From Ectobacillus panaciterrae DSM 19096 (lineage in GTDB: Bacteria > Bacillota > Bacilli > Bacillales > Bacillaceae_G): a stretch of DNA of 64,000 nucleotides. The stretch covers positions 1 to 64,000 of the forward strand of contig NZ_AUMR01000011.1 in assembly GCF_000430785.1 (NCBI RefSeq). The letters run 5' to 3'. The position numbers and the translations under genes were made by a program. The notes below the pieces were generated by a model. That model did not search any database, was not told the origin of the DNA, and saw nothing but the letters and a program-made list of their open reading frames with translations. Shown one piece after another: positions 1 through 64,000 of this stretch; within the stretch, counting starts at the first letter, position 1, and every line of letters begins with the position of its first letter.

Positions 1-217
1 TGCCGTAAAAATAGCCGATAAACATCATTTTAAAAAGAGTAATGGGATGAATCGAAGGTCTACCATTGTCTTTACAATAGTAAGGACGTAACTTTTCCTC
101 TATAAAATCAAAGTCAATCGTTGCTTCCACGGCACGTAAAAAGTGGTCTTGTGGAACTAACTCTTCAACAGAAACCATTACACGCTCATCTCGATGATTT
201 TTCAGTGCTCCCATCAT
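1..217 (-). CDS. IS1182-family transposase, N-terminal part (runs off window)
   Basis: The first 72 residues of a transposase are readable on the minus strand with no stop, starting at the ATG at 217 (a second ATG follows directly). The start MMGALKNHRDER, then ...VEATIDFDFIEEKLRPYY and PSIHPITLFKMMFIGYFYG, is the classic N-terminus of IS1182-family (DDE, cut-and-paste) transposases. Only this end lies in the window, so I cannot say whether the gene is intact. The ribosome site is AGGAGCGATGTCCC-like, just upstream. The IS end probably lies near the hairpin at 284-313, close to the fadH terminator. Family assignment is by recognition; the boundary is inference. Confidence 0.8.
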   Translation of the reverse strand, partial: MMGALKNHRDERVMVSVEELVPQDHFLRAVEATIDFDFIEEKLRPYYCKDNGRPSIHPITLFKMMFIGYFYG

Positions 218-283
218 GGGACATCGCTCCTTTTCCTCTTTTCTATCAGTATGAACAGATGAAAAGGCGTTCAGACACAAAAA

Positions 284-313
284 AGGCTGTAGAGAAGACT
301 TTCTCTACAGCCT
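284..313. repeat. Perfect 13-bp inverted repeat at the IS end
   Basis: AGGCTGTAGAGAA at 284-296 is mirrored exactly at 301-313 around a 4-nt GACT loop. It lies between the transposase start and fadH. It is probably the subterminal hairpin or terminator at the end of the IS element, which protects the transposase from read-through. Confidence 0.6.
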
Positions 314-314
314 G

Positions 315-347
315 AAAATAACAGCCCTCACAGAGGGCTGTTATTTT
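315..347. terminator. Bidirectional terminator after fadH
   Basis: A 15-bp perfect stem (315-329 with 333-347) with a 3-nt loop has A-rich and T-rich flanks on both sides. It starts 2 nt beyond the fadH stop and would end minus-strand transcription. Confidence 0.85.
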
Positions 348-348
348 G

Positions 349-1113
349 TTAAAACGGATATTGATGAAGATGCTGACCGCCATCCATCGTTACGCATGCA
401 CCATTTATGTAAGCGGATTCATCCGAAAGAAGATAATAGGCAAGTCCGGCAATTTCCTCAGGTGTTCCCAGTCTGCCTAATGGAACGCTGTTCAATGTAC
501 GCTGTGCCGCTTCCTCTGATACCCAAAGGCGATCCGCTCCGCCTGTACGCTCTATCGGCCCCGGTGCAATGGCATTAGCACGAATGCCGTACTTTCTTCC
601 CCACTCAACTGCCAGTGTTCTTGTCATAGCCAGAACGCCGGCTTTTGCTGCTGCAGAGTGAATAACGCCGGGACCAGCGTCCCACGCATAGGTCGCAATC
701 ATGTTTACCATACTTCCTTTAATACCTTTTTCAATCCAGTACTTTCCAACAGCACGGCTGCAATAGAACGTGCCGTTTAAAACAATATTAATTACAGAGT
801 TCCATCCGTTTATCGATAAATCCTCTGCCGCACAGATAAAATTTCCGGCGGCGTTGTTCACAAGATAATCAATACGTCCAAACGCCTTATGAGTCTCTGC
901 AACCATATGGTCTGCATGCTCCGGCTGACGCACATCCATTTGAACCGTCAGCACTTGATTGTCAAATTGTTCAATCTCTTTTTTTGTTTCCTCTAACTTC
1001 TCAAGTGTACGACCTGTGATAACAACATATGCACCTTCCTTAGCTAAACGGGCAGCCATCGCTTTCCCCATTCCGTTCGAACCGCCTGTGACAATTGCTA
1101 CTTTTCCTTTCAT
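349..1113 (-). CDS. fadH: 2,4-dienoyl-CoA reductase (NADPH), SDR family
   Basis: A 254-residue short-chain dehydrogenase of the FadH/YkuF type. It reduces 2,4-dienoyl-CoA during beta-oxidation of polyunsaturated fatty acids in the cytoplasm. The Rossmann motif TGGSNGMG is at 9-16, NNAAG at 86-90 and the catalytic lysine at about 157. The usual YxxxK tyrosine is replaced (HSAAAK), as is normal for the dienoyl-CoA reductase branch. An in-frame extension reaches 1200, but the ATG at 1113 follows GAGGAGG at proper spacing and gives the same length as B. subtilis YkuF, so I chose it. The neighbour upstream is a decayed ykuE, matching the B. subtilis ykuE-ykuF order. Confidence 0.9.
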   Translation of the reverse strand: MKGKVAIVTGGSNGMGKAMAARLAKEGAYVVITGRTLEKLEETKKEIEQFDNQVLTVQMDVRQPEHADHMVAETHKAFGRIDYLVNNAAGNFICAAEDLSINGWNSVINIVLNGTFYCSRAVGKYWIEKGIKGSMVNMIATYAWDAGPGVIHSAAAKAGVLAMTRTLAVEWGRKYGIRANAIAPGPIERTGGADRLWVSEEAAQRTLNSVPLGRLGTPEEIAGLAYYLLSDESAYINGACVTMDGGQHLHQYPF

Positions 1114-1221
1114 CTCCCACGCCTCCTCAACTGAATACACATTCATTTTACCACTTTCTTCTATAGCAAACACAATATTTTCGAAAAATTCTAAAAACAA
1201 AAGTTCTTTTCCTACTCATAT

Positions 1222-1586
1222 ATAAGAAACAAACATGACTGAACAGCCGGACATAGTATTTTTTACGGGAGATTTAATTGATGATCAGCAGAATTTTGGG
1301 GAATCTGCTCTTATTGCACCAATTTTGCAAGCTGTACAAGCGCCGCTTGGAGAATTTTCGATTTACGGAAATCATGACCATGGAGGATACGGTACAAATT
1401 CCTTTTATAGACTCTATCATTACTCCTCCTCTTGCTGAGGAATATATAGAGGAGTTTTATTCGGTAAAAAGAAAAGATGGGCAGTCAATGACTGTCTATG
1501 TAAATCGTGGGTTGGGGACCACACGCGTACCATTCCGCTTTTTTGCAAAACCGGAAATTATAATTTTCACTTTACAGCACGGCTGA
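1222..1586 (+). pseudogene. ykuE: Decayed YkuE-like metallophosphoesterase
   Basis: Two pieces of a calcineurin-like phosphoesterase remain. 1235-1420 encodes EQPDIVFFTGDLIDD and IYGNHDHGGYGT, the GDLxD and GNHD/E metal-binding motifs. The C-terminal tail, including VNRGLGTTRVPFRFFAKPEI, is in another frame at about 1430-1586. The N-terminal third, with its first metal-binding motif, and the middle of the protein are missing, and the frames do not join. In B. subtilis ykuE lies directly beside ykuF, as here, so this is a deletion remnant of the ancestral gene, not a transferred fragment. The product cannot be functional. Confidence 0.85.
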
Positions 1587-1599
1587 AGCCGTGCTTTTC
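1576..1599 (+). terminator. Terminator after the ykuE remnant
   Basis: AGCACGGCT/AGCCGTGCT (1576-1584 with 1587-1595), followed by TTTT. It overlaps the last codons of the decayed gene. Confidence 0.6.
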
Positions 1600-1693
1600 A
1601 TTTGCCCATTTTCTACAAATTTCTCCGCTGTACTGGCTCTTAACAGGACAATTTTCCATACAATACATTGAGCTTAAATAAGGAGGTTTTCGA

Positions 1694-1909
1694 ATGTACC
1701 CTCAAATGCAGCCAATCCCGTTCCGTTCCGTTCCTGTTCCTGTACCCATAGGCGATACTCGCTTCATTCCGTTTTTTGGATTTCCGTTTCTAGCAGGACT
1801 TGCAGGCGGTCTGCTTGGCGGAGCACTTGCTTTCGGACCTAGACCATTCTATCCGCCTTATCCATGCGGTCCATACCCATGTCAGCCCTTTGGGCCTTAT
1901 TATTACTGA
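1694..1909 (+). CDS. Small Pro/Tyr/Gly-rich hypothetical protein
   Basis: This 71-residue protein follows a strong AAGGAGG site with 7-nt spacing, so I consider it real. It has a PVPVPIGDTRFIPFFGFPF start, a short hydrophobic Gly/Ala patch (AGLAGGLLGGALAFG, about 35-49) and a Pro/Tyr/Cys tail (PFYPPYPCGPYPCQPFGPYYY-like). Such YP- and PC-rich tails are common in Bacillus spore-coat and envelope proteins, but I do not recognise the family. It is monocistronic, with a terminator directly after it. Confidence 0.65.
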   Translation: MYPQMQPIPFRSVPVPVPIGDTRFIPFFGFPFLAGLAGGLLGGALAFGPRPFYPPYPCGPYPCQPFGPYYY

Positions 1910-1932
1910 TACTGGAAACCACAAAAACTATG

Positions 1933-1970
1933 AAAGACCATTTTCCATCATTGGAAAATGGTCTTTTTTA
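1933..1970. terminator. Bidirectional terminator between 1694 gene and ppk
   Basis: A 15-bp perfect stem (1933-1947 with 1952-1966) and TCAT loop, with T-runs usable from both sides. It separates two convergent genes. Confidence 0.9.
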
Positions 1971-1978
1971 TATACACG

Positions 1979-4090
1979 CTATTCTTCTTCGGCATCGCCG
2001 TAAGCCATTTCAAATAAAATCATTTGACTGTCAATTTCCGCTTCTTCCGCTTTCCATGCGGCGTACTTGTACTCTCCGCATTCATTTTGCTCACGTGCCT
2101 TTACATTGTCTAATAAAATAAGCTGCAGCAAGTCGATAATACGCTTTTTCATTTTACGGTCCGGTATAGGAAACGCAATTTCTACTCGCTTCTCCATATT
2201 GCGAGTCATCCAGTCTGCTGATGACAAATACAGTCTTTCTTCACCGTTATGACGGAAATAATAAATACGGCTATGTTCCAAATAGCGTCCGACTATGCTG
2301 ATTACGCGAATTCTCTCGCTTACATTTGGAATACCGGGACGCAGACAGCAAGTGCCTCGGACAATTAAATCTATCTTTACTCCTGCGCAAGAGGCCTCAT
2401 ACAGCTTTTGAATCAGCATCTTATCTGTCAATGAGTTCATTTTTGCAATAATATGACCCGAGCCATACTGCTTATGATAACTGATTTCTTCCTCAATCCG
2501 TTCAATAAATGTATGCCTAACGTCCAGCGGTGCCACTGATATTTGGTGAAATTGCGGCTTTCTTGTATATCCGCTTAAGTAGTTGAAAAAATTCGTTGCA
2601 TCTATGCCAAAATCCTTGCGGGATGTGATGAATCCAAAATCCGTATAGAACTTAGCGGTGGCGTCATTATAGTTACCGGTTCCAAGATGGACGAAACGTT
2701 CAATTTTGCCATGTTTTCTTCTTACAACAAGCGTAATCTTACTGTGTGTCTTCAGATGGCTCACCCCGTAAATGACGAGACAGCCTGCCTGCTCCAGCTC
2801 CTTTGCCCAATGTACGTTGTTTTCTTCATCAAATCGTGCTTTCAGCTCTACCAGCACCGTTACTTGTTTACCATTTTCAGCCGCTGTTTTCAATGCTTGG
2901 ATTACCCGGGAGTCACCGCTCACCCGATATAACGTTTGTTTAATGGCTAAAACATCCGGATCTTCTGCTGCTTCCTGAACGAAATCAATGACCGGCTGAA
3001 ATGATTCAAACGGATGGTGGAGCAAAATATCCTGCTCCAGCGCTTTTTCAAAGATATCTTCATCCGAACCCAAATCCTGCGGCGGCTGTGGTATCAGCGC
3101 CTCATATGTAAGATGCTCGTGTGTTTGAGTCAGCGCTTTATATAATGCAAATATACAGGTTAAATCAAGCGGCCCCTCAATGGTATATACATCCTGTTCA
3201 TTCATTTCCAGCACTCCGCACATGAGCGAGAGCACACGCTCATCTAATCCTAATGCACCTACCTCTAAACGAACTGCCGCTCCCCATTTTCGCTTCTTCA
3301 ATTCTTTTTCAATCACCTTCAGTAAATCGCGCGCGCCTTCCTCATGAATCGTTAAGTCGGCATTGCGCGTGATACGAAAATGAGTGACTGACAGCACACG
3401 GTATCCGGTAAAAAGTTTATGTGTAAAATTGCTGATGACTTCTTCCAAGAAAATAAATTTTCGTTTTCCTTCTTCACATGGAAGAAAGATAAATCGCTCT
3501 AAAACAGAAGGGACCTGTACAATTCCAAGCTTTGTGCGATTTTCTTCTAGCATTTGATTTTCATCATACAGCATAACGGCCAAGTTTAAGCTTTTATTTA
3601 AAAGCATGGGAAACGGACGATACGCATCAATTGCAACCGGAGTGAGCACGGGAAAGATTTGCTCATCAAAATACTCTTCAATAAATGTACGCTGCTCCGG
3701 TGTTAGATCAGTAAATAACAGCTGCTCAATTCCTTCTTCCTTTAAAGCCGGGAGCAGAATGCTTTGATACGTTTCATACTGCAGTTCCACCAGTGCATGT
3801 GTTTTTTTTGAAATTTCATGAAGCTGCTGCTTCGGCGTAAGCCCTGCCTTGTTTTCAGGCTGATTAAAACCAGCTTTGACCTGGTCTTTAAGACCGGCAA
3901 CACGCACCATAAAAAATTCATCAAGATTAGAGCTGAAAATGCTCGTGAATTTCAGTCTCTCCAGAAGAGGATTGCGTTCATCCAGCGCTTCCTGCAATAC
4001 TCGTTCGTTAAACGCAAGCCAGCTTAACTCACGATTATTAAAATAAGCGATATTATTCAGGTTCATTACATCCTTTTTGATCATTTCCAT
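1979..4090 (-). CDS. ppk: Polyphosphate kinase 1
   Basis: A full-length PPK1 (703 aa) that reversibly transfers ATP gamma-phosphate onto long-chain polyphosphate. The N-terminal domain begins YFNNRELSWLAFNERVL. The phosphohistidine motif VSHLKTHSK is at about 443-451 (His449). The second catalytic histidine is in YLEHSRIYYF (His606). HLGTGNYND, typical of the phospholipase-D-like fold, is also present. The ATG at 4090 has AGGAAG about 10 nt upstream; MNLNN at 4066 is a possible later start. The exopolyphosphatase gene lies 97 bp upstream on the same strand, so synthesis and degradation of polyphosphate are paired. Confidence 0.95.
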   Translation of the reverse strand: MEMIKKDVMNLNNIAYFNNRELSWLAFNERVLQEALDERNPLLERLKFTSIFSSNLDEFFMVRVAGLKDQVKAGFNQPENKAGLTPKQQLHEISKKTHALVELQYETYQSILLPALKEEGIEQLLFTDLTPEQRTFIEEYFDEQIFPVLTPVAIDAYRPFPMLLNKSLNLAVMLYDENQMLEENRTKLGIVQVPSVLERFIFLPCEEGKRKFIFLEEVISNFTHKLFTGYRVLSVTHFRITRNADLTIHEEGARDLLKVIEKELKKRKWGAAVRLEVGALGLDERVLSLMCGVLEMNEQDVYTIEGPLDLTCIFALYKALTQTHEHLTYEALIPQPPQDLGSDEDIFEKALEQDILLHHPFESFQPVIDFVQEAAEDPDVLAIKQTLYRVSGDSRVIQALKTAAENGKQVTVLVELKARFDEENNVHWAKELEQAGCLVIYGVSHLKTHSKITLVVRRKHGKIERFVHLGTGNYNDATAKFYTDFGFITSRKDFGIDATNFFNYLSGYTRKPQFHQISVAPLDVRHTFIERIEEEISYHKQYGSGHIIAKMNSLTDKMLIQKLYEASCAGVKIDLIVRGTCCLRPGIPNVSERIRVISIVGRYLEHSRIYYFRHNGEERLYLSSADWMTRNMEKRVEIAFPIPDRKMKKRIIDLLQLILLDNVKAREQNECGEYKYAAWKAEEAEIDSQMILFEMAYGDAEEE

Positions 4091-4187
4091 GAATGCTGCA
4101 CTTCCTTTTAAACTTTTTCACTTAACGTTTATCATAGCAAATTTTAACAAACGAAATGTAAAACTTTTGTAAATTTTCAAAGAGAAC

Positions 4188-5714
4188 TTATGACCTTATC
4201 TGAAAATGCAGCTTGATGTTCCGCTTTAACGCTTTTTCCAATTGTTTCTTTTGCTTTTCCGCCTCTACCTTTTCTGCCAAGACTTTTTGGCAGCACCATA
4301 TGTAAATGATCAAACCTTCTTCACTTTCTAGAATATTAATGGCTTCTACCGCATTTCGTTTTGTAACATTTAGAGCTGCTGCAAACTGCAAGATTGCACC
4401 GGCCATACGGATTTTTCGCTGCTCTTCCTTTGAAAACCATGTTTCAAACGGTTTTATATATTGCTTAAACGAAAGCTTGGACTTATAGGAAGCTAAGAGT
4501 GCCAATTTTACTCTGTCTTTATGCATTATTCCATCAATTGTTTTATTTGCTAATAAATAGAAGGTGTGCTGACTGCTGGACTCTTCATCGATATATTTGC
4601 CAATGTTATATACTTTTGCCGCTCTGCGTATAAAATGCAAGTCTTCTTTTGTAAAACTGGCAGCATAGCACTTCTCAAGCTCCTTGCAAAGAGCGGTTGT
4701 ATGTTTCATGAGCTGCATAACATAATGCATATCTATTTCATATTCATGGGCCAGCAAGTGAAAGCTCTCTTCCACCACGTTGGGGTAATACAGAACCCCA
4801 AACGGCTTTGTAATTTCTTCATAGAAAAGACCCTCGCGCAAACCTTTTCGGCTTAAAATGAAGGATGATGCTTCTGTTACTTGGAGAAGAGTATGAAACA
4901 CCTCGACAGCCGGGATTATGGTATCCGCTCTGTCCTTGGCTAATCCTTCAAGCTTTTGCAATTCCGCAAAATCAATGGAGGCGATGTGCTGAAGCACTAA
5001 CTCCACATCACTTTTATCCATCTCATACTGATGAAGTCCGGATATTGGATATGAAATCATATTTTGATGAATTTTCACCATATTCCGTGCACTTCCCCCT
5101 ATGGCAATGACCGGTATACCCTTTTTGCAAATCCAAGGCAATGTTTGAAATTGCTCAAGCAAATAGCGCTGTAGCTCTATATATTCTCCTACTGTCGGCA
5201 CATCTCCTTTTACAAATTGCTGGCGCAGCGAAAGAGCGCCAAACGGAAAGCTATGATAGTTTACCAGCTCACGGTTATGAAAGTAGGTAATCTCTGTACT
5301 GCCGCCGCCAATGTCAATTGTAATACCTTCTTTAAAAGAAGTTGAGTTTATTACTGCCAAATAGCCATAATAAGCCTCTTCAAATTCAGATAAGATACGA
5401 AGCTTAAAATCTGTGTGCTCTTCAACTAACCGTTTTACTTCCTCCTGATTGCTTGCTTGCCGAATAGTAGCCGTCGCCGTGCAAATAACACGCTGCAATT
5501 GATGAAAACGAGTGCTTTCCTGAAATTGCTCTAATGTACTGAGCAGTACGCGAATACCCTCACTTGTTAAAGTTCCATTCACCAAGTATTTGCGCAGTCT
5601 CGCTGTCACCTTTGTATTTTCGATTTCATGATGAAAGCCTCCGCTGTGCTGTTCATATATAACAAGACGCATCGTATTAGAACCGATGTCGATAATGCCG
5701 TATTGCTCATTCAA
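4188..5714 (-). CDS. ppx: Exopolyphosphatase, Ppx/GppA family
   Basis: This 508-residue enzyme has the ASKHA-fold start GIIDIGSNTMRLVIYE (6-21), then a glycine-rich phosphate loop DIGGGSTEITYF and AIGGSARNM. The C-terminal half is helical and HD-like, as in long Ppx proteins. It removes terminal phosphates from polyphosphate or hydrolyses pppGpp. It is the first gene of a ppx-ppk pair and probably shares its promoter. AAAGGGTG precedes the ATG at wide spacing, so translation may be modest. Identification is strong; substrate preference between polyP and pppGpp is not visible. Confidence 0.9.
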   Translation of the reverse strand: MNEQYGIIDIGSNTMRLVIYEQHSGGFHHEIENTKVTARLRKYLVNGTLTSEGIRVLLSTLEQFQESTRFHQLQRVICTATATIRQASNQEEVKRLVEEHTDFKLRILSEFEEAYYGYLAVINSTSFKEGITIDIGGGSTEITYFHNRELVNYHSFPFGALSLRQQFVKGDVPTVGEYIELQRYLLEQFQTLPWICKKGIPVIAIGGSARNMVKIHQNMISYPISGLHQYEMDKSDVELVLQHIASIDFAELQKLEGLAKDRADTIIPAVEVFHTLLQVTEASSFILSRKGLREGLFYEEITKPFGVLYYPNVVEESFHLLAHEYEIDMHYVMQLMKHTTALCKELEKCYAASFTKEDLHFIRRAAKVYNIGKYIDEESSSQHTFYLLANKTIDGIMHKDRVKLALLASYKSKLSFKQYIKPFETWFSKEEQRKIRMAGAILQFAAALNVTKRNAVEAINILESEEGLIIYIWCCQKVLAEKVEAEKQKKQLEKALKRNIKLHFQIRS

Positions 5715-5932
5715 TCTTCGTTCACCCTTTTCTTAAATGGAATGTAAGGATCATACATAAATTATAATTATTTGTTAAAAATAACGATATTTTCTCTATT
5801 GTACAAGACGTTCGTTTTACAATACAATATTTGTTTACCTGCATATTTTCCAGAAGGTCTTGTTTCAAACATATAGAATATTGCAAAGTAAGAAGTATAC
5901 GTGATAAGGTAGACATGAAAGGAGGAAAGGGT

Positions 5933-6382
5933 ATGAATATTAACTCGCACTCTCATGCCGCTCCCTCAGTTGAGCAATTGTCACAGGCTGTTTTTGTTGT
6001 AAACCGTCATGCTAAAGCAGCAACAAATCCGAAATATTTATATTGGCTAAAAAAGAAAGCTCTTGAAAAACTCATTCAAGAAGGCAAAGCATATAAAAAA
6101 GGCTTGCATTTTTCTAAAAATCCGAAGCTGAGCCAGCAGCAGTCAGATGTTTTAGTCCACGCTGGGGATTACTATTTTCACATCCCACCTTCCAAAGAAG
6201 ACTTCCAAACTCTCCATCACCTTGGTGAGCTGAATCAAACATATCGAAATCCCAAAACACAGATGGGACTGTCTTTTGCCAAAAAGCTGCTGCAGCAATA
6301 TATTGGCTCTGAAGCATACGAGCAGGAAAAGAAGCTTTCTGAACCGGCTCCATGGTACCAGCGCACATATACCCGCAAATAG
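5933..6382 (+). CDS. ykyB: YkyB family protein
   Basis: This 149-residue protein matches B. subtilis YkyB along its length. It has VEQLSQAVFVVNRHAKAA at the start, NPKYLYWLKKKALEKL, GLHFSKNP, LSQQQSDVLVHAGDYYFH and LNQTYRNPKTQMGL. The family is confined to Bacillales and has no proven function. The frame stays open upstream, but the ATG at 5933 follows AAAGGAGG with 7-nt spacing. In B. subtilis ykyB sits close to ykuC-ykuF, so the neighbourhood is conserved. No signal peptide or membrane segment is visible. Confidence 0.9.
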   Translation: MNINSHSHAAPSVEQLSQAVFVVNRHAKAATNPKYLYWLKKKALEKLIQEGKAYKKGLHFSKNPKLSQQQSDVLVHAGDYYFHIPPSKEDFQTLHHLGELNQTYRNPKTQMGLSFAKKLLQQYIGSEAYEQEKKLSEPAPWYQRTYTRK

Positions 6383-6418
6383 AAAATTCCGATGCCTGCG
6401 CATCGGAGTTTTCTATTT
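6378..6418. terminator. Bidirectional terminator between ykyB and ykyA
   Basis: AAATAGAAAA-TCCGATGC pairs with GCATCGGA-TTTTCTATTT around a 4-nt loop. It overlaps the ykyB stop and ends both convergent genes. Confidence 0.85.
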
Positions 6419-7075
6419 CCCCTCTTTAATTTTGAACTTTGCCAGTTTATAGAATTGTATTTTTTCTTCGTTATACTGCTTCGTATACTGATTAAATTTT
6501 TCATTTTGCGATTGTACATCATCGTACAGTTTATTGACTTCTTTTACTTGATCGCTTATTGTTTTCAGCTTCTCATTTTTCTTTTGCAGCATATCATACA
6601 AATTCTTTTCTGCTTCTAAAGCTTTTTTGTAGCTGTTGTGCATGTTTTGAAAAGCAGCATAACGCTCCTTATAGGTGCTCTCTACTTTTTCCGCTTGTTT
6701 TTCCAGCTTTTCATCTTTGAAATCTTTCATATGCTGATTCGCATCTTTCATCTTATCCTGTGCAAGCTTCAGCATATCATGCTCCTTGCTGAGTGCCTGT
6801 TCCCGTTCCTTCGCGCTTTGTATTCCCTCGTCAATGAGAGCTTTTACAGGCTGATTATCTTCTTTTCCCTCTTGCAAAATCTTGCTGTACAGCTCTTTAT
6901 TTTTCTTTTCTAAAGACTCCAGCTTAGAAGTCTCCTGAAACATCCCCTTTTCTTGCTTTGCAGCGTCCTCAAATATATTGTACAGCTCTTCTTCCGGCTT
7001 TGGACCACAGCCAGTTAATGCAAGCACAAAAATTGCCAGCACTGCTATTTTATACTTAAACAATATCCTCACCAA
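6413..7075 (-). CDS. ykyA: YkyA-type cell-wall binding lipoprotein
   Basis: About 219 residues. A lipoprotein signal (hydrophobic 8-20, lipobox LTGC) is followed by GPKPEEELYNIFEDAAKQEK and then a long, charged, heptad-rich helical region with many K/E/Q, typical of the YkyA (PF10368) family. It should be anchored to the outer face of the membrane and reach into the wall. The start is uncertain: TTG at 7075 or GTG at 7072, both only 3-6 nt after the stop of the upstream deacetylase. It is therefore translationally coupled to that gene, which suggests a joint cell-wall role. Confidence 0.8.
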   Translation of the reverse strand: MVRILFKYKIAVLAIFVLALTGCGPKPEEELYNIFEDAAKQEKGMFQETSKLESLEKKNKELYSKILQEGKEDNQPVKALIDEGIQSAKEREQALSKEHDMLKLAQDKMKDANQHMKDFKDEKLEKQAEKVESTYKERYAAFQNMHNSYKKALEAEKNLYDMLQKKNEKLKTISDQVKEVNKLYDDVQSQNEKFNQYTKQYNEEKIQFYKLAKFKIKEGK

Positions 7076-7078
7076 TCC

Positions 7079-7897
7079 TTACAATCGATTATCATGCCAA
7101 AAGTTTACAGGGAAATGGGCTCCTTCTTCATACACCTCAAATTCATATCCCTTCTTTCGCAATCCGTCAATAATGGCCGGCAGTGCTTGAACAGATTGTT
7201 CTTTTTCATGAAGAAGAATGATTTCTAAATCTTTATTGGCTTGAGAGAGCACGTTTTGTGTCACTGCATTCGGATTTCCAGACAGTTTCCAATCTAGTGA
7301 ATCTATCGTCCAGTCCCATTCCTTAAAGCCTGCTGCCGCCATTTGATCGCGAAGCCCCTGATTAAGACCCGGCATGCTTCCGTAAGGACACCGTGTCAAA
7401 TGTGCTGTGATTCCTGTCACATCACGAATTAAATCTTGCACTTGCTTCATTTCATTCACAATTTGGCCGTCCGTATAAAGCTTTTTATAATTATGCGTCA
7501 TACTATGGAGTCCAGGATAATGTCCTTCTTTTACAAGTCTTTTTATACTGTCTTTATGGCTTGGCACATTCGTTCCAACCATAAAAAAGGTAGCTTTAAT
7601 TTCATTTTTCGCAAGAATATCCAGAATTGTCTTCTGATAGTTGCTAGGTCCATCATCAAACGTCAAATATGCAACTTTGCGAATTTGACCATTATATTTT
7701 TCTGGCATCGTCTTTTTCCGATCACTCTTCGGTTGTTCGCTTACGAGCTGAACTGCATTGACTTGTTCTGATATCGCTTTTGCAGGGGAAGAAAGAGATT
7801 GAAAAATTGTAAAACCTGCAATCCCTATTGCAACTCCCCCGATTAGAATGAGCCCTCGTTTTATCCCCTTTGGCAAACGAAGCAATGTACTTAACAT
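7079..7897 (-). CDS. Polysaccharide (peptidoglycan) deacetylase, CE4 family
   Basis: A 272-residue NodB-type deacetylase with an N-terminal membrane anchor (15-34) and an extracytoplasmic catalytic domain. All five CE4 motifs are present: TFDDGP (79-84), HSMTH (131-135, metal-binding), RCPYGS (169-174), WDWTIDSLDW (about 194-203) and IILLHE (226-231). The usual RPPYG-like arginine motif has Cys in place of Pro, as in some B. cereus peptidoglycan N-acetylglucosamine deacetylases. It probably removes N-acetyl groups from peptidoglycan, giving lysozyme resistance. AAAGGAAATGATAGA precedes the ATG. It forms an operon with the ykyA-type gene. Confidence 0.88.
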   Translation of the reverse strand: MLSTLLRLPKGIKRGLILIGGVAIGIAGFTIFQSLSSPAKAISEQVNAVQLVSEQPKSDRKKTMPEKYNGQIRKVAYLTFDDGPSNYQKTILDILAKNEIKATFFMVGTNVPSHKDSIKRLVKEGHYPGLHSMTHNYKKLYTDGQIVNEMKQVQDLIRDVTGITAHLTRCPYGSMPGLNQGLRDQMAAAGFKEWDWTIDSLDWKLSGNPNAVTQNVLSQANKDLEIILLHEKEQSVQALPAIIDGLRKKGYEFEVYEEGAHFPVNFWHDNRL

Positions 7898-8004
7898 TCT
7901 ATCATTTCCTTTCTATTATACTCCTCTGCAAAATAAGCCAACCGTATGAACCTCTACCGCACAATATGCATACTAGAATTCTTTTCCCATAACTCGCAAA
8001 TGAA

Positions 8005-8027
8005 AAGTGTAGATTTTCTCTACACTT
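8005..8027. other. Isolated hairpin upstream of the deacetylase gene
   Basis: AAGTGTAGA at 8005-8013 pairs exactly with TCTACACTT at 8019-8027. It lies about 110 bp before the deacetylase start and could be a leader structure or a relic terminator. No poly-T follows on the minus strand. Confidence 0.4.
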
Positions 8028-8188
8028 GGCAAACTTTATTTATCTACTATCTATTATATTCATATTCTGGTATTTTTTAAAGAACGTTGTAACATTATTT
8101 TTAAATAATTGTAATACATTCGACACGAAAATAACTTTTTTTGTTTATTTTACATAAATTAACCACAGATTACAAATATCCCCACAAG

Positions 8189-8373
8189 TCTATATATGAG
8201 TAAATTATAACTTCGACATTTGCATGTGCTATGTGCAACAAAAAGGGAGTATGGTATGCTTCTTCTCTCTGGTTTACCCTTGCATGAACCAAAGGTTTGA
8301 CCGCTTCTGCACGTCTTTTAATCTCTCCCCCTAAAAAAAGTTTTATGTCGATTTTTTAGTTGCATCTATATAT
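8189..8373 (+). repeat. Dispersed structured repeat, family 1, copy A
   Basis: This 185-bp intergenic element has the core TCTCTGGTTTACCCTTGCAT and CAAAGGTTTGACCGCTTCTG, shared with copies at 15003, 19862 and 53961. The ends are imperfect inverted repeats (TATATATGAG... and ...CTATATATGC). CGACAT near the 5' end is complementary to ATGTCG near the 3' end, and GTGCAAC to GTTGCAT. No coding capacity is conserved. It looks like a MITE or structured-RNA repeat, comparable in style to bcr repeats of the B. cereus group; I cannot assign a named family. Confidence 0.75.
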
Positions 8374-8442
8374 GCTCTTCATCAGCATATTTTTCTTTGT
8401 TCTTGTATTCTTTTATTTATATTTTTCATATGTATAAAGCAG

Positions 8443-8470
8443 AAAGGGAACCGCATTCACGGTTCCCTTT
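8443..8470 (-). terminator. Terminator of the 8457 gene
   Basis: AAAGGGAACCG (8443-8453) pairs with CGGTTCCCTTT (8460-8470); it overlaps the stop codon of the minus-strand gene. Confidence 0.75.
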
Positions 8471-8920
8471 TTTCTAAAGCTGCACCTTGTGCTTGATAAG
8501 GACCATGAAGCTTATGAAAAGTCTGAAAGGTATAACTTGCAGTTAAAGAGATAGGAGAATGTGCAACATCTCTTATTTTCGCTTCAAAAAAGAGTGCGGC
8601 ACTTTCTCCTGGTTTCAGCGATGCGATACGCCATCGCACAAGCTGAAACAGCAAGCTTGCGTCCCCTTGCTCTGCTTTTAATGTATTCGGCATGACCAAC
8701 AAGTAATCTCGAATCATATGACTCACAGAAATTTGGACCATCTCTTCATTTCCATTATTGCAAATATCAAGCTTAATGCCTGCTGTATCACCGGCTTGAT
8801 AACAATCAGCCGAACTCCAGCCGCTTCCTTCCGTTTTATTGCATACATAAACCGCAGCCTGGGCACAATTCATATTTGCCCGCACAACCTGCACTCATAC
8901 ATGTTTGCGTTCATTGTCAT
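8457..8920 (-). CDS. Hypothetical protein, probable start-proximal frameshift
   Basis: The open frame from GTG 8894 gives 145 residues with MNCAQAAVYVCNKTEGSGW, GDTAGIKLDICNNGNEEM and a beta-rich body ending ALEKREP. It resembles secreted or spore-surface beta-sandwich proteins but I do not recognise the family. No ribosome site precedes the GTG. The only good site (GAGGTGAAAAGC) precedes the ATG at 8920, whose frame (MTMNANMYECRLCGQI) ends after 16 codons. MTMNANM and VVRANMNCAQ look like one N-terminus split by a one-base indel. The gene may therefore be broken. Confidence 0.5.
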
Positions 8921-9133
8921 GCTTTTCACCTCGCTTCTCAGTTTTATATATATGAGAGTACCTTTGTTTTCCTTCATCCAGTTACAGTGGAATTTACGCA
9001 AACGCTTTCGCATGTTTTTGCGCTTAAAAAAGTAAACACTGTACATCCATTTTATTCGACAGCAGGAAACAGAAACCATTTTATTTTTTTGAATGAAATA
9101 AAAAACTGCTCTAAAATGAGCAGCTTTTGGCGG

Positions 9134-9457
9134 ATGCGCATAATCTTGTATATATTGCTCCATGTATATAAGCCTATTTATGCGGGTCTGGCCTTTGCCG
9201 CGCTTGGAAACGAGCAGGAAATTGCCTCTATATTAGAAACAAGGATAAAGGAAATTAAGGGCTTATTGCAAACAATGAAAGATGTATATACAAGAAAAGT
9301 CGGGAAAGTACCGCGGGCACAGCTTCACATTTTAGCCGGTGTTATTGAGCATATGTATACGGAATTGCGCTGGCTGATACGATTACATGAAGATGTGGTT
9401 CACAATAGGCTCGCTGAGAAAGATACATTTATCGAAGAATTACGAATGAACGAATAA
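9134..9457 (+). pseudogene. Truncated helical protein, possibly PadR-type C-terminal domain
   Basis: The frame from about 9134 encodes YKPIYAGLAFAALGNEQEIA, then a helical stretch with ETRIKEIKGLLQTMKDVY and a tail HMYTELRWLIRLHEDVV. This pattern resembles the dimerisation helices of PadR-like regulators (hydrophobic helix, then L..R..E....L). The winged-helix N-terminus is absent: upstream there is only a hairpin (about 9104-9122) and sequence antisense to the neighbour. No ribosome site is visible. I regard it as a 3' remnant. The PadR label is a guess based on helix pattern only. Confidence 0.35.
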
Positions 9458-9486
9458 CAGCCGTCTCACACGCGGCTGTTTTTTTA
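9456..9486 (+). terminator. Terminator
   Basis: AACAGCCG (9456-9463) and CGGCTGTT (9473-9480), followed by TTTTTTAT; a typical intrinsic terminator directly after the truncated gene. Confidence 0.85.
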
Positions 9487-9622
9487 TATTTCACAAAGTT
9501 TTGCTGCATTTTTTGTTTGTTTCTTGCTTCTTTTCTCCAGCCGTTTCATTATTTTATGTATTTGCCTGTTATGAGTAGCTTCTGTATAGTTGGGATAGAT
9601 GAAATGAGCAGGGGGGCGACTC

Positions 9623-9919
9623 ATGTATTTCGAGCTAAAGCAATACGGTTTTTTTGTTCATTACTGTACGCCGCAAGAAACTCTTATTATGCTCCATTTG
9701 CGCAGTAAACTGGCCGCCGCTGTGCATATATTAAATGAACAAGAGCGTTTTGAACTTATATCGTACGACCGACTTCTCCTTCATAAGGCAAATGGTTTTT
9801 ATAAGCAGCTTCAGCATATCCCTTCTTTTTCTCCTTCTGTCTATCCTATAGAGGAATGGTGGTGGCACCTTGATCAAGTCATTGATGGTTCTTTACATAT
9901 TCATCTGCCGATCGCTTGA
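9623..9919 (+). CDS. Hypothetical protein, 98 aa
   Basis: A small soluble protein beginning MYFELKQYGFFVHYCTPQET and ending HLDQVIDGSLHIHLPIA. It is preceded by AGGGGGGCGACTC, a plausible ribosome site. It contains no membrane segment or cysteine pair and is rich in His, Leu and aromatic residues. I do not recognise the family. Its stop abuts the stop of the convergent gene with zero spacing and no terminator between them. Confidence 0.55.
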   Translation: MYFELKQYGFFVHYCTPQETLIMLHLRSKLAAAVHILNEQERFELISYDRLLLHKANGFYKQLQHIPSFSPSVYPIEEWWWHLDQVIDGSLHIHLPIA

Positions 9920-10249
9920 TCATTTTGAAAACTGCATACCTGCTGCCCTGCCGTCACGAAATGTAACTTCTATAAATGTTTCTGTCTTTGCTCCCTTCCA
10001 TTTATAAACCTCTGTATAATTTACGCTTCCTTTTCTGCCTTTTGCAAATAAGAAGTTTCCGTCCTTTTCAAACACCTCTTTCACCTGAGTATAGGACATA
10101 CCCTCCTTTATTTTAAAAATTTTATCAAGCGTGACTCCTGTATATTCAGTATCCTTGCTTGCATTTTTGAACTGTCCTGCTTTTTCCCACAGTATTCCGG
10201 ATACCGCAAGAACAAGGGCAATCGCTGCGAACAAGAGCACTCTCTTCAT
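9920..10249 (-). CDS. DUF3862-like secreted or membrane-anchored protein
   Basis: 109 residues. An N-terminal hydrophobic segment (4-20, MKRVLLFAAIALVLAVSGIL) is followed by a small alpha/beta domain with GMSYTQVKEVFEKDGNF, YKWKGAKTETFIEVTF and DGRAAGMQFSK. This is the two-repeat BLIP/SmpA-like pattern seen in DUF3862 proteins, which are extracytoplasmic and of unproven role. A GTG at 10258 is in frame, but the ATG at 10249 sits 5 nt after AGGTGG and is the better start. Confidence 0.65.
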   Translation of the reverse strand: MKRVLLFAAIALVLAVSGILWEKAGQFKNASKDTEYTGVTLDKIFKIKEGMSYTQVKEVFEKDGNFLFAKGRKGSVNYTEVYKWKGAKTETFIEVTFRDGRAAGMQFSK

Positions 10250-10329
10250 ATTTTCCACCTATCCTTTCACCTTTCCATTGCTTTTCGACATTGCTTCTTA
10301 GCATTCCTTTTCCCTTTTCTAAACAAAAA

Positions 10330-10351
10330 AGGACAGCATCTGCGCTGTCCT
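10330..10351 (-). terminator. Terminator of the nucB-ybjQ transcript
   Basis: AGGACAGC and GCTGTCCT (10330-10337, 10344-10351); on the minus strand the stem is followed by TTTTTTG. Confidence 0.85.
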
Positions 10352-10398
10352 CACGTTATGTAGCATGATTCGGTTATCGTAATCAGAAGCCCTCCACT

Positions 10399-10723
10399 TT
10401 ATTCTTCTAATCGAACTGCAGTGCCGGTCACCACACACATCAGCATACCCTTTGTGCCGACGGATTCATAGTCAAAGGACACACCAACAACTGCTTGTAC
10501 TCCCATCGCGCGCGCTTCCCTTTCAATTTCTGTCAACGCTTGATTTTGGCGTCACGGAGTTTTGACTCGTACCTCCTGACCTGCCGCTTATAATGGCAAT
10601 TTCACACATATAGTCAGATAGCGCTTCAAAAATTATCGCGTCTCCCGCTTCGGTCCAGTCTACAATAAGCATTTCAATTCCTTGATTTGCTATAATAAGC
10701 TGAGAACACGAAATGGTTAACAT
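10399..10723 (-). pseudogene. Broken YbjQ/UPF0145 (DUF74) family gene
   Basis: Three frames are needed to read one protein: an N-terminal part from ATG 10723 (to SGRSGG), a short middle (YESKLRDAK) and the C-terminal part NQALTEIEREARAMGVQAVV, then GVSFDYESVG, MLMCVVTGTAV. The last segment is the hallmark of YbjQ-type proteins, small pentameric heavy-metal-binding-like folds of unknown function. Two single-base indels near 10545-10570 explain the breaks. It starts 5 bp after nucB and is followed by the terminator at 10330, so it was the second gene of that operon. Confidence 0.75.
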
Positions 10724-10728
10724 AGCTC

Positions 10729-11142
10729 CTACTTCAGGATGAATTTCACTTTTGTTCCATCGGGATACTGTTCAAGCTGGTTTCCTACCCATGAGCCTGC
10801 GCCTCGGTTATCAGCCGGTTTGATATATCTTATATCTGCACCGTCTCCTCCCTCCTTGCACATAGCCATGGGCCACTCATCTCTGTCATAGCCCTTTTTG
10901 GACGGATAAGGAGCGAGCGATTGCTTTCGCCTTTCGTCTACTCCTTTTCGCTCAATTGTACAAATGTCGGAATGACCATTCGCAATAGCGTCGCGAATAT
11001 GCGCGCCTGTCTCTGGATACCGTTTGGCAGGAAACTGCAGTGTCACATCATACGATTCGGATGAATGGCTTTCCTCTCGAACGGAGCATGACGTCAATAA
11101 CAGCACGAATACTGCTGTATAAAAAAACTTCCATATCTTCAT
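10729..11142 (-). CDS. nucB: Sporulation-specific extracellular deoxyribonuclease NucB
   Basis: 137 residues with a signal/lipobox-like start (FVLLLTSC) and the NucB catalytic body: [54 protein letters not shown] and [14 protein letters not shown]. The Asp-Arg-Asp-Glu segment and [11 protein letters not shown] are diagnostic of this non-specific DNase family, which degrades mother-cell DNA during sporulation. An in-frame extension to 11172 exists, but the ATG at 11142 follows GGGAGGATTGGAA. In place of the usual cleaved signal peptide there is a cysteine at the end of the hydrophobic stretch, so it may be lipid-anchored. Confidence 0.9.
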
Positions 11143-11297
11143 TTCCAATCCTCCCGCTGTTCTCTTCTCCACCTTCTATTATATCACGGCAAATTCTAAC
11201 ATTTCTCCCTACAGTTCCATGCGGCTTTTTGCTTATTTCAGCGAGTCTTGTAGAAAATTTACAACCATCCGACATTCTTTTTCAAAGGAGGAAGAGA

Positions 11298-11345
11298 ATG
11301 GCATATGGAATTGGTAAGTACGATTACTTTTTGGGGGGGAATTAG
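11298..11345 (+). CDS. Micro-ORF (15 aa) before the MerR-like gene
   Basis: MAYGIGKYDYFLGGN follows a strong AAAGGAGG with 7-nt spacing and stops 3 nt before the next ATG. The G7 run in its last codons acts as, or overlaps, the ribosome site of the downstream gene. It could be a leader peptide that couples translation; no homologue comes to mind. Confidence 0.4.
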   Translation: MAYGIGKYDYFLGGN

Positions 11346-11348
11346 GTC

Positions 11349-12137
11349 ATGGAAGGAACGTATAAAACAAAGGATGCAGCAAATAAAACCGGCATTCCTG
11401 GAAATTTAGTGCGAAAATATAGTCAAATCCTGGAGCAACATGGATTCGAGTTTAATAAAGTATCCAACACTCGTTGCTTTAAGATGGAGGATTTACGTCT
11501 TTTAAAAGCAATTCATGAACGCGCAGCAGGGTTAAATGAAGATATAAGTGACGTTGTAGCAGCTATTTTACAAGAGGAAATTTTGCAAGAAACACAGATA
11601 CCTTCGGCAGAAGCATCTGCAATGGTCAAGCATACCGCATCAGTTGAAGATGTGAGTGCCACAATACGCCAACAAAATAAAAAGTTTGAAGAATTCATGG
11701 GTAAATTGGATACACTTGCTCAATTAAATGAAGCGATTATTCACCAAAATTCAACGTTAATTTCACAAAACCGTCAAAAGGATGATAAGCTTGATGAATT
11801 GATGCAGCAGGTATACGTCAAGGAGTCAAAGCAAGTGGAAATGATTCATGATCTCGTTCATCATGTTCACAAAAACAAATCCAAGCAAGATGAAAAATTA
11901 AACGATTTACTCAATCATATGTATAAAAAAGAAGCAAAACAAGAGGAAAAGATGGGCAAGCTTATTAACCACGTCTATAAAAAGGAGTCCAGCCGAGATG
12001 AGCAGCTCATGCAGCTTATTCGTGAGATGCAGGAAACAAAGCGAATGATTGCTGCCTCCCAAGAACAAACATTTCTCAAATCTATTCGGAATATGTTTGT
12101 TCGCTTTAAACCGGAAAAAGCCTCATCTCGTTTATAA
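11349..12137 (+). CDS. MerR-like HTH protein with coiled-coil repeats (DUF3967-like)
   Basis: 262 residues. An N-terminal MerR/RacA-type helix-turn-helix (KTKDAANKTGIPGNLVRKYS, 6-25; FKMEDLRLLKAIHERAA) is followed from about 110 by a long coiled coil. The coil contains about four and a half copies of an 18-residue unit, of the form DEKLNDLLNHMYKKEAKQ, between about 142 and 230. The C-terminus (RDEQLMQLIREMQETKRMI) resembles DUF3967. It may bind DNA and oligomerise, like RacA, the DNA-anchoring sporulation protein, but the target is unknown. No effector domain is present. The 15-codon ORF directly upstream may control it. Confidence 0.7.
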   Translation: MEGTYKTKDAANKTGIPGNLVRKYSQILEQHGFEFNKVSNTRCFKMEDLRLLKAIHERAAGLNEDISDVVAAILQEEILQETQIPSAEASAMVKHTASVEDVSATIRQQNKKFEEFMGKLDTLAQLNEAIIHQNSTLISQNRQKDDKLDELMQQVYVKESKQVEMIHDLVHHVHKNKSKQDEKLNDLLNHMYKKEAKQEEKMGKLINHVYKKESSRDEQLMQLIREMQETKRMIAASQEQTFLKSIRNMFVRFKPEKASSRL

Positions 12138-12139
12138 CG

Positions 12140-12178
12140 AAAAAAGTTACCGAATGTGTCTTCGGTAACTTTTTTTAT
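12140..12178. terminator. Bidirectional terminator between HTH gene and kinB
   Basis: A 15-bp stem AAAAAAGTTACCGAA/TTCGGTAACTTTTTT with a 6-nt loop lies between the two stops. Confidence 0.9.
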
Positions 12179-13455
12179 TCTTTCCAATTGGCTGCCGGTA
12201 AGATAATAATAGCCTCTGTACCGTTGCCAACCTCGCTTTTATAGCCTATTTTGCCATTATGAGCCTGTATGATGCTGAAGGTTACCATAAGTCCAAGACC
12301 TGTTCCCTTTTCTTTTAGTGAATAATACGGCTGTCCAAGACGAGCAAGCTGTTCCTTTGTCATACCGATTCCGCTGTCCTTGACGGAGATTACAATCTCT
12401 TCTCCAGTCTGATAAGCAGTTACTTTTAAATACCCTTTATTTTCTTGTATAGCTTCTACGCCATTTTTTACAATGTTCATGATGGCTTGCTTTAATTTCG
12501 CTTTATCGCCAACCGTATGTAAGTTTTCCGCAATTTCCACCTGTAAATACACGCCTTGCATAGCAGCGAAGGAGGACATAAGTGTCGTCATCTCAATAAG
12601 CTGTGACGTCAGCGAAATCATTTCCTTTTGCTCAATTTGTGGACGCGCTAAATTCAAGTAATCTGAAATAATCTGCTCTGCCCGATCCAGCTCCGAAAGC
12701 ACAAGCTGCATGTACTCTTTGTTTTTCGTATGCTCTGCGCCTTCTAACAGCTGTATAAAGCCTCTTACTACAGTTAGCGGATTTCTCACCTCATGCGCTA
12801 CACTCGCTGCAAGTTCACTAACGATATTTAATTTCTCGGATTTTAACATCTCGGCACGTAAAAATGCATTTTCATAACAGTACTCTGTTATATATACTTG
12901 AAACATTAAGGTAACGGCCATGATGACAGAAGATAAGATATAGTATGCAGGAATTTGAGAAACTCCATGTGTAAAACCAGATGTTATCAGTACCCCAAAT
13001 ACATTTGCCGCCAAATAAATTAAGGCATAAAATGAAGCAATCATAAACGAAATTACAATTTTCTTATTCTTTGCAAATGCTTCCCACTTTCTAGAAAGGA
13101 TAAAAGGAATAGCTGAAATAATGATCGTATCAAGTATACGAACCCAAAGAAATTCTGTCCCATGTGTAAACCAATAATAGAAAATAGAGGTAAGTGCAGG
13201 AACCGCCCCAACAATTCCACCATATAAAAAAGCGGTAATAATAGGGATCTGATGAAATTCATAGGTGTAGCCTTTTCCTAAATCAATTGGGTACGTCATA
13301 CATATCGCAACAGTCGCTGCGGACAACAAAGCAAGAAATGAACGATTGAGCTTTGGAAGTGTCACATGATACCGATTTAAGCGAATTGCATCATACAAGA
13401 AAAGCGGTAAAATAATAATGGCAATTTGAATCCATAAATCGCGAACTTGATCCAC
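12175..13455 (-). CDS. kinB: Sporulation sensor histidine kinase KinB-type
   Basis: 426 residues. There are six hydrophobic segments in residues 5-190, arranged as in the 5TM-5TMR_LYT sensor family. The HisKA domain carries the phosphorylated histidine at 221 (SVAHEVRNPLTVVRG). The HATPase_c domain carries an N box (NIVKNGVEAI), DSGIGM and GTGLGLMVTFSII. KinB feeds phosphate into the Spo0F-Spo0B-Spo0A relay that starts sporulation. Length and architecture match B. subtilis KinB (428 aa). The start is GTG with a close GGGGAG. kapB is not adjacent, unlike in B. subtilis, so the exact orthology is likely but not certain. Confidence 0.85.
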   Translation of the reverse strand: MDQVRDLWIQIAIIILPLFLYDAIRLNRYHVTLPKLNRSFLALLSAATVAICMTYPIDLGKGYTYEFHQIPIITAFLYGGIVGAVPALTSIFYYWFTHGTEFLWVRILDTIIISAIPFILSRKWEAFAKNKKIVISFMIASFYALIYLAANVFGVLITSGFTHGVSQIPAYYILSSVIMAVTLMFQVYITEYCYENAFLRAEMLKSEKLNIVSELAASVAHEVRNPLTVVRGFIQLLEGAEHTKNKEYMQLVLSELDRAEQIISDYLNLARPQIEQKEMISLTSQLIEMTTLMSSFAAMQGVYLQVEIAENLHTVGDKAKLKQAIMNIVKNGVEAIQENKGYLKVTAYQTGEEIVISVKDSGIGMTKEQLARLGQPYYSLKEKGTGLGLMVTFSIIQAHNGKIGYKSEVGNGTEAIIILPAANWKE

Positions 13456-13676
13456 ACTCCCCTGAATTTTATAGTTTTAACTTCCCTATTATACCATTTT
13501 TATGGAAACATTTTATTAAAAATTTAGAATTTTCTTTCTGTTCCGAGTGGAAATTGTGTAAATATCTTGTTTGAAATGTTACAACTTTTCGAAATGAAAG
13601 CGCAGCAGGTACCATAATACACCAAATAAGACTACAATATAAATGGGTTAAGGAACGCGATAGGAGGAAATGAAAA

Positions 13677-13847
13677 ATGACAGGAACCGCACTTGTGTTG
13701 GTGAACGAGGAAGTTTTCATGGTACTTGAGAATATTGACAAAGCGGCATGCGAAGAGCTGTATAACCGCGAGAAAATGGTTCATTTTGGAAAATCATGTT
13801 CTATCCTTTGGAGCGAAGAAGAGATTGACTGGGAATACGGATATTAA
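13677..13847 (+). CDS. Small acidic hypothetical protein, 56 aa
   Basis: MTGTALVLVNEEVFMVLENI starts 6 nt after TAGGAGGAAATGAAAA, an excellent ribosome site. The rest is acidic and aromatic (LWSEEEIDWEYGY end). No membrane segment is present. A good terminator follows at 13854, so this is a complete transcription unit. The function is unknown to me. Confidence 0.7.
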   Translation: MTGTALVLVNEEVFMVLENIDKAACEELYNREKMVHFGKSCSILWSEEEIDWEYGY

Positions 13848-13853
13848 CGCTGC

Positions 13854-13880
13854 AAGACCGTGAGCAATCACGGTCTTTTT
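13854..13880 (+). terminator. Terminator
   Basis: AAGACCGTGA (13854-13863) and TCACGGTCTT (13868-13877), loop GCAA, followed by TTT. Confidence 0.9.
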
Positions 13881-13896
13881 CAATAGAAAAACTCTG

Positions 13897-14883
13897 CTAC
13901 AAAGCAGAGGTATCGTATGTGACAAAATAAGTTTTTTGCAGCGATTTTACCCGCCGAAGTTTTTCTTTCGCCCCTTCGGACAAGAGAGTGATAGGCTGCC
14001 CTCCCACAAGTACCTCTTTATCGTAAATCTTTTTGACCTCTACCTTCATCATATTCCCGCTGTCTTGTTCCGAAACGATAATACGATGAGGTTCCCAAAG
14101 AATGATGTTCATCAGTTCTTTTACAACCGGACATTCGCTCGTTTGCAAATGATACATAAGCTCATAATTTGTGAGCGGTTCAATAAAGGAAATGTCCACT
14201 TCATGAAATCTCCCGTAAGCTTCTACCGCCTTGGCAAGCAGCCCATCTACCGCAAGTGCATACGGACTGAGAAAGGAAAGGTGATCCAACACCATCGCAT
14301 CCATAATGTGAAGCCCCGTTTCCACGTCAGTTTCAATGAAGTTTCCACTGAATCCTACGTTGTCAAGAAACTCATGCGGCTTTTGCGGCGTTCCCCCTAC
14401 AAAATACGCATCCCGCAAAAAGCTGTCGAAATGGTCAGCGCCCAGATAATTCGTATTACTTGTAAGAGGAGTATCTGTATTCAATAAGCTGACAATCCGT
14501 TCAGGGCTATATCCATATTTTTGAAGGATACAGGAGACCTCCCCGTCCTGTACAAGCCTCTCTGTATTTTTATGATGATTAAAGCCCAGCGTTTTTTCTA
14601 CTGCATGGGAAAACGGCAAATGTCCGATATCATGCAGCAGTGCCGCCAGACGCAGCTCTTCATCTTTCGGAAAGAAACGAGAGATAATAGACCAGACACC
14701 GACTGTATGATCAAGACGAGAATGCATAATAGAAGAAAATAAAGACGCAGTTCCATAATGGCTCAGGAACTTCAATCTTCGCAGCGTTTTCGACTGAAAT
14801 AATTCCAACTCATGAGGAAACGCCTTAATTTCATGCCGATAAAGCGGTTCGTATATGAATGCTTGACTAAAGGTTTGTTGCAT
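13897..14883 (-). CDS. HD-domain phosphohydrolase (dGTPase-like)
   Basis: 328 residues with the HD superfamily metal centre: HSRLDHTVGVW (first His), LLHDIGHLPFSH (HD plus third ligand) and a downstream aspartate (GADHFDSFLRDAYF). This layout is that of dGTP triphosphohydrolase-like proteins such as YdhJ/YwfO, which cleave nucleotide triphosphates in the cytoplasm. The frame extends to 14922, but the ATG at 14883 with GGTGGTGAAAGA upstream fits the usual N-terminus. Substrate unknown. No linked gene suggests a pathway. Confidence 0.8.
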   Translation of the reverse strand: MQQTFSQAFIYEPLYRHEIKAFPHELELFQSKTLRRLKFLSHYGTASLFSSIMHSRLDHTVGVWSIISRFFPKDEELRLAALLHDIGHLPFSHAVEKTLGFNHHKNTERLVQDGEVSCILQKYGYSPERIVSLLNTDTPLTSNTNYLGADHFDSFLRDAYFVGGTPQKPHEFLDNVGFSGNFIETDVETGLHIMDAMVLDHLSFLSPYALAVDGLLAKAVEAYGRFHEVDISFIEPLTNYELMYHLQTSECPVVKELMNIILWEPHRIIVSEQDSGNMMKVEVKKIYDKEVLVGGQPITLLSEGAKEKLRRVKSLQKTYFVTYDTSAL

Positions 14884-15002
14884 TCTTTCACCACCCGTTT
14901 TCATGAGATTATCATCATACATATGATAGGTTTGGTATTATATTCATTCTTTCTGAAAAACGTTAGAGGAAATTAACTATTCGTTAACAATTTATTTGTC
15001 AA

Positions 15003-15117
15003 ACATGGTATGCTTCTTCTCTCTGGTTTACCCTTGCATGAACCAAAGGTTTGACCGCTTCTGCACGTCTTTTAATCTCTACCCACTATCAAAAAACATT
15101 TTTTCACTTATATATAG
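15003..15117 (+). repeat. Dispersed structured repeat, family 1, copy B (5'-truncated)
   Basis: CATGGTATGCTTCTTCTCTC through GACCGCTTCTGCACGTCTTT is nearly identical to copy A over about 70 bp. The left terminal inverted repeat is missing; the right end closes with CACTTATATATAG, like copy D. Confidence 0.75.
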
Positions 15118-15164
15118 TTTGTTCTTTCGCAACGGCACAAATCCAAATCACCTCTCCCCTTCGC

Positions 15165-15268
15165 ACTCTTTGTACTCTTTGTACTCTTTGTACTCTTTGT
15201 ACTCTTTGTACTCTTTGTACTCTTTGTACTCTTTGTACTCTTTGTACTCTTTGTACTCTTTGTACTCT
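15165..15268. repeat. 9-bp tandem array (ACTCTTTGT), about 11.5 units
   Basis: The unit ACTCTTTGT (TTTGTACTC in another phase) repeats without error from 15165 to 15268. The array is intergenic, about 115 bp upstream of patA. Such perfect short arrays change length readily, so this is a candidate VNTR locus. Confidence 0.95.
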
Positions 15269-15383
15269 AGTATAACAAGGCCCGTCCCTCTTTCTTAATA
15301 ACTACATTCTGCATAACATCCCCTTATGAAAGCAAATATGGTACAATAAAAAGACATTTTGCTACGGAAGAAAGGGAGAACTT

Positions 15384-16541
15384 ATGAAATATTTGTTAAA
15401 TCCTCGTGTAAAAAACATTCAAATTTCCGGTATCCGACAATTTTTCAACATGATTCAAAAATATGAAAATCTTGTAGCTCTTACAATTGGACAACCTGAT
15501 TTTCCGACGCCGTCTCTTGTGAAGGAAGCCGGAAAGCGTGCCATTACGGATAACATTACAAGCTATACACATAATGCCGGGATGCCCGAACTGCGACAAG
15601 CTGCTTGTCAATTTGTAAAAGAACGCTACGGACAAGTATATGATCCCCTAGAGGAAACTATTGTAACAACAGGCGCGAGCGAAGCTATTGATATTGCGTT
15701 TCGCACCATTTTAGAAGAAGGATCAGAAGTTATTCTTCCTGCTCCTGTTTACCCGGGATATGAACCTATTATCCGCCTTTGCGGAGCAACACCTGTCTTT
15801 ATCGATGTGCGTGAAACAGGTTTTCGTCTTACAGCAGAAGCGCTCGCAGCTGCCATTACAGAGAAAACGCGCTGTGTTGTCTTACCGTATCCATCTAATC
15901 CGACTGGCGTTACCTTAAATAAAGAAGAGCTGCAAAAAATTGCAAATGTATTGGAAGAGAAGGATATTTTTGTACTTTCCGATGAGATTTACAGCGAGCT
16001 TGTATATGAAGGCGCCCACACGTCTATTGCGCAAATAGCTTCTATGAGAAATAAAACAATTGTAATAAATGGTTTATCTAAATCTCATTCCATGACTGGC
16101 TGGCGCATCGGATTCCTGTTTGCACCTGCCTATATCACGAAGGAAATGCTGAAAGTGCATCAATATAACGTGACTTGTGCGTCTTCTATCTCCCAGTATG
16201 CAGCAATTGAAGCACTTACTGCTGCCAAAGATGCCCCACGCATGATGCGCCATCAATATAAAAAAAGACGGGACTATGTATATCACCGGCTCACAAGCAT
16301 GGGACTTCAGGTAGAAAAGCCCAGCGGCGCTTTTTATCTGTTTCCTTACATCGGAACATTTGAACAAAGCTCCTTTGATTTTTCACTGCGTCTAGTAAAA
16401 GAAGCTGGTCTTGCAGTCGTGCCGGGAAGCGCATTTTCAGATTACGGCGAAGGTTACATACGCCTTTCTTATGCCTACAGCATGGAGCTGCTTATGGAAG
16501 GATGCGACCGCTTAGAGCAATTTTTGAAGGAACAGAACTAA
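15384..16541 (+). CDS. patA: PLP-dependent aminotransferase PatA
   Basis: 385 residues, class I/II aminotransferase, colinear with B. subtilis PatA. That enzyme is proposed to act as N-acetyl-L,L-diaminopimelate aminotransferase in lysine/peptidoglycan precursor synthesis. Features: TIGQPDFPTP (34-43), the PLP-phosphate site TTGASEAID (95-103), YPSNPTGVT (169-177), the PLP aspartate in LSDEIYSEL and the Schiff-base lysine K233 in LSKSHSMTGWR. AAGGGAGAACTT precedes the ATG. It is monocistronic, closed by a long hairpin. In B. subtilis it lies near ykyB and ykuF, consistent with this region. Confidence 0.92.
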   Translation: MKYLLNPRVKNIQISGIRQFFNMIQKYENLVALTIGQPDFPTPSLVKEAGKRAITDNITSYTHNAGMPELRQAACQFVKERYGQVYDPLEETIVTTGASEAIDIAFRTILEEGSEVILPAPVYPGYEPIIRLCGATPVFIDVRETGFRLTAEALAAAITEKTRCVVLPYPSNPTGVTLNKEELQKIANVLEEKDIFVLSDEIYSELVYEGAHTSIAQIASMRNKTIVINGLSKSHSMTGWRIGFLFAPAYITKEMLKVHQYNVTCASSISQYAAIEALTAAKDAPRMMRHQYKKRRDYVYHRLTSMGLQVEKPSGAFYLFPYIGTFEQSSFDFSLRLVKEAGLAVVPGSAFSDYGEGYIRLSYAYSMELLMEGCDRLEQFLKEQN

Positions 16542-16570
16542 GCAGAGAGCAAAGCTCTCTGCTTAGTTCT
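16534..16570 (+). terminator. Long hairpin at the end of patA
   Basis: AGAACTAAGCAGAGAGC (16534-16550) pairs fully with 16554-16570 around AAA. It overlaps the stop codon; a poly-T run is weak. Confidence 0.65.
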
Positions 16571-16598
16571 GCGTAAACGCTTACAATTTATCGTAAAA

Positions 16599-16826
16599 TT
16601 AACCGCGTGTTTTCCACGCATCGCGAAGTACACGGAAGCCAAAGAATGCTACGGCAAACCATCCGATAAATGTCACAATATATTTTACGAAATTAAAAAA
16701 TCCGTCTAAAGCACTAATATTAAAGAAATGGAAGAAAGAAGTAAGAGAGCTGTCAATTGTTCCTGCTGTCATTGTCCAAAGCCATCCGACAAATGCAGCT
16801 AAGAAAAACTTCATAAAGTTATCCAT
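16599..16826 (-). CDS. Small membrane protein, 75 aa
   Basis: Starts MDNFMKFFLAAFVGWLWTMT after a near-perfect GAAGGAGGTGA. There are two or three hydrophobic segments (5-20, 45-68) and a basic tail LRDAWKTRG. It is probably an integral membrane protein of unknown role. Confidence 0.65.
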   Translation of the reverse strand: MDNFMKFFLAAFVGWLWTMTAGTIDSSLTSFFHFFNISALDGFFNFVKYIVTFIGWFAVAFFGFRVLRDAWKTRG

Positions 16827-16927
16827 TCATTTCACCTCCTTCAAGGTGATGCTTTACAGTAATCATCATATTCAGCTATTCCAAATCGTGTGCCGAATAA
16901 AATAAAAAAATTGTCGGATTGCCTATT

Positions 16928-16963
16928 AAGAAAAGCGGAACCGGCTCGTTCAGGTGCAGAGCC
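16928..16963 (+). repeat. Dispersed repeat family 2, partial copy
   Basis: AAGAAAAGCGGAACCGGCTC-GTTCAGGTGCAGAGCC matches the left end of the copies at 52074 and 63200; the right half is absent. Confidence 0.7.
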
Positions 16964-16989
16964 AAATTTTATACCTTATCTATAAAAAA

Positions 16990-17008
16990 AAGCTGCCAGA
17001 GGCAGCTT
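16990..17008 (-). terminator. Terminator-like hairpin, minus strand
   Basis: AAGCTGCC/GGCAGCTT with AGA loop; on the minus strand it is followed by eight T residues. The transcript it ends is unknown. Confidence 0.55.
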
Positions 17009-17559
17009 CCCATACTTTATGATCCATACGTTTAAACTCCTAAATCATTTTTTAGATTTGAGCTCACGCACCGCAGATAAAGAAATAAAAAAGAATTGAG
17101 GTTAACATTTTCATAAAAAAGAAGGCACGCCCACCGATGCGTGCCCTTCAATGGAGGGTACTTATATAGGAGATGCCAGTCCTATATAAAACTATTATAC
17201 CAACTATCCTTATCGAATTTTGTAAAACTATGCATAAATCCTGAAAATATTTTCAGAAAAATTAGATAAGAGAAATTGAAGAATGATAAGGATTTCTGAA
17301 ACCAATTCCATAAAACTTAAAAAATAATTGTTCTACATTCTATGTCGAATTATATCGAACGTATATACAATTATTATGATATACACCTATATTCTTGCTG
17401 CATAGTGCAATATATGTTTATAATATGACTGCTCATGCGGACAAAATTGATTTGCACTCACTGTAATATGACGATTTTGATTTTCCGTAATGATTATAGC
17501 TTGAATGGTTTTTATTTCTCCATTGATTAAAAGAAGATAATCGTTGCCCTTCTTCTTTT

Positions 17560-18021
17560 TTATATCGTACTGACAACCTTCGTTCCTACTGCCAAGTCAT
17601 GGTATCCCCGATTATCCCGTCGAAACAGCATCATATATACATTCACGATTGCGGGAATGCCAAGCAATACCATATTAGGAATGAGCACGGAAATAAAACG
17701 CAATACAAGTGTGCCAAATCCGGCTTTTTCGCCATTTTGCTTCACAAGACGCGTACGTGTAAACTTCTTTCCTACCGTACAACCATTCCATAACAGGGGC
17801 AGAATCACAAAATATGCTGACATTAATACAAACGCAAGCGTAAAATCATAGCGGTAATCGCCGAAGCTCACATTAAATCGATTCGCAATGGCGCTGTAAT
17901 TTCCTGTTGCCAGCGCAACAATCGCTCCATACAGAAGAGAAATAAGAAACATATCCATAACAGCGGCTCCAATGCGATTCATTGTTACAGCCGGGCGATG
18001 CATTTTCAGGTTCATATTCAC
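17560..18021 (-). CDS. RDD-family membrane protein
   Basis: 153 residues with three hydrophobic segments (about 20-40, 65-82, 105-130). The RDD signature appears near the first helix (MNRIGAAVMDMFLISLLYG) and after the last (LFRRDNRGYHDLAVGTKVV). Central GKKFTRTRLVKQNGEKAGF is the usual cytoplasmic loop. RDD proteins are proposed Na+(Li+,K+)/H+ antiporters or transport-related, but most are uncharacterised. The GTG at 18021 follows AAAGGTAGACC; the ATG at 18015 is an alternative. It is monocistronic, with an AAGAAGA/TCTTCTT hairpin downstream (17530-17558). Confidence 0.8.
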   Translation of the reverse strand: MNMNLKMHRPAVTMNRIGAAVMDMFLISLLYGAIVALATGNYSAIANRFNVSFGDYRYDFTLAFVLMSAYFVILPLLWNGCTVGKKFTRTRLVKQNGEKAGFGTLVLRFISVLIPNMVLLGIPAIVNVYMMLFRRDNRGYHDLAVGTKVVSTI

Positions 18022-18170
18022 GGTCTACCTTTCTGTACATTCTTTACGATGTTCATCGTAACATGTCCATTTATTACTTGTAAACAAGGGACTCTGCGCC
18101 CTTTTGTAACAAATTGAAAACAGCCGTGCTACAATGAAAAAGAGAGTACTATTAAAGCGAGGAATGGAAA

Positions 18171-18371
18171 ATGGCAGTACAACGTGAAATCGATTACAGC
18201 ATTTCATTTGGCGATCTCGCCATTGTGAATGGATTATCTGTTCATTCACAAGAATTCGATCATACTTATTTTTATACAGGCCAATTAGGCGTTACATTCC
18301 AAAAAGATCAAGTTTACTTTATAGTCTGGCTTATGCACCTTTTTCAAGGAAGGGTGAACGAGGCCTCATAA
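18171..18371 (+). CDS. Hypothetical protein, 66 aa
   Basis: MAVQREIDYSISFGDLAIVN, with GQLGVTFQKDQVYFIVWLMH. GCGAGGAATGGAAA precedes the ATG. It is short and beta-rich in appearance, without membrane segments. Function unknown; it abuts a convergent gene with only 6 bp between stops. Confidence 0.5.
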   Translation: MAVQREIDYSISFGDLAIVNGLSVHSQEFDHTYFYTGQLGVTFQKDQVYFIVWLMHLFQGRVNEAS

Positions 18372-18377
18372 GCTTTT

Positions 18378-18632
18378 TTATTGCTCACGCCGATATTGCA
18401 GCCACGCTGACACAAAAAAACTGCCTAGCGCTGCTCCGATTAAAATCAATGCCCATATGCGCAGCTCTTCCCCCATTTTCCCGGAACCCATAAAAAACAG
18501 CATCAAGAAATATGCTCCTCCGAACATATACAACAGAGAGGGAATATACGACACAAATGCATTCTCTAAAAACAATTTGCATATGCTGTAACTAAGCAAA
18601 CAAGCTGTACTAATAATAAGAACCGCCGCCAT
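18378..18632 (-). CDS. Small membrane protein, 84 aa
   Basis: Three hydrophobic segments (about 1-18, 25-48, 58-77) and a basic end LQYRREQ. The ATG at 18632 lies 6 nt after AAAGGAGG; the GTG at 18638 overlaps the ribosome site and is unlikely. Function unknown. Confidence 0.65.
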   Translation of the reverse strand: MAAVLIISTACLLSYSICKLFLENAFVSYIPSLLYMFGGAYFLMLFFMGSGKMGEELRIWALILIGAALGSFFVSAWLQYRREQ

Positions 18633-18716
18633 GGACACCCTCCTTTTTCTTAGTATGCAACGCTTTATAAGCTTCTTATAAAGCCAAAAAAAGCCAGGTG
18701 CAATCCCCCGGCTCCC

Positions 18717-19064
18717 TTACTTACTGGTGATCTTATTAAATAACAGCTTGTATACACCGTTTCCAAACAACATACTGCCCACTATAAGGAGACTATCCTT
18801 TAAAGCAGTGACATATAAAAGTACGGTTGCATCTGCCGCTTCGCTGAGATATAAAACATACGAAAGCAAAAACGCACCGATCAGCACATACCATATATAC
18901 TTGCCAAGCCAATGCGCCCCCAGCACTCCAAACAAAAAGAAGCTGGCTATATAAAGCTGCACCCATATGAATAGAAAATCAGGACTCCAAGCAAACACCA
19001 GCATCCAAATCAGTTTTAAGCAAAGCGTTCCGGCACATCCCACAGCGGCTGCAATCCCCCTCAC
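18717..19064 (-). CDS. Small membrane protein, 115 aa
   Basis: Starts MRGIAAAVGCAGTLCLKLIW (GTG start 9 nt after AAAGGAG). Four hydrophobic segments span nearly the whole length. No recognisable motif. It lies 80 bp upstream of another small membrane protein on the same strand, so the two may be co-transcribed. Confidence 0.6.
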   Translation of the reverse strand: MRGIAAAVGCAGTLCLKLIWMLVFAWSPDFLFIWVQLYIASFFLFGVLGAHWLGKYIWYVLIGAFLLSYVLYLSEAADATVLLYVTALKDSLLIVGSMLFGNGVYKLLFNKITSK

Positions 19065-19294
19065 GCCTCATGCTCCTTTCCGAACTGCCTGTACCAGCAT
19101 ATGCTGGAATGACTGGAAGGTTGAGGGTGTTTGTCTTTGCAAGTAAGGATTTTTGGCCGGGTGTAAACAAACAAGAATCCTTTTAAACTTGAGCGTTGTA
19201 CGTTTATCTGTTTTTGTCATATAGAGGAGTACTGCTGCATATACATAGGAACAAAATGCACCAATTTGGATTTTCCCCATGCGTTCATGCTGAA

Positions 19295-19326
19295 AAGGCT
19301 TCTGAACTTGGAAGCCTTCTTTTTTA
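19295..19326. terminator. Terminator beside the Nudix gene
   Basis: AAGGCTTC (19295-19302) and GAAGCCTT (19311-19318), followed by a T-rich run on the plus strand. Confidence 0.7.
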
Positions 19327-19773
19327 TTCAGTTAACACCACAAAAAACTTGTGCAGAATCTTTTCTGTAGTAGCATTCAGCTTCGGCAATCTGTCTACCG
19401 GAAAGTATTTTAAATCCAAACCTTCTTCATCAAGCTGAAGCACTCCTTCTGCTCCGTCCGCTTGAAAAACATTGATTACATTATATACCTCATCTCCGTG
19501 CGGATATTTATAATATAAGGCCTGACCCGATAAAACGCCCAGAAAACGAAATGCTTGGGCATGTAAACCTGTTTCTTCAAGCAGCTCGCGTGCCGCAGTG
19601 TCCTCTATTGTTTCCCCCGGCTCCATTGCCCCTCCAGGAACACTCCAATCCAACGTGTCTGACCGGAGCTGCAGAAGTACTTCATGCTTTTCATTTAAAA
19701 CAATAACTGCCGACCCGACAATAATGAGCGGTCTTGTCCCTACTATGTTTCGTAATTCTTGAATATACCTCAT
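19324..19773 (-). CDS. Nudix hydrolase
   Basis: 149 residues. The Nudix box is complete at 47-70 (GGAMEPGETIEDTAARE, then LLEETGL), matching GX5EX7REUXEEXGU. Flanking strands (VGSAVIVLNEKHEVLLQLRS; YNVINVFQADG) fit the fold. It should hydrolyse a nucleoside diphosphate linked to another group; the substrate cannot be read from sequence. GGAGAGCCGCAA precedes the ATG. It is monocistronic. Confidence 0.88.
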   Translation of the reverse strand: MRYIQELRNIVGTRPLIIVGSAVIVLNEKHEVLLQLRSDTLDWSVPGGAMEPGETIEDTAARELLEETGLHAQAFRFLGVLSGQALYYKYPHGDEVYNVINVFQADGAEGVLQLDEEGLDLKYFPVDRLPKLNATTEKILHKFFVVLTE

Positions 19774-19861
19774 TTGCGGCTCTCCTCCTCGCTCCTTTCT
19801 ACTCTACTACTCTTCCTATTCTGTTGACAACCTCTCAAAAAATAAAAAGCTCGAATGATTT

Positions 19862-20063
19862 ACTTATATAAGTCCACTTTGTTATTCCGACATATCTATC
19901 GTTTACCACGTAGAACAAAAGGGAAACTGCACTCGCTCCCTCTCTCTGGCTTACCCCTGCATGGGCCACGAAAAGGGTTTGACCGCTTCTATGCTTAGTT
20001 GGATGCTCTCTCCCCCCTAAAAGAGAAGTTTTTATGTCGATTTTTTTAGTTGCATTTATATAG
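19862..20063 (+). repeat. Dispersed structured repeat, family 1, copy C
   Basis: A divergent full-length copy: CTCTCTGGCTTACCCCTGCA, GGGTTTGACCGCTTCT and the right end TTATGTCGATTTTTTTAGTT match copy A. The left end ACTTATATAAGTCCAC differs. It sits between the Nudix gene and the NSGNS cluster. Confidence 0.7.
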
Positions 20064-20221
20064 CTTACATAATCCATTAGGCATTTTCATTTCCGCTCCA
20101 TCTATCATACCAGTACAAAAAACCAGCGTTTGTACTAGTTCATTTGCCCAAACTCCTTTGTCCCAGCGTGCATAAAGTATGGTGTAACCATATTGAGGAG
20201 ATGGAAAAAGGAGAGGTCATT

Positions 20222-21040
20222 TTGGCTAGAAACAATAGAAATAATAATTTGGCAAATGCTTTGGCTTCGGCTAGGCGCAACAGAAATAATAATTTGGCAA
20301 ATGCTTTGGCTTCGGCTAGGCGCAACAGAAACAATAATTTAGCAAATGCTTTAGCTTCGGTTAGGCGCAACAGAAATAATAATTTAGCAAATGTTTTAGG
20401 GCAAAGTTTCATTGGTGAAGTGATGGATAATAATACTGCACGCAGCAATGATAACACTAATAATAACAATTCAAGCACTGATAATAACAATTCAAGCACT
20501 GGCGGTGGTGCTGGCGATGGCGCCGGCGGTGACGCTCGCGGTGGTGCCGGCGGTGGTGCTGGCGATGGTGCCGGCGGTGACGCTCGCGGTGGTGCCGGCG
20601 GTGACGCTCGCGGTGGTGCCGGCGGTGGTGCTGGCGATGGTGCCGGCGGTGACGCTCGCGGTGGTGCCGGCGGTGACGCTCGCGGTGGTGCCGGCGGTGA
20701 CGCTCGCGGTGGTGCCGGCGGTGACGCTCGCGGTGGTGCCGGCGGTGGTGCTGGCGATGGTGCCGGCGGTGACGCTCGCGGTGGTGCTGGCGGTGGTGCT
20801 GGCGGTGCTGGTTCAGAAAATGGAAGAACACATAACCATGCACACATTCAAAACAGTGGTAACTCCAGAGTGAGTTTAAATATCGACTCCGAGGTAGGAA
20901 CAAATCAAGATCAAGTGGCAACTACCGCATCAAATGCGAGAACGCGACAAAATGATCCGAACAACGATCTATTGAACACAGAACTGCTCGCTTCGCTGAT
21001 TCCCATGCTTAACAGGATAGTAAGCGACGAGCAGCAATAA
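20222..21040 (+). CDS. Repeat-rich NSGNS-motif protein 1 (Asn/Arg repeats, Gly-rich tract)
   Basis: 272 residues from TTG 20222 (AAAGGAGAGGTCATT upstream); ATG 20201 is in frame but overlaps that site. Order: four 15-residue repeats of the type RRNRNNNLANALASA (about 1-60), an Asn/Ser linker, then about 105 residues of 8-residue Gly-rich units (GDARGGAG and variants), then the conserved tail THNHAHIQNSGNSRVSLNID (about 202-221) and LLNTELLASLIPMLNRIV. The tail is shared with the next gene and its first half with the third. The Gly-rich DNA is far more GC-rich than its surroundings. No signal peptide. Function unknown; low complexity suggests a structural or surface role. Confidence 0.75.
   Translation: MARNNRNNNLANALASARRNRNNNLANALASARRNRNNNLANALASVRRNRNNNLANVLGQSFIGEVMDNNTARSNDNTNNNNSSTDNNNSSTGGGAGDGAGGDARGGAGGGAGDGAGGDARGGAGGDARGGAGGGAGDGAGGDARGGAGGDARGGAGGDARGGAGGDARGGAGGGAGDGAGGDARGGAGGGAGGAGSENGRTHNHAHIQNSGNSRVSLNIDSEVGTNQDQVATTASNARTRQNDPNNDLLNTELLASLIPMLNRIVSDEQQ
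20502..20813 (+). repeat. 24-bp tandem repeats encoding the Gly-rich tract
   Basis: The unit GGTGACGCTCGCGGTGGTGC-CGGC (24 bp) alternates with a 21-bp GGTGCTGGCGATGGTGCCGGC-like variant. All units keep the frame. The unit is stop-free in several frames, which creates long shadow ORFs on both strands. Confidence 0.9.
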
Positions 21041-21153
21041 CAAGGAAGGCTGTTACAAGAAACGACAAGAAGGAAAAAACAAAACCACAATTGCCAGTAC
21101 TGCCACAGGCTACTATATAAAGGTGACTTTTTATCCATAAGGGAGGATCTTAA

Positions 21154-21384
21154 ATGACTAAAAACCATGCACACATTCAAAACAGCGGTAACTCCAGCGT
21201 GAGTTTAAATGCGGACTCCGAAGTACGATCAAATCAAAGTCAAGAGGGAGATGCCGTATCAAATTTGATTGCTGACACAACCACAGCTGCATCACCAGCT
21301 ATGACAAACAATGGACTGTTAAATGAACAATTACTTGCGTCTTTAATTCCGCTGCTTAATAAGTTAGTGAAAAATGATCAATAA
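21154..21384 (+). CDS. NSGNS-motif protein 2
   Basis: 76 residues: MTKNHAHIQNSGNSSVSLNA, then an acidic/Thr-rich spacer and LLNEQLLASLIPLLNKLVKN. It is a compact version of its neighbour, consisting only of the conserved N-motif and the C-terminal helix, with no repeats. AAGGGAGGATCTTAA precedes the ATG. The 110 bp between this gene and the one upstream reappear after this gene (CTGTTACAAGAAA and ACAAAACCACAATTGC), so gene plus spacer were duplicated in tandem. Confidence 0.7.
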   Translation: MTKNHAHIQNSGNSSVSLNADSEVRSNQSQEGDAVSNLIADTTTAASPAMTNNGLLNEQLLASLIPLLNKLVKNDQ

Positions 21385-21497
21385 CAAGAGAAGCTGTTAC
21401 AAGAAAAAGAGCCGGGGAAAAAAACAAAACCACAATTGCTGACAGTTCCATGGGCTACTCTTGTAGCCTTTTTCTTTATAAAAGGGAGGGAGATAGA

Positions 21498-21914
21498 ATG
21501 CGCAACCATGCAAGCATTAAAAACAGCGGAAATTCCAATGTCAACGTGAATGTACAAGTAGATACAAGCTCTTTAGCCTATTCGATGGCCTGCTATTGGC
21601 ATACAAGTGGCATGATCAATGATGAGCAATTCGTGCAAATGATAACAAATTTAAACAGTCTGCTTGGCAAAGGCGATATACCGCTGCCTCCGCTTTTGTC
21701 TAACACTGTTCCTTCACCTAACGCTTCTCCTTCACCTAACGTTTCTCCTTCGCCTAACGCTTCTCCTTCACCTAACGTTTCTCCTTCGCCTAACTCTTCT
21801 CCTTCATCTAACTCTTCTCCTTCATCTAACTCTTCTCCTTCATCTAACTCTTCTCCTTCATCTAACACCATTCGCATAAAAAATGATGTAACGACTTTAC
21901 GAAGATTCATTTAA
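21498..21914 (+). CDS. NSGNS-motif protein 3 with SPSPN repeats
   Basis: 138 residues: MRNHASIKNSGNSNVNVNVQ, a helical part (LAYSMACYWHTSGMINDEQF, NLNSLLGKGDIP), then about nine 6-residue repeats SPSPNA/SPSPNV/SPSSNS (about 73-123) and the end TIRIKNDVTTLRRFI. The first 15 residues match the other two proteins. The 18-bp repeat unit grades from SPSPN to SPSSN, a sign of recent expansion. GGGAGGGAGATAGA precedes the ATG; the frame upstream of 21498 is not used. Function unknown. Confidence 0.7.
   Translation: MRNHASIKNSGNSNVNVNVQVDTSSLAYSMACYWHTSGMINDEQFVQMITNLNSLLGKGDIPLPPLLSNTVPSPNASPSPNVSPSPNASPSPNVSPSPNSSPSSNSSPSSNSSPSSNSSPSSNTIRIKNDVTTLRRFI
21712..21867 (+). repeat. 18-bp tandem repeats (SPSPN-type)
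   Basis: About nine units of CCTTCACCTAACGCTTCT with small changes (GCT/GTT/TCT; CCT/TCT), all in frame. Confidence 0.9.
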
Positions 21915-21935
21915 GAAAACGAGATGGTTTTCTTA
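21912..21935 (+). terminator. Hairpin at the end of the NSGNS cluster
   Basis: TAAGAAAAC and GTTTTCTTA with a 6-nt loop; it overlaps the stop of protein 3 but lacks a clear T-run. Confidence 0.5.
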
Positions 21936-22009
21936 TATGCCGGGACAAAGGTACAAGCAAATTCGTCCCATTTACATACACTGCTATATCCCACGTTCGA
22001 GGTGTTTGT

Positions 22010-22627
22010 ATGACCTATGTAAAAGTATGTGTTTGTATTACTCCTGAAGCGGAAACAAGAGGCAATCGCATCCAGCGGGACTTTGTATTGTCAAAAGAAA
22101 TTTGGCGTCCTATTTCTTTTCAGCTAAACAAAGTAATCCAGCTTTCCGCCTATACCTTTCGTGACCGGGAGATCAGCTACATTACACCGTTTAGAGAACA
22201 GCCGAAAGTGCATAGCTTGCTGCAAAAATGCGCCTCTCTTTCTCCCGAATCCGAAATTTACGTTTGCTATGTGGGCGGTGATTATTTTCAAGAACCTCAT
22301 GTGATTGGCTGTGCTTATTCCCAGCGCTGCAAAGACACATGGAAAGGATTTATCTTATTGACAAACTCTGCCGCCTCCCGTCCTAATATGTATACGCTGG
22401 CTCATGAGCTTGGACATATTCTTCTTACGCGCCGTAAAGACGGCTTCCTTACAAATGCTGATCCCGATTCCCCGCATGGCTCTGTTCACCACCCTGATCC
22501 TTTTAATTTGATGCATGCTGTCGTTCCCACTCCAAAGCACATTCGGCAGCTTGACCGTCTTCTCTCAGCCAATCAGCTTGAAACAGCGCTGCAGAGCCCT
22601 CTTCTCCACAAAAAAAGTAACCTGTAG
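22010..22627 (+). CDS. Metzincin-like zinc metallopeptidase
   Basis: 205 residues. The zinc motif HELGH is at 132-136 (YTLAHELGHILLTRR). A Met-turn-like PFNLMHA follows at 164-170, with His156, His160 or His161 as possible third ligand. The N-terminal half has the strand-helix pattern seen before such peptidases (IQRDFVLSKEIWRPISFQL; ISYITPF; EIYVCYVGG). No signal peptide, so it acts in the cytoplasm, leaves by another route or is released on lysis. GAGGTGTTTGT precedes the ATG. It follows the three NSGNS genes in the same direction and may process one of them; that link is inference. Confidence 0.75.
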   Translation: MTYVKVCVCITPEAETRGNRIQRDFVLSKEIWRPISFQLNKVIQLSAYTFRDREISYITPFREQPKVHSLLQKCASLSPESEIYVCYVGGDYFQEPHVIGCAYSQRCKDTWKGFILLTNSAASRPNMYTLAHELGHILLTRRKDGFLTNADPDSPHGSVHHPDPFNLMHAVVPTPKHIRQLDRLLSANQLETALQSPLLHKKSNL

Positions 22628-22650
22628 AGGCTACTTTTTTTGTGGAGAAG
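22601..22650. terminator. Long bidirectional terminator after the metallopeptidase
   Basis: CTTCTCCACAAAAAAAGTA (22601-22619) is mirrored by TACTTTTTTTGTGGAGAAG (22632-22650). It overlaps the last codons and ends the cluster. Confidence 0.85.
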
Positions 22651-22725
22651 ATTGGGTATATGTAAAATATTTCTCTCTGCTTTCCCATCACATTGTATAT
22701 ACAAAAAAGTAGAATGTACGGGAAA

Positions 22726-22747
22726 GAGCACCAGTTTCCCGGTGCTC
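22726..22747 (-). terminator. Terminator of the YvrJ-type gene
   Basis: GAGCACC (22726-22732) and GGTGCTC (22741-22747); on the minus strand TTTCCC follows. Confidence 0.6.
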
Positions 22748-22752
22748 CCTCA

Positions 22753-22899
22753 TCATTCAACTGTTTGCTTCCATTGCTGCGGCAGCTTTTCAATTGCCAG
22801 TACAACAGCATCAAGCTTGCTTTCAATCCTATGCAGCAAATAGAGTGTAACCACAATAGGAAACCCGACATTGCCGATTAAGGATATCCATTCCTCCAT
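22753..22899 (-). CDS. YvrJ family small membrane protein
   Basis: 48 residues, too short for most gene finders. MEEWISLIGNVGFPIVVTLY and LLHRIESKLDAVVLAIEKL match the YvrJ family (PF12841): one transmembrane helix with the GNVGFPI motif, then an amphipathic helix. The ATG at 22899 lies 7 nt after AAAGGAGG. Role unknown; YvrJ members are often phage- or sporulation-associated. Confidence 0.85.
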   Translation of the reverse strand: MEEWISLIGNVGFPIVVTLYLLHRIESKLDAVVLAIEKLPQQWKQTVE

Positions 22900-22954
22900 G
22901 CCCATTCCTCCTTTCTCGCTTTATATATAAACGAGAAAAGAGCAAATAGGCTTA

Positions 22955-23940
22955 TTATTTTACAGCATCAATAAAAGAATTTGTCCGAATTCCGGAACGG
23001 TTGAGATTTGTCGTCACATTCACTTGAATCTTGGCGCGAACAAACTCTTCATTCCAGTTTTTCACCTTTTTAAATTGCTTATAGTTTTGACGGTACATCC
23101 TCTCGCCAAAACCGAAAATATCAGCCTTAAATTCTGTTTGCACTTTGTGAATGGTTTGTAAAATATCTTTCTCAACTGATTCATTTACCCTCTTATTGAA
23201 TTCTTTGTATGTAGCATTATTCAAAAGAGAGCGATTGCATACTGCACTATCAATTCTTCCCTCCTGCTGAATATTAACTTGAAAATGAGGGATGCCGTCT
23301 TTATAAAAGGCCTTTACACCCGTATGAATATCGTAAAGTCTAACCATAAATTTCCGTTTTTTCTCTGCCTTGCAAAAGGTATCTAGTTCCGTTTGTTTTA
23401 TGCTTCCTTGTATCCACATATAATTCTTTGCGTCTTGCATTGATAAGAAGCCCCTTAGTTTGTCCTTATTGAACACAGCTAAATGTGTGATGGCAGCAAC
23501 AGGGTTAGGCTTCTTTTCCGTTTTACCATTCGCGCTGCCCCCTCCATCATTTTGTTTAAAGGTGAAGGCAGGCAAAACCGCTTGCTTTCCACTGGCAATT
23601 AGCGATTCCAAAAATTCCTGAACTTGCACCTCAGGACTTAGCCCCCAATGCTTACTGGCAGTCTTAAGCTGCCTTTTCATCTTAAGCGTAGTCACTTTTT
23701 GAATTGGATAAGACGTCTCTAACACTTGAAATGCAGTGGAATCTTTCGCCACTATAAGATTCAAGCCGGTTCGAATTTGGCGGTTTCGCTCCAGTCAATC
23801 TATAATATCATCAAGCCCTTTCCTTCCTACATCTTCACTGATAACAAACATTTGTAAGTGTGAATAAATCAATTCACATGTAACCTTTGACTGTATCCTC
23901 TCTAATAAGTTCATGTATAGAGTTGCCCTCCTCAACTACA
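22955..23940 (-). pseudogene. Decayed GerC-type germinant receptor lipoprotein
   Basis: The long open part (22955-23764) encodes the C-terminal two domains of a Ger(x)C protein: NLIVAKDSTAFQVLE near its start and VEKDILQTIHKVQTEFKADI with FGFGERMYRQNYKQFK at the end, typical of GerAC. Upstream, in frame, lies DDIID-TGA-LERNRQIRTG. The TGA at 23795-23797 replaces an expected TGG. Further upstream, SHLQMFVISEDVGRKG is preceded by a frameshift and the signal peptide is gone. GerC normally anchors in the spore inner membrane with GerA and GerB. This copy cannot give a full product. Confidence 0.85.
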
Positions 23941-23941
23941 A

Positions 23942-24400
23942 TTACTGAACTTGTACCACTGCTTTCCCTTCCAGTAAGTGTCCTGCAACCGTATTAGGTC
24001 GTTCTGTATTATAAGTAGTAGGGAAGATTGTAATGGCCTTGTCTGCAATAAATTCTTCAATTTGTCCGGAATCTAATAGCGCGCGCTTCTACTTTTCTCA
24101 GCTGGAGCGCTAAACCGATTTCTATTCCTTCCAGCAACAGAAGCGCATAACCTTTTAATAGAGCCGTCATAGCTTGGTGTTTATCATGAACATATTGATA
24201 CGGAAGCCCATTAATAAACCGTTTCCGTACATCTTCTAATATACAGCTGCTGGTTATTTCATGATTATAATCTAAATCAATGTCTGTTAATACTTGAGCC
24301 AGTTGTTCATTCATGTGCTGCGAGTCAACCAGGGTGCTAAAGAATACAAGGATCCCATCTATATGAACCAATCGGACAGGAAGTATATTTAAATCTGAAG
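23942..24400 (-). pseudogene. Decayed GerA-type receptor subunit fragment
   Basis: Two frames together encode a piece of the cytosolic N-terminal GerA domain: SDLNILPVRLVHIDGILVFF, VDSQHMNEQLAQVL, YALLLLEG and, after a frameshift near 24060, LDSGQIEEFIADKAITIFPT and TERPNTVAGHLLEGKAV. All membrane helices are missing: at about 23942 the sequence jumps to the gerC remnant. The start of the gene is also lost, because the gerB remnant runs straight into it. Deletions thus fused B, A and C pieces. Confidence 0.85.
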
Positions 24401-24877
24401 TATGAAAGCCACTATAAAAAATAAAACAAAAGGCATAAAAACCTCTGTCGTTCGTCCCATCACTTCGATTCCTTTATACACTATATAAGCAACGAGAAAC
24501 GTGAGACAAAATACATCCACTTCGATTGGTGTATAAGGTAATATGGCACTGCTGATCAATTCCGCAAAGTCACGGATAACACGCGCTGCTATGTAAAAAA
24601 AATAAATAGTGTAAAAAACTGATATAGTCCGACCAATCCATTTTCCAAAAGCTTGATCCAACATACCGTACAAGTTTTTTCCTTTTGAAAATTCAACAAT
24701 CTTACAATATACATACATTAATGCGGCTCCAAATATAGATGCCAGAAACACAGCCAGCCACGCATCCTGTTTTGCACCCACACCGATTCCAATGACAACA
24801 GCGCTTCCAAGTTCAAAATTCATAATTAAAATGAACAATTGCCAAAGAGAAATATATTCCTTTGTAATTTGTTTCAT
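24389..24877 (-). pseudogene. Truncated GerB-type germination permease
   Basis: 162 residues of the N-terminal half of a Ger(x)B protein (normally about 365 aa; APC-superfamily transporter that binds germinant). ITKEYISLWQLFILIMNFEL, GSAVVIGIGVGAKQDAWLAV and KGKNLYGMLDQAFGKWIGR are diagnostic. The frame stops after helix 5 (FFIVAFILQI) where gerA sequence begins. The ATG overlaps the upstream small gene by 4 bp, a sign of the original operon. Confidence 0.88.
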
Positions 24878-25071
24878 TGACCATTCGTCCTTTTTTTGCT
24901 TCGATAATCATTAATAAAGCACCAGATTAAGCTTGCAGCGACAGAAAATAACACTATGTAACGATTTCTTGAATTAGCAAGGAGATAAACGAGGGAATGT
25001 GCAAAGGTTTGAGAATTGAGAATAGAATCTAAAAAGGCCATAAACGCTGTCATTATAACAAAACAGAACAT
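24874..25071 (-). CDS. Small two-helix protein of the ger remnant (D-subunit-like)
   Basis: 65 residues: MFCFVIMTAFMAFLDSILNS, a second hydrophobic stretch (YIVLFSVAASLIWCFI) and a basic end SKKRTNGQ. Many ger operons carry a fourth gene for a roughly 70-residue, two-helix D subunit; size, topology and the 4-bp overlap with gerB fit. The start is uncertain: AGGAGGAG lies about 25 nt before the ATG and the frame is open between them. Its partners are broken, so it is probably no longer functional. Confidence 0.5.
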   Translation of the reverse strand: MFCFVIMTAFMAFLDSILNSQTFAHSLVYLLANSRNRYIVLFSVAASLIWCFINDYRSKKRTNGQ

Positions 25072-25287
25072 ATATACAAATGTGGTAATTTCCCTCTCCT
25101 CCTATACAATGCTCTTCCCTTTTTTCTAGTATGGCGATATTGTCTAAAACAAATGCACCTCGCATATAACAGGTTGGTATCATTTATAAAGAAACAGATT
25201 ACAAAACTTTTATACTTCATCATTTTCTCTGCAAGCTTTGATATAGTAAAAATAACAGCAATATATTATGAAAATAGGGGTGACACC

Positions 25288-25440
25288 ATGAAAATTTTAT
25301 CTTATATCTTAGTCGGTCTATTAGTAATTTTGTTATTAAAGTTTGTAATTGGATTAGCCGGTGCAGCTTTTAAATTTATCATCTATTTGCTGCTCGCTGG
25401 CCTTGTCGTATTTATCATTCTCTCTCTTGTAAATCGATGA
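25288..25440 (+). CDS. Small membrane protein, 50 aa
   Basis: MKILSYILVGLLVILLLKFV plus a second helix (AAFKFIIYLLLAGLVVFIIL) and SLVNR end. AGGGGTGACACC precedes the ATG and a strong terminator follows, so it is a complete unit. A two-helix hydrophobic peptide of unknown role; a longer in-frame extension to 25153 lacks a ribosome site. Confidence 0.7.
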   Translation: MKILSYILVGLLVILLLKFVIGLAGAAFKFIIYLLLAGLVVFIILSLVNR

Positions 25441-25441
25441 T

Positions 25442-25480
25442 AAAAAAAGGAGCATCCAAAAAACGGAAGCTCCTTTTTTT
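25442..25480. terminator. Bidirectional terminator before mtnA stop
   Basis: AAAAAAAGGAGC (25442-25453) and GCTCCTTTTTTT (25469-25480) close both the 25288 gene and the mtnKA transcript. Confidence 0.9.
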
Positions 25481-26525
25481 ATTCAAATAATCTAGCGATT
25501 TCTTCTTTATAATTGCCTCGCAAAATGCCTTGCTCCGTAATAATCGCTGTAATGAGTTCATTCGGTGTTACATCAAAGGCTGGGTTGTACACGCCGATTC
25601 CTTCAGGGGCTGTGCGCACTCCTTGAATATGGGTAACCTCTTCTGTATTACGTTCTTCAATAATAATATCCTTTCCTGTTTCAAGCGTAGGATCAAATGT
25701 GGACAGCGGGGCTGCTACGTAAAACGGAATGTTGAAATACTTTGCCAAAATGGCAAGACCAAATGTGCCGATTTTGTTTGCAGTATCGCCGTTTGAAACA
25801 ATGCGGTCCGCTCCGACGATAATCGCAGAAATCCCTTTTGTCTGAATTGTATTTGCTGCCATATTGTCTGTAATAAGAGTTACATCAACACCTGCCTGCT
25901 GCAATTCCCATGTTGTCAAACGAGCTCCTTGCAATACAGGTCGTGTTTCACTAGCATATACTTTCAAGTTCATTCCTTTTTCTTTCGCAAGATAAAATGG
26001 AGCCAATGCCGTTCCGTAGCGCGCCGTTGCGATGCTGCCCGCATTACAAATAGTCAGCACGCTGTCTCCTTCTTGAAACAGCGTTAAAGCATGCTCTCCA
26101 ATCGTTCGGCAAACACGTTCATCTTCTTCTTGAATCAAAAGCGCCTCCTGTTCAACGCGTTGCTTTGCTTCTTCAACCGTGAATGTATCATCCACGCTTG
26201 CCGTTACCCGGTCAAGTGCCCAAAACAAGTTTACAGCTGTCGGACGAGAGCTTGCGAGATACGCTCTGTTCGTTTGCAAATTCTCCAGAAACTCCGTGAT
26301 ATCTTCTGCTTCGTAGTTTTTCGCAGCCAGCGCCAGCCCGAAAGCAGCCGTAATTCCGATTGCCGGAGCGCCGCGCACTTCTAGCGCAACAATACTCTCC
26401 CACACATCTTGAACAGTTGTTAATGTTTTATATTCCACCTCTATAGGCAGTTTCGTTTGATTTAAAAGACTGATTGAGTCACCGTTCCATGAAACAGAGC
26501 GAGGGATGGATAAAACCGTGCTCAC
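25479..26525 (-). CDS. mtnA: S-methyl-5-thioribose-1-phosphate isomerase
   Basis: 348 residues. MtnA converts methylthioribose-1-P to methylthioribulose-1-P in methionine salvage. [13 protein letters not shown] (51-63), catalytic Cys160 ([10 protein letters not shown]), catalytic Asp240 ([18 protein letters not shown]) and a C-terminal [16 protein letters not shown] are all in place. The GTG start overlaps the mtnK stop by 4 bp, so the two are translationally coupled. Transcription is controlled by the S-box upstream of mtnK. Confidence 0.97.
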
Positions 26526-27706
26526 GCCTCCACTTCCTTTCTTTGCTGCGTATTTGTAAAATATGTGCGGAAAATTTCAGCGTCCTTCGCTTGCTCATGA
26601 TGCAATAATAAAGCTCGACCCAGAAGCAGCGCGTGCCGCTTTGCCTCTAGTTTTGTTTCTTCGTTTGCGATGCCGTCTAAATCAGCAACATGTGCTAAGC
26701 CGATTGTACGGCGAATGATTTCACAGCCTGCAAATGCAACAGAATCTGCGAAAATGTCTTGCAAAACGATTGGCAGCCATTGCTTCGTTTTCGTATAGGC
26801 TTCTGTTCCTTCTTCTTCCCAAAGCTTTGTGAAAGTGCTTGCGAAGACCTTCCATGTATTTTCCACGTGATAGAACAAAATATCTCTTTTGCTTTCTTCA
26901 CGAGAAATTGCGTTCAGCAGCAAATTTGCAAAGAACTGGCCTAAATCAAAACCGATTGGACCAAAAGTCGCAAACTCAGGGTCAATTACTTTCGTTTCTG
27001 TTTCTGTTGCAAAAATGCTGCCTGTATGTAAATCACCGTGTATAAGCGCTTCTTTTCTTGTTAAAAATTTATATTTCACCTGTGCAGCTTTAACCTGTAG
27101 CTCTTCATCCCGCCACAGCGTCTCTACATCTTTCTTCAATTCCGGTTCAAATGCGTTCGTATCAATATCCGCGAACGGATCTGTAAATACTAAATCTTCA
27201 GTAATTTTACACAAGTCCGGGTTTACAAATTTTCCGTCCAGCACACGTTTTTCTTGTGCTTCAAGCCCAAAGTCGGATGTGTAGAATAAAGTTTTGGCGA
27301 TAAATGTCCCGATATGTTGTGACAACAAAGGATAATCTTCACCATCAATAAGTCCTTTACGAGCAATAGTCAAACGTGAAAGGTCTTCCATTACGGTGAC
27401 AGCCAGCTCTTCATCGTGGTAATGTACCTCTGGAACAAACTCAGGCACATATTTGGCATGAGTCCGTAGTGCATTGCTTTCGATTGTCGCACGGCGCAGC
27501 GACAGCGGCCAGCTTTCTCCTACCACCTTTGCGTAAGGAAGAGCTTGTTTTATAATAATGCCTTTTGTTTCGTCTTGAATATGAAAGACAAGATTCAAAT
27601 TGCCATCACCGATTTCACGGCATGCTATGTTTGCACCTTCTTTGAAAGGGCCTATTTTCTTTGCCAGCTCTACAGCTGTTTCTTCTGTTAATGGTTTGTA
27701 TGTCAT
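26522..27706 (-). CDS. mtnK: 5-Methylthioribose kinase
   Basis: 394 residues of the aminoglycoside-phosphotransferase-like kinase fold. It phosphorylates methylthioribose with ATP, the first step of the salvage branch. [11 protein letters not shown] (33-43) is the nucleotide loop, [13 protein letters not shown] the catalytic loop with its Asp, and [20 protein letters not shown] the metal-binding DPE motif. AGGGGGAAAAATC precedes the ATG. It is the first gene of the mtnK-mtnA operon behind an S-box. Confidence 0.97.
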
Positions 27707-27740
27707 GATTTTTCCCCCTAATAGTTTGGTAGCGGGGTTT

Positions 27741-27777
27741 TCAAATAAAAAACCCCTTTCGATGACGAAAGAGGTTT
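27741..27777 (-). terminator. mtnK: S-box controlled terminator before mtnK
   Basis: AAACCCCTTTCG/CGAAAGAGGTTT stem with ATGA loop and a T-run on the minus strand; the expression platform of the adjacent S-box. Confidence 0.85.
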
Positions 27778-27792
27778 GAAGGCAGCTTCTCC

Positions 27793-27938
27793 CCTCTTAT
27801 CTGTCAGAAAGATGTTCTTTCTGCTGGAATTAGCACCGTGCCTTACAGGCGACTCGTTGTCGCCCCATTTTACAATGGTATTACGGCCGGTTGCTGGGTT
27901 TCATCGGGCCAAGTCCCTCCACCTGCTCTAGATAAGAG
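27793..27938 (-). ncRNA. SAM-I (S-box) riboswitch, mtnKA leader
   Basis: Reading on the minus strand: CTCTTATCTAGAGCAGGTGG starts the P1/P2 region, then GAGGGACTTGGCCCGATGAA, AACCCAGCAACCGGCC, AAGGCACGGTGCTAATTCCA and the closing GACAGATAAGAG. P1 is a 9-bp pairing of CTCTTATCT with AGATAAGAG. These are the conserved S-box core segments. High S-adenosylmethionine stabilises P1 and lets the terminator form, shutting off mtnKA. Confidence 0.95.
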
Positions 27939-28012
27939 ATTCAGTTGTCAGAAAGTTTCGAGATTCTGAAAAAGAATATAACAAGAATAAAATCTATTTG
28001 TCAACAGTTTTT

Positions 28013-28792
28013 TTATTCATATAAATCGGGACGCCGATCCGCAAACACGGGAATACCCTTGCGCACTTCAGAAATTTTCTGCAAATCGATATCCGCTATT
28101 AAACTAGCGACCTCTTCTCCTGCTTGCGCCACAATTTCTCCCCATGGGTCAATCACCATGGAATGACCTGCAAAAATATTGTTCGGGTCGCTTCCGGCAC
28201 GATTGCATGCTACAACGTAACATTGATTTTCAATCGCACGCGCCTGAAGCAGCATACGCCAATGCGCAAGACGCGGCAGCGGCCATTCTGCTACAACGAA
28301 TAAAACCTCAGCTCCGTTTGCCGTATGTGTTCTCACCCATTCCGGGAAGCGAATGTCATAGCAAATCAGTCCAGCGCAAGAAATGCCGTCTATTGTAAAA
28401 TGCCCTGTTTCATTTCCCGCTCCCAGAAACTTGTGTTCATCCATAAGCTGAAATAAATGAACCTTGCTGTATTCGCCGATACGTTTACCTTCCCGGTTAA
28501 ACGTATACATCGTATTCGTAACATGGTGCCCGGCTCTTTTTGCAATAGAACCGCCCACTATATTTACACTGTACTGCTTCGCCCACTCACTTACTATATT
28601 TTGAGAGAAATGACCTTCTTCATCCGCCAAAACAGCAAGACGAGTCAAATCGTAGCCAGTTGTCCATAGCTCCGGTAATACAATTACATCAGGACTTTCC
28701 TGCATAACCTTCTCCACTGCTTTTGCAGCTGTTTCTATGTTTTTAGAAACATTTCCAAATGCGATATCCATTTGCAAGCATGCAACTTTCAT
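28013..28792 (-). CDS. mtnU: Omega-amidase-type carbon-nitrogen hydrolase MtnU
   Basis: 259 residues, the same length as B. subtilis MtnU. The nitrilase triad is visible: Glu in VIVLPELWTTGYDL, Lys in YSKVHLFQLM and Cys in GLICYDIRFPEWVR. It is thought to deaminate alpha-ketoglutaramate/ketomethionine amides produced by the last transaminase. The ATG at 28792 follows GGGAGATGGTAGA; the upstream in-frame ATG at 28813 overlaps the divergent promoter. It lies in a divergent pair with mtnE. Confidence 0.92.
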   Translation of the reverse strand: MKVACLQMDIAFGNVSKNIETAAKAVEKVMQESPDVIVLPELWTTGYDLTRLAVLADEEGHFSQNIVSEWAKQYSVNIVGGSIAKRAGHHVTNTMYTFNREGKRIGEYSKVHLFQLMDEHKFLGAGNETGHFTIDGISCAGLICYDIRFPEWVRTHTANGAEVLFVVAEWPLPRLAHWRMLLQARAIENQCYVVACNRAGSDPNNIFAGHSMVIDPWGEIVAQAGEEVASLIADIDLQKISEVRKGIPVFADRRPDLYE

Positions 28793-28891
28793 TCTACCAT
28801 CTCCCTTCTTCAATTTTCTCTTTACAAACTCCCCACAAGGATATATGATTGGTCACTAGCATTGCAACAATTTTTTAAAGAGGTGAGATTC

Positions 28892-30082
28892 ATGAAACAT
28901 TTCAAACCTTCACGAGCGCTAACTGAGCTTCCTGTTCAGTTTTTTGCCGGACTCGTTCAAAAAGTGAACCGAGTGATTGCAGAAGGTCATGATGTCATCA
29001 ATTTAGGACAAGGAAATCCCGATCAGCCGACTCCTGATCATATCGTAAAAGCGCTGCAATTAGCGGCAGAGGAGCCGCTTCATCATAAATATCCGCCGTT
29101 TCGCGGCCAGCCTTCTCTAAAGGAAGCGATTGCTGTTTTCTATGAAAGAGAATACGGCGTAAAGCTGAATCCGGAAACTGAAGTCGCCGTTTTGTTCGGT
29201 GGAAAAGCTGGACTTGTAGAATTGCCGGTCTGCTTTACAGAACCAGGAGACACTGTCCTTGTTCCGGATCCGGGCTATCCCGATTACTGGTCCGGCGCAG
29301 CTTTGGCTAAAGCCAAAATGGAGATGATGCCGCTTTTGGCAGAAAATGAGTTTCTTCCGGACTATGAATCCATCGCTCCGGAAACAGCTGCTCGAGCAAA
29401 GCTCATGTTTTTAAATTATCCAAACAATCCTACAGGCGCGATTGCGACAAAGGAGTTTTTTGAAGAAACGGTTTCCTTCGCGAATAAGCATAATATTTTA
29501 GTATGTCATGATTTTGCATACGGCGCGATTGGTTTTAACGGTAAAAAACCGCTTAGCTTCCTGCAGACAGAAGGCGCTAAAGATGTCGGAATTGAAATTT
29601 ACACATTATCAAAAACGTATAACATGGCTGGCTGGCGCATCGCTTTCGCTGTCGGAAATGCCAGTATCATAGAAGCTATTAATCTATTGCAAGACCATAT
29701 GTACGTCAGCATATTCGGAGCCGTACAGGAAGCGGCGCGTCAGGCCCTTCTTCAACCGCAGACGTGCGTCGAAGAATTGGTGGATCGGTACGAATCTCGC
29801 AGAAATGCGCTTATTTCTGCCTGTCATGAAATCGGTTGGGATGTATTGGCGCCTGAAGGTTCTTTCTTTGCGTGGTTTGCTGTGCCAGAAGGCTACACTT
29901 CGCAAAGCTTCGCCGATTTACTCCTAGAAAAGGCGCATGTGGCAGTTGCACCCGGAGCAGGATTTGGAGAACACGGAGAAGGCTATGTGCGCGTAGGTCT
30001 CCTGCATACGGAGGATCGTCTTCGCGAAGCTGTGCAGCGAATTGCGAAATTACAAATTTTCAAAAAACAATTGACAACGTAA
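28892..30082 (+). CDS. mtnE: Methionine salvage aminotransferase
   Basis: 396 residues, class I aminotransferase. It transaminates 4-methylthio-2-oxobutyrate to methionine, the final salvage step. [17 protein letters not shown] (36-52), LNYPNNPTG (174-182), [11 protein letters not shown] with the PLP aspartate, and Schiff-base Lys241 in [12 protein letters not shown]. The frame is open back to 28772, but the ATG at 28892 follows AAAGAGGTGAGATT. It is divergent from mtnU and followed by the S-box of mtnW. Confidence 0.95.
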
Positions 30083-30128
30083 TTATTTTCTGGCAAAATC
30101 CAATTATCAAAATCGTATTATAATTTCT

Positions 30129-30230
30129 CTTATCAAGAGCAGGCGGAGGGACGAGCCCGACGAAGCCCGGCAACCGACTTACATTAGTAAGCACGGTGCT
30201 AATTCTCGCAGCGTAAAGCTGACAGATAAG
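30129..30230 (+). ncRNA. SAM-I (S-box) riboswitch, mtnWXBD leader
   Basis: CTTATCAAGAGCAGGCGGAG, GGGACGAGCCCGACGAAGCC, CGGCAACCGACTTAC, GTAAGCACGGTGCTAATTCT and closing GACAGATAAG follow the S-box consensus. P1 pairs CTTATC (30129-30134) with GATAAG (30225-30230). The aptamer is shorter than the mtnK one. Confidence 0.95.
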
Positions 30231-30244
30231 GATGACGGTATCCC

Positions 30245-30274
30245 AAAACCTCTCCTTGTCGAGAGGTTTTTTTA
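30245..30274 (+). terminator. mtnW: S-box controlled terminator before mtnW
   Basis: AAAACCTCTC/GAGAGGTTTT (30245-30254, 30261-30270) with TTTTATT after it; expression platform of the riboswitch. Confidence 0.9.
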
Positions 30275-30296
30275 TTGTATCAAGGAGGGATCACAT

Positions 30297-31541
30297 ATGT
30301 GCGGCGTTACAGCTACATATTTCATACACGACAGTTCTCACAACTTAATTAAAAAAGCTGAAGGAATCGCTCTTGGTCTCACAGTCGGATCATGGACGGA
30401 TTTGCCGCTTCTTGAGCAGCAGCAGCTGAAAAAATATAAAGGCTCTATTATCAGCGTGAAGGAATTGGAATCAAGTGAATCATCCAATACATATCTAGGC
30501 AGAAAGGTGACGCGCGGTCTTGTTAAAATTCATTATCCGAGCGTGAACTTCAGCTGCGATCTTCCCGCAATCTTAACAACGGTCTTTGGCAAGCTTTCGC
30601 TGGACGGCGAAATCAAGCTTGTTGATTTAGAATTTACCGATGAAATCAAAGCCGCATTTCCAGGACCTAAGTTCGGTACAGACGGCATTCGCAGCCTTGT
30701 AAACGTATATGACCGGCCGCTGCTCATGAGCATTTTTAAAGGCGTGCTCGGACGCGATCTGAACTATTTGAAAGAGCAGTTGAGAGAGCAGGCGCTCGGC
30801 GGCGTAGATTTAGTAAAAGACGACGAAATTTTATTCGACAACCCTTTAACTCCGTTTGAAGAGCGTATTACAGCAGGGAAAGAAGTGCTTCGACACGTTT
30901 ATGAAGAGCAAGGAACACGCACTTTATACGCTGTAAACTTATCCGGACGTACATTCGAGCTGAAGGAAAAAGCAAAACGAGCAGTTGAATTAGGTGCTGA
31001 TGTCTTGCTGTTTAATGTATTCGCATACGGACTTGATGTCCTGCAAGCTTTAGCAGAAGACAGTGACATTAGCATACCCATTATGGCGCACCCGGCAGTA
31101 AGCGGAGCATTTACGCCTTCTGAATTTTACGGACTGTCTTCACCGCTTCTTCTCGGCAAATTTCTTCGCCTTAGCGGAGCAGATTTTTCCTTGTTCCCGT
31201 CACCGTACGGAAGTGTAGCATTAGAGCGCGAGCAAGCGCTAGGCATTGCAGCGGCGCTAGGCGATAAGACTGAGCCATTCAAACGGACGCTCCCTGTTCC
31301 ATCTGCAGGCATTCACCCAGGGCTCGTTCCGCTTCTTGTGAAGGACTTTGGATTAGATTCTGTTATTAATGCCGGCGGCGGCGTGCACGGTCATCCAAAC
31401 GGGGCAATCGGCGGCGGCAAGGCCTTCCGCGCCGCAATTGATGCTGCGCTGCAAAACATTCCGCTCAGTGAAGCAAATGATCCGTTTCTTCAGGAAGCGC
31501 TTCGTTTATGGGGCAATCCCTCTGAAGAGGTGAAAGCATGA
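30297..31541 (+). CDS. mtnW: 2,3-Diketo-5-methylthiopentyl-1-phosphate enolase (RuBisCO-like)
   Basis: 414 residues. A RuBisCO-like protein that enolises DK-MTP-1-P. The metal/carbamate motif [10 protein letters not shown] is at 168-177 (Lys174 would be carbamylated); [12 protein letters not shown] and [15 protein letters not shown] are typical of the family, as is the C-terminal [18 protein letters not shown] phosphate site. CAAGGAGGGATCACAT precedes the ATG. It is the first gene of mtnW-mtnX-mtnB-mtnD; its stop overlaps mtnX by 4 bp. Confidence 0.97.
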
Positions 31542-32197
31542 CCATTCAAATTTTTTGCGACTTTGACGGTACAATTACCGAGAGCGACAACATCGTCGCA
31601 ATTATGAAAGAGTTCGGGCCTCCTGAGACAGAAGAAATTAAAAATAAAGTGCTGTCCCAAGAAATTTCGATTCGAGAAGGCGTAAGCCGCATGTTCGGTC
31701 TTCTCCCTTCTTCTCTTAAAGAAGAAATCGTTCGCTTTCTTACAAATAAAGCGGCTATTCGTCCCGGTTTTAAAGAATTCGTTCAATTTACAAAGCAACA
31801 AGATATAGAGTTTTATATTGTTTCAGGCGGGATGGATTTTTTCGTCTATCCCCTTCTTGACGGACTTGTGGCAGAGGATAACGTATATTGCAATGCCACT
31901 GATTTTTCTGATTTCTATATTCATGTAGATTGGATTCATCCATGCGATGAACACTGTGAAAACGCATGCGGTTTATGCAAGCCGTCCCTTCTTCGCAAGC
32001 TCGGCAGAAAGGATTGCTTAAAGATCGTGATTGGTGACTCTATCACAGATTTACAAGCCGCCAAAGCGGCTGATAAAGTATTTGCCCGCGACTTTTTAAT
32101 GACAAAATGTGAAGAATTAGGAATTCCCTACACACCGTTTACTACATTTTTTGATGTGCAGGATGAATTGAAAAAACTGCTGGAGGTGAAATCATGA
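31538..32197 (+). CDS. mtnX: 2-Hydroxy-3-keto-5-methylthiopentenyl-1-phosphate phosphatase
   Basis: 219 residues, HAD-superfamily phosphatase. Motif I is [10 protein letters not shown] (6-15), motif [13 protein letters not shown] and motif [15 protein letters not shown] His/Cys cluster ([19 protein letters not shown]) typical of MtnX lies between them. It makes the acireductone precursor from the MtnW product. It overlaps mtnW and mtnB by 4 bp each, so the genes are tightly coupled. Confidence 0.96.
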
Positions 32198-32847
32198 AGG
32201 AATTGTTTCGATGCTGGCAGCAATTGAGCGAAGTCAAGCAGGAGCTTGCGGCACGCGATTGGTTTCCGGCAACAAGCGGAAATATTTCAATTAAGGTAAG
32301 CGATGTTCCTCTTACTTTTTTAGTTACAGCAAGCGGCAGAGATAAAACAAAAACAACACCGGATGATTTTCTCCTTGTCGATCGTGAAGGAAAGCCTGTA
32401 TTGGAAACGCACCTTCGCCCATCAGCAGAAACACTTCTGCATGTACATATATACAACCGTACAAATGCAGGCTGCGTCCTTCATGTGCATACTGTCGACA
32501 ACAATGTTGTTTCGAGCTTGTATGCCTCGCAAAAAGAAGTGATTCTCGGCGATCAGGAGATTATTAAGGCATTGGGTATTTGGGAAGAAGGCGCAGAAAT
32601 TCGCATTCCGATTATTGAAAACCACGCGCACATTCCTGCCTTAGGGGAAGCATTTCTCCCCTATGTAAAAGGGGATGCAGGCGCTATACTTATTCGCAAC
32701 CATGGCATTACCGTATGGGGAAAAGACAGCTTTGATGCAAAGCGAAGATTGGAAGCCTATGAATTTTTATTCCGTTTTCATTTAAAATGGTTATCTTTGC
32801 AACACATACAAGGAGGTATTTATCATGGCGCAAATTCGCATTCATGA
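32194..32847 (+). CDS. mtnB: Methylthioribulose-1-phosphate dehydratase
   Basis: 217 residues, class II aldolase fold with zinc. It dehydrates MTRu-1-P, the step between MtnA and Mtn[14 protein letters not shown] (23-35), [19 protein letters not shown], the catalytic acid in [13 protein letters not shown] and zinc ligands His97 and His99 in [11 protein letters not shown]; a further histidine in RNHGITVWG. The last 23 bp overlap mtnD. Confidence 0.96.
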
Positions 32848-33337
32848 AGTAAACACTCGCATTGAAAACGAGGTTGAGGTGGCAGCATTTTTAGAGGAGC
32901 AAGGTGTGATTTATGAAAAATGGGATATTACAAAGCTTCCTTCGCACTTACAAGAAAACTTTGCGTTAACTGATGAAAACAAACGGGAAATTCTTGATGT
33001 ATTCTCTAGCGAAATCTCTGATATTTCTGAGCGTCGCGGCTATCAAGCAAGCGATGTAATCTCTTTATCTGAATCCACGCCTAACCTGGAGCAGCTGCTG
33101 CAAAACTTCCAGCGCGAACATCATCACACGGATGATGAAGTGCGCTTTATCGTAAGCGGACATGGCATTTTTGTTATTCAAGGCAACGATGACCGCTTCT
33201 TTGATGTAGAATTGCAGCCTGGTGATTTAATTTCTGTTCCGGAAAACGTGCGTCACTACTTTACATTAATGGAAGACCGCAAAGTAGTTGCCGTTCGTAT
33301 TTTCGTTACAACAGAAGGCTGGGTTCCTATTTATTAA
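32825..33337 (+). CDS. mtnD: Acireductone dioxygenase
   Basis: 170 residues, cupin fold. It oxidises acireductone to ketomethiobutyrate and formate (Fe form). Metal ligands lie in [12 protein letters not shown] (His99, His101, Glu105) and ENVRHYF (His144). AAGGAGGTATTTATC, inside the end of mtnB, precedes the ATG. It is the last gene of the S-box operon; a terminator follows at 33406. Confidence 0.97.
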
Positions 33338-33664
33338 GGTAGCATGTCCGGCAGATTATAGTTCCCTCCTGCCGGCTCTACATATATATCATCCTCCTAT
33401 GGCATGCCGTACACAAATGTGTACGGCCTTTTTTATTTCGTGCTCCCATTCGTAATATGCCTGCAGCTGCTAAAAGCCCGATTGATTCAATTAAAGTCCA
33501 CACGATAAGATATTACGCTAATAAGTTTCAATTTAATTTTAAACAAAAATTTACAAAAATGTGAATTTTTTTTGAATATTTTCTGAAAATTTAGTTTATA
33601 ATATGATATAATAAGAACATCAAACAATACACGGTCTTCGTACATACAAATAAGGAAAAGGGGG
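33338..33664. other. Intergenic region after mtnD
   Basis: It contains a CCGGCAG/CTGCCGG inverted repeat (about 33350-33375), the mtnD terminator and, at 33440-33510, a minus-strand frame (TLIESIGLLAAAGILR) that looks like a scrap of a membrane protein. The rest is AT-rich promoter DNA for the 33665 gene (TATAATATGATATAATAAG at about 33597-33615). Confidence 0.4.
33406..33436 (+). terminator. Terminator of the mtnWXBD operon
   Basis: GCCGTACAC (33406-33414) and GTGTACGGC (33419-33427), loop AAAT, then CTTTTTTATTT. Confidence 0.92.
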
Positions 33665-33937
33665 ATGGATCACATGTATTTAATCAGTGCTTTAATCATT
33701 GGCATGGTATGCGGAGCAGTCCCGGCAATTATTGGAACGTTAAAAGAAGAAATGGAGCTAGGGATGCTTGGTTTCATCGCATCGACTGTAAGCGCTATCA
33801 TATATGATGTTTATTTGGCGGGGCCTGTTGCCGCTGTGTTCGCTTTCTTCGTTTTAAAACAAGTGTATGCAAAATCTGCAAAACGAGTGCTTGCGGAAGT
33901 CATTCCCTTCACGCCGCGAAGCGAATCAGAAATTTAA
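33665..33937 (+). CDS. Small membrane protein, 90 aa
   Basis: MDHMYLISALIIGMVCGAVP has a Gly-rich first helix, then LGMLGFIASTVSAIIYDVYL and a third helix (GPVAAVFAFFVLKQVYA), with a polar tail. AAGGAAAAGGGGG precedes it; the second ATG (33674) is also possible. Integral membrane protein of unknown function, with its own terminator. Confidence 0.7.
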   Translation: MDHMYLISALIIGMVCGAVPAIIGTLKEEMELGMLGFIASTVSAIIYDVYLAGPVAAVFAFFVLKQVYAKSAKRVLAEVIPFTPRSESEI

Positions 33938-33943
33938 ATGATA

Positions 33944-33976
33944 AAAAGGGTGTCTCAGCGTTGAGACACCCTTTTC
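33944..33976. terminator. Bidirectional terminator
   Basis: AAAAGGGTGTCTCA (33944-33957) and TGAGACACCCTTTT (33962-33975) with GCGT loop between convergent genes. Confidence 0.9.
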
Positions 33977-33980
33977 GCAG

Positions 33981-34093
33981 CTATTCATGTTCTTTCAAAA
34001 ATTGAAACAGCTCCTGCAAATGAAGCGCATCAGAACCATAGCTAACCGATACATAAAACTCTCCTTGATTTCATCAAAGCGTTGCAAACTCAT
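33981..34093 (-). pseudogene. Small ORF after ykwC, probably frameshifted
   Basis: An ATG 5 nt after the ykwC stop, with AAGGAG in front, opens MSLQRFDEIKES, but this frame ends early. In the next frame the sequence continues plausibly as YVSVSYGSDALHLQELFQFL and KEHE to a stop at 33981, directly before the terminator. A one-base deletion near 34055 would explain this. The total is 113 nt, one short of 38 codons. Confidence 0.45.
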
Positions 34094-34098
34094 TTTCT

Positions 34099-34974
34099 TT
34101 ACTCCTTTATGTATCGTTTATACAGTGCTTGCGTACCGCTGTTTTCCTCGCCATACTCAGCAAGCTCTTCATACATTTCTTTTGCAAGCGCCAATCCAGG
34201 GACATCCAATTGCATGAGTTCAGCTTCCTCTAACGCAATCTTCATATCCTTAATAAAATGCTTAATATAAAAGCCAGGTTCAAAGTTTCCTTTTATCATG
34301 CGCGGCGCTAAATTGCTTAATGACCAGCTGCCCGCTGCTCCTGTGGAAATGCTCTCCAGCACCTGTTCTGGATTCAAACCTGCTTTTTTTGCATATGCAA
34401 TAGCTTCGCATACGCCAATCATATTAGAAGCGATAGCAATTTGATTACACATTTTCGTATGCTGACCGCTTCCTGCCGGACCTTGCAGCAAAACGTTCGT
34501 ACCAAGCAAACGGAACAAAGGGAGGCAATGCTCAAATGCATCTTCATCTCCGCCTGCCATAATGGCAAGGCGCGCTTCCTTCGCTCCAACATCTCCACCT
34601 GATACCGGTGCATCTAAAGCATGCACGTTTCGTTCTTTAGCCTCATTATAAATGCGCTTTGCGAGCGTTGGTGTAGATGTTGTGAAATCAATAAAAATTG
34701 TTCCTTCCTTCGCATGCGCAAGCATGCCTTCCTCGCCAAAATATATTTCCTCTACATCTTGCGGATAGCCGACCATGGTCATAATTACATCTGCTGTTTC
34801 AGCAATTTCTTTTGGCGTATCTATCCAAACCGCTCCTTCCTCTACCAAGTCGCTTGCTTTTGCTTTTGTACGATTATATACATATACTGTATACCCGCCT
34901 TTTAACAAATGGCGCACCATGCTTTTTCCCATCACGCCTGTTCCTATAAATCCAATTGTTGTAATCTGCTTCAT
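34099..34974 (-). CDS. ykwC: Beta-hydroxyacid dehydrogenase, YkwC type
   Basis: 291 residues, 3-hydroxyisobutyrate dehydrogenase family. The Rossmann motif GFIGTGVMGKSMVRHLL (8-24) starts the NAD(P) domain. DAPVSGGDVGAKEARLAIM holds the substrate-binding SGG; the catalytic Lys is in GSGQHTKMCNQIAI. B. subtilis has the same gene, ykwC, near ptsG. The true substrate is not known for YkwC. Followed by a small, coupled ORF. Confidence 0.9.
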   Translation of the reverse strand: MKQITTIGFIGTGVMGKSMVRHLLKGGYTVYVYNRTKAKASDLVEEGAVWIDTPKEIAETADVIMTMVGYPQDVEEIYFGEEGMLAHAKEGTIFIDFTTSTPTLAKRIYNEAKERNVHALDAPVSGGDVGAKEARLAIMAGGDEDAFEHCLPLFRLLGTNVLLQGPAGSGQHTKMCNQIAIASNMIGVCEAIAYAKKAGLNPEQVLESISTGAAGSWSLSNLAPRMIKGNFEPGFYIKHFIKDMKIALEEAELMQLDVPGLALAKEMYEELAEYGEENSGTQALYKRYIKE

Positions 34975-34997
34975 CTTTTTCTTCCTCTCCTTCTATA

Positions 34998-36080
34998 TCA
35001 TGGTGTACTCATAACCAAATTACGAAACGTTTTATTAAAGTCATCATTTATGCTGTTTTGTATATTGGAAAAGGTGATAACAAATGTTTGCTTTTGCCAG
35101 TTCATGTTATTGAACGTGTTCCAGCCTGATACAACGCCGTGATTGTGATAAAAGTCCGGATATACATAAAAGCCGAATCCATACTTTCTCTCATCACTGG
35201 CCGTAAACATAAGCTTTATGCTGGACGACTGTAACAATTTCCCATTCATTAACGCCTCATCAAGCTTTTTCATATCTCCTGTAGTTGTATACATCTCTCC
35301 GCAGCCATACAGCCACTGTGCAAAAGGCTTCGCTGCAGGAACAATTCCTTTATCGTTTTTTCTATAGCCTTTCGAGAAAACAGCATCCTGATTTTCCTCC
35401 CCCATTCCGGAATCATGCATATCCGCAGGAAGAAAAATATGTTCTGTTACATATTTCGACAACGGTTCTCCTGACACCTTTTCTATGATATAGGAAAGAA
35501 CCATATAGTTGCGATCTGAATACAGCCATCCCTTCCCTGGCTCAAAAGCAAGGCTTTGACTCCCAATCCATTTTACCAGCTGTTCATGATTAGATGCGTT
35601 AACTTTCCCCTTCCCCTCTTCCGGAAGTCCAGATGTATGCGTCAGCAGATGAAAGAGCGTAATATTCTTCTCTGCCAGAAACGATGAGACGTATTGATGA
35701 ACATTATGATGAATGTCAAGCTTGCCCTGCTCTTGCAATTGCAGCACAGCTGCCGCAATTACCGTCTTTGTAATAGAACCAATTCTAAACTTTGTTGTTG
35801 GCTTATTTTCTATATTCTTCTCAAAATCTGCAAATCCATATCCTTTATCTAATATAGTCTTTCCATCTCGAATAACAAGAACAGAACCATTAAAGTGCTG
35901 CTCCTGCAAATATGTATCCAGGTTTTTGGAAAGCTGATCATAGTTAGGACCCGGTACTGCTTTTGCTGGTTGTACAGGTGCTGGCACAGGCTCATTCTTC
36001 GTTTCCTTTCTCTTTGAATCTGTGCCCGCCCCCAATGCCAAGAGTATAAGCAATAAACAAACCAGTTTCATTGTTTTCAT
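34998..36080 (-). CDS. Beta-lactamase-like serine hydrolase (PbpX/PbpE type)
   Basis: 360 residues. A hydrophobic N-terminus (4-18) and Pro-rich linker precede a class-C beta-lactamase/DD-peptidase fold. Active-site SITK lies in FRIGSITKTVIAAAVLQL, YSDRNY supplies the Tyr-x-Asn element and HNHGVVSG the KTG-like motif (HxG). It is exported and acts on wall peptides or D-amino-acid esters; true beta-lactamase activity is not implied. The signal lacks a lipobox cysteine. AGGGGGTCAAT precedes the ATG. Confidence 0.85.
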   Translation of the reverse strand: MKTMKLVCLLLILLALGAGTDSKRKETKNEPVPAPVQPAKAVPGPNYDQLSKNLDTYLQEQHFNGSVLVIRDGKTILDKGYGFADFEKNIENKPTTKFRIGSITKTVIAAAVLQLQEQGKLDIHHNVHQYVSSFLAEKNITLFHLLTHTSGLPEEGKGKVNASNHEQLVKWIGSQSLAFEPGKGWLYSDRNYMVLSYIIEKVSGEPLSKYVTEHIFLPADMHDSGMGEENQDAVFSKGYRKNDKGIVPAAKPFAQWLYGCGEMYTTTGDMKKLDEALMNGKLLQSSSIKLMFTASDERKYGFGFYVYPDFYHNHGVVSGWNTFNNMNWQKQTFVITFSNIQNSINDDFNKTFRNLVMSTP

Positions 36081-36178
36081 ATTGACCCCCTGATTGCTGC
36101 AGTATCGAACACAACACTGCTTCCCCTCTTACCATTATCTGATAAACAAAAAAAATCGCAACATAAGTTGCGAAAAAA

Positions 36179-37507
36179 TCATTTTTTTTCCTTTCTATAT
36201 AAACAAACTTGATTCTTTCCTTTTTGCTTTGCTTCTTTAAGCGCCCCTTCTGCTCGCTGCATCAGCGTCTCACGTGAAATGTTTTCCCCATATGCCGCTA
36301 CCCCAAAGCTTGCAGTCAGCTTCGCGATTCCTGTAAACTTCTTTGTTTCAATAAAAAAACGCAGCTGCTCTGCTACCTTAAAAGCTTCTTTTGCAGTCGA
36401 TCCCGGCAGAAGCAGAACAAACTCTTCTCCGCCCCATCTTGCAAAAACATCCTGCAAACGGATATGAGCGGACACTAATTCAGCAAGTTGCGCTAACGCT
36501 AAATCGCCTGCATCATTTCCATACGTATCATTAATATTCTTAAAATTATCAAGATCAAACAAAATAATAGAAAATACACCGTCACGCAAAAATGCCTTTT
36601 CCCATTCTTCTGCAAACAACACTTGGAACTTAAACCGATTATAAATATTTGTAAGTGTGTCTGTGACAGCCAATCGTTCATTTTCTTTATTCTCTTTTTC
36701 CATTTGAGTAATATCTGTACAAATAATAACAAAACGAGAGCCGTCTTCCGGCAGCGTAGATCCCCTCAATAAAAACACATACTCTGTTCCCTCAGCATTC
36801 TTCATTTTTATTTTCTTCGGTTCTGCCAAGCAGTCATCCAGCCAATTCCATTTATTCATTGGATAGTAGTATCCTCTTTCATCCAAGAAATGGTCAGCAA
36901 ACACTAGGGTTTCTTCCTGGTAGCTCAACAAATCTTCATAGCCGAAAAAATTTAGAAATGTAACATTGCAGTCTACAATTTCATCATCTTCTATAAAGAA
37001 CAGCATATCTTGCTGAAATTCCAGAATGGCGCGCACCATGCTTTTTTGCATTTGTACTTCTCGCTCTAACGTTATTTCATACAAGCTTTCATGCAACATT
37101 TTCAGTATCTTTTGCGGCGTAAACGGAGGCATTACGAAATGACGCACACCCGCAGCGAGCAAGCCAGAAAGTGCAAAGTAGTCTTGTTCCTTCCAAATCA
37201 CGACAATGCGTATATCTAATTGTATTTGCTCGACAAAAGCTTGAGCAGCAGCAGCCGACACATCTAAAATGATAATATGCGGTTTAACCTTTTCATACAC
37301 TCTCTTTCCATCTTCTATGTTGTTTGCAAAAAATAAACATTTGGGCCGTATTTCTTCTGTTAATTGCGTCTGACTTTGATTCACTGTTATAAACAATACG
37401 TTAACCTCAAGGTCTTGGAGTAAATTTTGAAAAATTGTGTTCTCCAACAAAAAATGTAAAATTTTCATCACACGCCCGTCCCTCACTTCATTCGTTCGGA
37501 ACTTCAT
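36179..37507 (-). CDS. Diguanylate cyclase with receiver-like and PAS domains
   Basis: 442 residues. Residues 15-145 form a receiver-like domain (PHIIILDVSAAAAQAF; LLAAGVRHFVMPPFTPQK), 160-275 a PAS domain (FFIEDDEIVDCNVTFLNFFG) and 280-440 a GGDEF domain. Catalytic GGEEF is at 359-363, and RLQD at 350-353 is the inhibitory RxxD site five residues before it. It should make cyclic di-GMP with product inhibition. No EAL domain or membrane segment. GGTGAAACAAT precedes the ATG at 37507. The signal sensed is unknown. Confidence 0.9.
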   Translation of the reverse strand: MKFRTNEVRDGRVMKILHFLLENTIFQNLLQDLEVNVLFITVNQSQTQLTEEIRPKCLFFANNIEDGKRVYEKVKPHIIILDVSAAAAQAFVEQIQLDIRIVVIWKEQDYFALSGLLAAGVRHFVMPPFTPQKILKMLHESLYEITLEREVQMQKSMVRAILEFQQDMLFFIEDDEIVDCNVTFLNFFGYEDLLSYQEETLVFADHFLDERGYYYPMNKWNWLDDCLAEPKKIKMKNAEGTEYVFLLRGSTLPEDGSRFVIICTDITQMEKENKENERLAVTDTLTNIYNRFKFQVLFAEEWEKAFLRDGVFSIILFDLDNFKNINDTYGNDAGDLALAQLAELVSAHIRLQDVFARWGGEEFVLLLPGSTAKEAFKVAEQLRFFIETKKFTGIAKLTASFGVAAYGENISRETLMQRAEGALKEAKQKGKNQVCLYRKEKK

Positions 37508-37611
37508 ATTGTTTCACCTTCTTATTGTATGAGCCTCGCTTCTTGCAAGTTTGTGCCAATATCCCTTTTTTGAAAAAAGGGCGCACATTCCATACAGACA
37601 AAACATTTCGG

Positions 37612-37710
37612 ACATACTAATAGTAAGGATGAAATCACTTGACACTTCCATGCCGCTTAGTATATTCTAAAATCCTCATACTTACTAAATGTAAGCATGA
37701 GAATTTTTTC
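37612..37710 (+). promoter_or_regulatory. Promoter and paired dyad operators of the nitroreductase gene
   Basis: TTGACA (37639-37644), a 16-bp spacer and TATATT (37661-37666) form a good sigma-A promoter. Two similar inverted repeats flank it: CATACTAATAGTAAGGATG upstream (about 37613-37631) and CTCATACTTAC-TAAAT-GTAAGCATGAG downstream (about 37675-37701), overlapping the start point. This arrangement suggests a dimeric repressor (for example of the MarR or HxlR type), but the regulator is inferred. Confidence 0.55.
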
Positions 37711-37751
37711 AACAGACTTACTTTTCATAAAAGCTATTACGGAGGGACACT

Positions 37752-38378
37752 ATGATAACTACAGCTAATAAAGACTTCTTCACTGTAATGAATGAACGTA
37801 CATCCACGCGCGCTTACAACTCAGAGAAAGAAATAACGAAAGAGGAGCTGGACGAGCTATTGCTGGCCGCAGGTAAAGCGCCATCTGCATGGAACCTGCA
37901 GCATTGGAAATTTCTCGTATTTCACGGAAAAGACGTGCAGCAGCGCCTCTATCCAATCGCTTACAATCAACAGCAAATCGTAGATGCTTCTGCAGTGATT
38001 GCTGTTTTAGGCGACCTAGAAGCAGAGCAGAACCTGGAGGAAGTATTCGGTCCTCTTGTAGAACAAGGGTTTATGATGCCTGAAGCAAAAGAACGCCTCG
38101 CCATGAATGTGGCAGGTGCTTATAAAAATACGCAATATGCACGTGACGCAGCAGTATGCAACGCTTCTCTTGCTGCGATGCAATTTATGCTCGCTGCAAA
38201 AGCAAAGGGCTGGGATACTTGCCCGATTGGCGGATATAATGCCCAAGCATTCATTGAAGAATTTAAAGTGCCATCCCGCTATTTGCCGGTTATGCTAATT
38301 ACTGTCGGTAAAGCAACTGTACCAGGCCATCCATCCTCTCGCATGGAGCTTGATAAAATTACAGAATGGGTAAAATAA
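37752..38378 (+). CDS. Nitroreductase-family NAD(P)H oxidoreductase
   Basis: 208 residues, FMN-dependent. RTSTRAYNSEKEITKEEL (16-33) and APSAWNLQHWKF (43-54) bind FMN; CPIGGYNAQAF and ITVGKATVPGHPSSR complete the fold. It resembles B. subtilis YodC/YdgI, which reduce quinones or nitro-compounds and respond to electrophile stress. ACGGAGGGACACT precedes the ATG. Its promoter carries two dyad elements, so the gene is probably inducible. It is monocistronic. Confidence 0.85.
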   Translation: MITTANKDFFTVMNERTSTRAYNSEKEITKEELDELLLAAGKAPSAWNLQHWKFLVFHGKDVQQRLYPIAYNQQQIVDASAVIAVLGDLEAEQNLEEVFGPLVEQGFMMPEAKERLAMNVAGAYKNTQYARDAAVCNASLAAMQFMLAAKAKGWDTCPIGGYNAQAFIEEFKVPSRYLPVMLITVGKATVPGHPSSRMELDKITEWVK

Positions 38379-38429
38379 GCATAAAAAAGGACGAGGTGTA
38401 ATTTTAGGCCTCGTCCTTTTTTATGCTTA
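38376..38429. terminator. Terminator after the nitroreductase gene
   Basis: A 21-bp near-perfect stem TAAGCATAAAAAAGGACGAG- / -CTCGTCCTTTTTTATGCTTA overlaps the stop codon. Confidence 0.9.
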
Positions 38430-38449
38430 ACGGCAAGTAATACGAAAGA

Positions 38450-38659
38450 TTATTTGTAATTTTCCCGCCCACACGGCATCCAATACTGCTGGAACACAAA
38501 GCCGTATTCCTCATACGATTTATGTACATCCTCCAGCGCTTTTTCCCCTGTCTCATCATACACTTCAACTGTATCGCCTTCTCGGCCGAATGTCGGCTTT
38601 TTCACATAGGGAATTCCCTTCTTGGCAAACTCATCAGCCTCTAAATACGTAGGAAGCAT
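38450..38659 (-). pseudogene. 3' remnant of a glutathionylspermidine synthase-like gene
   Basis: 69 residues: YLEADEFAKKGIPYVKKPTF, GREGDTVEVYD and FVFQQYWMPCGRENYK resemble the end of the ATP-grasp glutathionylspermidine-synthase-like family (KP.FGREG motif). The rest of the gene (about 300 residues) is absent; the sequence upstream changes abruptly at about 38660 to another broken frame on the opposite strand. Not functional. Confidence 0.6.
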
Positions 38660-38660
38660 A

Positions 38661-38810
38661 TATTCCTCGATCCAAACTGGGAAATTATACGATATTTATT
38701 GAAGGATTATGTTGATATTCCGACGATTGGACTTCGTAAACGAGACAGCACAGAAATTGATGAAGACCGCCGCTGCTATGTTATTTATGTTCTCCCCGAT
38801 ACGTATTAAT
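38661..38810 (+). pseudogene. 3' fragment of an unidentified gene
   Basis: The plus-strand frame HIFLDPNWEIIRYLLKDYVD then IPTIGLRKRDSTEIDEDRR and CYVIYVLPDTY ends at TAA 38810. It has a codon-like composition but no start or ribosome site, and begins exactly where the minus-strand remnant ends. I do not recognise it. Confidence 0.4.
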
Positions 38811-38870
38811 GTATTTTTTATTACAAATATGCTACAATGATTACAAAATAGAAAAAGTGGGGGAATAAGT

Positions 38871-39089
38871 TTGAGGATTCATGGAAGCTTTATGGCGGTG
38901 CTCAGCTATCTTGTTACCGTTTTGCTTCTTTACTTGATGGGCGACGTATTCAACATTTCTATGCTGCAATTCGCGAAAGAGGCACAGCTGCAAAAGGGAA
39001 TATTTGAGCAAGTTTCACAGTCGCTGTTTCCGTTTTTATTAGCATTTCCGGTCTATTTGATTGTTCGTTATAAAACAAGACAAGTATAA
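38871..39089 (+). CDS. Small membrane protein, 72 aa
   Basis: TTG start after GTGGGGGAATAAGT. Two hydrophobic helices (MAVLSYLVTVLLLYLMGDVF; LFPFLLAFPVYLIVRY) flank a polar loop (KEAQLQKGIFEQVSQS). Function unknown. A terminator follows. Confidence 0.6.
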   Translation: MRIHGSFMAVLSYLVTVLLLYLMGDVFNISMLQFAKEAQLQKGIFEQVSQSLFPFLLAFPVYLIVRYKTRQV

Positions 39090-39092
39090 GAA

Positions 39093-39124
39093 GGCGTCTC
39101 TTTTGACAGAGGCGCTTTTTTATA
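39093..39124 (+). terminator. Terminator
   Basis: GGCGTCTCT and AGAGGCGCT around TTTGAC, followed by TTTTTTATA. Confidence 0.75.
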
Positions 39125-39199
39125 TTCTGAAATTCTCCATTTGTCCAATCGCTTCCTAAAGAAACCGAATATGAATAAGTGTAAAGGGAGTGAAAAGAC

Positions 39200-39448
39200 A
39201 TGTTCTGGGCTTACAGAGAGGATTACAAACGTCATGAGCATGATTCCGATGAAAATAAGGGCCTGTTGAAGAGGCTGTCTCCAGGGGCGCGTATTACACA
39301 GCTAGTCATCCGCAACAGCTTCTTTACCTACAATACCATTACATTTGAAGGTTTTTCAGATAATATCGCCTTATTTTCAGGAGGCAGTATTCCGCGGTCA
39401 GGCATTCTGCGGGTACGGATCGCCGACATTATAGCAATTGTCATATAG
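39200..39448 (+). CDS. Small beta-rich hypothetical protein, 82 aa
   Basis: A charged start MFWAYREDYKRHEHDSDENK, then a strand-rich body GARITQLVIRNSFFTYNTIT, DNIALFSGGSIPRSGILRVR and IADIIAIVI. The length and strand pattern recall small beta-barrels (Sm/SH3-like), which is speculation. AAAGGGAGTGAAAAGAC precedes the ATG. A family-2 repeat begins right at the stop codon. Confidence 0.55.
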   Translation: MFWAYREDYKRHEHDSDENKGLLKRLSPGARITQLVIRNSFFTYNTITFEGFSDNIALFSGGSIPRSGILRVRIADIIAIVI

Positions 39449-39554
39449 GGAAAGCAGAACCGGCTCATTCAGGCGGAGAACCTAAGAACCTCTGCCCCAA
39501 AAAGCGTGGCGGGGGTTCTTAGGTGACAGCGCCTAACCGCTGAAGCTGGACATG
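39449..39554 (+). repeat. Dispersed repeat family 2, copy with strong central hairpin
   Basis: AAGCAGAACCGGCTCATTCA at the left and CAGCGCCTAACCGCTGAAGC at the right match the family. The centre is a hairpin: CCTAAGAACC...GGTTCTTAGG with GCC/GGC inside. Starts 1 bp after the 39200 gene. Confidence 0.7.
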
Positions 39555-39577
39555 CTCCAATTTTATACTTTTTCATA

Positions 39578-39880
39578 TTACATACAAGTTTCTTCCACTG
39601 TTTGAATTAATTCCTTCAACATGACGACAGAAGCTTCTATAGAAAGAGAATAGTAACGCTGCGTCCCCTTTTGTTCAATGGACACGAGGCGATTATCACG
39701 CAATATTTTTAAATGATGGGAAATGGCCGGTCTCGATAAAGTAGAATTCTCAGTGATTTCATTCACGGTAAGAGCTTCATTCTCCGCTAATAATAAAATG
39801 ATATCTTGTCTTGCTGAATCGCTCAATGCCTGGAACAAAGGGATACAGGCACGAAATGTTTCTATAGCTTTTTGACTCAT
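39578..39880 (-). CDS. ArsR-family transcriptional regulator
   Basis: 100 residues with one winged helix-turn-helix: LFQALSDSARQDIILLLAEN, LTVNEITENSTLSRPAISHH and LKILRDNRLVSIEQKGTQRY. The metal-binding ELCVCDL motif of classical ArsR/SmtB sensors is absent (only a Cys near each end), so it belongs to the non-metal branch. AAAGGATGGACAAAT precedes the ATG. ATTGTCAAG with AACAAAGACAATTGTC at about 39930-39950 could be its operator. No adjacent target gene. Confidence 0.85.
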   Translation of the reverse strand: MSQKAIETFRACIPLFQALSDSARQDIILLLAENEALTVNEITENSTLSRPAISHHLKILRDNRLVSIEQKGTQRYYSLSIEASVVMLKELIQTVEETCM

Positions 39881-40065
39881 ATTTGTCCATCCTTTCGTTC
39901 GCTTAAACTCATGAACGAATCATATTAAAAACAAAGACAATTGTCAAGCTTATACAAATGAAGCATCTGATCTGTTCTTTAGTGTTTTTCTTCCATTATT
40001 CAACAGATAAAAGATACTGCCTGTTTAATAAAGGAACATATTAATGTCGTATGGAAACCATAAAG

Positions 40066-40094
40066 AAAAGAGCTAGCATTGCTAGCTCTTTTCT
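40066..40094 (-). terminator. Terminator of ptsHI
   Basis: AAAAGAGCTAGC (40066-40077) and GCTAGCTCTTTT (40081-40092), loop ATT; directly after ptsI. Confidence 0.9.
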
Positions 40095-41806
40095 TATGAC
40101 ATGCTTTTCACAAGTTCTACTACTTCTTCAGCCGTAGACATGTTCAAAGCCTTTTGCGCCAATTTTTCCATTTGTGCTTTGGAAAGCTTGTGGATTTGTG
40201 TTCTCGCAGGAAGAATGGATGTTGCACTCATGCTGAACTCATCCAAGCCAAGTCCGATTAACAATGGAATTGCTAGAGGGTCCCCTGCCATTTCACCGCA
40301 CATACCAGCCCATTTGCCTTCTTTATGCGCTGCGTCAATGACCATTTTTACAAGACGCAGGATTGCAGGATTGTATGGTTGATATAAGTAAGACACACGT
40401 TCGTTCATACGGTCCGCTGCCATTGTATATTGAATCAAGTCGTTCGTTCCAATGGAGAAAAAGTCCACTTCTTTTGCAAATTGATCTGCCAGAACAGCAG
40501 AAGCCGGAATCTCTACCATCATACCTACCTCAATATCCGCAGATACAGTTGTACCATTTGCAACAAGCTTTGCTTTTTCCTCCAGCAGGATTGCTTTTGC
40601 TTGACGGAATTCATCTAGCGTTGCAATCATTGGGAACATGATTTTCAGGTTTCCGTATACGCTTGCACGAAGCAATGCACGAAGCTGTGTACGGAAGATC
40701 TCTTGCTCTTCTAGGCAAAGACGAATTGCACGGTACCCTAAGAACGGGTTCATTTCTTTTGGTAAATGTAAGTATGGAAGCTCCTTATCTCCGCCAATGT
40801 CAAGCGTACGAACGACAACAGGCTTTCCTTCCATGTTTTCAAGAACTGTTTTGTATGCTTCAAACTGCTCTTCTTCAGTTGGAAGGTTATCGCGGCCCAT
40901 GTACAAGAACTCTGTACGATACAAGCCTACGCCCTCACCGCCATTATCTTGAACGCCTTTTACATCTTTTGGAGTACCTATGTTTGCAACAAGCTCTACG
41001 TGAATACCATCGCTTGTAACAGTCGCTTCGTTCTTTAACTTTGCCCATTCTGTTTTTTGCGCTTCAAATTTCGCTTTCTTTTCTTCGTAAGCGTGAAGAA
41101 CGTCTTCAGAAGGGTTTACAATAACCTCGCCGTCCAAGCCGTCTACGATAACAAGATCGCCATTTTGGATTTTTTCCATAACAACCTTTGTCCCTACAAC
41201 AGCTGGAATTTCCATGGAACGAGCCATGATAGCAGAGTGGGATGTGCGTCCGCCAATATCAGTCGTAAAGCCTTTTGCATATGTGCGGTTCAGCTGAGCT
41301 GTATCAGATGGCGTTAAATCTTCTGCGATAATAATGACTTCTTCAGTAATTGTGCTTGGATTAGAGAAATTAACGCCTAACAAGTGAGCAAGAACACGTT
41401 TTGTTACGTCGCGAATATCTGCTGCACGCTCTTTCATATATTCGTTGTCCATGCCCTCAAACAAGTTTACAAACATCGTTGCAACCTCGTTCATCGCATA
41501 TTCAGCGTTTACATGTTCATTTGTGACCTTGTCTTTAACAGGGTTTACAAGCTCAGGGTCGTTCAGAACAAGTAGATGCGCTTCAAAGATAGCCGCTTTG
41601 TCTGCACCCAGTTCCGCATACGCGTGGTCTTTAATTGCAGCCAGTTCTGTTTTTGCTATATCTAGAGCAGCTTCTAAGCGTGCAATTTCTGCACCTGCGT
41701 CTGCAATGGATTTTTTCTCGATTGTCAACTCAGGATTTTCTAAACGGTATGCCTTTGCAATAGCAATTCCGCTTGATGCGGCAATCCCTTTAATGTTTAG
41801 AGACAT
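40094..41806 (-). CDS. ptsI: Phosphoenolpyruvate-protein phosphotransferase (Enzyme I)
   Basis: 570 residues. Takes phosphate from PEP and passes it to HPr. Phosphorylated His190 lies in [16 protein letters not shown]. The PEP-binding barrel shows [49 protein letters not shown] and [17 protein letters not shown], plus catalytic Cys in [12 protein letters not shown]. The ATG overlaps the ptsH stop by 1 bp (TAATG), so translation is coupled. Confidence 0.98.
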
Positions 41807-42069
41807 TATGCTCCTAATCCTTCGTTTTTCATGGTTTCTTCAATAGCTGCTAGTGCTTGAGCCGCATCATCACCGTTTGCAGTGATTTTAATTTCTGCAC
41901 CTTGTTGAATACCAAGGGACATAACACCCATGATGGATTTTAAGTTTACAGTTTTCCCTACGTATTCTAAGTTAATATCAGAATTGAATTTGCTTGCTGT
42001 GTTAACAAGAAGAGTTGCCGGACGAGCGTGAATACCAGAATCGCTAGTTACTTTAAAGATCTTTTCCAT
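41806..42069 (-). CDS. ptsH: Phosphocarrier protein HPr
   Basis: 87 residues. His14 in [12 protein letters not shown] receives phosphate from Enzyme I; Ser45 in [12 protein letters not shown] is the HPr-kinase site used in CcpA-dependent catabolite repression. AAGGAGATTATAATTT precedes the ATG. It forms an operon with ptsI. A sequence very like a NagR operator lies 31-46 bp upstream of the start. Confidence 0.98.
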
Positions 42070-42099
42070 AAATTATAATCTCCTTTAATCGTAAAGTTT

Positions 42100-42115
42100 A
42101 GTTGTATAGACAACA
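42100..42115. promoter_or_regulatory. Candidate NagR (dre-like) operator before ptsHI
   Basis: AGTTGTATAGACAACA differs in three places from the B. subtilis NagR/YvoA operator ATTGGTATAGACAACT and is almost palindromic (GTTGT-ATA-GACAAC). It lies in the ptsG-ptsH gap, where a ptsHI promoter would be expected. Confidence 0.5.
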
Positions 42116-42199
42116 TATCGACACTATTACATTTTATACAATAGGGGACATGGGGTCAACCATATCACCTATTATAAATTATGAACTTTTTTCGTCAAA

Positions 42200-44257
42200 T
42201 TACTTAATTATTACTACGCCTTTTTGACCTTTTGTTACTGTTCCTTCTTTCGCAAGAACAACTTGCTGACCTTCTTGCAAATTTGTGAACACAATTGGCG
42301 TCATAATAGAAGGCGCATTGTTTTTCACAAAGTCTAAGTTAACTTTTAATAGCGGTTGGCCTTGCGTTACTTTATCGCCTTGTGCAACTAAAATGTCAAA
42401 GCCTTCGCCGTTTAGCTTTACTGTATCAATACCGAAGTGGATCAGAATTTCTTTTCCGCCTTCAGACTGAATGCCGATTGCATGCTTTGTCGGGAACACA
42501 TTTACGATTTCACCGTTTACAGGAGATACAACCGTACCTTCCGTAGGCTCAATTGCAAAACCGTCACCCATCATTTTACCAGAGAACACTTGATCCGGAA
42601 CTGCCGTAATCGGAAGGATATTTCCTTCGATTGGTATTGCAATTTCTTCTGCTGTATTTGTCACAGCTGCTTCTTGAGCAGGCTGCACTTCTTTGACAAT
42701 TTGAGGCGTACGGCCTTTCATGATGTCATGAATTTGCGATTTCAGCGTATCGGATTTCGGTCCGAAAATGGCTTGAATGTTGTTTCCTACTTCAAGAACG
42801 CCCGCTGCGCCTAAATCTTTCAAGCGGCCTTTATTTACATCTTTTTGATCTTTAACTTGTACACGTAAACGAGTGATACAAGCGTCTAAAGAAGCAATAT
42901 TTTCTTTTCCGCCAAGCGCTGCTAAGATTTCATGAGGAAGTTCGCCCGCTTCGACTGTAGCACCTTCATCATCATTGTCAGCGATAATGTCGCGGCCTGG
43001 CGTTTTAAGATCCCACTTGCGGATTGCGAAACGGAAGCCGAAGTAGTAGATTACAGCGAATACTAAGCCGACGATAATTACCCACCACCAAGCAGTGCGG
43101 TTTGGAAGTACCCCGAACAATAGGAAGTCGATTAAACCACCTGAGAATGTCATACCGATTTTAACGCCGAGAATCTGCATAACCATAAAAGAGAGACCTG
43201 CGAAAACCGCATGAATTCCGAACAGTACAGGAGCCACGAACAAGAATGAGAATTCGATCGGTTCGGTAATACCAGTTAAGAAAGATGTTAAAGCTGCTGA
43301 TCCAAGAATACCTGCAGCTAATTTTTTGTTTTCTGGACGTGCTTCGTGATACATCGCCAATGCAGCGGCCGGAAGACCGAACATCATGAACGGGAATTTA
43401 CCAGTCATGAACGTACCTGCTGTTAACGGCACCCCATCTTTCAGCTGAGCGAAGAAGATTTTTTGGTCACCGTGAACGATGTTTCCTGCTTTATCCACGT
43501 ATTGTCCGAACTCAAACCAGAACGGAGCATAGAAAATGTGATGCAGTCCGAACGGAATTAAAGAACGCTCAATTATTCCAAACACGAGTGCAGCCAACGT
43601 TCTGTTGGCATCAATCATATTGTGGGAAAATGCGTTCAACCCATGCTGGATTGGCGGCCAAATGAAACACATAACCAAACCGAGAATCAAAGCGAATGTA
43701 GCAGTCGCAATTGGCACGAAACGCTTGCCTGCAAAGAATCCTAAGTAAGACGGCAATTCGATATTAAAGTATTTGTTATAGCAATACGCAGCCAGAACAC
43801 CGACGATGATACCGCCGAACACGCCGGTCTGCAGCGTCGGAATTCCCAATACATATGCATAAGCCGGTTCTTTAAAGCCTACATTAACTGGAATCTTATC
43901 GCTGATGATTGAAATTTTGTTCGCAACGCTTAGCGCCACGCTCATCGTTTTGTTCATGATAAGGAAACCGACAATTGCAGCAAGACCTGCTACGCCTTCT
44001 CCTCCAGCTAAACCTATTGCTACCCCTACTGCAAATAGAAGTGCTAAGTTAGCAAAAATAATATCCCCAGATTGCTCCATAACCTTAGCAATCATTACAA
44101 ACCATCCAATTTTTAGAGCAGGAATGCGGTCTGTTAAAGCTGGATTTTGGAGCGCGTTACCAAACGCAAGCAAAATACCTGCAGCCGGCAAAATCGCAAC
44201 TGGAAGCATAAGCGCTTTACCGACTTTTTGAAGAACACCAAATAGCTTCTTGAACAT
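42200..44257 (-). CDS. ptsG: PTS glucose-specific transporter EIICBA
   Basis: 685 residues. The EIIC domain (about 1-410, some ten helices) includes [32 protein letters not shown] and [17 protein letters not shown]. The EIIB domain (about 440-520) has the phosphocysteine in [15 protein letters not shown]. The EIIA domain (about 550-685) has the phosphohistidine in [17 protein letters not shown]. It takes up and phosphorylates glucose. GGGAGGAAGAGTCTAA precedes the ATG. Expression is controlled by the GlcT-responsive leader at 44311-44424. ptsH and ptsI follow after a 130-bp gap. Confidence 0.97.
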
Positions 44258-44310
44258 TTAGACTCTTCCTCCCTTGTTATTTTATTTTTATGTTCGCTTT
44301 TGACAAACAC

Positions 44311-44424
44311 AAAAAGGCATGAGGAAAAAAGGTAGAAAATAGCTATCAAAGGGTAGTATGTCCCTTTCAGCAGCTAGCATTCCAACCTCTTCTTCACTCA
44401 TGCCTGATCGAATCAGTAACACGT
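44311..44424 (-). promoter_or_regulatory. GlcT antiterminator (RAT) and overlapping terminator, ptsG leader
   Basis: On the minus strand ACACGTGTTACTGATTCGAT then CAGGCATGAG (44396-44424) is the RAT hairpin bound by GlcT. Its last bases AGGCATGAG (44397-44405) also pair with CTCATGCCT (44315-44323), followed by TTTTTG, as a long terminator with an inner AAAGGG/CCCTTT stem. The two structures are mutually exclusive: active GlcT stabilises the RAT and lets ptsG be transcribed. Confidence 0.9.
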
Positions 44425-44606
44425 GTCGAATGAGTATAAAATAAGTACATATTCAACTGTCATTACGGTTCACGCAAACGGTTTCTTTTACCGGTACGTA
44501 ACGTTTGTCGAAAACGATGAACTTTCTTGTAAGCTATTATACATAAGTCATGTAAGCGATTCAACTGTTTTTTTCAACGTTTACATTTTCGACATCTCTT
44601 GACACT

Positions 44607-45461
44607 TTACTCCACTTCTACCTTGCTTTGTACAAGACGCTGCAAATGCATCGTTAAATATACGATTTCAGCGTCATATATTTGCATTTGCAATTGTTTT
44701 TGCATGACCTTAATAAGCTTCCATGCCAAGTTATAAGAAATTGGATACTCCTCTTTCAAAACTTCGACAAAACGCTTCGGTTCTTCGACCTTTTCCCCGT
44801 TTTTCACACGTTCAATCGCATAATGAAGATGGCGCACAAGCCGCAAATAATGAATGCTCTCCCTGTCCATTATAAGTTCCAGCTGCTCTTCAATCAGCGA
44901 CACAAGGTGCGCAATCAGACGTGAATTTTGATTGACGGAGGATACTTCTGAATTCGTTGTAGAACTGTATATGTGCAAAGCGATAAATCCAATTTCTCCT
45001 TCCGGAAGATGGATATTCAAGCGCTTATTGATTAAATCTACCACTTCAGCAGCAATCCTGTACTCCTGCGGATATAATGCTTTCGTTTCCAGTAAGAAAG
45101 GGTTATCCATCGCAAAGCCTTGTTTAAGTCTTCTAATGGCAAACGCAATATGATCTGTTAAAGCAATATGAATGTGCTCATTCAGCGGAGATTCGATTCG
45201 TTCTTGAATGTACAGCATTACATCATTCATGATTTCAATGAGCTGCTCACTCACATGAGGCACGAGCATCTTATATTGTTCGCGCTCCCGTTCATTTTTC
45301 AGCACAAACATTTTCTCCGCCAATTCTCCCGGCAATGTATCATTTTCTTTTCTTCCAAACCCTATCCCTTTACCAATGACGACCACTTCTTCATGCTTTG
45401 GATGTGACGCAATAATAACATTATTGTTTAAAACTTTCTTGATTTCGAGACACTCATTCAT
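44607..45461 (-). CDS. glcT: Transcriptional antiterminator GlcT (BglG/LicT family)
   Basis: 284 residues. The RNA-binding CAT domain occupies 1-60 (IKKVLNNNVIIASHPKHEEV; VVIGKGIGFGRKENDTL). PRD1 (about 65-170) has HIALTDHIAFAIRR and FIALHIYSS; PRD2 (about 175-284) has LRLVRHLHYAIERV and LTMHLQRLV. These hold the regulatory histidines phosphorylated by PtsG or HPr. It binds the RAT in the adjacent ptsG leader when glucose is present. Divergence of location from its target is small: it lies directly upstream, on the same strand. Confidence 0.96.
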   Translation of the reverse strand: MNECLEIKKVLNNNVIIASHPKHEEVVVIGKGIGFGRKENDTLPGELAEKMFVLKNEREREQYKMLVPHVSEQLIEIMNDVMLYIQERIESPLNEHIHIALTDHIAFAIRRLKQGFAMDNPFLLETKALYPQEYRIAAEVVDLINKRLNIHLPEGEIGFIALHIYSSTTNSEVSSVNQNSRLIAHLVSLIEEQLELIMDRESIHYLRLVRHLHYAIERVKNGEKVEEPKRFVEVLKEEYPISYNLAWKLIKVMQKQLQMQIYDAEIVYLTMHLQRLVQSKVEVE

Positions 45462-45645
45462 ACAACCCCACCTTTGTACGCAAAAAGCAATTTGTTTTCA
45501 TGTTACAGAACAAAGTTCTTTTTCGTCAATGCAAAACATTGCCATCTATTAAAAATGTCCTTTTTTAGACATCTCTTATCTAGACTACTATAATAAAAAA
45601 CAGAGCATATTTTATACACAGCTTATTCAAAAAGGAGCATACTCG

Positions 45646-46446
45646 ATGATTAAAATGTTTGTAAGCGATATTGACGGGACGATGATGCAGCACGGCGGTC
45701 TTATCGATAAGGAAGATCTGGAAGCCTTGCGTACGATGGCTGAAGAAGGCGTTATTCTTTGCTTTGCTTCAGGCCGATTGGATAACGAAATTGCAGCTCT
45801 CATGAAAGATGTAGGAACGGATTTTCACCGAATTAGTGTAAATGGCGTGTTTATTTATACACATGCAAATGAGCAGCTGTTTTCGGCAGCTTTTGATCCC
45901 CATATTGTACAAGATCTTATCAATATGACGCGCGGTGATCGCTTCATCCGCTATGTGAGCGATGAGCATAACTATTATATTGAGGAAAAAACGCCTATCG
46001 TGTTGGAGCTGGAAGAGAAAGAAACAATGACCTCAATTGAAATGCCGCATTTAGCAGAAGAAGCCGGCGTTTCTATTATACCGAACAAGATTTCCATCGG
46101 CGGAGAAGAAGCAGATTTGCTGGAAATGCAAAAAAAGGTGGAAGAAAAGTTTTCTGCATACGTAAGCACATTTATTTCCGCAAAAAACTGCTTAGATGTT
46201 GTGCCAGCCAATGTGAGTAAAGGAGCCGCCATCTCCCTATTATTAAAGCAGCACAATGTCAAACCGGAAGAAATGGCTTGCATCGGCGACTCTTATAATG
46301 ATATTTCCATGTTTCAGCTGACACCTCACAGCTTTGCGATGGAAATTGCTGACGATGCGGTAAAAGAGCATGCCGACCATCTTGTGAAGACAGTAAAACA
46401 GGCGGTTGAATATGTACAAAACTACAACAGTTCATTTGTAAAGTAA
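45646..46446 (+). CDS. HAD-superfamily Cof-type phosphatase
   Basis: 266 residues. Motif I VSDIDGTMM (Asp8, Asp10), motif II CFASGR, motif III lysine in VSKGAAISLLL and motif IV CIGDSYNDISMF. The C2B cap between them gives the substrate specificity, which cannot be read. A paralogue lies at 57030-57815. AAAAAGGAGCATACTCG precedes the ATG. Monocistronic with its own terminator. Confidence 0.9.
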   Translation: MIKMFVSDIDGTMMQHGGLIDKEDLEALRTMAEEGVILCFASGRLDNEIAALMKDVGTDFHRISVNGVFIYTHANEQLFSAAFDPHIVQDLINMTRGDRFIRYVSDEHNYYIEEKTPIVLELEEKETMTSIEMPHLAEEAGVSIIPNKISIGGEEADLLEMQKKVEEKFSAYVSTFISAKNCLDVVPANVSKGAAISLLLKQHNVKPEEMACIGDSYNDISMFQLTPHSFAMEIADDAVKEHADHLVKTVKQAVEYVQNYNSSFVK

Positions 46447-46492
46447 GAAAACCTGCGATTAAAACATTTCGTTTCAGTCGCAGGTTTTCTTT
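46445..46492 (+). terminator. Terminator after the HAD gene
   Basis: AAGAAAACCTGCGATT and AGTCGCAGGTTTTCTT (46445-46460, 46476-46491), then TTTTG. Confidence 0.88.
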
Positions 46493-46652
46493 TTTGAAAT
46501 AACATTTTCATTTTCTCTATATCGATACTTTAAATTTCAGAGAACTGTTTCAGCAAAAAACGAGAGCAGCATGGTCTGAAGACAGGCAGAAAGAAGCTTA
46601 CAAAAAATTAAAGGTGTATACATATATCGACACTACCATCGTAGCGGAAAAT

Positions 46653-47384
46653 TTATTTTTGCCTAGAGATGTTTGTAATAAACTTATACCGGTCTCCCCG
46701 ATAAATACACTTTACATACTCCAGCGGCACATCATCTTCTGCATAAGATGTTTGCTCCACGACAAGGACAGGCGCTCGCTTTGAAATATGTAGATGCGGC
46801 GCTTCTTCTTCTGCAGCAACTGCTGCTTCAATCGTCTGCGTAGCACGAAGCAGCTTGTAACCGAGCTTCTGTTCTAAATGTTCATATAGAGAGTTTTGCA
46901 AAATATCTTCATTGATTTCTTTTACTACAAGCGGTGAAAGATAAGTTGTTTCAAAAGCGATCGGTTCATCATCCGCAAGACGAATACGGCGTACCTCATA
47001 TACAGACGCCCCGTCTTCTAGATGGAGTTTATCGGCAACCCTTGCAGAGGCAGAAACAAGCTCGAAGCTTAATAATGCGCTGCTCGGCTTCATGCCTCGT
47101 GCCTTCATATCTTCTGTAAAGCCCGTCATTCCCTGCAGCCGCTGTTCTACTTTCGGCAGCTGCACAAATGTACCGATTCCGCGTTTACGATACAGGTAGC
47201 CTTGTTCCACCAAATTATTAATCGCTTGTCGAATCGTCATCCGGCTCACGTCAAATGTATCGCACAATTCATTTTCCGATGGAATTTTATCACCGGACTT
47301 CCATTCCCCTGCTTCAATTTTCTGCTTAATCCACTCTTGAATTTGATAATAAATCGGAAATGGAGAATACTTGTTGATGCTCAT
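46653..47384 (-). CDS. nagR: GntR/HutC-type repressor of amino-sugar genes
   Basis: 243 residues, as in B. subtilis NagR (YvoA). An N-terminal winged helix ([20 protein letters not shown], about 36-55; [19 protein letters not shown]) is followed by a UTRA effector domain (about 90-240: [45 protein letters not shown]). It should bind glucosamine-6-P or GlcNAc-6-P and release DNA. It is the last gene of nagA-nagB-nagR; the ATG lies inside the end of nagB. A matching operator lies before nagA. Confidence 0.93.
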
Positions 47385-48102
47385 GAAAACTCTCCTCGCT
47401 GCATAGAGATAGCGCTTGTCGGTCGGCTATAATCACTACGTTCGGATGGTTGCGAAGCACCGTTGCAGGACATTCTTCTGTTACCGGTCCTTCGAGCAAC
47501 GTCTTGATTGCCTCCGCTTTTTTAAGCCCCGATGCAAGCAATGCAATTTGTTTTGCCTTCATAATCGACGCTATTCCCATAGTGATGGCATGTGTCGGCA
47601 CATCCTCTTCTTTTTCAAAAAAGCGGCGGTTTGCTTGTCTTGTGGAATCTGTTAACTTCACGATATGAGTTCCAGAAGCAAACGATGTACCTGGTTCGTT
47701 AAAACCAATATGGCCGTTTTCACCAATTCCAAGAATTTGCAGGTCGATTGGGTGATTTTCAATCACGTTATCATAACGCTTACATTCTTCTTCCAAACTC
47801 TGTGCCATGCCATTTGGTATGAAAGTTTGCGCGAATGATAAATGATGGAATAACTGTTTGTTCATAAAATAATGATAACTGTTTTTATCTTCAGAAGACA
47901 AGTTCACATACTCATCTAAGTTTACTGTGATTGCATGCCTTACATCAAGTTTATTTTTTCTCATCAGAGCATATATGCCAAGAGGAGAACTTCCTGTCGC
48001 CATGCCGAGAACAGGATGTTTATTCTCCTCTACTGTTTGCTGAACTAACTCATATCCTGCTTCTGCCATCCCCTGCGGTGTATTGACTGCGATAATCTTC
48101 AT
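47326..48102 (-). CDS. nagB: Glucosamine-6-phosphate deaminase
   Basis: 258 residues. It turns GlcN-6-P into fructose-6-P and ammonia. [16 protein letters not shown] (33-48), NLDEYVNL, the catalytic [11 protein letters not shown] and [14 protein letters not shown] are conserved. The C-terminal about 25 residues after IADRQALSL extend beyond the usual end and overlap the start of nagR by 59 bp, carrying its ribosome site. The start lies 1 bp after the nagA stop. Confidence 0.96.
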
Positions 48103-48103
48103 G

Positions 48104-49246
48104 TTATTTCACCTCTGTTTCATGGATTCCAAGACGTACTGTGTCCTGAATAAATAAGTCTCGATTTAAAATCACAAAGTCTGCATCCTTGCCGGCTTTG
48201 AGCACACCCTTGTTGATTAGGCCGAATTCCTCCGCCTGATTAATGGACGTCATCCAAACCGCTTCTTCAACGGAGCAGCCTGTAAAAGCGATGATGTTGC
48301 GAAATGCCTGATCCATCTTTAGTACGCTTCCGGCTAATGTTCCATCCTCGAGCATCGCTTTTCCCTCTTTTACAATTACAGGCTGACCGCCAAGCTCATA
48401 TGCACCATCTTCTAGCCCTTTCGCCCGCATTGCGTCTGTAATAACGCTTATTTTTCTTGGACCTTTTAAACGATAAGCAAGCTTTACCATTTCGGGGTGA
48501 ATGTGAATACCATCGGGAATGATCTCTACCATCGTCTCTTCATTTAATAAAACATGTCCCACGACTCCAGGCTCACGATGATGCATGGCTCTCATTTGAT
48601 TGTATAAGTGTGTAGCATGACGAATCTTTCTTTCTTGCAGCTGTTCGAATACGGCGTCTGTATGTCCAATCGTTCCTATTACGTCCGTTTCCTCAAAATA
48701 ATGTTCAAGCGCTTCCGCCCCTTGTTCCTCCGGCGCGTATGTGACAAGCTTGATTAAATTTCCGCTCGCTTCTTGCCAGTGCTGAAACTGTTTGACATTT
48801 GGCGGCACAATATATTCCAGCGGCTGCGCCCCCGCACGTTTTTTGGATACATACGGCCCCTCCAGATGAATATATTCAAAGTGAGCGCCTCTATCTTTTG
48901 CTTCCTTCGCCGCACGAAGCGCCTGTTCAATTGCTTCTGGCGATTGTGTCATTGTTGTCGGGAAAAACGTTGTGACTCCCTCTTTCAGCAGCTGTTTACT
49001 TAAACGGATTAAAGCGTCGGCGTCAGCATCCATCGTGTCTACATCGTAACCGCCGTGTATATGCACATCAATCATGCCGGGTATGATGATTGTTCCTTCT
49101 GCGTTATAGATAATCTCATTTTCTTTTGGCTCATATTGAGCCATGAGCCCCATCTCTTCAATAGTTAATTTATAACGGATAAAACCGTTTTGCAGTATAG
49201 TATCTCCTGTGTAAATTTGAGCATTGATGATCACTCTTTGCTCCAT
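48104..49246 (-). CDS. nagA: N-acetylglucosamine-6-phosphate deacetylase
   Basis: 380 residues, amidohydrolase fold. Metal ligands: DVHIHGGYD (His62, His64), [14 protein letters not shown] and ATHLYNQM; catalytic Asp in [10 protein letters not shown]. It removes acetate from GlcNAc-6-P before NagB. AAGGAGAGATTGCT precedes the ATG. The first gene of nagA-nagB-nagR, with a NagR-type operator 75-90 bp upstream. Confidence 0.96.
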
Positions 49247-49320
49247 AGCAATCTCTCCTTCTACATAAGATATACATGTATATTCTGTTTATCTACATTC
49301 ATCATAATATACATACGAGT

Positions 49321-49336
49321 AGTTGTCTATACATTT
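49321..49336. promoter_or_regulatory. NagR (dre) operator before nagA
   Basis: AGTTGTCTATACATTT; its complement AAATGTATAGACAACT matches the NagR operator ATTGGTATAGACAACT at 14 of 16 positions. It lies in the nagA promoter region. Confidence 0.75.
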
Positions 49337-49530
49337 GAAATTACATTTTATTTTTCTCTTTGGAAAGAACGGATTTTTTTCAGCTGTGCGCCAAAATATA
49401 TGTAGAAAATGCATAAAAGGAGCAAATAAAGGCGCTAAAGCACACCGCCTTTTGCATGACCTCGATATACTGCTAAACGGATGCCATGAAACACTTTGGC
49501 ATGTGACGTATTATGAAGAACTATGAACCT

Positions 49531-49720
49531 CCCCCACTTACTCGCTTTCGCTCCTTGAAGTGGAGGTTTCTTAGCACCAACAAAGATAAGGTCCCATGAG
49601 AAGCGGATTTGCCATCTCCTCTCTGCACCTATGCAGGGGCTCCTTCCTTTGTCTGACTAAGCAACTTCTGCACATACAGAAGGGTGGGAACACACCGTCT
49701 ACTACTTTTTGCTTACGCAA
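49531..49720 (-). ncRNA. Probable omega RNA of TnpB (3' end of tnpB to element end)
   Basis: In TnpB elements the guide RNA is read from the tnpB 3' region into the element end and takes its guide from the flanking DNA. Here the minus strand from about 49720 to 49531 is non-coding, contains GAGCCCCTGCATAGGTGCAG (a CTGCA-type stem) and finishes in the AAGTGGGGG hairpin. The guide would be flanking AGGTTCATAGTTCTTC. Extent is inferred. Confidence 0.5.
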
Positions 49721-50894
49721 TCCGTAGATACTTTCTCTTCGTTTCTTCCGAGATATGACGCATCTCTCCGTACAGTTCTTTTGCCAAGATGTTGCGAGCA
49801 CCATGAATGTCCCGATGTTCTTCGTAGCCGCACGCACAAACGTAGTTGCGTGTCCGCACCTTCTTTCTTCTTTGACAACATGGACATGTTTGAGAAGTGT
49901 ACGCTTCGTCTACGAGAAACAGAAGAATGCCTTTTGCGTGCAGTTTATACGCCAAATACGCGCGGAGTGTGCCAAATGACCAATTTGACAACTTTTGGTT
50001 GACGTGTTTCGTCCGTTTTTTCTGTTTCCTTCGCTGTACGCCTTCTGGATTGCCGACGAAAACTTGCTTCACTTCGTTTTCCAGGCACCAATCGACGAAG
50101 TTCTTCGTGGTCTTGTGGAGGGCATCTTGTAGCTGCTTTGTTGACTTAGACAGGACGAACTGCTTCGCGCGATTGTATTTCTTCCATTGCCGGGAATACT
50201 TGTTGCATTTACTCATGAGACGTTGAAGTTCCCCCAGCTTTTTATTGCGCAGCTGATGGATGGAGCGAATTTTTCTGCCTGTGACAATGAGTGCTTCACC
50301 GGTTTCACAAAACGCCGCGATTGAGTGGATTTCTCCCATGTCTACACCTGCAGAATTTGTATACGCGTATTTCATGGGGAGTTCTTCGTTTTCATAAGAG
50401 ATGGCTAAGTAAAGTCCATTGTCCCATGCCAGTTCAATTTCTTTCAGTTTTCCTTCGGGTAAGGTCGCAGGATTTACAGATACGACAATGGGCTGTTCTC
50501 GTTTTCCGTTATGGATGCCCATCGACAAATGAATGGTGCCATTCTCTTTAACAGAAAAGCCGTCTTTCTTCCATTTCGTATTGTAGTGTTTCTTTTGTTT
50601 ATAGGGATATTTGGCGGTTTTGATTCCTTTTAGGAGGGCAGCTCTTGTGGCATCTCTGGCGAACAAGTACTTTTCAAATACAGCTTGTATGCTTTGAGAA
50701 TGTAAGTGGTAGTTTCCTTTCGTCAGAGCTTGGAGGGCAGACTTGTTGATCCGTTTTCCATTATGTTGCAGATGATACGCCTTTGCATGACGCAAACAAT
50801 CATTCCATACTTTGGCGGACTCGCGGTTGCAGTCAAACAATCGCTGCAGATTTGTCTTTGAGGTTTGGAAATAGACTCGTTTCGCTCGAATCAT
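49713..50894 (-). CDS. tnpB: RNA-guided nuclease TnpB (IS605 OrfB family)
   Basis: 393 residues and apparently intact. RuvC-like catalytic residues: Asp185 (AGVDMGEIHSIAAF), Glu284 (GNPEGVQRR) and Asp362 (HRDIHGARNILA). The zinc ribbon is CPCC (337-340) plus CACG (353-356). N-terminal OrfB_IS605 part: LQRLFDCNRESAKVWNDCL. TnpB uses an omega RNA to cut a target next to a TAM, which favours retention of the element. The ATG follows AGGAGGTGAATCT. All catalytic residues are kept, so activity is plausible. Confidence 0.92.
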   Translation of the reverse strand: MIRAKRVYFQTSKTNLQRLFDCNRESAKVWNDCLRHAKAYHLQHNGKRINKSALQALTKGNYHLHSQSIQAVFEKYLFARDATRAALLKGIKTAKYPYKQKKHYNTKWKKDGFSVKENGTIHLSMGIHNGKREQPIVVSVNPATLPEGKLKEIELAWDNGLYLAISYENEELPMKYAYTNSAGVDMGEIHSIAAFCETGEALIVTGRKIRSIHQLRNKKLGELQRLMSKCNKYSRQWKKYNRAKQFVLSKSTKQLQDALHKTTKNFVDWCLENEVKQVFVGNPEGVQRRKQKKRTKHVNQKLSNWSFGTLRAYLAYKLHAKGILLFLVDEAYTSQTCPCCQRRKKVRTRNYVCACGYEEHRDIHGARNILAKELYGEMRHISEETKRKYLRIA

Positions 50895-51102
50895 AGATTC
50901 ACCTCCTGTCTATTCCTCATTTTACCACAAATAAAACATACGTTCTATTTATTTATAAAATTTTTACATTTCGTACAATAGAGATGGAACGAGCCTATCT
51001 CTTGTGCGAAGGCGATTCATCCCCCACTTACCGTTACACTACACCATTCACACGCTTGAAGTGGGGGTATTCTCGCCTTATTTTTTTGAATATCAGCTAA
51101 TG

Positions 51103-52020
51103 TTATTTCAATAATGGAAGAGGCATGCCGTTTTGAATTTTTATGCTTTCTCCGTCTGTTTGAAATTCAATATCCCGCGAGGCTGTTGTGTAAATTTGCG
51201 TTCCATAGCGATGGAGACGTTTCATTACACTCCTGTGCGGATGACCATAGGGGTTCCCTTTTTCATAAGAAATGACGACAAATTGAGGGTTTACCTTCTG
51301 CAAAAAATCCTTACCCGACGATGTATAGGAACCGTGGTGTCCAACCTTCAAAACATCAGCGTGAACGTCATATGTATTCATAATATTTTTTTCTGTTTTC
51401 GTATCCGCGTCTCCCATCAATAAAAAATCCGCTTTTTTATATCGAATTTTTAAAACAATAGATGATTCGTTATTCCCATTTTTTCCTTTCCCATTGTTCA
51501 GCACTTGTATGGAAACATTGGGATCCAAAGGTAAAAATTGACCTTCCCGTGCATAAATAAACGGGATATTCCGCTTACGGACACTTTTTACATACATGTG
51601 ATATGTTAATGAATAATAATGTTTTCCGCTGTCTAATACCATCGTGACGGGAATTTGTTGAATAACGGAAATAAGTCCGCCAATATGATCCATATCCGGA
51701 TGAGTACTGACTACTAAATCAAGCTGTTTCATTCTTTTTTCAATAAGCTTATGAATGATTGCTTCTCCCGCTTCATGCGGACCTCCGTCTACAAGAATCG
51801 TTCTTCCGTTCGGCAAAACGATTAATGTCGCATCTCCTTGGCCTACCTTTAAAAAAGTAACGGTGAGCTTTGGTACAAAGAGCTGATGGTGTCCTCGTTC
51901 TTCTTGAGAAATAATTTTACTCGTATGTACAGAAAAATCGTATCTTGCATATGACACACCAGATAAGCCAACGCATATCAAAAGAACGAAACAAAAAAAG
52001 ATTGCCCGCACGTACGTCAT
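51103..52020 (-). CDS. ComEC-like metallo-beta-lactamase-fold hydrolase, exported
   Basis: 305 residues. A signal or anchor helix (5-24: AIFFCFVLLICVGLSGVSYA) precedes a metallo-beta-lactamase domain. FLKVGQGDATLIVLPNGRTI, VSTHPDMDHIGGLI (HxDxDH zinc motif), FLLMGDADTKTEKN and VLKVGHHGSYTSSGKDFL match the C-terminal domain of ComEC, but without its membrane channel. It probably acts outside the cell as a nuclease or phosphodiesterase. It is monocistronic. Confidence 0.88.
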   Translation of the reverse strand: MTYVRAIFFCFVLLICVGLSGVSYARYDFSVHTSKIISQEERGHHQLFVPKLTVTFLKVGQGDATLIVLPNGRTILVDGGPHEAGEAIIHKLIEKRMKQLDLVVSTHPDMDHIGGLISVIQQIPVTMVLDSGKHYYSLTYHMYVKSVRKRNIPFIYAREGQFLPLDPNVSIQVLNNGKGKNGNNESSIVLKIRYKKADFLLMGDADTKTEKNIMNTYDVHADVLKVGHHGSYTSSGKDFLQKVNPQFVVISYEKGNPYGHPHRSVMKRLHRYGTQIYTTASRDIEFQTDGESIKIQNGMPLPLLK

Positions 52021-52073
52021 GCGCCTCTTCTCCTTTTTCTGTTTAGTATCTCATTTTACAGTATGTCTATTCC

Positions 52074-52195
52074 AAGAAAAGCGGAACCGGCTCGTTCAGG
52101 CGCAGAAACAGAGGTTCTCCGTCCTCAAAGGCGCTTTTTACCTTTGTGCGACGGAGGTTCTCTGGTGGCAGCGCCTTGCCGGCGGAGCCGGACAT
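52074..52195 (+). repeat. Dispersed repeat family 2, full copy
   Basis: About 120 bp: AAGAAAAGCGGAACCGGCTC at the left and CAGCGCCTTGCCGGCGGAGC-CGGAC at the right. CCGGCTC pairs with GAGCCGG and GGCGC with GCGCC, forming nested stems around an inner GAGGTTCTCCGTC / GACGGAGGTTCTC arm. It lies between the ComEC-like gene and scpB. Confidence 0.8.
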
Positions 52196-52198
52196 CAA

Positions 52199-52222
52199 AA
52201 AAGCCTGGCAATTGCCAGACTT
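52199..52222 (-). terminator. Terminator of scpAB
   Basis: CTGGCAATTGCCAG palindrome with GCTTTTTTG on the minus strand, touching the scpB stop. Confidence 0.65.
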
Positions 52223-52796
52223 AACTATTTGGGATTTGGCGCAAGGAATCAAAAAACAAATCTGCTTCCTCAAGCTCCGCGCCCTCTTCTGGAAGCGGCG
52301 GAAGTTCTTTAAGTGTTTGTAAGCCAAACGCATCCAAAAATTCTTTTGTTGTCCCGTACAAAATAGGTCTTCCAGTTCCCTCTGCCCGCCCCACTTCTTT
52401 AATAAGCAGCCGTGACACAAGGGTCTGCAAAGCTTTATCCGTCTTTACGCCGCGTATATCTTCAACTTCTGTTCTCGTAATCGGCTGACGATATGCAATA
52501 ATAGCAAGCGTTTCTAGTGCAGCTTGTGATAAAGACGTAGATGTTGGCGTTTCTACAAGCTTTTTATAATACATAGCATGTTCTTTTTTTGTTGTTAATC
52601 GATAAGCATTTGCGTACTGCACAAGCTGAAAGCCGCGATCCGGCTCTGCATAAGTCTGCTTGAGCTCCATTACGAGTGAGGTCGCTTCCTCTAGGGATAT
52701 ATCGAGTACATGAGCAAGCTGCTCCGGATATACGCCCTCCTCACCCGCAACAAAGAGCAATCCTTCCACAATTGCTTTTTGTTCACTGCGATTCAA
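52221..52796 (-). CDS. scpB: Segregation and condensation protein B
   Basis: 191 residues from the TTG at 52796 (AAAGGAGCAAGCATA upstream). Two winged-helix domains: [20 protein letters not shown] at the start, [20 protein letters not shown] and [18 protein letters not shown] near the end. ScpB dimers bind ScpA and the SMC ATPase for chromosome condensation. An in-frame extension to 52820 would overlap scpA and lacks a ribosome site. Confidence 0.96.
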
Positions 52797-52813
52797 TATG
52801 CTTGCTCCTTTCT

Positions 52814-53548
52814 CTAACACTTAAACAGATAAATTTCTTCAAAGTTTTGATCCTGCTCAATTGTAATCATTTTCTTTTTCATTAGCTCTAAGATAGCCAG
52901 AAAAGTCACGACCAGCGTGTCCCGGTCATCTTCAGGAAATAAGCTGTAGAAGCTTTGTCTTCCTTTTGCACTTTCCAAATAAATAAGTATTTCATCCATC
53001 CGTTGTTCAATAGGGATCTCCTGACGGACAATTTTCGTTGCAACGGGTTTTTGCAGCTTCTTGCGGCGCATGAGCTTTTGCAAAGCGGCCAGCATATCGT
53101 AAAGCGTTACGTCTACAGGAAGGCGCTCTTCCGGTTCCTGCTTTTGAAAGCCGGTTAAATCCATAGGAGACCGGGTGTACAGCTGGGCGCGATCTTGTTC
53201 GCGCTCTTTCAGTTCTATGGCAGCCTGCTTATATTTTTTATATGCAAGCAATCGCTCCATCAGCTCTTGACGCGGGTCTTCAGCCATTGCATCTTCTTCA
53301 TCCAATATTTCATCCTCATGCTTCGGAAGCAGCATTTTGCTTTTAATAGCCAGCAGAGTGGCGGCCATGACCAAATATTCGCTTGCGACATCAAGCTGCA
53401 GTTCTTTCATCGTATGAATATAACTCAAATACTGCTCTGTAATGACAGCTACAGGAATATCATATATATCAACTTCGTAACGATTGATTAAATGCAAAAG
53501 CAAATCCAAAGGACCTTCAAATGCATCGACTTTAATATTATATTGCAC
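52814..53548 (-). CDS. scpA: Segregation and condensation protein A (kleisin)
   Basis: 244 residues from a GTG start at 53548 ([20 protein letters not shown]). The N-terminal kleisin motif, the middle [20 protein letters not shown] and the C-terminal winged helix ([20 protein letters not shown]) are present. It bridges SMC heads with ScpB. Upstream in-frame TTG/GTG codons (to 53563) are less likely. It is followed by scpB, as in all Bacilli. Confidence 0.95.
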
Positions 53549-53752
53549 AAAACATCCCACCAACTTTTTTCTATAACAGTATAAGTATAGAGCATGGCAG
53601 AAGACTATCCAACCATTTTCATAAATTTCCCCTCACCGATTCCATAAATTTATTAGTTTTGGGAAATTCACCCAAAACTAGACGAATGCCTACGCACACC
53701 AGCCTATCCTATACATATGATACATTGTAAAAAGCTGAGGAGGTAAAAAACT

Positions 53753-53845
53753 ATGGGACATCATGCTGATGGATTAGGCAGCTTTGCATTAATCGTGGTA
53801 CTCTTTATTTTATTGATTATTGTTGGAGCAGCTTGCTTCTGCTAA
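53753..53845 (+). CDS. YjcZ-type tiny sporulation membrane peptide
   Basis: 30 residues: MGHHADGLGSFALIVVLFIL then LIIVGAACFC. This is the GFALIVVLFILLIIVG signature of the YjcZ/tiny transmembrane family of bacilli. GAGGAGGTAAAAAACT precedes the ATG. It has a sigma-factor-regulated look, with its own terminator; the role is unknown. Confidence 0.9.
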   Translation: MGHHADGLGSFALIVVLFILLIIVGAACFC

Positions 53846-53853
53846 TGAACGGT

Positions 53854-53882
53854 GCGGCCAGAACACATTCTGGCCGCTTATT
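53854..53882 (+). terminator. Terminator of the YjcZ-type gene
   Basis: GCGGCCAGAA (53854-53863) and TTCTGGCCGC (53868-53877), then TTATTCTTT. Confidence 0.85.
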
Positions 53883-53960
53883 CTTTACCCCGCTCTGTCT
53901 GTATACTTGCCGGAGGACATTAGAGCCCGATTAGCTCAACTAACACCATTTGAAAAAAGC

Positions 53961-54141
53961 ATCTATATATGAGTGAATGATAATTTCGACATTTTGTGCT
54001 ATGTGCAACCAAAAGGGAATATGGCATGCTTCTTCTCTCTGGTTTACCCTTGCATGAACCGCTACAAAGGTTTGACCGCTTCTGCATGCGGATGACCTCT
54101 CCCCACTATAAAAAGACGTTTTTTTATTCACTTGTATATAA
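53961..54141 (+). repeat. Dispersed structured repeat, family 1, copy D
   Basis: About 180 bp. The core matches copies A and B (CTTCTTCTCTCTGGTTTACC; GACCGCTTCTGCA). The ends are inverted: TATATATGAGTGAATGATAA at the left and the complement of TTTTTATTCACTTGTATATA at the right. It ends about 35 bp before the promoter region of ypuF. Confidence 0.8.
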
Positions 54142-54190
54142 CTGGTGAAGTTTCGCTTTATGGTACAATAGAAAAAAGGAGCGTGTGTAT

Positions 54191-54709
54191 ATGTATCCAG
54201 AACCCTACATACAATATTTGGTTCATTTTCACGGCGATCGTGATTATTTTGAATGCCATGAAATATTAGAAGAATATTGGAAGAGGAAGCCTGCCGGACA
54301 ACGAGACATATATTGGGTGGGGCTGATTCAAATTGCTGTATCCCTTTATCACTATCGCCGACAAAATATAAAAGGGGCTGTTCGCATGATGAAAAGTGCT
54401 GCCGCTATCTTAAAGAAGGAAGCGCAAGCAATTGAGCAGCTCGGCTTAGATTCAAAAACGCTTCTTTCCATACTTCTTGAGCAGCTGCGCGATATGGAAA
54501 ACAGACAGCCGTACACAAGCATGAGCCTTCCCATTGCAGACCCACGACTAGAGACTGCCTGCATCAGCTTGTGCCATAAGCGTAATCTCATATGGAAAAG
54601 CAGCAGCGACCTGTCAAATCCCTTCCTTTTAAACAAGCATACCCTTCGAGACCGTACAGATGTTATTGAGGAAAGAATGAGGCAAATAAAAAGAAAGCAG
54701 AGATTTTAA
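54191..54709 (+). CDS. ypuF: DUF309 protein YpuF
   Basis: 172 residues from ATG 54191 (AAAGGAG 8 nt upstream; GTG 54185 is too close). The DUF309 motif is HFHGDRDYFECHEILEEYWK (13-32) with KPAGQRDIYWVGLIQIAVSL and RRQNIKGAVRMMKSA. It is a small helical protein of unknown function that accompanies scpA-scpB in many Bacilli; here it diverges from scpA by a repeat and the YjcZ-type gene. Confidence 0.9.
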   Translation: MYPEPYIQYLVHFHGDRDYFECHEILEEYWKRKPAGQRDIYWVGLIQIAVSLYHYRRQNIKGAVRMMKSAAAILKKEAQAIEQLGLDSKTLLSILLEQLRDMENRQPYTSMSLPIADPRLETACISLCHKRNLIWKSSSDLSNPFLLNKHTLRDRTDVIEERMRQIKRKQRF

Positions 54710-54722
54710 AATCTCTGCCTTG
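54696..54722. terminator. Bidirectional terminator between ypuF and ribT
   Basis: GCAGAGATTT/AAATCTCTGC hairpin across the ypuF stop, T-rich on both sides. Confidence 0.75.
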
Positions 54723-54723
54723 T

Positions 54724-55086
54724 TTATAAACTAATTGTGTCAGCCTTGCACTTTTCATAAAAGGAAGCCGTTTGCTCGTTGCCGCACACTGTAACACCGG
54801 GCATCATTGCTCTTAGCTCGTGTACCATTTTTCTGCCGATACCAGCGTGGCGATGAGATGGTGTTACACAAATGTGCTGAATGTGTATAACGCCATCTTC
54901 CTTTTTCGTTGTTCCGATAATCCCAAGCACGTCATCGTCTTCCTTCCACAAGTACAACTGCCAATTCTCATTCGCATCATATTCCTTTACAGTTGCTTGT
55001 AGTTTCTTTAAATCCTTTTCCGTCGGCATAAATGAAAGAAGACCCATCGCAATTTTTTCGTAATTTTTCTTGAAACGAATCAACAT
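54724..55086 (-). CDS. ribT: GNAT acetyltransferase RibT
   Basis: 120 residues. MLIRFKKNYEKIAMGLLSFM, LWKEDDDVLGIIG, ICVTPSHRHAGIGRKMVHEL (the acetyl-CoA loop) and CGNEQTASFYEKC match B. subtilis RibT almost throughout. RibT is normally the last gene of the ribDEAHT riboflavin operon. Here no ribD, ribE, ribA or ribH and no FMN riboswitch are present: only a 33-codon ORF lies upstream, then ppiB. It is thus an orphan. GAAGGGATAATTTTTT precedes the ATG. Confidence 0.92.
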   Translation of the reverse strand: MLIRFKKNYEKIAMGLLSFMPTEKDLKKLQATVKEYDANENWQLYLWKEDDDVLGIIGTTKKEDGVIHIQHICVTPSHRHAGIGRKMVHELRAMMPGVTVCGNEQTASFYEKCKADTISL

Positions 55087-55102
55087 AAAAAATTATCCCT
55101 TC

Positions 55103-55204
55103 TTATCGAAAAAACTTTCCAATTAATGATAGCAAATATAATACAGCTACGCCTACAACAATGTAAAACAGCAGCTTTTCTTGCCGCTTTCCTTTATTGT
55201 TCAA
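55103..55204 (-). CDS. Tiny membrane peptide, 33 aa, before ribT
   Basis: MNNKGKRQEKLLFYIVVGVA then VLYLLSLIGKFFR: a basic start and one transmembrane helix. TTG start after AAGGTGAGGAGACT. It ends 16 bp before ribT and is probably co-transcribed with it. Function unknown. Confidence 0.55.
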   Translation of the reverse strand: MNNKGKRQEKLLFYIVVGVAVLYLLSLIGKFFR

Positions 55205-55468
55205 GTCTCCTCACCTTAAGATGCTCATAATTTATGTTTATTCTACACCATTTTTCCGAAAGTGAGAAGGTTTCCGCCCTACATTTTTCCGGAAGCCGCG
55301 CACAACATATGATATCTTAAGGGTCCTCGCTGTACAAAATATTTTCACTACCCTTTATTATATATATTTGACTCCTATTTACTTGTGCTGTCTGTAAAAA
55401 TTTTGTCACAAAAATATATTATTTATCTCTTAGGGAATACCGATTCTAACAACGCTGCCTTCACAAAA

Positions 55469-55492
55469 AAAAGACCTGTATTCAGGTCTTTT
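55469..55492 (-). terminator. Terminator of ppiB
   Basis: AAAAGACCTG (55469-55478) and CAGGTCTTTT (55483-55492), loop TATT, overlapping the stop. Confidence 0.88.
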
Positions 55493-55925
55493 ACTCTTCC
55501 CATACTTTAACTTCTTGCATGACATCGCCGTTTCTCATAGAAAGAACTGTTTCCATACCGCTTGTAACTTGTCCAAATACAGTATGTACGCCGTCTAGAT
55601 GAGGCTGCGGCTCATGAACGATAAAGAATTGGCTTCCGCCTGTATCTTTTCCTGCATGCGCCATAGAGAAAGCTCCTGCTTTATGACGGTGCGGGTTTCC
55701 TGCTGTTTCACATTTAATTTTGTAACCAGGTCCACCCGTTCCATTCCCATTAGGGTCGCCTCCCTGACTTACAAACCCCGGAATAACACGGTGGAAAGTT
55801 AAACCGTTATAAAAACCTTCGCTGGCTAACTTCTCAAAGTTTTCTACCGTACCAGGCGCTTCATTTGGAAATAGTTCAAATTCAACTTTTTGTCCATTTT
55901 CCATAATAATATGACCTTTTTTCAT
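55491..55925 (-). CDS. ppiB: Peptidyl-prolyl cis-trans isomerase B (cyclophilin)
   Basis: 144 residues, cytoplasmic. [20 protein letters not shown] (44-63), [19 protein letters not shown] and [16 protein letters not shown] hold the active-site Arg, Phe, Gln and His residues of cyclophilins. CAAGGAGGTACATAAC precedes the ATG. In B. subtilis ppiB also lies between ypuA and lysA near spoVA; lysA is absent here. Confidence 0.96.
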
Positions 55926-56130
55926 GTTATGTACCTCCTTGTCTTCATTACTGATATATCATACCACAACTCTAATAAAAAAAGAAAACAGTCTCTCTGG
56001 AGAAAAAATAATGCGACATAGACAGTTTGTTTTTGTAAAATCCATCTAAAGTCGGATGACAAAGCATAAAAATATACTATAATTAGCATGTTGCCCTCAA
56101 ATTTTTGAAACAGGAAAAGGAGCGATATTC

Positions 56131-56994
56131 GTGAAAACGAAACTGTTAGCGTTTCTTCTTATGTTTGCTTTGTTTATGCCAACATATGCGTTTGCTGACG
56201 CGGCAGAAGGAGAAACTATTATCACATTAGGCGAAAACTTAACGGCACAGCAGAAACAGCAAGTGCTGGATGAGATGAAGGCGCCAAAGGATGCGCAGAC
56301 GATTACTGTGTCCAACGCAGAGGAGCATAAGTATTTGGATAAATATGTGCCGGTAGCGCAAATCGGTACAAAAGCCATTTCCTCCTCCATGATTACGTAT
56401 ACAAAAAAAGGCTCAGGTTTAGTCGTACAAACCCACAATATCTCTTGGGTAACAGATGCTATGTACACAAACGCCTTGATTACTGCAGGTGTGAAGGATG
56501 CAAATATTTACATTACAGCACCGTTCCAAGTATCGGGCACAGCAGCCTTAACAGGTCTTATGAAAGCCTATGAAACTGCTGCGAATCAACCCATTCCTGA
56601 AGAAGTCAAGCAAGTGGCAAACCAAGAGATGGTTACAACAGCAAAGCTTGGCGATCAAATCGGTTCTGACAAGGCTGTACAGCTCATTACAAAAGTAAAA
56701 GAGGAAATTGCAAAAAACCCTCCAAAAACGACAGAGGATTTACGCACACTCATTAAAAAGCTTGCTGACGAGTTAGGCATTACACTGACGGATGAACAGT
56801 TGAATAATCTTGTTACACTGTTTGATAAAATGAAAAACTTAAACATCGACTGGAATCAAGTGAGCAGTCAGCTGAACAAAGCGAAAGATCAAGTTTCCGC
56901 TTTTCTGCAGTCAGATAAAGGGCAATCCTTTTTAGATCAGCTAAAAGGTATTTTTGCAAGTTTCATTGATTTTATCAAATCGTTATTTAAATGA
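56131..56994 (+). CDS. ypuA: DUF1002 secreted protein YpuA
   Basis: 287 residues from a GTG (AAAAGGAGCGATATTC upstream). A cleavable signal peptide (1-23, ending AFADA) precedes the DUF1002 body: TIITLGENLTAQQKQQVLDE, SSMITYTKKGSGLVVQTHNI, DANIYITAPFQVSGTAALTG and a helical C-terminus ending FIKSLFK. It is the B. subtilis ypuA equivalent, next to ppiB in both. Secreted, function unknown. Confidence 0.92.
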   Translation: MKTKLLAFLLMFALFMPTYAFADAAEGETIITLGENLTAQQKQQVLDEMKAPKDAQTITVSNAEEHKYLDKYVPVAQIGTKAISSSMITYTKKGSGLVVQTHNISWVTDAMYTNALITAGVKDANIYITAPFQVSGTAALTGLMKAYETAANQPIPEEVKQVANQEMVTTAKLGDQIGSDKAVQLITKVKEEIAKNPPKTTEDLRTLIKKLADELGITLTDEQLNNLVTLFDKMKNLNIDWNQVSSQLNKAKDQVSAFLQSDKGQSFLDQLKGIFASFIDFIKSLFK

Positions 56995-57002
56995 GGCAAC
57001 GT

Positions 57003-57027
57003 AAAAGAGGCGACTTGGTCGCCTCTT
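57003..57027. terminator. Bidirectional terminator
   Basis: AAAGAGGCGAC (57003-57013) and GTCGCCTCTTT (57017-57027), loop TTG, between convergent ypuA and the HAD gene. Confidence 0.88.
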
Positions 57028-57029
57028 TC

Positions 57030-57815
57030 TTATGATAAGGAAGCTAATTTAATAACAGCCTCCTCCACCGATCTTACGACATGCTGCGCGTTTTCTTTAA
57101 CAAGAGGCGGCGCATGATGAAGAGTGAAGGAATGCGGTGTGACTTTGAACATGGAAATATCGTTAAAGGAATCTCCGATGCACGCCACTTGATGCGGCTC
57201 TAAGCATAAGTGCTCCATTAAGATTTGCAATGCGCTTCCTTTGCTGATTCCAAGCGGCATGATATCTACAAAACCCGGCCCTGAAATCACAACTTCTGCA
57301 CATGCTCCAAATACATCTTTTAACTCCTGATCGAGCACGGCAACAGAATCATGATCTCCGTACAAAAAGAATTTGGCCGGATGGATGTTCGTTCCAAACT
57401 CATCTTCAAGCACGGCCATCTCTGTAATGATGACATTATTTTTCTCTTCAAACACATGATGCATCCGATTTTTCTTTTTTGTATAACGCGTCGCGCCTGC
57501 GCAAGCAATGTGTGCTAATTCTTTTTCGCAAATATATTTGTAGATTTCCTTTGCCGTCTCGCCGTCAAAAGCAGACGTATGAATAGTAGCGCCTTCTTTT
57601 GTGGTCAAAAGCGCTCCATTCAAGCTTGAAGTGTGGTACGCAAGGCCAATCCCCTCTACAGCATCATGAATGCGATGCGCAAAGCGTCCCGATGAAAAAC
57701 ATATGTCAGTGCCTTGTTCTGCGAGCCACCGCAGCGCTCTCATGTCATGCTTGTGAATTTCGCTCACATTGTAGACGAGTGTATCATCTAAATCGCTGAC
57801 AAACAATTTGATCAT
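57030..57815 (-). CDS. HAD-superfamily Cof-type phosphatase, second copy
   Basis: 261 residues. VSDLDDTLV (Asp8, Asp10; the usual DGT is DDT), CFSSGR, GISKGSALQILM and CIGDSFNDISMFKVTPHSF. It shares length, domain order and long identical segments with the protein at 45646 (for example GDSxNDISMFxxTPHSF), so the two are paralogues. Substrate unknown. It occupies the place of lysA in B. subtilis, after spoVAF. Confidence 0.88.
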   Translation of the reverse strand: MIKLFVSDLDDTLVYNVSEIHKHDMRALRWLAEQGTDICFSSGRFAHRIHDAVEGIGLAYHTSSLNGALLTTKEGATIHTSAFDGETAKEIYKYICEKELAHIACAGATRYTKKKNRMHHVFEEKNNVIITEMAVLEDEFGTNIHPAKFFLYGDHDSVAVLDQELKDVFGACAEVVISGPGFVDIMPLGISKGSALQILMEHLCLEPHQVACIGDSFNDISMFKVTPHSFTLHHAPPLVKENAQHVVRSVEEAVIKLASLS

Positions 57816-57904
57816 CCTGTCACCTCTTTAAAGAAACTTATTTCTAGTATACAAAATGAATGTGATGATTTTGTTAATATCAGCTAAATTTTTCATACAG
57901 AAAA

Positions 57905-57925
57905 AGCAGAGAATGACTCTCTGCT
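57905..57925 (-). terminator. Terminator of the spoVA operon
   Basis: AGCAGAGA and TCTCTGCT (57905-57912, 57918-57925); TTTTTC follows on the minus strand. Confidence 0.8.
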
Positions 57926-59405
57926 ATTTTGTACGATCTGTATTTTGCGGATGAACGATGCTCGGTCTGACCTTCAAGTTGGCAATCTTCGGCCGCACGA
58001 CAATTTTCATAAGCGCACCTCCATCAAACGGAAGAAACGGCCAAAGATATGGTGTTTGTAAGCTGCGAATGGATGCAAGAAACAAAATTAGGATTGTAAG
58101 TCCGATCATGAATCCGATTTCATGCAGCCAAGCTGTCAATAAAATGAGGAAAATTTTTGCGACTTTATTGGCAAGACCCAATTCATAGCTTGGCGTCGCA
58201 TAAGTCCCGATGACTGAAATGGCTGAATATAGAATTACTTCAGGCACAAACAGACCAACTTGAATGGCAGTTTGACCAATCAGTACAGCTGAAATTAAAC
58301 CGAGAGAGGTCGACAGAGCGGTCGGCGTATGGATAGAGGCCATTCTCAAAAATTCGATTCCGACCTCAGCCAAAATAATTTGTAAGAAGGTCGGCAAATT
58401 AGTCACTTTACTCGGTCCGATAAAAGCAAGATTCGGCGGCAGCAAAGTCGGTTCAAGCACAAATACAAGCCAAAGCGGCAGTAAAAATAGCGAGAACATA
58501 ATCCCTAAAAACCGAACCCACCGAAAAATTGTGCCCATTGCCGGGTTTTGGCGGAACTCCTCAGCATGCTGCACGTGATGAAAATATGTAGTCGGCGTAA
58601 TCATCACGCTTGGCGATGTGTCTATAATAATCAAAACATGCCCTTCAAGTATATGGTTTGCCGCTACATCCGGACGTTCCGTATAGCGGACAAGCGGGAA
58701 AGGATTAATGCCTTGTTTGACAAGAAATTCCTCAATCGTTTTGTCTGCCATTGTAACGCCGTCTATCTCAATTTCTTGCAGCTCCTGCTTAATGATTTTA
58801 ATTAAATCCGGATTTGCAATATCTTGCACGTACGAAAGACAAATATCCGTTTTAGAACGCTCCCCGACACGAATAATTTCATGACGAAGACGCGGATCGC
58901 GAATGCGGCGGCGGATTAAACTTGTATTCACAATAATATTCTCTACAAAGCCGTCTCGAGCTCCGCGAACTACCTTTTCTGTATCCGGCTCTGCCGGTGT
59001 GCGCCCTGGGTAGCTGCGGACATCCACCGCAAAGGCCTCTGCTTCTCCATCTACAAACACTATAATAAGACCGGACAACACTTGCACCATAACGTCATCC
59101 ATCATTTCGATGCGGCTTACTTGCTGATGAATAAGTCTGTTTTCAATGATAGTCATTGCTTCATCATGCCCATATGGCTCTACATCATTAAGGTCCACCA
59201 TCTCTTCAAATATGTGAATGATAAGATTAGAATCGGATAAGCCATTAACAAATAATACACCGACATCTCGGCCTAGTATTCGAAACTTTCTCATCCCTAT
59301 GTCAAATGTTACACCAAGGCCGACCGTTTGCTTCAAATAATTCTCATTGTCGCTTAAAAACGAAGAAATAGGAACTTTAATCGTTTGTTTTTCCTTTGCT
59401 GTCAT
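57924..59405 (-). CDS. spoVAF: Stage V sporulation protein AF (GerA-like)
   Basis: 493 residues, a GerA-family membrane protein: a cytosolic domain ([60 protein letters not shown]) then five or six helices ([40 protein letters not shown]). It is part of the spore inner-membrane apparatus and assists germination. It overlaps spoVAEa by 29 bp and is the last gene of the operon. Confidence 0.95.
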
Positions 59406-59961
59406 AAAAGCCGCTCCTTTCTAGAATGAGCTCAACCGCCTTTTTTGTAATGGGAGACCCTTTTTTAACATCGTCATTTGTATACATCTTTCCGATGTCT
59501 CCTATGCCTACTATAATAGGAACGTTAAGCTTGTCTAAACAATATACAGTATCGCCATTAATACGGCCGATTTCTACATCTGCAAGACCAAACTTATCCA
59601 CACCGTACTCTGTTAGATTTCCGTGTCGGTCTACACTCACATCTACACGAGTCCATTCGTATCGATGTGTATTAGAGGCAACTGCTAAAACACCAAGAAC
59701 ATTGATTTGGGAATGCGCAGCTACATACTGCAAAGCTTGTTCTCCCGGCCCCTCGCCAATATAGCCGCTATCATCAAACATCACAAACACAGGGTCATAT
59801 GGTGTTTGCAGGATAAGATTCACAATATCTCTTCCGCTAAGACGAGTCGGGTTGCTTTGCGATGTCGAAATACAGCGGCCGCCAACATCCTTTGCCACAT
59901 ATTCAATTGTGCGCTGTGCATATTCGTCTCCATCTGTTACCAAAATAACCCTTCTTTTCAT
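59377..59961 (-). CDS. spoVAEa: Stage V sporulation protein AEa
   Basis: 194 residues, soluble. [60 protein letters not shown] and [20 protein letters not shown] are characteristic of this spore protein, which supports DPA handling with the other SpoVA subunits. It starts 5 bp after spoVAEb. Confidence 0.95.
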
Positions 59962-59966
59962 AATGT

Positions 59967-60317
59967 TTATCCTTTCGGCTTAAAGATGAGCGCCGCTATG
60001 AAAGAAAATAAAATTGCGGCTGAAATACCAGCTGATGTAAGCTGGAAGATTCCCATTCCAATCCCAACATACCCATGCTGCTTTGCTGCCTGCATTGCTC
60101 CATGCAGCAAGGAATGCCCGAAGCTTGTAATGGGAACCGTTGCACCTGCCCCGGCAAAACGAATCAAATTATCATAAATTCCAAATCCATCTAAAATCGC
60201 ACCTATGACAACGAAAACAGCCATAACGTGTGCAGGTGTTAATTTTGCGAAATCCAAAAGCAGTTGCCCTACAACACAAATGGCTCCGCCAACTAAAAAC
60301 GCATATACAAAATCCAT
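59967..60317 (-). CDS. spoVAEb: Stage V sporulation protein AEb
   Basis: 116 residues with three or four membrane helices: [51 protein letters not shown]. It is homologous to SpoVAC (shared AGAGxxVPxxxF motif), and forms the dipicolinic-acid channel with it. It starts 3 bp after spoVAD. Confidence 0.95.
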
Positions 60318-60320
60318 TTT

Positions 60321-61334
60321 CTATACTCCCTTCACACTCTCAAACACAACGCCATGAGCAATCGCCGGTATAGATTCTTTTTGCTGAATCATTGTCGGGT
60401 TTAAAAGCGCTCCAGTAGCTACGACCAAAATGCGGTTGTAATTGCCTTTTCTTATCTCTTGCAATAAGTGACCGTATGTTACAACTGCTGAACATGCACA
60501 ACCGCTCCCGCCTGCAAACACTTCTTGATTTTTGTTATAAAGCATTACCCCGCAATCGTTATACACCTGACCCATATCATAGCCTTCTTCAAGCAACATC
60601 TGTCTTGCGATAGGAGCTCCTACAGCTGACAAATCCCCCGTCACGATCAGGTCATAATCTTCTGCCGTCCGATGCAAATCTTCAAAGTGTTGCTGAATGG
60701 TATGAGCAGCTGCCGGCGCCATGGCCGATCCCATATCAAACGGATCTGTAATGCCAAGGTCCTGAACCTTTCCGATTGTAGCGGCTGTAATGCGAATCGG
60801 ACTCGGCTCTCTGCTCACAAGGGCAGTGCCCGCTCCTGTTACTGTTGAAGTCGCCGTATCCGGCCTCTGCCCTCCGTACTCTGTCGGATACCTGAATTGA
60901 CGCTCGGCAGTTGCGTTATGGCTGCTTACCGTCGCCAACACACGATTGGCAAAACCGCCATCTACGAGCGCAGAACCGGTTGCTAGTGTTTCCATTGATG
61001 TAGAGCAAGCACCGAACATGCCAAGAAACGGAATGCTGAGCTGTCTCGCCACATAGTTTGCAGTAACCGTTTGGTTTAATAAATCGCCCGCTAGAAAGAA
61101 ATCAATATCTGAAGTTTGCAGGTTTGCTTTTTTTAGAGTATGTTGGATTGAATCATTCATCAGCCTTCTTTCAGCCAGCTCCCAAGTCTCCTCATTGCAA
61201 TGCAGTTCATCATATGTAACGTCAAAGCAAGCTCCCAAAGGCCCAGCGGCCTCTTTTGGACCAACCGCCGTTCCTGTTGCATTCACGTAAAGTGCATTTT
61301 GAAAGACCCACGTTTGCCTTCCTGTTAGTCTCAT
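60321..61334 (-). CDS. spoVAD: Stage V sporulation protein AD (DPA-binding)
   Basis: 337 residues, thiolase-like fold. TGAGTALVSREPSPIRITAA and LGMFGACSTSMETLATGSAL (with the cysteine of the thiolase pocket), NDCGVMLYNKNQEVFAGGSG. SpoVAD binds Ca-dipicolinate and docks on SpoVAC/AEb at the spore inner membrane. AGGGAGGAAGAAACAAC precedes the ATG. Confidence 0.96.
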   Translation of the reverse strand: MRLTGRQTWVFQNALYVNATGTAVGPKEAAGPLGACFDVTYDELHCNEETWELAERRLMNDSIQHTLKKANLQTSDIDFFLAGDLLNQTVTANYVARQLSIPFLGMFGACSTSMETLATGSALVDGGFANRVLATVSSHNATAERQFRYPTEYGGQRPDTATSTVTGAGTALVSREPSPIRITAATIGKVQDLGITDPFDMGSAMAPAAAHTIQQHFEDLHRTAEDYDLIVTGDLSAVGAPIARQMLLEEGYDMGQVYNDCGVMLYNKNQEVFAGGSGCACSAVVTYGHLLQEIRKGNYNRILVVATGALLNPTMIQQKESIPAIAHGVVFESVKGV

Positions 61335-61350
61335 GTTGTTTCTTCCTCCC

Positions 61351-61806
61351 TTACATCAACAGCTTAAATGTATAGCGGATGAGACCAACCACATATGCTG
61401 CAACGACCCCAAATACAATAACACTCCCTGCAAGTTTAAACATATTCGTAGCTACGCCAAGCACAATTCCTTCGCTGCGGTGTTCGATAGCAGCACTCAC
61501 CATCGAATTGGCAAAGCCCGTTACCGGAACAGCTGATCCGGCGCCTGCAAATTGACCGATTTTGTCATATATACCTAGCCCTGTCAGCAAAGCAGACAAT
61601 AAAATTAACGTAGCAACGGTTGGGTTTCCTACATTCTTCTCGGTAAAGTCAAAATAATGCATGTAGAATTTCATCAGTACTTCTCCTAATATACATATAA
61701 GCCCCCCCACGACAAATGCCTTTACACAATTCATGATATAATTCGGTTTTGGCTGATAGGCTTTAATATTATTTTTATAATCGTCTTTTAGCTTTTTCTT
61801 TGCCAT
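61351..61806 (-). CDS. spoVAC: Stage V sporulation protein AC
   Basis: 151 residues from ATG 61806 (GTAGGAGGATGGGG upstream), B. subtilis length 150. MAKKKLKDDYKNNIKAYQPK, then helices with VGGLICILGEVLMKF and GQFAGAGSAVPVTGFANSM. A mechanosensitive DPA channel subunit. In-frame sequence to 61866 overlaps spoVAB and is not the start. Confidence 0.96.
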   Translation of the reverse strand: MAKKKLKDDYKNNIKAYQPKPNYIMNCVKAFVVGGLICILGEVLMKFYMHYFDFTEKNVGNPTVATLILLSALLTGLGIYDKIGQFAGAGSAVPVTGFANSMVSAAIEHRSEGIVLGVATNMFKLAGSVIVFGVVAAYVVGLIRYTFKLLM

Positions 61807-61816
61807 CCCCATCCTC

Positions 61817-62239
61817 CTACTTAATAAAATAAATCCAATGAAATAGAGATCCGAGTATTTTTCCAAGCACCAGCGCTATGAGTAAAATAACAATTCGATC
61901 TTCAACACGGACACGCTTTGCCAAGATTGGAAGTACGTTCAATACTTCCGTTAAAGCGGCTGCGAGCATACCGACAAATATGCCACAGAATAACCCGATT
62001 AGTATAAGCCAATATACAGAAGCGAAAAAAACAGTATCGCGCAAACTGACCCATCCGCCGCATAGAGCACCCGTCACAACAGCCCATTCATAAACATGGA
62101 TAAATTTAATACTTTTCGTCAGCTGCGTCAGACGAGGTATCACGCCCAACACAGTCAAAAAAGCAACGAATCCGCCCCCGACCGCAATCCCTCCGGCAAA
62201 GCCGATAAATGCGAGAAATGCGTATTCAATGATCTTCAA
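61817..62239 (-). CDS. spoVAB: Stage V sporulation protein AB
   Basis: 140 residues with about four helices: FLAFIGFAGGIAVGGGFVAF, VTGALCGGWVSLRDTVFFAS and VGMLAAALTEVLNVLPILAK. Required with the other SpoVA proteins for DPA uptake into the forespore. It overlaps spoVAA by 14 bp. Confidence 0.94.
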   Translation of the reverse strand: MKIIEYAFLAFIGFAGGIAVGGGFVAFLTVLGVIPRLTQLTKSIKFIHVYEWAVVTGALCGGWVSLRDTVFFASVYWLILIGLFCGIFVGMLAAALTEVLNVLPILAKRVRVEDRIVILLIALVLGKILGSLFHWIYFIK

Positions 62240-62846
62240 TCTTCTTCATGCTTTCTTTGTTTTCATTCATTAATACGTATTGATCAAGCGACTGCTGATA
62301 TTGGAACATTTCTACCTCAAGCGGGCTCGGCTCTTCATTGATGCGCTTTTGAAACACATGATTGAAAAATAATACCATCCCTAAACCAAGACCAAGCGAA
62401 TACGGAATTTGAAGAAGAAGTGGCTTTTTCTCGGTCTCTCCAGTTACCATATGATAAATTCGCTGATGAACTTGCTGCATGCTGACATCTTCGTGGAAGT
62501 AAATAATAGCGAGTCCTGCTCCGAAAAACAGCAGCAGCCATACGCATGCAAAGAAAAATGGATTCACTGTTTTTCTCTCATATACAATCTCCACAATTAC
62601 TTGAGCCGGTCCAAATACATTTATGTCCAGACCATTGTCGTACTTTCGAATCGTTTCAATTACCTTCATAACATCAATTACAACATGTGTTTTATCTTTT
62701 TTTGTAATCTGGTACACCGTTTTTTCCCTGAGAGCAGCGACAATGGGTTCGGATCCAACGAGCTGTGCCACATCCTGCAGCTTTAACTCGTAGTTTGGAG
62801 AAACTTGCAGACGCTGACGCATTTTGACGTATACAGGCTGGTCCAA
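62226..62846 (-). CDS. spoVAA: Stage V sporulation protein AA
   Basis: 206 residues from a TTG after AAGGGGGGATTATT. An N-terminal soluble domain (VYVKMRQRLQVSPNYELKLQ; VAQLVGSEPIVAAL) and two helices (FFFACVWLLLFFGAGLAIIY; LQIPYSLGLGLGMVLFF). The first gene of spoVAA-AB-AC-AD-AEb-AEa-AF, with a sigma-G promoter upstream. Confidence 0.94.
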   Translation of the reverse strand: MDQPVYVKMRQRLQVSPNYELKLQDVAQLVGSEPIVAALREKTVYQITKKDKTHVVIDVMKVIETIRKYDNGLDINVFGPAQVIVEIVYERKTVNPFFFACVWLLLFFGAGLAIIYFHEDVSMQQVHQRIYHMVTGETEKKPLLLQIPYSLGLGLGMVLFFNHVFQKRINEEPSPLEVEMFQYQQSLDQYVLMNENKESMKKIEDH

Positions 62847-62879
62847 AATAATCCCCCCTTAAGATTTTCCTCGTAGTTG

Positions 62880-62910
62880 TAGTATGGATGTTGGAAATTT
62901 TTCTAATACA
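62880..62910 (-). promoter_or_regulatory. Sigma-G type promoter of the spoVA operon
   Basis: On the minus strand TGTATTA (62904-62910), a 17-bp spacer and CATACTA (62880-62886). CATACTA is the typical sigma-G -10 element; it lies 34 bp before the spoVAA start. Confidence 0.8.
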
Positions 62911-62924
62911 ATTTTTTTCAAAAG

Positions 62925-62959
62925 AAAGGCCTGTTATCTAAAACGACAACAGACCTTTT
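62925..62959 (-). terminator. Terminator upstream of the spoVA promoter
   Basis: AAAGGCCTGTT and AACAGACCTTT (one mismatch) around a 12-nt loop; TTTCTTTTG follows on the minus strand. It would insulate spoVA from the 24-codon ORF or sigF read-through. Confidence 0.65.
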
Positions 62960-62986
62960 CCATCCTCATAGCAGAAAGCCAGTTGC

Positions 62987-63061
62987 TTAAGGCTTTCTTT
63001 CCAACAATAAATTGACGGACAAATACAATTTCGACAAAAACACAATCACCCCCGCAGCCAT
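62987..63061 (-). CDS. Possible 24-aa membrane peptide
   Basis: MAAGVIVFLSKLYLSVNLLL plus ERKP. TTGGAGTAGCGATA precedes the ATG. One hydrophobic helix. The frame is open a little upstream (VGVAIM) without a start codon. Two hairpins follow. It may be real or a scrap. Confidence 0.3.
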   Translation of the reverse strand: MAAGVIVFLSKLYLSVNLLLERKP

Positions 63062-63199
63062 TATCGCTACTCCAACACACTTATACCTTTACCCTTAATT
63101 CAAATTGTAAATATTTTCTTTATACTAAGTCTAATCGAAATACATGAAAATGGCCTTTCTTGTTTAATGAGGAGAATTTTGGATAAGATAAATGTACAC

Positions 63200-63346
63200 A
63201 AGAAAAGCGGAATCGGCTCGTTCAGGCGTAGAACCAGAGGTTCTCCACCCTTAAAGGCGCTTTTTGCCTTTATGCGGTGGAGGTTCTCTGGTGGCAGCGC
63301 CTTGCCGGTGGAGCTAGACAAAGAAAAGCGGAATCGGCTCGTTCAG
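63200..63346 (+). repeat. Dispersed repeat family 2, full copy plus a second left end
   Basis: AAGAAAAGCGGAATCGGCTC through GCCTTGCCGGTGGAGCTAGA is the full element (63200-63320), followed at once by a second AAGAAAAGCGGAATCGGCTC-GTTCAG (to 63346). A nested or tandem insertion is the likely cause. It lies between sigF and spoVA. Confidence 0.8.
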
Positions 63347-63387
63347 CTTTTGAAAGTAGCCATACTCCTGATTTCTAAAGACAAAAA

Positions 63388-63413
63388 ACCGAATAGGCTA
63401 CTCCCCTATCCGG
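63388..63413 (-). terminator. Terminator of the sigF operon
   Basis: On the minus strand CCGGATAGG and CCTATTCGG, then TTTTTTG; it includes the sigF stop. Confidence 0.8.
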
Positions 63414-64000
63414 TCCTTCATCTGCTGTAAAATTTTCTTTTCAAGCCGGGAAACTTGTACCTGAGAGATACCAAGCCGTTCCGCTACCTCCGATTGTGTC
63501 TGGTCTTTATAGTAGCGCAAATAAACGATAAGGCGCTCACGTTCGTCAAGTTCCCGTATGGCCTCTTTTAAAGCAATTTTATCAAACCATTTGGATTCTG
63601 ATTGATCGGCAATCTGATCGAGAATTGTAATAGGATCACCGTCATTCTCGTACACCGTCTCATGAATAGATGAAGGTGTACGGCTTGCTTCCTGCGCCAT
63701 GACGACCTCTTCCGGTGTCAGCCCAAGCGCTTCCGCCACTTCCGTAACAGTAGGCACGCGTCCTAACGCTTTCGCAAGCTCGTCCTTCATTTTGCGGACC
63801 TTGTTTCCCGTCTCTTTTAAAGAGCGGCTCACCTTGACTGTTCCATCATCACGCAGAAAGCGTTGAATCTCACCGATAATCATAGGAACAGCATAGGTCG
63901 AAAATTTCACATCAAATGACAAATCAAACTTGTCAACGGATTTCAAAAGCCCGATGCACCCGATTTGAAACAAATCCTCCGGTTCATAGCCTCTGTTCAT
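63398..64000 (-). CDS. sigF: RNA polymerase sigma factor SigF, C-terminal 200 residues
   Basis: The start is outside the window; about 50 residues are missing and the frame is open at the edge. Region 2: EPEDLFQIGCIGLLKSVDKF, DVKFSTYAVPMIIGEIQRFL. Region 3: DGTVKVSRSLKETGNKV and LGRVPTVTEVAEALG. Region 4: LDERERLIVYLRYYKDQTQS, EVAERLGISQVQVSRLEKKI. It is the forespore sigma factor, normally encoded after spoIIAA-spoIIAB; those would lie just beyond the edge. Confidence 0.97.
   Translation of the reverse strand: MNRGYEPEDLFQIGCIGLLKSVDKFDLSFDVKFSTYAVPMIIGEIQRFLRDDGTVKVSRSLKETGNKVRKMKDELAKALGRVPTVTEVAEALGLTPEEVVMAQEASRTPSSIHETVYENDGDPITILDQIADQSESKWFDKIALKEAIRELDERERLIVYLRYYKDQTQSEVAERLGISQVQVSRLEKKILQQMKDRIGE

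Follow-up and report, generated by a model that had tools for sequence, protein, structure and literature searches.

The window, a 64,000-nt stretch of the genome of Ectobacillus panaciterrae DSM 19096, contains three consecutive genes (A, B, and C) followed by a peptidase gene. Judged from their sequences, A and B are SspG-type and C is YurS-type, and together they represent in Ectobacillus the sspG-yurS pair that is conserved among Bacilli. The three genes are not an orphan system; by the same sequence comparison they are relatives of this neglected spore pair, with expanded repeats and, next to them, a protease gene whose usual location is different. As the best explanation of the whole, we regard it as probable that the products of a late mother-cell sspG-yurS pair, which may co-assemble, lie in the outer spore layers and that the peptidase is separate. 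The features are as follows.

20109..20216, + strand: conserved promoter and leader of gene A (alignment with E. antri, with genome G003, and with the second SspG copy, on C11; inverted repeats; enrichment relative to control genes)
20109-20119/20129-20139: inverted repeat in the gene A leader
20129-20135, 20143-20149, and 20157-20163: gene A leader boxes TTTGTAC, TTTGCCC, and TTTGTCC, respectively
20171-20179: CATAAAGTA, sigma-K/E-like -10 of gene A (presumed consensus)
20178-20192: small dyad TATGGT-gta-ACCATA in the gene A leader
20207-20216: ribosome-binding site of gene A, AAAGGAGAGG
20222..21040, + strand: gene A, SspG-type (B-type), 272 aa, TTG start (ORF, repeats, profile match)
20233..20397, + strand: 45-nt tandem repeat in gene A, 15-aa unit, 3.7 copies
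20501..20807, + strand: 24-nt tandem repeat in gene A, 8-aa unit, 12.8 copies
21154..21384, + strand: gene B, short SspG-type, 76 aa, SGNS motif and helical tail (ORF, profile match)
21452..21469, + strand: terminator-like hairpin in the B-C gap, immediately 5' of the C ribosome-binding site (from a consensus scan only, which gave 10 such sites against 7.1 expected)
21498..21914, + strand: gene C, YurS-type, 138 aa, SGNS motif followed by a helical hairpin, repeat insert (ORF, model, profile match)
21710..21866, + strand: 18-nt tandem repeat in gene C, SPSPN/SPSSN units, 8.7 copies
21943..21983, + strand: promoter-like element of the peptidase gene, GGACAAA (21943-21949) and CATACACTG (21975-21983)
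22010..22627, + strand: putative zinc peptidase, 205 aa, predicted metzincin-like fold
22600..22651, no strand assigned: long terminator-like inverted repeat, its stem with T/A runs, overlapping the peptidase gene at its 3' end

Ectobacillus, its sister genus, and L121 and L124, the two most B. subtilis-like loci, were kept out of the training of the family profiles. With a small test set and the other ORFs of the window as decoys, the C profile matched gene C (E = 1.1e-22) and the B. subtilis YurS frame (5.2e-23), against 0.45 for the best decoy, and the B profile matched SspG (5.1e-10), B (2.4e-6), and A (7.6e-6), against 1.7 for the best decoy. The B profile also recognized C-types, with better scores for the YurS frame (2.1e-7) and gene C (3.2e-7) than for B. 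Scores of the C profile for A and B were far lower (0.0014 for B and 0.003 for A), and these two were named SspG-type because of these lower scores, the lack of the hairpin, and their position upstream of C. The B-type gene of B. subtilis is annotated sspG ("acid-soluble spore protein SspG"), with the C-type frame directly 3' of it; we take this frame to be yurS, no gene being listed there in an incomplete plasmid gene table. When SGNS proteins were scanned against Pfam and NCBIfam, we saw weak matches only, none over the cut-off. The preliminary description had stated that the proteins resemble no known family and had proposed an undescribed system. The former statement holds for Pfam and NCBIfam at their cut-offs; sspG, however, is a named, published spore gene, which contradicts that statement in part and makes the proposal partly wrong.

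SspG of B. subtilis is, like the proteins of the window, polar and short; after its SGN[AS] motif come alternating V/I and a tail rich in QDQ, and its gene is directly upstream of a C-type frame and expressed late in sporulation. It is 48 aa long and has no long repeats, whereas the window has two such genes in tandem, A and B, each encoding a helical LLNxxLLASLIP tail, and A also carries Asn/Arg and Gly-rich repeats. The presumed YurS, whose function is not known, has in common with C the SGNS motif, an IDTMPIAFA helix, and a second helix with EEF; its gene is downstream of sspG and strongly induced late. Gene C differs by its 18-nt repeat insert and TLRRFI end. The second half of C-types also resembles the 'G-x-[IL]-[ST]-x-EEF' pattern of SHOCT (PF09851), to which 3 of 40 members gave weak matches (best 0.0013), but 37 of the 40 had no match at 0.1 and one C-type protein reached 18.2 bits against a cut-off of 27. 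Gene C itself had no SHOCT match in Pfam. The CotX/CotV coat domain was considered as a relative and dropped, as the Pfam scans gave no match in support of it.

Family profiles that had not been trained on A, B, or C match all three, in agreement with the motif that had been noted in three consecutive genes; the label "N-motif" fits less well, as the motif of A is in the C-terminal third, after the Asn/Arg and then the Gly-rich repeats and before the helical tail. This tail, previously ascribed to two of the genes, is present in A and B, which are 61% identical over a 75-residue SGNS-plus-tail segment (E = 5.2e-16, single-sequence comparison); with C, only the motif stretch is common in a single-sequence search (E = 1.01). 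In the predicted structure of C, residues 24-36 and 42-55 form the helices of the hairpin. The SGNS segment has no regular structure in this model (block pLDDT 55-68), and the idea of a strand therefore derives from the alternating sequence pattern. The low-complexity parts, rightly described as differing by gene, are true tandem arrays with units of 45, 24, and 18 nt, each a multiple of three and thus in frame. The 18-nt array of C sits between segments kept in repeat-free orthologues, such a C gene being present in two species. Family members vary chiefly in their low-complexity parts, and this variation, the kinship to SspG and its downstream partner, and the mother-cell-type promoters favor the earlier suggestion of a repeat-expanding spore or envelope family.

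Within the order, C-types were found in 57 of 397 sampled genomes and 36 of 135 genera at E<=1e-5 (67 of 397 genomes at the looser threshold of E<=0.01). This partner thus occurs in roughly one in four genera of the sample, nearly always by a B-type at the loci that were read, and we saw no curated family model for it. B-type and C-type genes were adjacent on the same strand in 43 of the 45 loci read, with the B-type at most 700 nt upstream in 41 and directly downstream in two more; the C-type had no B-type neighbor in two loci. The order A-B-C in the window likewise places B-types upstream of the C-type. All three matches in a plasmid collection (Niallia, Priestia, and B. subtilis) carried an sspG-yurS-like pair, and one C-type query against phages gave no match. 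Among ORFs of at least 80 aa, the C-type family was counted at 45 loci and the B-type cluster at 25; no further family occurred in more than five of the 45 loci, a sugar-nucleotide epimerase-like enzyme family being found in five. Through the SspG/YurS families, annotators could name many small unannotated genes. The genome of the window carries a second SspG copy on C11, in a hut-side slot.

Upstream of the clusters, TTTGTCC was found at -55 to -90 in 16 of 46, against 0 of 317 control genes. The element [AC]ATANNNTA was found at -30 to -60 in 25 of 46 clusters and 30 of 317 controls. Both occurred at suitable spacing in 23 of 46 clusters and 9 of 317 controls, and 22 of 25 spacings were 27-28 nt. 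Upstream of gene A, a CATANNNTA-type -10 (CATAAAGTA, 20171-20179) lies at a suitable distance and near a SpoIIID-like box, the consensus letters of both being those we presume, and enrichment is family-wide. These comparisons establish statistically that the cluster promoter resembles mother-cell (sigma-E/K) sporulation promoters; the sigma factor is putative, because GAATANNNTA occurs in 12 of 46 promoters and CATANNNTA in 14. The TTTGTCC copies of the window itself have a spacing different from the family pattern. A strict promoter search of eight genomes gave six sites in four of them, against four sites for a reversed-pattern control; five of the six were upstream of SspG-type genes, two of these new and three already known. 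The genome of the window had two strict sites against one for the control, and neither precedes a family gene. SpoIIID is missing from 18 of the 397 genomes, and none of these belongs to the 67 C-type genomes (E<=0.01; p = 0.033), a weak association given that 379 of 397 genomes have SpoIIID and that p = 0.064 with the 55 strong C-type genomes.

The mother-cell-like promoter agrees with the late, GerE-dependent expression published for B. subtilis sspG. SspG is reported to rise after 210 min and other SASPs at 60-105 min (PMC8431406). In PMC10458515, yurS is listed next to cotG and changes 175-fold at 15 h/12 h, and PMC2749860 places sspG and yurS together with gerE and the parts of the sigK gene in one module.

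We consider A, B, and C most likely to be late mother-cell proteins that lie in the outer layers of the spore and not core proteins that bind DNA. The mother cell would synthesize them late and deposit them in these layers. By sequence, both protein types have the strand-like SGNS motif, to which B-types add polar, repeat-prone tails and C-types a predicted helical hairpin. In the weakest part of the proposal, C-type subunits may oligomerize via the hairpin and hold B-types by the common SGNS strand, hydrophilic tails may be displayed on the spore, and tail length would be free to change by in-frame repeat expansion. A literature search found no localization or structure data for SspG or YurS, "acid-soluble spore protein" being the sole protein-level label, and nothing joining SGNS, spore coat, and motif. 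We suggest tentatively, with more doubt than belief, that SspG and YurS form a widespread two-protein spore-surface co-polymer of Bacilli, made by the mother cell and joined by SGNS strands, with the B-type as a hydrophilic brush free to expand by repeats and the C-type as an oligomerizing anchor; SspG would then have been wrongly filed among the core SASPs and YurS left as an unknown protein, and the promoter of the pair would be distinctive enough to lead to members missed by protein search. A neglected gene pair, its SASP label maybe wrong, would then be a testable spore-layer module, and the repeat expansions would offer a natural tail-length series for spore-surface study.

It is unlikely that SspG-types belong to the true minor core SASPs as DNA-coating proteins, with the cluster protecting spore DNA. 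The annotation of the B. subtilis gene would have it so, and a proteomics table in PMC7352945 gives 'protection of spore DNA', but the mother-cell-type promoter, the GerE dependence, and the lateness of SspG, unlike other SASPs, argue against it. QDQ/E-rich tails in many B-types (not counted) and the regular partnership with a hairpin protein point the same way, and PMC1976550 reports no effect on UV resistance. We find it scarcely credible that the likeness is due to chance or is purely repeat-driven among low-complexity ORFs that have no common function. Large parts of A and C are indeed simple tandem repeats, with opposite-strand ORFs in the repeat regions; against this, the held-out matches rest on the SGNS parts used in training, the orthologous C gene of two species lacks the repeats, and gene pairing and promoter recur across many genera.

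A peptidase-substrate system, in which the metzincin-fold enzyme would process SGNS proteins during or after assembly, seems to us very unlikely. The peptidase gene adjoins SGNS genes co-directionally in 3 of 4 Ectobacillus genomes and has its own mother-cell-like promoter element: two of the three further Ectobacillus genomes share GGACAAA, and CATATATTG (two genomes) or CATATACTG (one) stands in the position of CATACACTG. In G017, the peptidase gene is on another contig; the hut-side slot, where the genome of the window has its second SspG copy, is taken there by a peptidase relative. But G002 has the peptidase gene in the same place without neighboring SGNS genes. Among 397 genomes of the order, 13 have the peptidase (E<=1e-5), and C-types (E<=0.01) occur in 5 of these 13 against 62 of the 384 others (p = 0.051); once the three members of the genus are removed, the figures are 2 of 10 against 62 of 384 (p = 0.67). 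Conversely, 62 of 67 C-type genomes have no peptidase at E<=1e-5, the outcome that the preliminary description had specified for its refutation. On linkage and co-occurrence, we dropped the pairing, and with it the suggestion that the peptidase cleaves family members. The peptidase is mostly unlinked to the SGNS family; alongside the sspG-yurS pair, it would be a separate gene, possibly also mother-cell-expressed, and not an obligate partner.

The peptidase motifs had been read correctly as HELGH (residues 132-136) and NLM (N166-x-M168); N166 and M168 are invariant in 9 of 9 sequences. A scan of genome contigs for the peptidase gave one named relative, Ectobacillus antri. Its designation as a metzincin agrees with the model, in which a metzincin fold is predicted with a Met after the zinc motif, but not with the classical HExxHxxGxxH spacing: Arg is at the third-ligand position (residue 142), the HExxHxxGxxH/D form is lacking, and the conserved third His is H160. 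The Peptidase_M78 (PF06114) score was narrowly below the cut-off (21.7 bits against 22). The model resembles the catalytic domains of adamalysin/ADAMTS and fragilysin-type metzincins: ADAMTS-5 aligned over 172 residues (VIA Z 13.7, rmsd 3.0), ADAM33 matched with a Foldseek E of 6e-6, and HExxH is followed by the conserved N-x-M. It differs from them in that its third His is 24 residues past the second, not 6, and sequence identity is 9-17% among the VIA matches listed. The long closing terminator is a real inverted repeat, with arms at 22600-22623 and 22628-22651 that are 96% complementary.

Three consecutive genes sharing the SGNS motif, together with low-complexity repeats that differ between them and a HELGH peptidase gene next to them, had been noted in the preliminary description, and this arrangement was confirmed:

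20222-21040, plus strand, gene A, with a TTG start
21154-21384, plus strand, gene B
21498-21914, plus strand, gene C
22010-22627, plus strand, peptidase gene

Sequence comparison showed the SGNS motif in all three proteins and a helical tail in A and B but not in C. Tandem arrays lie inside A and C, with units of 45, 24 and 18 nt. The C repeat is an insert, as the orthologues of E. antri and another Ectobacillus genome (G003) are collinear on either side and lack it. Elsewhere, a perfect 9-bp tandem repeat (ACTCTTTGT, 11.6 copies) occupies 15165-15268, with no convincing gene there.

The label 'undescribed' was not borne out: the relatives of these genes are the SspG/YurS pair of B. subtilis, where we take the name of the second gene to be yurS and the order to be yurQ-yurR-sspG-yurS. 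Profiles trained without Ectobacillus, the sister genus (G017) and the two loci closest to B. subtilis (L121 and L124) recovered B. subtilis SspG (5.1e-10) and the YurS frame (5.2e-23) as well as A, B and C of the window, with decoys at 0.45 or worse. The B-type profile also matches C-types, and C scores above B of the window, so the SGNS part marks the two types as close relatives. We assigned A and B to the SspG type because of their low C-profile scores (0.003 and 0.0014, respectively), the lack of a hairpin and their position before C. In a B. subtilis plasmid-collection record, the C-type frame starts ~60 nt past the annotated sspG, and the same pair is found on Niallia taxi and Priestia filamentosa plasmids. 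In B. subtilis SRCM103517, a C-type frame after sspG (L140:9937-10330) has no gene listed and looks interrupted near its start compared with relatives. Two published papers, one of them PMC2749860, mention sspG and yurS in the same passage.

A profile from five C-type proteins matched 67 of 397 genomes of the order (E<=0.01), and a 40-row profile matched 57 of the 397, in 36 of 135 genera (E<=1e-5). Of 299 genomes sampled across the class, 11 matched at 1e-3; five of these, one weak, lie outside the order, and two of the five have the same pair clearly. We examined 45 loci with wide flanks, made up of the window, 40 regions and four additional loci. In 41 of them, the C-type gene is preceded by a B-type gene within 700 nt; in two, a B-type gene directly follows it, and the remaining two have none nearby. 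Among the SGNS proteins scanned, none scored up to the cut-off of any Pfam or NCBIfam model; for 40 C-type segments, the Pfam matches were sporadic and weak. No C-type was found at 0.01 in the 13 genomes searched of the sister genus g2, which makes up 13 of the 19 genomes of the family; one of them (G015) has a match at 0.0996 with an internal stop. In nine of these 13 genomes, a 335-aa open frame gives a weak match to the tail part of a B-type profile, A4 (L082-L087; E 9e-4 to 0.09), which may be chance. The breadth and pairing of this poorly studied spore gene pair are what make it of interest, and the small acid-soluble spore protein label may mislead.

For 46 clusters, namely the 45 loci and a second copy in the window's genome, we set the upstream regions against those of 317 control genes taken from the same loci. 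TTTGTCC without mismatch at -55 to -90 occurred in 16 clusters and no control, [AC]ATANNNTA at -30 to -60 in 25 versus 30, and CATANNNTA alone in 14 versus 16. Both elements at suitable spacing (27 or 28 in 22 of 25) were present in 23 of 46 clusters versus 9 of 317 controls. The p-values of these comparisons are indicative, because starts were picked by a score of the ribosome-binding site and genomes that are related do not count as independent. We take TTTGTCCAT to be the SpoIIID consensus in reverse complement and CATANNNTA to be the sigma-K -10. SpoIIID is present in 379 of the 397 genomes, including all 67 with a C-type match at E<=0.01. E. antri, G003 and the second copy all retain the promoter seen in the window. 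In eight genomes, a strict form of the promoter pattern gave six sites in four genomes (reversed control, four sites); five sites lie upstream of SspG-type genes, two of which protein searches had missed. Searched likewise, the genome that contains the window yielded two sites, both irrelevant, against one for the control. Two stand-alone SspG-type genes (L146 and L148) were found through the pattern alone, the latter with an RRDDRD repeat in the C-terminal part of its protein. Published passages describe sspG as GerE-dependent, SspG as appearing late (PMC8431406) and yurS as late (PMC10458515), in agreement with the promoter findings. The earlier guess of a spore role is well supported.

The C-type model comprises the SGNS segment followed by two helices (24-36 and 42-55), with a block of pLDDT 91-95 at residues 21-50. 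B-types consist of polar tails and the SGNS segment; D, N, E, Q, R, K and S account for 59% of their residues versus 38% in control proteins (C-types, 49%). Because the motif is common to both types, the sequences suggest that they may meet through it. Both would be made late by the mother cell and deposited on the outer spore, the C subunit possibly as an anchor and the B subunits as a hydrated brush whose length would drift through repeat expansion.

The peptidase model is confident (mean pLDDT 89) and matches adamalysin-type catalytic domains (Foldseek 6e-6; VIA Z 13.7 over 172 residues, rmsd 3.0), and H132, E133, G135, H136, P152, H160, N166, M168, Q189 and S196 are invariant in 9/9 sequences. 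Since the HExxHxxGxxH spacing is not followed, we call the predicted fold only metzincin-like and assign no family. Its upstream region contains CATAYAYTG (Y = C or T) in all four genus members and GGACAAA in three. Cleavage of A, B and C by this peptidase, as once proposed, is not supported: the enzyme is present in 13 of the 397 genomes and, while adjoining SGNS genes in three of four genus members, it stands in the same place without them in the fourth (G002) and on a different contig in G017. We take it as an independent neighbour.

The second SspG-type locus of the window's genome (L006:6977-7517, contig C11) adjoins hutP/hutH and has the same promoter and TTG start; its first gene is frame-broken and lacks the SGNS part, and its second is intact. 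A distant peptidase relative in G017 (L017:8276-8893) occupies the same hut-side slot, possibly because the two were once linked or use a common insertion site. In G002, SspG-type genes lie on separate contigs (L041 and L042), and a large polyketide-synthase-like gene directly follows one pair of them.
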